13,294 bases of DNA from a bacterium (GTDB taxonomy: Bacteria > JAMOTN01), in contig JAMOTN010000006.1 of the NCBI GenBank assembly GCA_027062325.1, forward strand, positions 1 through 13,294, read 5' to 3'. Positions 1 through 13,294 of the stretch are shown in pieces. A program made the position numbers and the translations under genes. Within the stretch, counting starts at the first letter, position 1. Each line of letters opens with the position of its first letter. The notes beneath the pieces are model-generated. The model searched no databases. It was not told where the DNA came from and saw only the letters and a list, made by a program, of their open reading frames with translations.

Positions 1-38
1 GTTATTATGTGTCATAAAAAAATTAGAGTAAAAAATCA

Positions 39-75
39 CCAGTTATGATTAAAATATAATCTTTTATCTAACTGG
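39..75. repeat. Inverted repeat upstream of rpoD
   Basis: A perfect 7-bp inverted repeat has arms CCAGTTA (39-45) and TAACTGG (69-75). A second pair sits inside it: GATTA (47-51) with TAATC (57-61). The structure is asymmetric because 62-68 is left unpaired. No U-run follows it, so it does not look like an ordinary intrinsic terminator. It may be a protein-binding site, or an RNA element at the 3' end of a gene lying to the left of the window. Its function is unknown. Confidence 0.4.
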
Positions 76-109
76 AAAAGTTAATACAATTACTAGATTG
101 ACTGCTTAA

Positions 110-181
110 ATACGGGGATTTTCTCCAGATATGGTTTGGTATACTATACAGGCACAAATTTTGCAATATAATATACGGGGA
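110..181 (+). repeat. Direct repeat ATACGGGGA, two copies flanking the rpoD promoter
   Basis: The 9-mer ATACGGGGA occurs at 110-118 and again at 173-181, start points 63 bp apart, roughly six helical turns. One copy lies upstream of the proposed -35 box. The other lies just after the -10 box, over the expected transcription start. The geometry would suit a regulator binding both sites, but two short matches in AT-rich DNA could be chance. Confidence 0.3.
145..172 (+). promoter_or_regulatory. Putative sigma70-type promoter of rpoD
   Basis: A perfect -10 box TATAAT lies at 167-172. A -35-like TATACA (4 of 6 matches to TTGACA) lies at 145-150 with a 16-bp spacer. The expected transcription start is near 179, giving a leader of about 34 nt that begins in a G-rich stretch and carries a hairpin next to the ribosome binding site. 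Confidence 0.5.
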
Positions 182-186
182 GTATA

Positions 187-202
187 CCCTCATTTTTGAG
201 GG
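187..202 (+). promoter_or_regulatory. Leader hairpin overlapping the rpoD Shine-Dalgarno
   Basis: CCCTC (187-191) pairs with GAGGG (198-202) around a six-base loop ATTTTT. The 3' arm covers the first two G's of the GGAGG ribosome binding site (201-205). An alternative pairing, GGG at 178-180 with CCC at 187-189, would free the Shine-Dalgarno. A further small hairpin, TATAC/GTATA (172-176/182-186), competes with it. This could modulate rpoD translation, but the stem is only 5 bp. Confidence 0.35.
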
Positions 203-212
203 AGGTGTTTTG

Positions 213-1346
213 ATGAAGACAAGAGGAAGGGCGAAGTTGCCAGAGGAGCTAGAGGAGAAGAAAGATTTATCCGAAATTGTAGATGCTGTCGTTGAAAAGG
301 TGGGAAATTCGGGAGCTGTTTATCGCGATGTTTTGGAAAGAGAAGTTGCAAAGTTTGATTGGCTTTCGGACGAGGATAGGCAGGAGGTTTTAAAGAGAGT
401 GGAGGACCTCCTGTTTAGCAAAGGAATTCTTATCCTAGTGAAGGATAGCGAGGGAACTAAGAAGAAAAGCACGGCCAAAAAGAAAAAGAGCAGCTATGAC
501 TCAATTGGAGTTATAGATGATATAAAACTTTATCTTAAGAGGATAGGTCAAATACCACTTCTTACAGCAGAAGAAGAGGTTGAGCTTGCAAAGAGAATTG
601 AACAGGGGGATGAAGAGGCTCGTCAGAAGCTCATTGAGTCTAACTTAAGGTTAGTTGTTTCAGTTGCAAAAAAGTACCGCCGAAAAGGATTGTCTTTTCT
701 TGATTTAATACAGGAAGGAAATTTGGGGCTCATGAAGGCAGTTAAAAAGTTTAAGTACAAGAAAGGTTTTAAGTTTTCTACGTATGCTATATGGTGGATA
801 AGACAGGCTATTACTCGTGCAATAGCAGATCAATCAAGAACTATCAGGATCCCAGTTCACATGGTTGAGATAATCCACAAACTTAAGAAGGTTACAAAGC
901 AGCTTTCGCAGGAGTTGGGAAGAGAGCCAACTTATCAGGAGATAGCAGAACGCGTTGGAATGCCAGCTGAAAAGATAAAGAAAATTTTGAAAATTGCCCA
1001 AGAGCCTGTTTCTCTCGATATGCCAATTGGCGATGAAGAAGACTCAAGTTTTGGAGAATTCGTGGAGGATACCAAGGTATCGGATCCTTACGAGGAGACT
1101 GTGAAAAGCTTTAAAAGAGAGCAGGTTGAAAAGCTGCTTTCGTGCTTGACTGATAGAGAAAGAAGGGTTATAGAATTGAGATTTGGTTTGCGTGATGGGC
1201 AGTGTATGACTCTTGAAGAAGTTGGAAAGATATTTGGTGTTACACGAGAGAGAATTAGGCAGATTGAAGCTAAGGCTTTAAAAAAGTTAAAGTCCCCTCA
1301 GAGGTTAAAGATGATCCTTGAAGACTTTGATGAAAGTGTTAGTTGA
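213..1346 (+). CDS. rpoD: RNA polymerase primary sigma factor (sigma70/SigA type)
   Basis: This is the housekeeping sigma factor, which directs RNA polymerase to -10/-35 promoters. The 377-residue protein has the compact layout of Bacillus SigA and lacks the long non-conserved insert of E. coli RpoD. Region 1.1 spans about residues 18-76, followed by a Lys/Ser-rich linker (83-95). Region 1.2 starts near [16 protein letters not shown] (102-117). Region 2 includes [12 protein letters not shown] and the -10-reading stretch [20 protein letters not shown] (188-207). Region 3 follows at about 212-290. Region 4 includes [18 protein letters not shown] and the -35-reading helix-turn-helix [18 protein letters not shown] (343-360). 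The ATG at 213 has GGAGG at 201-205, seven bases upstream; an in-frame TTG at 210 sits too close to it. No terminator is visible before the tRNA, so read-through is possible. dnaG, a common upstream neighbour, is not seen in the 212 bases available. Confidence 0.97.
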
Positions 1347-1366
1347 GAAGTTGAAAGGATAAGTGT

Positions 1367-1394
1367 TTGTTAGGACCATTGGTTATGTTATAAT
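1367..1394 (+). promoter_or_regulatory. Putative extended -10 promoter of tRNA-Ala
   Basis: The -10 box TATAAT (1389-1394) is preceded by an extended -10 TG at 1386-1387. A -35-like TTGTTA lies at 1367-1372 with a 16-bp spacer. Initiation near 1401 would leave a leader of about 19 nt before the mature tRNA 5' end at 1420. Confidence 0.55.
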
Positions 1395-1419
1395 AAATAG
1401 CGATAAGGTAAAGCTTGAA

Positions 1420-1492
1420 GGGGCCGTAGCTCAGCTGGGAGAGCACCTGGATGGCAGTCAGGAGGTCGCGGGTTCAAGTCCCGCCGGCTCCA
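1420..1492 (+). tRNA. tRNA-Ala (anticodon GGC)
   Basis: A complete cloverleaf of 73 nt can be folded. The acceptor stem GGGGCCG/CGGCTCC contains the G3:U70 wobble pair, the identity element for alanyl-tRNA synthetase. The D arm GCTC/GAGC has an AGCTGGGA loop. The anticodon stem CCTGG/TCAGG carries the loop ATGGCAG, so the anticodon is GGC and reads GCC and GCU codons. The T arm GCGGG/CCCGC has the loop TTCAAGT. The discriminator base is A. CCA is not encoded (the next bases are CTT), so it must be added by a nucleotidyltransferase. The stems are strongly G+C-rich compared with the flanking DNA. Confidence 0.97.
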
Positions 1493-1504
1493 CTTGAAAA
1501 AAAT

Positions 1505-1527
1505 GGGGGTGGTCTCTGGCCACCCCC
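1505..1527. terminator. Bidirectional intrinsic terminator between tRNA-Ala and the TPR gene
   Basis: A perfect 8-bp stem GGGGGTGG (1505-1512) / CCACCCCC (1520-1527) encloses a 7-nt loop. Read on the minus strand it is followed at once by ATTTTTTTC, a strong U-run 22 bp past the stop of the TPR gene. Read on the plus strand the following bases are TTAACTTTTG, a weaker tract. It separates two convergent transcription units. Confidence 0.85.
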
Positions 1528-1548
1528 TTAACTTTTGTACTAATTTGT

Positions 1549-2235
1549 TTAAACTCCTAGGTCTTTGACAAGAGAATCGTAGACTCTTGATACTGGACTG
1601 TATCCGTAGCCTGTGTCAAGTTCTTTTGCTTTTATTATATGACTTCTTGCTTCTGTCATTCTCCCTGTGGCAAAGGCTGCAATTGCGAAAAGAGCGTGTG
1701 CTTCTGCTGCATTGTAAGAGAGTCCATGATCTGAAACAATTTGAGAGGTCAAGTCTTTGAGAGGAGTTTGGACTAAGACGTTATAAGCTTCCTGGAAGTC
1801 TCCATCTTGTCCGCGAGCTATCAAAGCACATGCCAAACCAAACTTAGCATCAAAACTTACCTCTTGTGCTTCTTTGAGGTAAGATATTGCTTTGTCGAGG
1901 TCTCCTTTGTATAACCACGCCCAGCCCATTGCTTCTGCTACCTGCTGCTTTTCCGTAGTTGTAGCAGCTGCTGAGTAAAGTTTTGTAAGTTCATCTAAGG
2001 CCTTGTTATATTCACCATTTCTTATGTACTCCCAGCTTTGGGATAAACCGCTTGTTAATGTTGTGTCAAGAGTGTTCATAACCCCCAAGCCGCCACCGCA
2101 ACCGATGATTCCTGCAAGGCTTATTGCCAGCAAGACAAATGCCGTAATTATCACCCTACGCCTCGTCTGCCATACCTGTTCCCTGCGAGGTTTTGCTGGT
2201 AGCTTTTTTAGAAGTTCAAAATCTAACCCCTTCAT
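1549..2235 (-). CDS. Membrane-anchored TPR-repeat protein, possible lipoprotein
   Basis: The protein has 228 residues. A basic, probably cytoplasmic N-terminus (1-27, with PRRE and TRRR clusters) leads into a hydrophobic segment at about 28-45 that ends in IIGC (Cys46). This fits a lipobox, although the charged stretch before it is unusually long, so a simple N-terminal membrane anchor is the alternative. Residues 70-210 are helical with TPR-like repeats, for example AMGWAWLYKGDLDKAISYLK followed by a second Ala-rich unit (AEAHALFAIAAFATGRMTEA). TPR domains bind partner proteins; the partner is not evident here. The ATG has a strong ribosome binding site (AGGAGG seven bases upstream). The gene stands alone between a two-way terminator and a divergent HD-GYP gene. 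No specific family is recognised. Confidence 0.85.
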   Translation of the reverse strand: MKGLDFELLKKLPAKPRREQVWQTRRRVIITAFVLLAISLAGIIGCGGGLGVMNTLDTTLTSGLSQSWEYIRNGEYNKALDELTKLYSAAATTTEKQQVAEAMGWAWLYKGDLDKAISYLKEAQEVSFDAKFGLACALIARGQDGDFQEAYNVLVQTPLKDLTSQIVSDHGLSYNAAEAHALFAIAAFATGRMTEARSHIIKAKELDTGYGYSPVSRVYDSLVKDLGV

Positions 2236-2331
2236 CTTGCCCCCTCCTTAATCAATGTTGATTGAATTAGAATGTTGAGAATTTGACTTCATAAAAGAAA
2301 TCGGCAAATGGTGTTGCTTATTGAGAATAGG

Positions 2332-2337
2332 TATAAT
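2332..2337 (+). promoter_or_regulatory. Possible -10 box for the HD-GYP-like gene
   Basis: A perfect TATAAT lies 60 bp before the chosen ATG. I could not find a good -35 box at 16-18 bp: TGGTGT is poor, and TTGCTT at 2314 is too close. This is therefore only a candidate. Confidence 0.3.
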
Positions 2338-2396
2338 TAAGTTGAAAGAAGATTGTTAAGCTAAAAGTGTTAATTAAGGAATTAAAAGGTGTTAAT

Positions 2397-3287
2397 ATGG
2401 GAAAAAGGTGTGTTTTAGAGGGAAAAGAGTTGAGTAAAGAGTCAGGATTGAATTTGAAAATTTCCCCAAACGATCTTGGAATTTTAGATTTAAATTTTTT
2501 AGAGCCTTTAAATTTCAAAGTTTTTGTTAAGGCGTTTGTTTCTCAATTAAAAGAATTAGGGTCTAGTAAAGAATTGGAAACTAAAGCATTTGAATGGTTA
2601 GATAAGAATTTTAATTTGTTCACTAATTTTTTAAAAAAAGAACATCACATAATGACAGCAGTTGCATTGTTGAAATTGTTCAGTGAGTCAGATTTGGCAA
2701 GGTGGGATATGAAATTGGAGACAGCAGTTGCCTCTTGTTTGGTTCATGACATTGGTATTCTTTCTGAAATTTACAACTATAGAATAGGTTTACCCCAATC
2801 TTTCAAAAAAGCTATAAAGAATCATCCGCATATAGGTTTTGAGCTGTTAAAAGAGCTTGGATGGTTAGAGGATGACGATTTGATAGAAGCGGCCTTTGGA
2901 GTATGGCAGCACCATGAGAGAGCTTTGGGAAGAGGATATCCTCTTAGGTTGGGAGTAGGTGATATAAATAAATATGCGATTGTTGTTGCAATCAGTGAAA
3001 TGTATGCTTTAGTTATGGCTAAATCAAGTTTGTGGTACAAGAAGATAACAGAGGCTCAGTTTCTTGAAAGGATCAGAGGGGATGCTACTTTTGAGAGATT
3101 TTATCCACTGTTGATAAAAAAACTTGGTGTTTTGGGGAAAGGAAAAGAGGTTCTTTTGTCAAATGGGGAAATAGGAATAGTTAAAACTTCTGGTAAAAAC
3201 GGAGTGTTTGATGTTGAAGTTATAACCAAACGCGGAAGTTTTGCTTTAAAAGTTGATTTTTGGATGGCTGACTTTTCGTTTTACTGA
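2397..3287 (+). CDS. Diverged HD-GYP domain protein (cyclic-di-GMP phosphodiesterase family, possibly inactive)
   Basis: The predicted 296-residue cytoplasmic protein has no membrane segment. Residues 80-220 follow the HD-GYP pattern: EHHIMTAV (82-89), VHDIG (116-120), HPHIGFELL (143-151), HHERALGRGYP (172-182), and a final helix SEMYALVMA. Active family members hydrolyse cyclic-di-GMP at a metal centre. Likely metal ligands His117, Asp118, His143, His172 and His173 are kept. The usual HDIGK Lys is Ile121, the Asp of HHExxDGxGYP is Leu177, and the Asp of the AD-x-Y-D-A helix is Glu201. Activity is therefore uncertain; it may be a c-di-GMP sensor or have changed specificity. The tail VLLSNGEIGIV resembles the short beta segment after many HD-GYP domains. 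The ATG at 2397 has AGGTG five bases upstream; a GTG at 2367 has no good site. The 3' end overlaps the convergent gene by 7 bp. Confidence 0.85.
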   Translation: MGKRCVLEGKELSKESGLNLKISPNDLGILDLNFLEPLNFKVFVKAFVSQLKELGSSKELETKAFEWLDKNFNLFTNFLKKEHHIMTAVALLKLFSESDLARWDMKLETAVASCLVHDIGILSEIYNYRIGLPQSFKKAIKNHPHIGFELLKELGWLEDDDLIEAAFGVWQHHERALGRGYPLRLGVGDINKYAIVVAISEMYALVMAKSSLWYKKITEAQFLERIRGDATFERFYPLLIKKLGVLGKGKEVLLSNGEIGIVKTSGKNGVFDVEVITKRGSFALKVDFWMADFSFY

Positions 3288-4129
3288 TGGTCATTTAACA
3301 CAAGTCTAAGCTTTGCTACAACAGCTTTTTGGCTTGGTATAGTGAGTTTTAATTTTGGAATTTTAGGATTTTCACCAGATATAAGTAAAGTGCTGCCTGC
3401 AATTGGGAATTTTTCGGCTATAACTGCTGCCAGTGACAGTAGGAGGGAGATGGCATATTTATCCTTACCTCGTATTTCGCTTTTAAATTTAACTTTTAGA
3501 TTTGAAAAGGAGTTTATATTATTGATGATAGCTGCATACTTTGCAGGTATTCCAAAAGGAGATGTGTTTTGAAGTTTTACGAATTTTACAGTTAAGAGTG
3601 TTCCTCTTGGAATTAATAGTTCCTCGTTTCCTATCCAGATGTTATCTGCAACTTTATAAATTACCTCTTTGAATTGATTTGTTTTGAGCTTCAGTTTTTT
3701 GGGGTGAAGAGGTACTATGAATATTTCAGTTGTGGGGATGCGTTTTTTGACAAAGGATATGTTTAGTTCTCTTGCTATCTTTTGAGCTGCAGGGAGAATA
3801 GGAGAATCTGAAAATCTGTTAAAAAGTTTATGTTCTAAGCGATCTTTTCGCTTATCAAGTGTTTCTAGGGGGAAGGAGGTATTCCAAACAGCTACTTCTG
3901 CTGCTGAGATTATCCTTATAGATTTTATAAAACCTGAGACCCAGTCTTTACCAAAATGGTATTTTAGACGTTCTAAACGTTGATGTAAGCTGTAATTTTC
4001 AATATTTAATTTTGAAAATGAGAGTTTCTCAACTGTGGAGATGGGAAGATTTTTTGAATTTGAGAAGCTGTTTGCAAAATGAAAGAATGTTAGGAGATAA
4101 AACATAATAACAGTGGTTATGATTCTCAC
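3281..4129 (-). CDS. Secreted protein of unknown function, last gene of the envelope operon
   Basis: The family is not recognised. The protein has about 282 residues and begins with a signal peptide (MRIITTVIMFYLLTFFHFANS). Residues 50-120 contain two divergent copies of an RLxxLE..FG-like motif: LHQRLERLKYHFGK and KRKDRLEHKLFNRFSDS. Similar repeats occur in exported proteins of several diderm lineages (from memory). The C-terminal half looks beta-rich, with the pattern ELLIPRGTLLTVKFV, seen in small exported beta-domains. No catalytic motif is evident. The start is uncertain: GTG at 4129 has GAGGTG six bases upstream and is preferred, while an in-frame GTG at 4138 has almost no site. It begins 33 bp after the PorV-like gene, so it is probably co-transcribed. 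No terminator is visible at its 3' end, which runs 7 bp into the opposing HD-GYP gene. Confidence 0.75.
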   Translation of the reverse strand: MRIITTVIMFYLLTFFHFANSFSNSKNLPISTVEKLSFSKLNIENYSLHQRLERLKYHFGKDWVSGFIKSIRIISAAEVAVWNTSFPLETLDKRKDRLEHKLFNRFSDSPILPAAQKIARELNISFVKKRIPTTEIFIVPLHPKKLKLKTNQFKEVIYKVADNIWIGNEELLIPRGTLLTVKFVKLQNTSPFGIPAKYAAIINNINSFSNLKVKFKSEIRGKDKYAISLLLSLAAVIAEKFPIAGSTLLISGENPKIPKLKLTIPSQKAVVAKLRLVLNDHQ

Positions 4130-4162
4130 ATTCTCCACCTCATGATATTGGGTTGAATTTAC

Positions 4163-5140
4163 TTAGAATTTGATAGAGCCGCCTATAAAGTGTTGTGTTA
4201 AATCTGTATCATAGTCTGCTAAGAATGCGTAGTCAATATAAAACGTATCACTAATTCTTACTCCGAAGCCCAAGTTCAGATTTCCATTTTTAGTTCCCAC
4301 TCTTATGGCGAAGCTGTCATTGACGAATCTTTTTTCGAGTCCAGCTCTAAATTGTAGGTCTCCCATAGTAGAATCTTCATTAGTGATATTGAATATATCG
4401 AGATCAACTGATAATGAGTTGTCCACTTTTACTCCAAATCCTACAGTTATCAAAGTTGGTAGATCGTAAGGAGAGTCTTTTATGATGTTGTCTGCAACTA
4501 CCCCAATATTTATTTTGTCAGTTAGCTTATAAAGAAGGCCAATACCTAGAGCTGTTTCGGTGAAGTCTGTATATTTACCGTGTTCATTTAAATAGTTTGA
4601 ATAATTGACATGACGTACTTTTATTCCCCAGCTGAGTCTTGAACTTTTTAATGTGTCTGCTACCCCAAAAGTTACTTGACGCATCTCTGTGGTTTTGTTT
4701 TGTTCACTGGATATAAAGCCTAATCCGAATACGTATGAGTAAACCTTTTTCTTAGTGGGATTCTCCAGAATTTCTGGATTAGATAGTATGTCCTTTATTG
4801 AGTCAACTTCGTCTACCTCCTGCTCTTGGGAGTAAGCAGCAGCAACTGCCAGAGCATCGTAGGTGGTTGAGTCCCTATCATTTGCTTTGATAGTTGTGGC
4901 GAAGTGTTTGCTCATTTTATTCATGAAGGCAAGGCCTGCTGGATTCCAAAATACTGCGTTAGCATCATCTGATAAACCTACAAATGCCTCCCCCATTCCT
5001 ATTACTCTAACTCCTGCTTCCCCTAAACCAGAAGGGCGTATTGCAGCACCAAAGAGTGTGTTGCTGAGTAGTATTGAAAGAGTGCACACTACGACAAAGG
5101 ATGTTTTAAAAATTTTATAAATTTTATATCTCCGCATCAT
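4163..5140 (-). CDS. PorV/UPF0164-like outer-membrane beta-barrel protein
   Basis: The 325-residue protein has a basic start (MMRRYKIYKIFK), a hydrophobic core and a likely signal-peptidase site near FGA-AI (about residue 32). Next comes the family's N-terminal signature GMGEAFVGLSDDANAVFW, then NPAGLA (48-71), which is characteristic of PorV/PorQ/UPF0164 barrels related to FadL. The rest is alternating amphipathic beta-strand sequence, and the last strand ends HFIGGSIKF with C-terminal Phe, the usual signal for the BAM machinery. In Bacteroidota, PorV carries type IX secretion cargo; no other type IX component is seen here, so that role should not be assumed. The start ATGATG overlaps the upstream TGA, giving a 4-bp overlap and likely translational coupling. 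GGGGGT in the end of the upstream gene serves as ribosome binding site. Confidence 0.88.
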   Translation of the reverse strand: MMRRYKIYKIFKTSFVVVCTLSILLSNTLFGAAIRPSGLGEAGVRVIGMGEAFVGLSDDANAVFWNPAGLAFMNKMSKHFATTIKANDRDSTTYDALAVAAAYSQEQEVDEVDSIKDILSNPEILENPTKKKVYSYVFGLGFISSEQNKTTEMRQVTFGVADTLKSSRLSWGIKVRHVNYSNYLNEHGKYTDFTETALGIGLLYKLTDKINIGVVADNIIKDSPYDLPTLITVGFGVKVDNSLSVDLDIFNITNEDSTMGDLQFRAGLEKRFVNDSFAIRVGTKNGNLNLGFGVRISDTFYIDYAFLADYDTDLTQHFIGGSIKF

Positions 5141-6564
5141 CTGCTACCCCCTGAAACAGTGATTTTTTTGTCTTTATAGTAAAGTGTCAAAGTATCGCTT
5201 GAGGGATCGTAGTCTATTTTCATATCTTCAGTAAATTGATCGGCACTTAAGAACCCTAAATCAATCAACTTTTTCAATGTGATCTTTTTATCGGGACCAT
5301 ATATCACTGTAAACATTTCGCATGCTGTGAGAATTGAAAGGGCTCTTGCTTTAAGGCTAGATGGAACTTCTGATTGTGCTTTGTTTTTAGTTGTTTTATT
5401 TTCGGATTTGTTGCCTAAAGTGCTCGAGGTTACGTTTTGATGGGATGAAGAAGGTGTACTGGTTTGTTGAGTTTGTGATTTTAATGGTGCATCAGAGGGT
5501 TTAGTTACTATATTGGCAGATGGTAAGTTTTTATTTTTATTAGTTTGGGTGTTTTTTGAGCTTTCTTTTTCTATTTTCACATCTCCAAATTTAGGTTGTG
5601 AAGCCATGGTATAATGAGTTTTTTGAGATTTTATAGTGTTGTGCAGGATTTTTGATTGTATTTGAGTTGTTTTTTTGACAGTTGAATTTTTCGTATTAGG
5701 ATTCTTAATATCGAATGATTCAAGAATTCTAGTTTTATAGCACAGCTTTTGAGATTTTGAATTTAGTATATCTATTGCGTTTGGACAGTTGGAAGATAGC
5801 CTTCCTCCAAAAAATTTTTCAGAAGGAGATGACTTGACTTCGTTTATCAAAAATAGGGAGGGGTTTGTTTGGAAGGGGTTGTATTGCATGACAGCTACTG
5901 CTATACGTTTAATATTGCCCAAATTTTTCTTGCGAACAAATATTTCTATTTTATTGTTAATAATCATAATTGAGTCTGGAATTACCAGATCATGACGGTA
6001 CTGGAGCAAAAATTCGTTGTCACTTTTGTTTTCCAATAAATCTTCAATCCACTTTGGATCTGCCGGAGTGACTACGACTGCTTTTGTCCAGCCGCCTTCA
6101 ACTTTGAATAGACGTCCTGGAAGTGTTTCGTATTTGATATCTGACTTGTCAGAAAGTACGTATATATCGATCGCTTGGTTTACAAAATCCCAGTAAAAGT
6201 AAGGAAATTGGTTTCTATATTCGTTGTCTATATCGTCAGAGTAGTAGTCTTTTGTAGTATAGGTTAAGCTGTCTTCTTTAAAGTTTAGATCGCTCCACTT
6301 TGTTATATCTTGAACAAAAGATATGATAAATATGTAGTGAGTTTTGTCTTCTGCAATGGTTATCTTTTTTATGTCAAATTCTCCATCGGTAATTTGGTTG
6401 GTTGTTGGATATTCAAATGATCCGGGACCGTAATCATCTTCCCTAGCATCTTTAAAAGAGGCAATTTTGGATAATGCAAATACTTTACTACTTATAGGCA
6501 TGAAAAAAATTTGAAAAATTAGAACTAGAGTGATCAAAATACCTCCTTTTTTGAAAATTTTCAT
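5137..6564 (-). CDS. Exported glucodextranase C-domain-like protein with long linker
   Basis: This is a predicted exported protein of 475 residues. The signal peptide is about residues 1-30 (MKIFKKGG, hydrophobic core, KVFA). Residues 37-267 resemble the C-terminal module of glucodextranase (Glucodextran_C, Pfam PF09985 from memory): FKDAREDDYGPGSFEYP, then the strand-rich AIDIYVL, GGWTKAVVV and PFQTNPSLFLINEV. That module is regarded as a carbohydrate- or wall-binding domain. No hydrolase domain is attached here, so binding is likelier than catalysis. Residues about 285-405 are a low-complexity Ser/Thr/Asn/Lys/Gln linker. The last 70 residues form a small separate domain (SILTACEMFTVIYG through LKKLIDLGFLSA) of unknown type. 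The ATG at 6564 is nine bases after AGGGAG; ATG 6570 and TTG 6573 are alternative starts. The stop overlaps the PorV-like start. Confidence 0.8.
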   Translation of the reverse strand: MKIFKKGGILITLVLIFQIFFMPISSKVFALSKIASFKDAREDDYGPGSFEYPTTNQITDGEFDIKKITIAEDKTHYIFIISFVQDITKWSDLNFKEDSLTYTTKDYYSDDIDNEYRNQFPYFYWDFVNQAIDIYVLSDKSDIKYETLPGRLFKVEGGWTKAVVVTPADPKWIEDLLENKSDNEFLLQYRHDLVIPDSIMIINNKIEIFVRKKNLGNIKRIAVAVMQYNPFQTNPSLFLINEVKSSPSEKFFGGRLSSNCPNAIDILNSKSQKLCYKTRILESFDIKNPNTKNSTVKKTTQIQSKILHNTIKSQKTHYTMASQPKFGDVKIEKESSKNTQTNKNKNLPSANIVTKPSDAPLKSQTQQTSTPSSSHQNVTSSTLGNKSENKTTKNKAQSEVPSSLKARALSILTACEMFTVIYGPDKKITLKKLIDLGFLSADQFTEDMKIDYDPSSDTLTLYYKDKKITVSGGSR

Positions 6565-6599
6565 ATACATCAACTCCCTGACATTAATTTACATTTCAG

Positions 6600-7271
6600 T
6601 TAATTTATCTCTACCTCGATAACACTGGCTGCGTCATCGCTTTCGTCTTCGCGCTTTGGATTTCCTTTGTCATATATCCATATACCTCCTGTAAAACCAT
6701 TTGAGGAATTCCAGCTTGTTGGATTTACAACGAACTTATACTTGTATATCCCACTTCTTAAAGGAACTTTAACATACCAAACATTGTTGTCGTCTTTTTG
6801 AAGTTTGTAAGGGGTAATGTCCTCCACTTTTCCCCAGTTGTTGAAGTCACCTGCTATATACGCAGACCTTATCGCTACTCCTGCTGCTTCATCGGTTAAT
6901 TTGAATTTTACAAGGGCAATTTTTTCCATAAATTTAGATGCTACAATTACGTTTGATGACTTAACTTGGAGAAGAACTGTTGTATAACTCCTGTCGTATA
7001 GGGAAAAACCTACAGAAGTTGAGTTATCAATAGAATCAATGGGAATTGAGCTGTAAGGGGTTTTTACGGTTGGGGAAAACCACACCCCGTTTGTTGAGAC
7101 CGGATCTATGAGGCACTCTGCTGAGTAACTTCCTGGTTGAAGATGTACTTCGCTTACCCAGATGTAAGAGGTATATGGAGCAAGATCCCAATAAATTGAG
7201 ACAGTATCTGCAACCCATTCTTGAATACATCCTGTAAGTGTCAGAGCTGTTATCATAAGGGCAACTATCAT
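6600..7271 (-). CDS. Lipoprotein with AMPK-beta/CBM48-like glycan-binding domain
   Basis: A hydrophobic N-terminus ends in the lipobox LTGC (Cys15 when counted from ATG 7271), so a lipid-anchored envelope protein is predicted. Residues 19-125 are beta-rich and not assigned. Residues 133-190 match the AMPK-beta/CBM48 glycogen-binding fold: AYIAGDFNNWG, then VWYVKVPLRSGIYKYKFVVN, then SW. The Trp of NNW, the Lys of YKYKF and the later Trp match positions that contact alpha-glucan in the AMPK beta subunit. The start is odd. ATG 7271 has no nearby ribosome binding site and gives a signal peptide with no positive charge. A near-perfect GGAGGTGA lies at 7315-7308, inside the end of the upstream gene. 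It is six bases from an in-frame ATT at 7301, which would add FEKYLIKLT and the missing Lys residues (233 residues). Confidence 0.85.
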   Translation of the reverse strand: MIVALMITALTLTGCIQEWVADTVSIYWDLAPYTSYIWVSEVHLQPGSYSAECLIDPVSTNGVWFSPTVKTPYSSIPIDSIDNSTSVGFSLYDRSYTTVLLQVKSSNVIVASKFMEKIALVKFKLTDEAAGVAIRSAYIAGDFNNWGKVEDITPYKLQKDDNNVWYVKVPLRSGIYKYKFVVNPTSWNSSNGFTGGIWIYDKGNPKREDESDDAASVIEVEIN

Positions 7272-7293
7272 TGTTAACTTGATAAGATATTTT

Positions 7294-9570
7294 TCAAAAA
7301 TTGCAGCTCACCTCCAGGGAAAGCATCTCCTGAGTTTCAGGATATGCGCCGTATTTCTTTATCAGGTATGTAACAGGCTTTGGACTTCCCCATCTTAGAG
7401 TTAAAGATGTATCTTGTGTTGGTTTTATTCTTAAGCTGCTAGTTAGAAGTATGTATGTGTTTAGACGAGTATTATCTTCGAATTTTTTAACATTCCAATA
7501 CTCAATATCCCAATTCCCATATTTTGAGAATGTTTGGCTATATTTTAGGTTTAAGATGTTGTGTCGAACGGGATTATCTGGATCTGTTACCTCTGTTTCT
7601 TTCCACAGTTGATTTTCAATTTTTAAGTTGCCTATTGATCCAATTTTTCTATTAAGAGACAAAGTTAACTCAATGTTTTCTTTTTCCACCATTGAATCAG
7701 AGTTGAATTCGTTCCAGCCAACAGCAGAGTATTTTCTAAAAGCAGATGCATAGATATTTGTTTTTGGAGATGCTGTATAGGAAAGAGATCCTTCTATTGA
7801 GCGTATTTTAAATGTATCACCAAAGTTGTTGCGAGTATCTTTGTCTTCATAATAGGAAAGGTTGAGGGAGGTTGAGAGTTTGTCTGTTAATTTAACTCTG
7901 GAATCAAGTGATATGGATTGCTCACCCTCAGAGTCGGGAAGGGGATATTTTGTGAGACTATATGAAATGTTTGTTGTCATATCCTTTGATAGATTGGCGG
8001 TTATTGAAAAGTTGTAATCGTAGGCTTTGTGTCCATCTGTATTTTTGTTATAAGTTTTATTTTCATCGTTTTTGTCCCATGATTTTTGAAGCATAACTGC
8101 GTCAAGTTTTAAAGATTGGTCTCTGTTTGAAGGGAAAGTGTATTTGTAGCTGATGTGGAACTTAAGTGCGTTTTCACCTAGAATATCTTTTCTGTAATAG
8201 TTGGAATATGATTTGCGTCTGATACTCCAAGGGTTGACATTTAAGTAATTAAAATCCCCTAGGGAGTTGTAAAACCACTTTCCAAAGTTGTAACCATCCA
8301 CTGTGAATCTGAAAGCTCCTTGAGATAGTGAAATTTGCCATTTTGTTCCGGTGTCGGAAAATAATTCGTAAGAGTCAAAGTTTGAAAGATTCAAGACCCA
8401 TGCAGGATTTTTAGATTGCATGTGTTCTACATAAAAACGCAGAGATGTATCTTTAAGTTTTGTATTTCCAAGCAGATCTATTGCAAATATACTGCTGAAG
8501 TTGTTGTCATGGTCGTATGAGTAAGCCACTTCTCCATAAGTTGTACCAAGTTTAAGCGAGAGATTAGCAATGTTGAAAACAGAACTTCTAATTTCTCCGA
8601 AGAATCCATCCCAATTTTCTCCATATAGATCTTTTCCTATCCAGTGAAGTGTTTGAAGTTTGGCTTTGAATTTTCTCAAAAATTTTGCATTTATCTCTAT
8701 TCCTCCCCATGGATCGAAGTAATCTTCTGCCCAGGGAGCTCTTAACCATAAACGTTTAGGATTCCAGACACGTTCTGGATCAGAAGAAGAGGAGTGTCCT
8801 TCATTATGAAAGCCTCTAAAAGTGAACTTGGGATGTTTGAACTTTATGTGAGCTGCATCTGGTATTACGTTTTTATCGTCAAGATCGTTCATTTCAGCGA
8901 TTAATCTGAAATATACTTCTGAGCTTGCAGAAGGATTAAACAATTGATGCAAGGTAATTTTGTGCTTTATGTAGTTTATACCATTTGTGTCGTCTTGTAT
9001 GTCGGTTGTACTTTTGTAATCCCTGACGAACAGGCCTTCCATTGTGTATTCCATTGATAAACTCTTCTTTTCAAGTTTTTCCACTCTTTTTTTGTAATCA
9101 TCAAGTGTTTTTTCAAGTTTTGAGTACTTGAGTCCTAGATCTTCGAGCTCTTTCCTAAACTCCAGCACAAGTTTTTTGATTAGTTCTGCATCTTCTGGAC
9201 TGATCACACCACCAGCTGTTTCAATGTCTTCAAGTTTAGCAACTATTTTTGCTGCTAATAGTGCTAGATCGTAACGCGTGACAAAACTCCTTCCTCTGAA
9301 AGTTCCGTCTGGGTATCCATCTATGTAACCTTTCCGTGCAAGCTCTTCTATTGCTTCATATGCCCAATGTGTTTTTGGCACATCTTTGAATTCTATATCT
9401 TGAGCGCTTGTTTTTTGAAAGGTAATTAATAGGGTAGAGAGTACGAGAACTGCAAATGATAGATAGTATTTGATAAAATTAGCAAAAAAAGGAGTATGAG
9501 AGTGATACTTTTCTTCAGAGAAATTATCTGCTTTAAGCTCCATAGTTGTTGGCATAGATGTTAATTTCAT
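7294..9570 (-). CDS. OmpM-like outer-membrane protein: SLH domain, coiled coil and beta-barrel
   Basis: This 758-residue exported protein is the first gene of the minus-strand operon. A hydrophobic segment (about 34-50) precedes a probable cleavage site after KTSA (56). One SLH domain follows at about 58-115 (FKDVPKTHWAYEAIEELARK, GYIDGYPDGTFRG, VTRYDLALL), which typically binds modified wall polymers. Residues 125-172 are a heptad-rich coiled coil. The remainder, about 173-758, alternates polar and aromatic residues like a porin barrel and ends in Phe (SLEVSCNF). This layout matches OmpM-type proteins, which tether the outer membrane to peptidoglycan in diderm Firmicutes and relatives. The start ATG 9570 follows GAGGGGG. 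An upstream in-frame extension to 9687 lacks a site and overlaps the divergent gene. The 33-residue stretch before the hydrophobic core is unusually long for a signal peptide. Confidence 0.9.
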   Translation of the reverse strand: MKLTSMPTTMELKADNFSEEKYHSHTPFFANFIKYYLSFAVLVLSTLLITFQKTSAQDIEFKDVPKTHWAYEAIEELARKGYIDGYPDGTFRGRSFVTRYDLALLAAKIVAKLEDIETAGGVISPEDAELIKKLVLEFRKELEDLGLKYSKLEKTLDDYKKRVEKLEKKSLSMEYTMEGLFVRDYKSTTDIQDDTNGINYIKHKITLHQLFNPSASSEVYFRLIAEMNDLDDKNVIPDAAHIKFKHPKFTFRGFHNEGHSSSSDPERVWNPKRLWLRAPWAEDYFDPWGGIEINAKFLRKFKAKLQTLHWIGKDLYGENWDGFFGEIRSSVFNIANLSLKLGTTYGEVAYSYDHDNNFSSIFAIDLLGNTKLKDTSLRFYVEHMQSKNPAWVLNLSNFDSYELFSDTGTKWQISLSQGAFRFTVDGYNFGKWFYNSLGDFNYLNVNPWSIRRKSYSNYYRKDILGENALKFHISYKYTFPSNRDQSLKLDAVMLQKSWDKNDENKTYNKNTDGHKAYDYNFSITANLSKDMTTNISYSLTKYPLPDSEGEQSISLDSRVKLTDKLSTSLNLSYYEDKDTRNNFGDTFKIRSIEGSLSYTASPKTNIYASAFRKYSAVGWNEFNSDSMVEKENIELTLSLNRKIGSIGNLKIENQLWKETEVTDPDNPVRHNILNLKYSQTFSKYGNWDIEYWNVKKFEDNTRLNTYILLTSSLRIKPTQDTSLTLRWGSPKPVTYLIKKYGAYPETQEMLSLEVSCNF

Positions 9571-9657
9571 TGCACGCCCCCTCACAATTAGAATTTTCGG
9601 CATTAACTTCTTGTGGTTGAGTGAAGTTGGGGGCTTAATATGAGGGGTGGCTGTATT

Positions 9658-10671
9658 ATGAAGATAGATTTGGGAAATAAGATCCAAGGGTATTTTTCTG
9701 GAAAAAAAGTTTTAATAACTGGTGCTACAGGAACCATAGGAAAAGCTATTCTTAATAAGATACTTAATACAGATGTTGATGTTGTGCGTGTGTTTTCCCG
9801 GGATGAGTACAAACAGTTTAACATGATGCAGGAATATACTGATCCGCGATTGCGCTTTTTTCTTGGTGATGTAAGGGATAAAGAAAGATTAAAATTTGCC
9901 CTTTTGGGAGTTAATGTTGTCATACATTGTGCAGCTTTAAAGCATGTGCCTTTATGTGAGTACAATCCTTTCGAGGCAGTTAAAACAAATGTGTTTGGGA
10001 CTCAAAATCTTATAGAGGTGGCAATTGAGGAGGGGGTTGAGCGCTTTATCACGATAAGTACGGACAAAGCAGTGTCACCTACAAGTACAATGGGAGCGAC
10101 CAAGCTTTTAGCAGAGAGGATGACGGTTTCTGCAAATAATTTCAAAGGAGGTTCTCCGACAAGATTCATGGCAGTGCGCTTTGGTAATGTTTTGGGTTCT
10201 AGAGGAAGTGTTTTAGATTTGTGGGTAAAGCAGGCTAGGAGTGGTTATATTACTCTCACTCATGAAGAGATGGTACGTTATTTTATGAGAATAGAGGATG
10301 CAGCAGAGCTTGTGTTGAAAGCGTTAGTTGTTGGTGAAGGGGGAGAAATTTTTATTCTACCTATGAAAAAAGTTTTTATGAAGGACTTTGCTCGTGCATT
10401 TTGTGATGTTTGGAATGAGCTTACGGGTAGGAGTTTGGATATTAAGAAGATAGGTGTGCGTCCTGGTGAGAAGATGGAGGAGGAACTTGTGACAGAAGTT
10501 GAATTAAGAAGTGCTTTTTTGAAGAATGGAATGATAGCAATTGATTTTAAAAACGATGTAACCATTTCTGAGGAGGATAGGAGTGTTTTAAAAGATAAGT
10601 TGAATGAGTTTATGTCGTATCAGGAGATAAAGGATCTTATAAATGGGTATTTGAAAGGACTGTTTAATTGA
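9658..10671 (+). CDS. NDP-N-acetylglucosamine 4,6-dehydratase (PseB/CapE/LegB-like, extended SDR)
   Basis: This 337-residue soluble enzyme probably converts UDP- (or GDP-) GlcNAc to the 4-keto-6-deoxy sugar. Residues 20-28 form the NAD(P)-binding loop ITGATGTIG. Family-diagnostic stretches follow: FSRDEYKQ (46-53), RFFLGDVRDKERL (66-78), CAALKHVPLCEYNPFEAVKT (91-110), STDKAV (134-139), RFGNVLGSRGSV (174-185) and VRPGEKMEEE (268-277). The catalytic S-Y-K Tyr is replaced by Met145 in MGATK (145-149), an S-M-K arrangement known from WbpM/PglF-type and CapE-type dehydratases. This makes the C5 stereochemistry (retaining or inverting) uncertain. It is the short form without the membrane domain of WbpM. 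ATG 9658 is seven bases after GGTGG; ATG 9640 lacks a site. It starts 87 bp from the divergent OmpM-like gene and is followed after 27 bp by the aminotransferase. Confidence 0.92.
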   Translation: MKIDLGNKIQGYFSGKKVLITGATGTIGKAILNKILNTDVDVVRVFSRDEYKQFNMMQEYTDPRLRFFLGDVRDKERLKFALLGVNVVIHCAALKHVPLCEYNPFEAVKTNVFGTQNLIEVAIEEGVERFITISTDKAVSPTSTMGATKLLAERMTVSANNFKGGSPTRFMAVRFGNVLGSRGSVLDLWVKQARSGYITLTHEEMVRYFMRIEDAAELVLKALVVGEGGEIFILPMKKVFMKDFARAFCDVWNELTGRSLDIKKIGVRPGEKMEEELVTEVELRSAFLKNGMIAIDFKNDVTISEEDRSVLKDKLNEFMSYQEIKDLINGYLKGLFN

Positions 10672-10698
10672 AGATTGTTTTATAGGAGGGTAAAGGAA

Positions 10699-11856
10699 AT
10701 GAGTAAATATAAAATTGAATTTGCCCCAGTGGATTTTTCAGATGCTATTAAATATGTTGAAGAGGTACTGAAATCTGGATGGCTTACTAGTGGAAAGTTT
10801 GTGAATTTAGTGGAAGAGCGATTGAGTGATTATTTTAAGCGTCCATTTTTACTCACGAGTTCATGTACGCACAGCTTGGAGCTTGCTTATAAATTTGCAA
10901 TTGAAAAAACGGAGAAAAATTTATTTGTGGTTCCTACTTGGACTTTTGCTGCCACGGCTAATGCTGCTGTCAATGTGGGAGGAAGGATTGCTTTTTACGA
11001 TGTTGATGATAATTTGAGTGTGGATTTTAAAAGTTTGGCAAGAATTTTGCAAAAACACGGTAATGATGTTGCAGCAGTAGTAACTGTTGATTACTCAGGG
11101 CTTCCTGTTGATTACAAAAAGGTGAGGCATTACATAGATATGTACGCCCCTCAAGCTCTTTTCATTGCCGATTGTGCTCACAGTTTTGGTTCCAGTTATT
11201 TGAATGAGCCAGCCGGTTTTTTTGCGGATATTGCGTGTTTCAGTTTTTATGCCAATAAAAATTTGCCAGCGGGAGAAGGTGGAGGAGTGCTTATAAAGAG
11301 TGAGTGGGAGAGGGATTTTAGATTGATGCGGCTTCACGGTATTAGTAAAGACAGTTGGGCACGATACGGTTCTGGGAAATGGGATTACTCGATAGAGATT
11401 ATAGGGAAAAAGGCGAATATGTCAGATTTACATGCAGCTGTTCTTATGGCTAAGTTGGAAAGATTTGATGAGGATCAGAAGATTAGATTGGCTTATTGGG
11501 CAAAGTATGCAGAGGTAGTGGAAGGAATTGAGGGTGTTAGGATGTTACCTTTGAGTATTGGAGTACGTCGTGGGAATGCTCATCTTGCTGTGTTGCTATT
11601 TGAGGATATAAATAGAAGAGATAGTGTTATGCAGTGCTTGGTCGATGCTGGAGTAATGTTGAGCTTTCACTTTCCGCCTTTGCATATACAGCCTGCTTAT
11701 ACAAGTGAAATGTTTGGAGTTGAAGTTGTTGAAAGTTTTGGAAGTATAGCTGAATATTATTCTAACAGAGTATTTTCGCTTCCGATATCTGCTTATTTGG
11801 AGCCCGAGGATGTTGATTACGTATGTGAGAATTTGTATAGATGCTTACATACTTGA
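10699..11856 (+). CDS. DegT/DnrJ/EryC1/StrS-family nucleotide-sugar aminotransferase (PseC/LegC-like)
   Basis: This PLP enzyme of 385 residues probably aminates C4 of the keto sugar made by the preceding dehydratase. The fold-type I pattern is complete: SSCTHSLELAY (54-64) for cofactor phosphate binding, PTWTFAATANA (79-89), ADCAHSFGSSY (157-167) with Asp158 facing the pyridine nitrogen, and SFYANKNLPAGEGGGV (182-197), in which Lys187 is the expected Schiff-base lysine. The C-terminal HFPPLHIQPAY (324-334) and the SLPISAYLEPEDVDYV region (360-375) are also typical. ATG 10699 follows AGGAGG (10684-10689) by nine bases. The gap to the dehydratase is 27 bp, so the two are co-transcribed. The neighbouring NeuB-family gene points to the pseudaminic/legionaminic-type pathway rather than perosamine or another amino-sugar route, but substrate and product stereochemistry cannot be read from the sequence. 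Confidence 0.92.
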   Translation: MSKYKIEFAPVDFSDAIKYVEEVLKSGWLTSGKFVNLVEERLSDYFKRPFLLTSSCTHSLELAYKFAIEKTEKNLFVVPTWTFAATANAAVNVGGRIAFYDVDDNLSVDFKSLARILQKHGNDVAAVVTVDYSGLPVDYKKVRHYIDMYAPQALFIADCAHSFGSSYLNEPAGFFADIACFSFYANKNLPAGEGGGVLIKSEWERDFRLMRLHGISKDSWARYGSGKWDYSIEIIGKKANMSDLHAAVLMAKLERFDEDQKIRLAYWAKYAEVVEGIEGVRMLPLSIGVRRGNAHLAVLLFEDINRRDSVMQCLVDAGVMLSFHFPPLHIQPAYTSEMFGVEVVESFGSIAEYYSNRVFSLPISAYLEPEDVDYVCENLYRCLHT

Positions 11857-11872
11857 ACGATACCTCTATAAT
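11844..11872 (+). promoter_or_regulatory. Possible internal promoter before the NeuB-family gene
   Basis: A perfect -10 box TATAAT lies at 11867-11872. CTTACA (4 of 6 matches to TTGACA) lies at 11844-11849 with an ideal 17-bp spacer. It overlaps the last codons of the aminotransferase gene and would give a leader of about 37 nt. The 59-bp gap here is the longest between genes of this operon, which fits a second start of transcription. Confidence 0.45.
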
Positions 11873-11915
11873 TATTAGTGGGGTGCAGTATCTTAGAAGT
11901 TAAGGAGTGAATTTA

Positions 11916-12908
11916 ATGGCCTATGGTGCTGGTGCAGTGAAATTGATAGCGGAAATAGGGATAAATCACAATGGAGATTTTAAGTTGGCAGAAAAGATGG
12001 TTTATGCAGCTTATGCAGCTGGTGCAGATGTAGTTAAGTTTCAATACATTGTTCCGGAGCGTTTGTATTCTGTTGAGAATGCAAATCTGAGGGAATTTTT
12101 TAAACCATTTGTTTTGAGTTTGAGGGATTTCAGGAGGCTAGCGGATTTAACGCATAGCCTTGGAATGGAATTTATGTTGAGCGTTTTTGATGAGGACAGC
12201 GTAGCAGAGATTGTCAATATTGTGGATTACTACAAAATTGCTTCTTTAGAGATAAATTATAAGTTACTGTTGGAAGAAGTGGCTAGGTACTCCTCTGAGT
12301 ATGGTAAGACTGTTGTGATTTCTACTGGAGCAAGTGGTGTAGAGGAAATTAAAAGAGCTTATGAGTTGTTGTCTTCAGAGCTTGAGAGTTACCAATTGTA
12401 CGTGTTGCATTGTATATCTGGTTATCCTACCTACATAGAAAATTTAAATTTGGGAGCAATAGAGCTCTTAAAAAAAGAACTTAGTACAGAGAATATAGGG
12501 TTGTCTGATCACACATTTGGAATAGAATCCAGTATTTTGGCAGTGTGTATGGGGGCGGTTATGATTGAGAAGCATTTTACCATTGATAGGACACTAAAAG
12601 GCCCTGATCAGATGATTTCACTTGAGCCTTCTGAGTTTTTTAGATTGAGAAGGTTTTTGGATAGCTGGATGAACATAGTTGATGAGAGGAAGATCGAAGA
12701 AGAGGTTGTAGAGGGTGTTAAGGTTTGGAAAAGAAAACTTGGGGTAAAGAAAGGAGTAAAGAGTGGAGAAAAGTTAACTAAGGAGGTTCTTACTTCTTAC
12801 CGGGCGCTTGATGGCATAGATGCGTGGTTAGTAGAGGAGGTAATTGGTAAAGAAGTAAAAAGGGATCTTGATCTAGGAGGAGTTTTAAAGTGGGATGATT
12901 TAAAGTAA
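11916..12908 (+). CDS. NeuB-family nonulosonic acid synthase (sialic/legionaminic/pseudaminic acid synthase)
   Basis: This 330-residue enzyme condenses phosphoenolpyruvate with a six-carbon (di)acetamido sugar to give a nine-carbon 2-keto acid. The TIM-barrel motifs appear in order: LIAEIGINHNGD (10-21), GADVVKFQ (36-43), YKIASLEI (106-113), VVISTGASGVEEI (133-145), VLHCISGYPT (163-172), GLSDHTFG (195-202) and MIEKHFTID (216-224). His199 and His220 correspond to the metal-binding His pair of NeuB. GPDQMISLEP (229-238) closes the barrel. A C-terminal SAF/antifreeze-like domain is present (about 273-330), with Arg296 in SYRALDG at the place of the substrate-contacting arginine. The motifs are mixed between NeuB/LegI and PseI types, so the exact acid is not assigned. 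ATG 11916 follows AAGGAG by eight bases. Confidence 0.93.
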   Translation: MAYGAGAVKLIAEIGINHNGDFKLAEKMVYAAYAAGADVVKFQYIVPERLYSVENANLREFFKPFVLSLRDFRRLADLTHSLGMEFMLSVFDEDSVAEIVNIVDYYKIASLEINYKLLLEEVARYSSEYGKTVVISTGASGVEEIKRAYELLSSELESYQLYVLHCISGYPTYIENLNLGAIELLKKELSTENIGLSDHTFGIESSILAVCMGAVMIEKHFTIDRTLKGPDQMISLEPSEFFRLRRFLDSWMNIVDERKIEEEVVEGVKVWKRKLGVKKGVKSGEKLTKEVLTSYRALDGIDAWLVEEVIGKEVKRDLDLGGVLKWDDLK

Positions 12909-12930
12909 GCCTTTTTGGGGAGATGGTAGT

Positions 12931-13197
12931 ATGATAAGGGATGATGGTTTGACGCTTGAAGATTTAGAAGAGGCTTTGAAAATGCACAAATATGAAAAGA
13001 AAATTGTTGAGATGATGAATGATAGGCAGTACGAAGTATTCAAAGAAAATTTAACCATTGGTCAAGTTGCTGATACTAGAAAAGATGCTCTTAGATTGTT
13101 GAAGATAATGATTGCCTTGAATTTGAAGATGCAGCAGGAGATGAAGCTTAAAGGTGGAAATAACGGTAATAGTGGGAGTGGAAATGGATCGAAATGA
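12931..13197 (+). CDS. Small protein of unknown function in the nonulosonic acid operon
   Basis: The family is not recognised. It has 88 residues, no signal peptide and no membrane segment. Residues 8-40 and 50-73 look like charged amphipathic helices (LTLEDLEEALKMHKYEKKIV; RKDALRLLKIMIALNLKMQQ). The C-terminal 15 residues are a flexible Gly/Asn/Ser tail (GGNNGNSGSGNGSK). A real gene is supported by GGGGAG eight bases before the ATG, by the 22-bp gap after the NeuB-family gene, and by the tight packing of the operon. A helical adaptor or assembly partner is possible, but nothing in the sequence fixes a role. The stop codon lies inside an ATGA, but the reading frame that opens there closes after 15 codons. 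Confidence 0.7.
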   Translation: MIRDDGLTLEDLEEALKMHKYEKKIVEMMNDRQYEVFKENLTIGQVADTRKDALRLLKIMIALNLKMQQEMKLKGGNNGNSGSGNGSK

Positions 13198-13234
13198 TAT
13201 TGGATGTTTTTGTTTCGAAGAGGTGTAGAGCAAT

Positions 13235-13294
13235 TTGGTAGGTAATTTAAAAATAGTTTTATGGCAGCCGCTTTTTCCCCATAACGCTGGGGCA
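13235..13294 (+). CDS. Start of a further operon gene, cut by the window edge (possibly a glycosyltransferase)
   Basis: An open frame runs from TTG 13235 to the end of the window, giving 20 residues: MVGNLKIVLWQPLFPHNAGA. GAGGTG at 13220-13225 lies nine bases upstream, a good ribosome binding site. A first beta-strand (KIVLWQP) followed by FPHNAGA resembles the N-terminus of GT4-type glycosyltransferases, which often have a strand, then P-x-x-P and a Gly-rich loop. It does not resemble a PseH acetyltransferase start. Only 20 residues are visible, so the function is a guess, and the TTG start is uncertain. Confidence 0.45.
   Translation, partial: MVGNLKIVLWQPLFPHNAGA

Follow-up and report, generated by a model that had tools for sequence, protein, structure and literature searches.

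The window analysed here is a whole contig of 13,294 nucleotides (JAMOTN010000006.1; assembly GCA_027062325.1, GTDB lineage JAMOTN01) from a bacterial genome of 1.65 Mb that is 84% complete. Five genes, each encoding an exported protein, lie on the minus strand between positions 3281 and 9570. They are transcribed in the order g5, g4, g3, g2, g1, with spacings of 22, 26, -4, and 24 bases. These genes and one further candidate are as follows:

g5: 7294-9687 as listed (likely start ATG 9570), minus strand, SLH domain plus barrel
g4: 6600-7271, minus strand, outer-membrane lipoprotein with an AMPK-beta/CBM48-like E-set domain
g3: 5137-6573, minus strand, exported Glucodextran_C-domain protein with a long low-complexity linker and a short C-terminal part
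g2: 4163-5140, minus strand, PorV/PorQ-like (FadL-type) outer-membrane barrel
g1: 3281-4138, minus strand, exported protein, diverged family member
TPR lipoprotein: 1549-2235, minus strand, possible extra (sixth) member

By inspection, all five proteins (5/5) have a hydrophobic export signal at the N-terminus. Open reading frames, Pfam/NCBIfam matches, and N-termini agree with a preliminary description of the locus as five coupled genes for exported proteins with these domains. With its listed start (9687), g5 would run into the divergent gene; ATG 9570, which is preceded by GAGGGGG, is therefore the more plausible start. Translation of g4 may begin farther upstream, at ATT 7301 (7299-7301, minus strand), which follows a GGAGG and would make the gene overlap the g5 stop. 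Promoter and terminator scans of the window gave no more signal than shuffles. A reading of the locus as a defense system was dropped after PADLOC returned no match.

The Glucodextran_C domain of g3 (PF09985, 1.3e-21) passes its gathering score clearly (77.6 bits vs 22), and the g3 family profile matches glucodextranase 1ug9 at 2.3e-14. Elsewhere in the window genome, a GH57 protein (L070 3-2258) also carries a C-terminal Glucodextran_C domain. The g4 product has the lipobox LTG|C, with the mature protein starting CIQE, and its residues 136-184 match AMPK1_CBM (2.5e-7; 31.3 bits vs a gathering score of 26.8, passed).

Conservation of the cassette

A Glucodextran_C search gave matches in 50 of 386 sampled genomes, three of which repeat the window order. 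These three belong to one phylum, referred to below as the second phylum, of which 39 genomes were examined. Of the 31 loci fetched from this phylum, 23 keep g5, g3, and g2 collinear on a single strand. Seven of the other eight are cut short by the end of a contig, and G406 is a true break. A lipoprotein gene, where called, almost always separates g5 from g3; Muiribacterium (L123/L134) is an exception, in which no separate lipoprotein gene was called and the Glucodextran_C protein carries a lipobox. One further full cassette is found in UBP16 bacterium UBA6123, and the other carriers are Riflebacteria, Ozemobacter, Rifleibacterium, Wallbacteria, Muiribacterium halophilum, and ADurb.Bin243.

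Altogether, the gene order SLH-barrel, lipoprotein, Glucodextran_C protein, PorV-like barrel is kept in 25 distantly related bacterial genomes, and all compared genomes are related to the window genome at the level of domain, none more closely. The most conserved member is g2 (about 24-40% identity between window and relatives, vs 19-24% for g3 and 21-27% for g5). When the window g2 and its counterparts in the three cassette genomes of the 386-genome sample were combined into a profile, 36 of the 39 second-phylum genomes yielded an ortholog (E 5e-33 or better); in the 386-genome sample itself, orthologs with E below 1e-25 were confined to the window genome and three members of the second phylum. 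The cassette genes are co-inherited, and distances between genomes computed from g2, from g3, and from g5 correlate closely (r 0.90-0.95). Single-protein searches for g4 and g3 in 31 sampled genomes returned scattered domain matches only, and a scan of genome contigs with the g5 barrel alone returned no relatives. The cassette is conserved beyond chance: synteny, on which the preliminary description had staked its proposal, recurs in 23 second-phylum genomes and in UBA6123.

Such an order could also persist because abundant envelope proteins share a high level of expression without working together, and the highly variable length of the lipoprotein (125-503 aa at the g4 position across relatives) would fit this explanation. 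We regard it as improbable, given the strict order over several families in two phylum-level lineages and the splitting of a g3 domain into a neighboring gene. The latter concerns a cysteine-rich, pilin-like mini-domain with which g3 ends in several families, whereas in family f259 it stands as a gene of its own immediately behind g2. Examples of the mini-domain are L048 8749-9207, L120 9025-9522, and the C-terminus of L063 8043-9242. Fission of a domain into a neighboring gene is typical of interacting partners, and this case points to a functional linkage within the cassette. In the window g3, the mini-domain gave no significant match.

The last gene, g1, is less firmly part of the set. It has no match in Pfam/NCBIfam, and its AF2 model was unusable (pLDDT 47). 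Single-sequence searches matched three second-phylum genes (E 4e-4 to 8e-4) whose family is encoded two genes past g2 in 19 Ozemobacteraceae-type loci; this family was not found downstream of g2 in Wallbacteria-type, Muiribacterium, and f259 loci. We regard g1 as a diverged homologue of this downstream family, with weak similarity to its relatives, and as a probable but weaker member of the cassette. A genome from Zodletone Spring labelled Deltaproteobacteria (L138 1-1316) has, at the edge of a contig, part of a g2 gene (43% identity to the window copy) immediately followed by a member of the g1 family. This genome (L138/G422) was rejected as the carrier of a complete cassette, since its g2-g1 pair lies at the contig end and the protein that best matches g5 there is a different SLH protein.

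The TPR lipoprotein of the window (1549-2235) is colinear over ~200 residues with a homologue in genome G256 (L063 12851-13504; BLASTP 5e-15) that lies directly upstream of the cassette there, and the window gene may therefore belong to the same system. In Ozemobacteraceae-type genomes (L057 12227-14114 and other f119 loci), genes for Lgt (prolipoprotein diacylglyceryl transferase) and HPr kinase follow the cassette.

In the window, the cassette lies back to back with divergent PseB-like, PseC-like, and NeuB-like genes (9640-12908). The ORF after the NeuB-like gene (12931-13197, plus strand, 88 aa) weakly matches the N-terminal domain of RNA polymerase subunit Rpb5 (6.7e-4, below cut-off). The arrangement had suggested that the adjoining nonulosonic acid pathway may make a glycan which the cassette would display or assemble at the surface. 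The adjacency itself is confirmed, but the functional link finds no counterpart elsewhere: the neighborhood is not conserved, no NeuB or PseC homologue occurs in ~690 kb of cassette loci, and a CapD-like gene lies near one cassette only, in another arrangement. Display of such a glycan is thus a very improbable role.

Barrels, predicted wall anchor, and carbohydrate-binding-like modules

The g5 protein (7294..9570, minus strand) combines an SLH domain at its mature N-terminus (Pfam SLH, 2.8e-12) with a predicted helical or coiled segment and a predicted large outer-membrane beta-barrel. An AF2 model of low confidence (pLDDT 58) places helices at residues 43-110, followed by ~28 barrel strands up to the C-terminal residues. 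Residues 78-205 match OmpM1 and SlpA in a PDB search. When the model was compared with solved structures, it resembled generic porin-like outer-membrane barrels with rmsd near 8, which is not discriminating, and SlpA was absent among the matches listed.

In sequence, the barrel alone matches the Wallbacteria cassette protein at 1.5e-22, whereas a smaller OmpM-like SLH-barrel paralog of the same genome (L068 9890-11677) matches g5 over residues 81-206 only, that is, over the SLH domain and stalk, with no sequence match beyond. This contrast argues that the cassette barrel forms a distinct family rather than a general porin; judged by sequence, g5 is not the ordinary OmpM porin of its genome, and its barrel is specific to the cassette.

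The resemblance to the tethers OmpM (Veillonella OmpM1) and SlpA (Deinococcus) lies in architecture: an N-terminal SLH domain, a helical stalk, and a C-terminal barrel, the latter two taken for g5 from the low-confidence AF2 model. The g5 SLH domain matches 8bys and 7zgx in sequence and 8bz2 in fold. Unlike OmpM and SlpA, g5 has a cassette-specific barrel sequence, coexists with an ordinary OmpM-like protein, and is followed by genes for a lipoprotein, a Glucodextran_C protein, and a PorV-like barrel. Diderm Firmicutes also have SLH-OMP genes inside a conserved envelope locus, the OmpM-containing cluster, together with outer-membrane biogenesis genes, as described in part of PMC5007114; unlike in the cassette, no Glucodextran_C or PorV-like partner is mentioned in that part.

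The arginine and tyrosine of the SLH motif TRYD in g5 are invariant in 14 orthologs. Since the same arginine also occurs in Negativicute OmpM proteins, which bind polyaminated peptidoglycan, any assignment of a ligand to g5 is a prediction. In other SLH proteins, the arginine of this motif contacts pyruvate (PMC10628300). Each of the cassette genomes tested (15/15) encodes a CsaB-type polysaccharide pyruvyl-transferase domain (PS_pyruv_trans), although the CsaB-like protein of the window genome scores under the CsaB equivalog cut-off. In that genome, the pyruvyl-transferase gene lies directly beside LpxK (L163 3782-5613), whose presence supports a lipid-A outer membrane.

With 3-7 SLH domain matches in every cassette genome tested, g5 is not the only candidate tether. 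The single OmpA-C match in the window genome is MotB, and several relatives carry more than one OmpA-domain protein. The absence from the window genome of an OmpA/Pal tether besides MotB is provisional because the genome is 84% complete.

The second barrel, g2, resembles the PorV/PorQ family of type IX secretion over nearly its full length (NF033709, 1.7e-15), yet scores below the curated cut-off (57.5 vs 90 bits). PDB profile searches with g2 and with g1 found no credible relatives. As g4 also matches the T9SS plug model weakly (5.2e-6, below cut-off), the PorV-like barrel might act as the shuttle of a type IX-like system for secretion or surface attachment, with the E-set lipoprotein in a plug-like role. 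This reading fails for want of SprA, which scored above cut-off in 0/15 cassette genomes (short sub-threshold matches only, the window genome being 84% complete), and we hold it to be highly unlikely.

In pairing outer-membrane barrels with a surface lipoprotein that has a carbohydrate-binding-like domain, the cassette is reminiscent of SusC/SusD loci. Unlike these, it lacks a TonB receptor, SusD, and a hydrolase. Neither a hydrolase nor a TonB receptor is encoded in the window, in line with the preliminary description, which had set the locus apart from Sus loci, and neither a SusC TonB receptor nor SusD emerged when the five genes and most of their neighbors were scanned against Pfam. The g3 protein likewise differs from the C-terminal module of glucodextranase (1ug9) in being free-standing, without a catalytic domain, and membrane-attached in several relatives, where g3 is a lipoprotein itself.

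These modules could nonetheless capture or take up alpha-glucan or a related glycan, in which case g4 and g3 would be the surface-exposed sugar binders and the barrels g5 and g2 the pores. By sequence inspection and alignment, the window g4 appears to keep the FNNW tryptophan, the YKF lysine, and the following tryptophan of AMPK-beta-type modules. In two families, an extra secreted protein with tandem AMPK1_CBM and CBM48 domains is encoded directly upstream of g5, and Glucodextran_C occurs elsewhere in amylolytic contexts and in the genome's own GH57 protein. Most relatives share a C[IVLF]Q motif at the lipid cysteine of the protein encoded at the g4 position, with CIQE in the window and several families. 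CBM48-like matches, clear in the window, are weak in L128, L124, and L057; the Riflebacteria lipoprotein reaches AMPK1_CBM at E 0.15 only and is without the lysine and the second tryptophan, and the f259 lipoprotein tested has no CBM match.

Most cassette lipoproteins do not keep the sugar-contact residues, and across the 31 loci the cassette has no constant neighbor encoding a hydrolase, TonB receptor, or sugar transporter. The binding or display of an alpha-glucan, as first proposed for the window, is not supported as a general function of the cassette, and we consider glycan capture or uptake rather unlikely. The carbohydrate-binding-like folds are most likely accessory modules.

A putative outer-membrane complex

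The preservation of one gene order across distant genomes suggests that the proteins together build a single outer-membrane complex. We consider it likely, with appreciable room for doubt, that the five genes form a conserved module for such a complex, centered on an SLH-anchored barrel; its assembly, ligand, and function are predicted from sequence. The SLH domain of g5 would most likely grip a pyruvylated wall polymer in the periplasm, and its large barrel would sit in the outer membrane next to the PorV-like barrel of g2. The E-set protein g4 and g3 could dock on both barrels as accessory modules, and g1 would be a further exported, probably periplasmic partner. The complex may anchor or organize the outer membrane or form a large gated channel, in either case distinct from the ordinary OmpM porin of the same genomes.

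A bolder and distinctly speculative possibility is that the cassette encodes a dedicated wall-anchored machine for translocation or envelope organization, so far undescribed, in which a giant SLH barrel and a PorV-like barrel are capped by the E-set lipoprotein and the Glucodextran_C protein. Such a machine, shared by Riflebacteria, Wallbacteria, Muiribacterium, and the window lineage, would be analogous to, but unrelated in make-up to, SprA-PorV-plug or OmpA/Pal. The combination had not been recognized as a described system in the preliminary description, and searches of open-access full texts turned up no account of this cassette.

How the outer membrane is held and organized in diderms outside the model groups is an open question, for which SLH-barrels have been proposed as the ancestral tether. 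The cassette supplies a concrete and deeply conserved set of candidate partners for an SLH-barrel in lineages for which metagenomes are almost the only source of knowledge. A vague "SLH porin" annotation thereby becomes a complex that can be tested, and several hypothetical proteins are placed in context at once.
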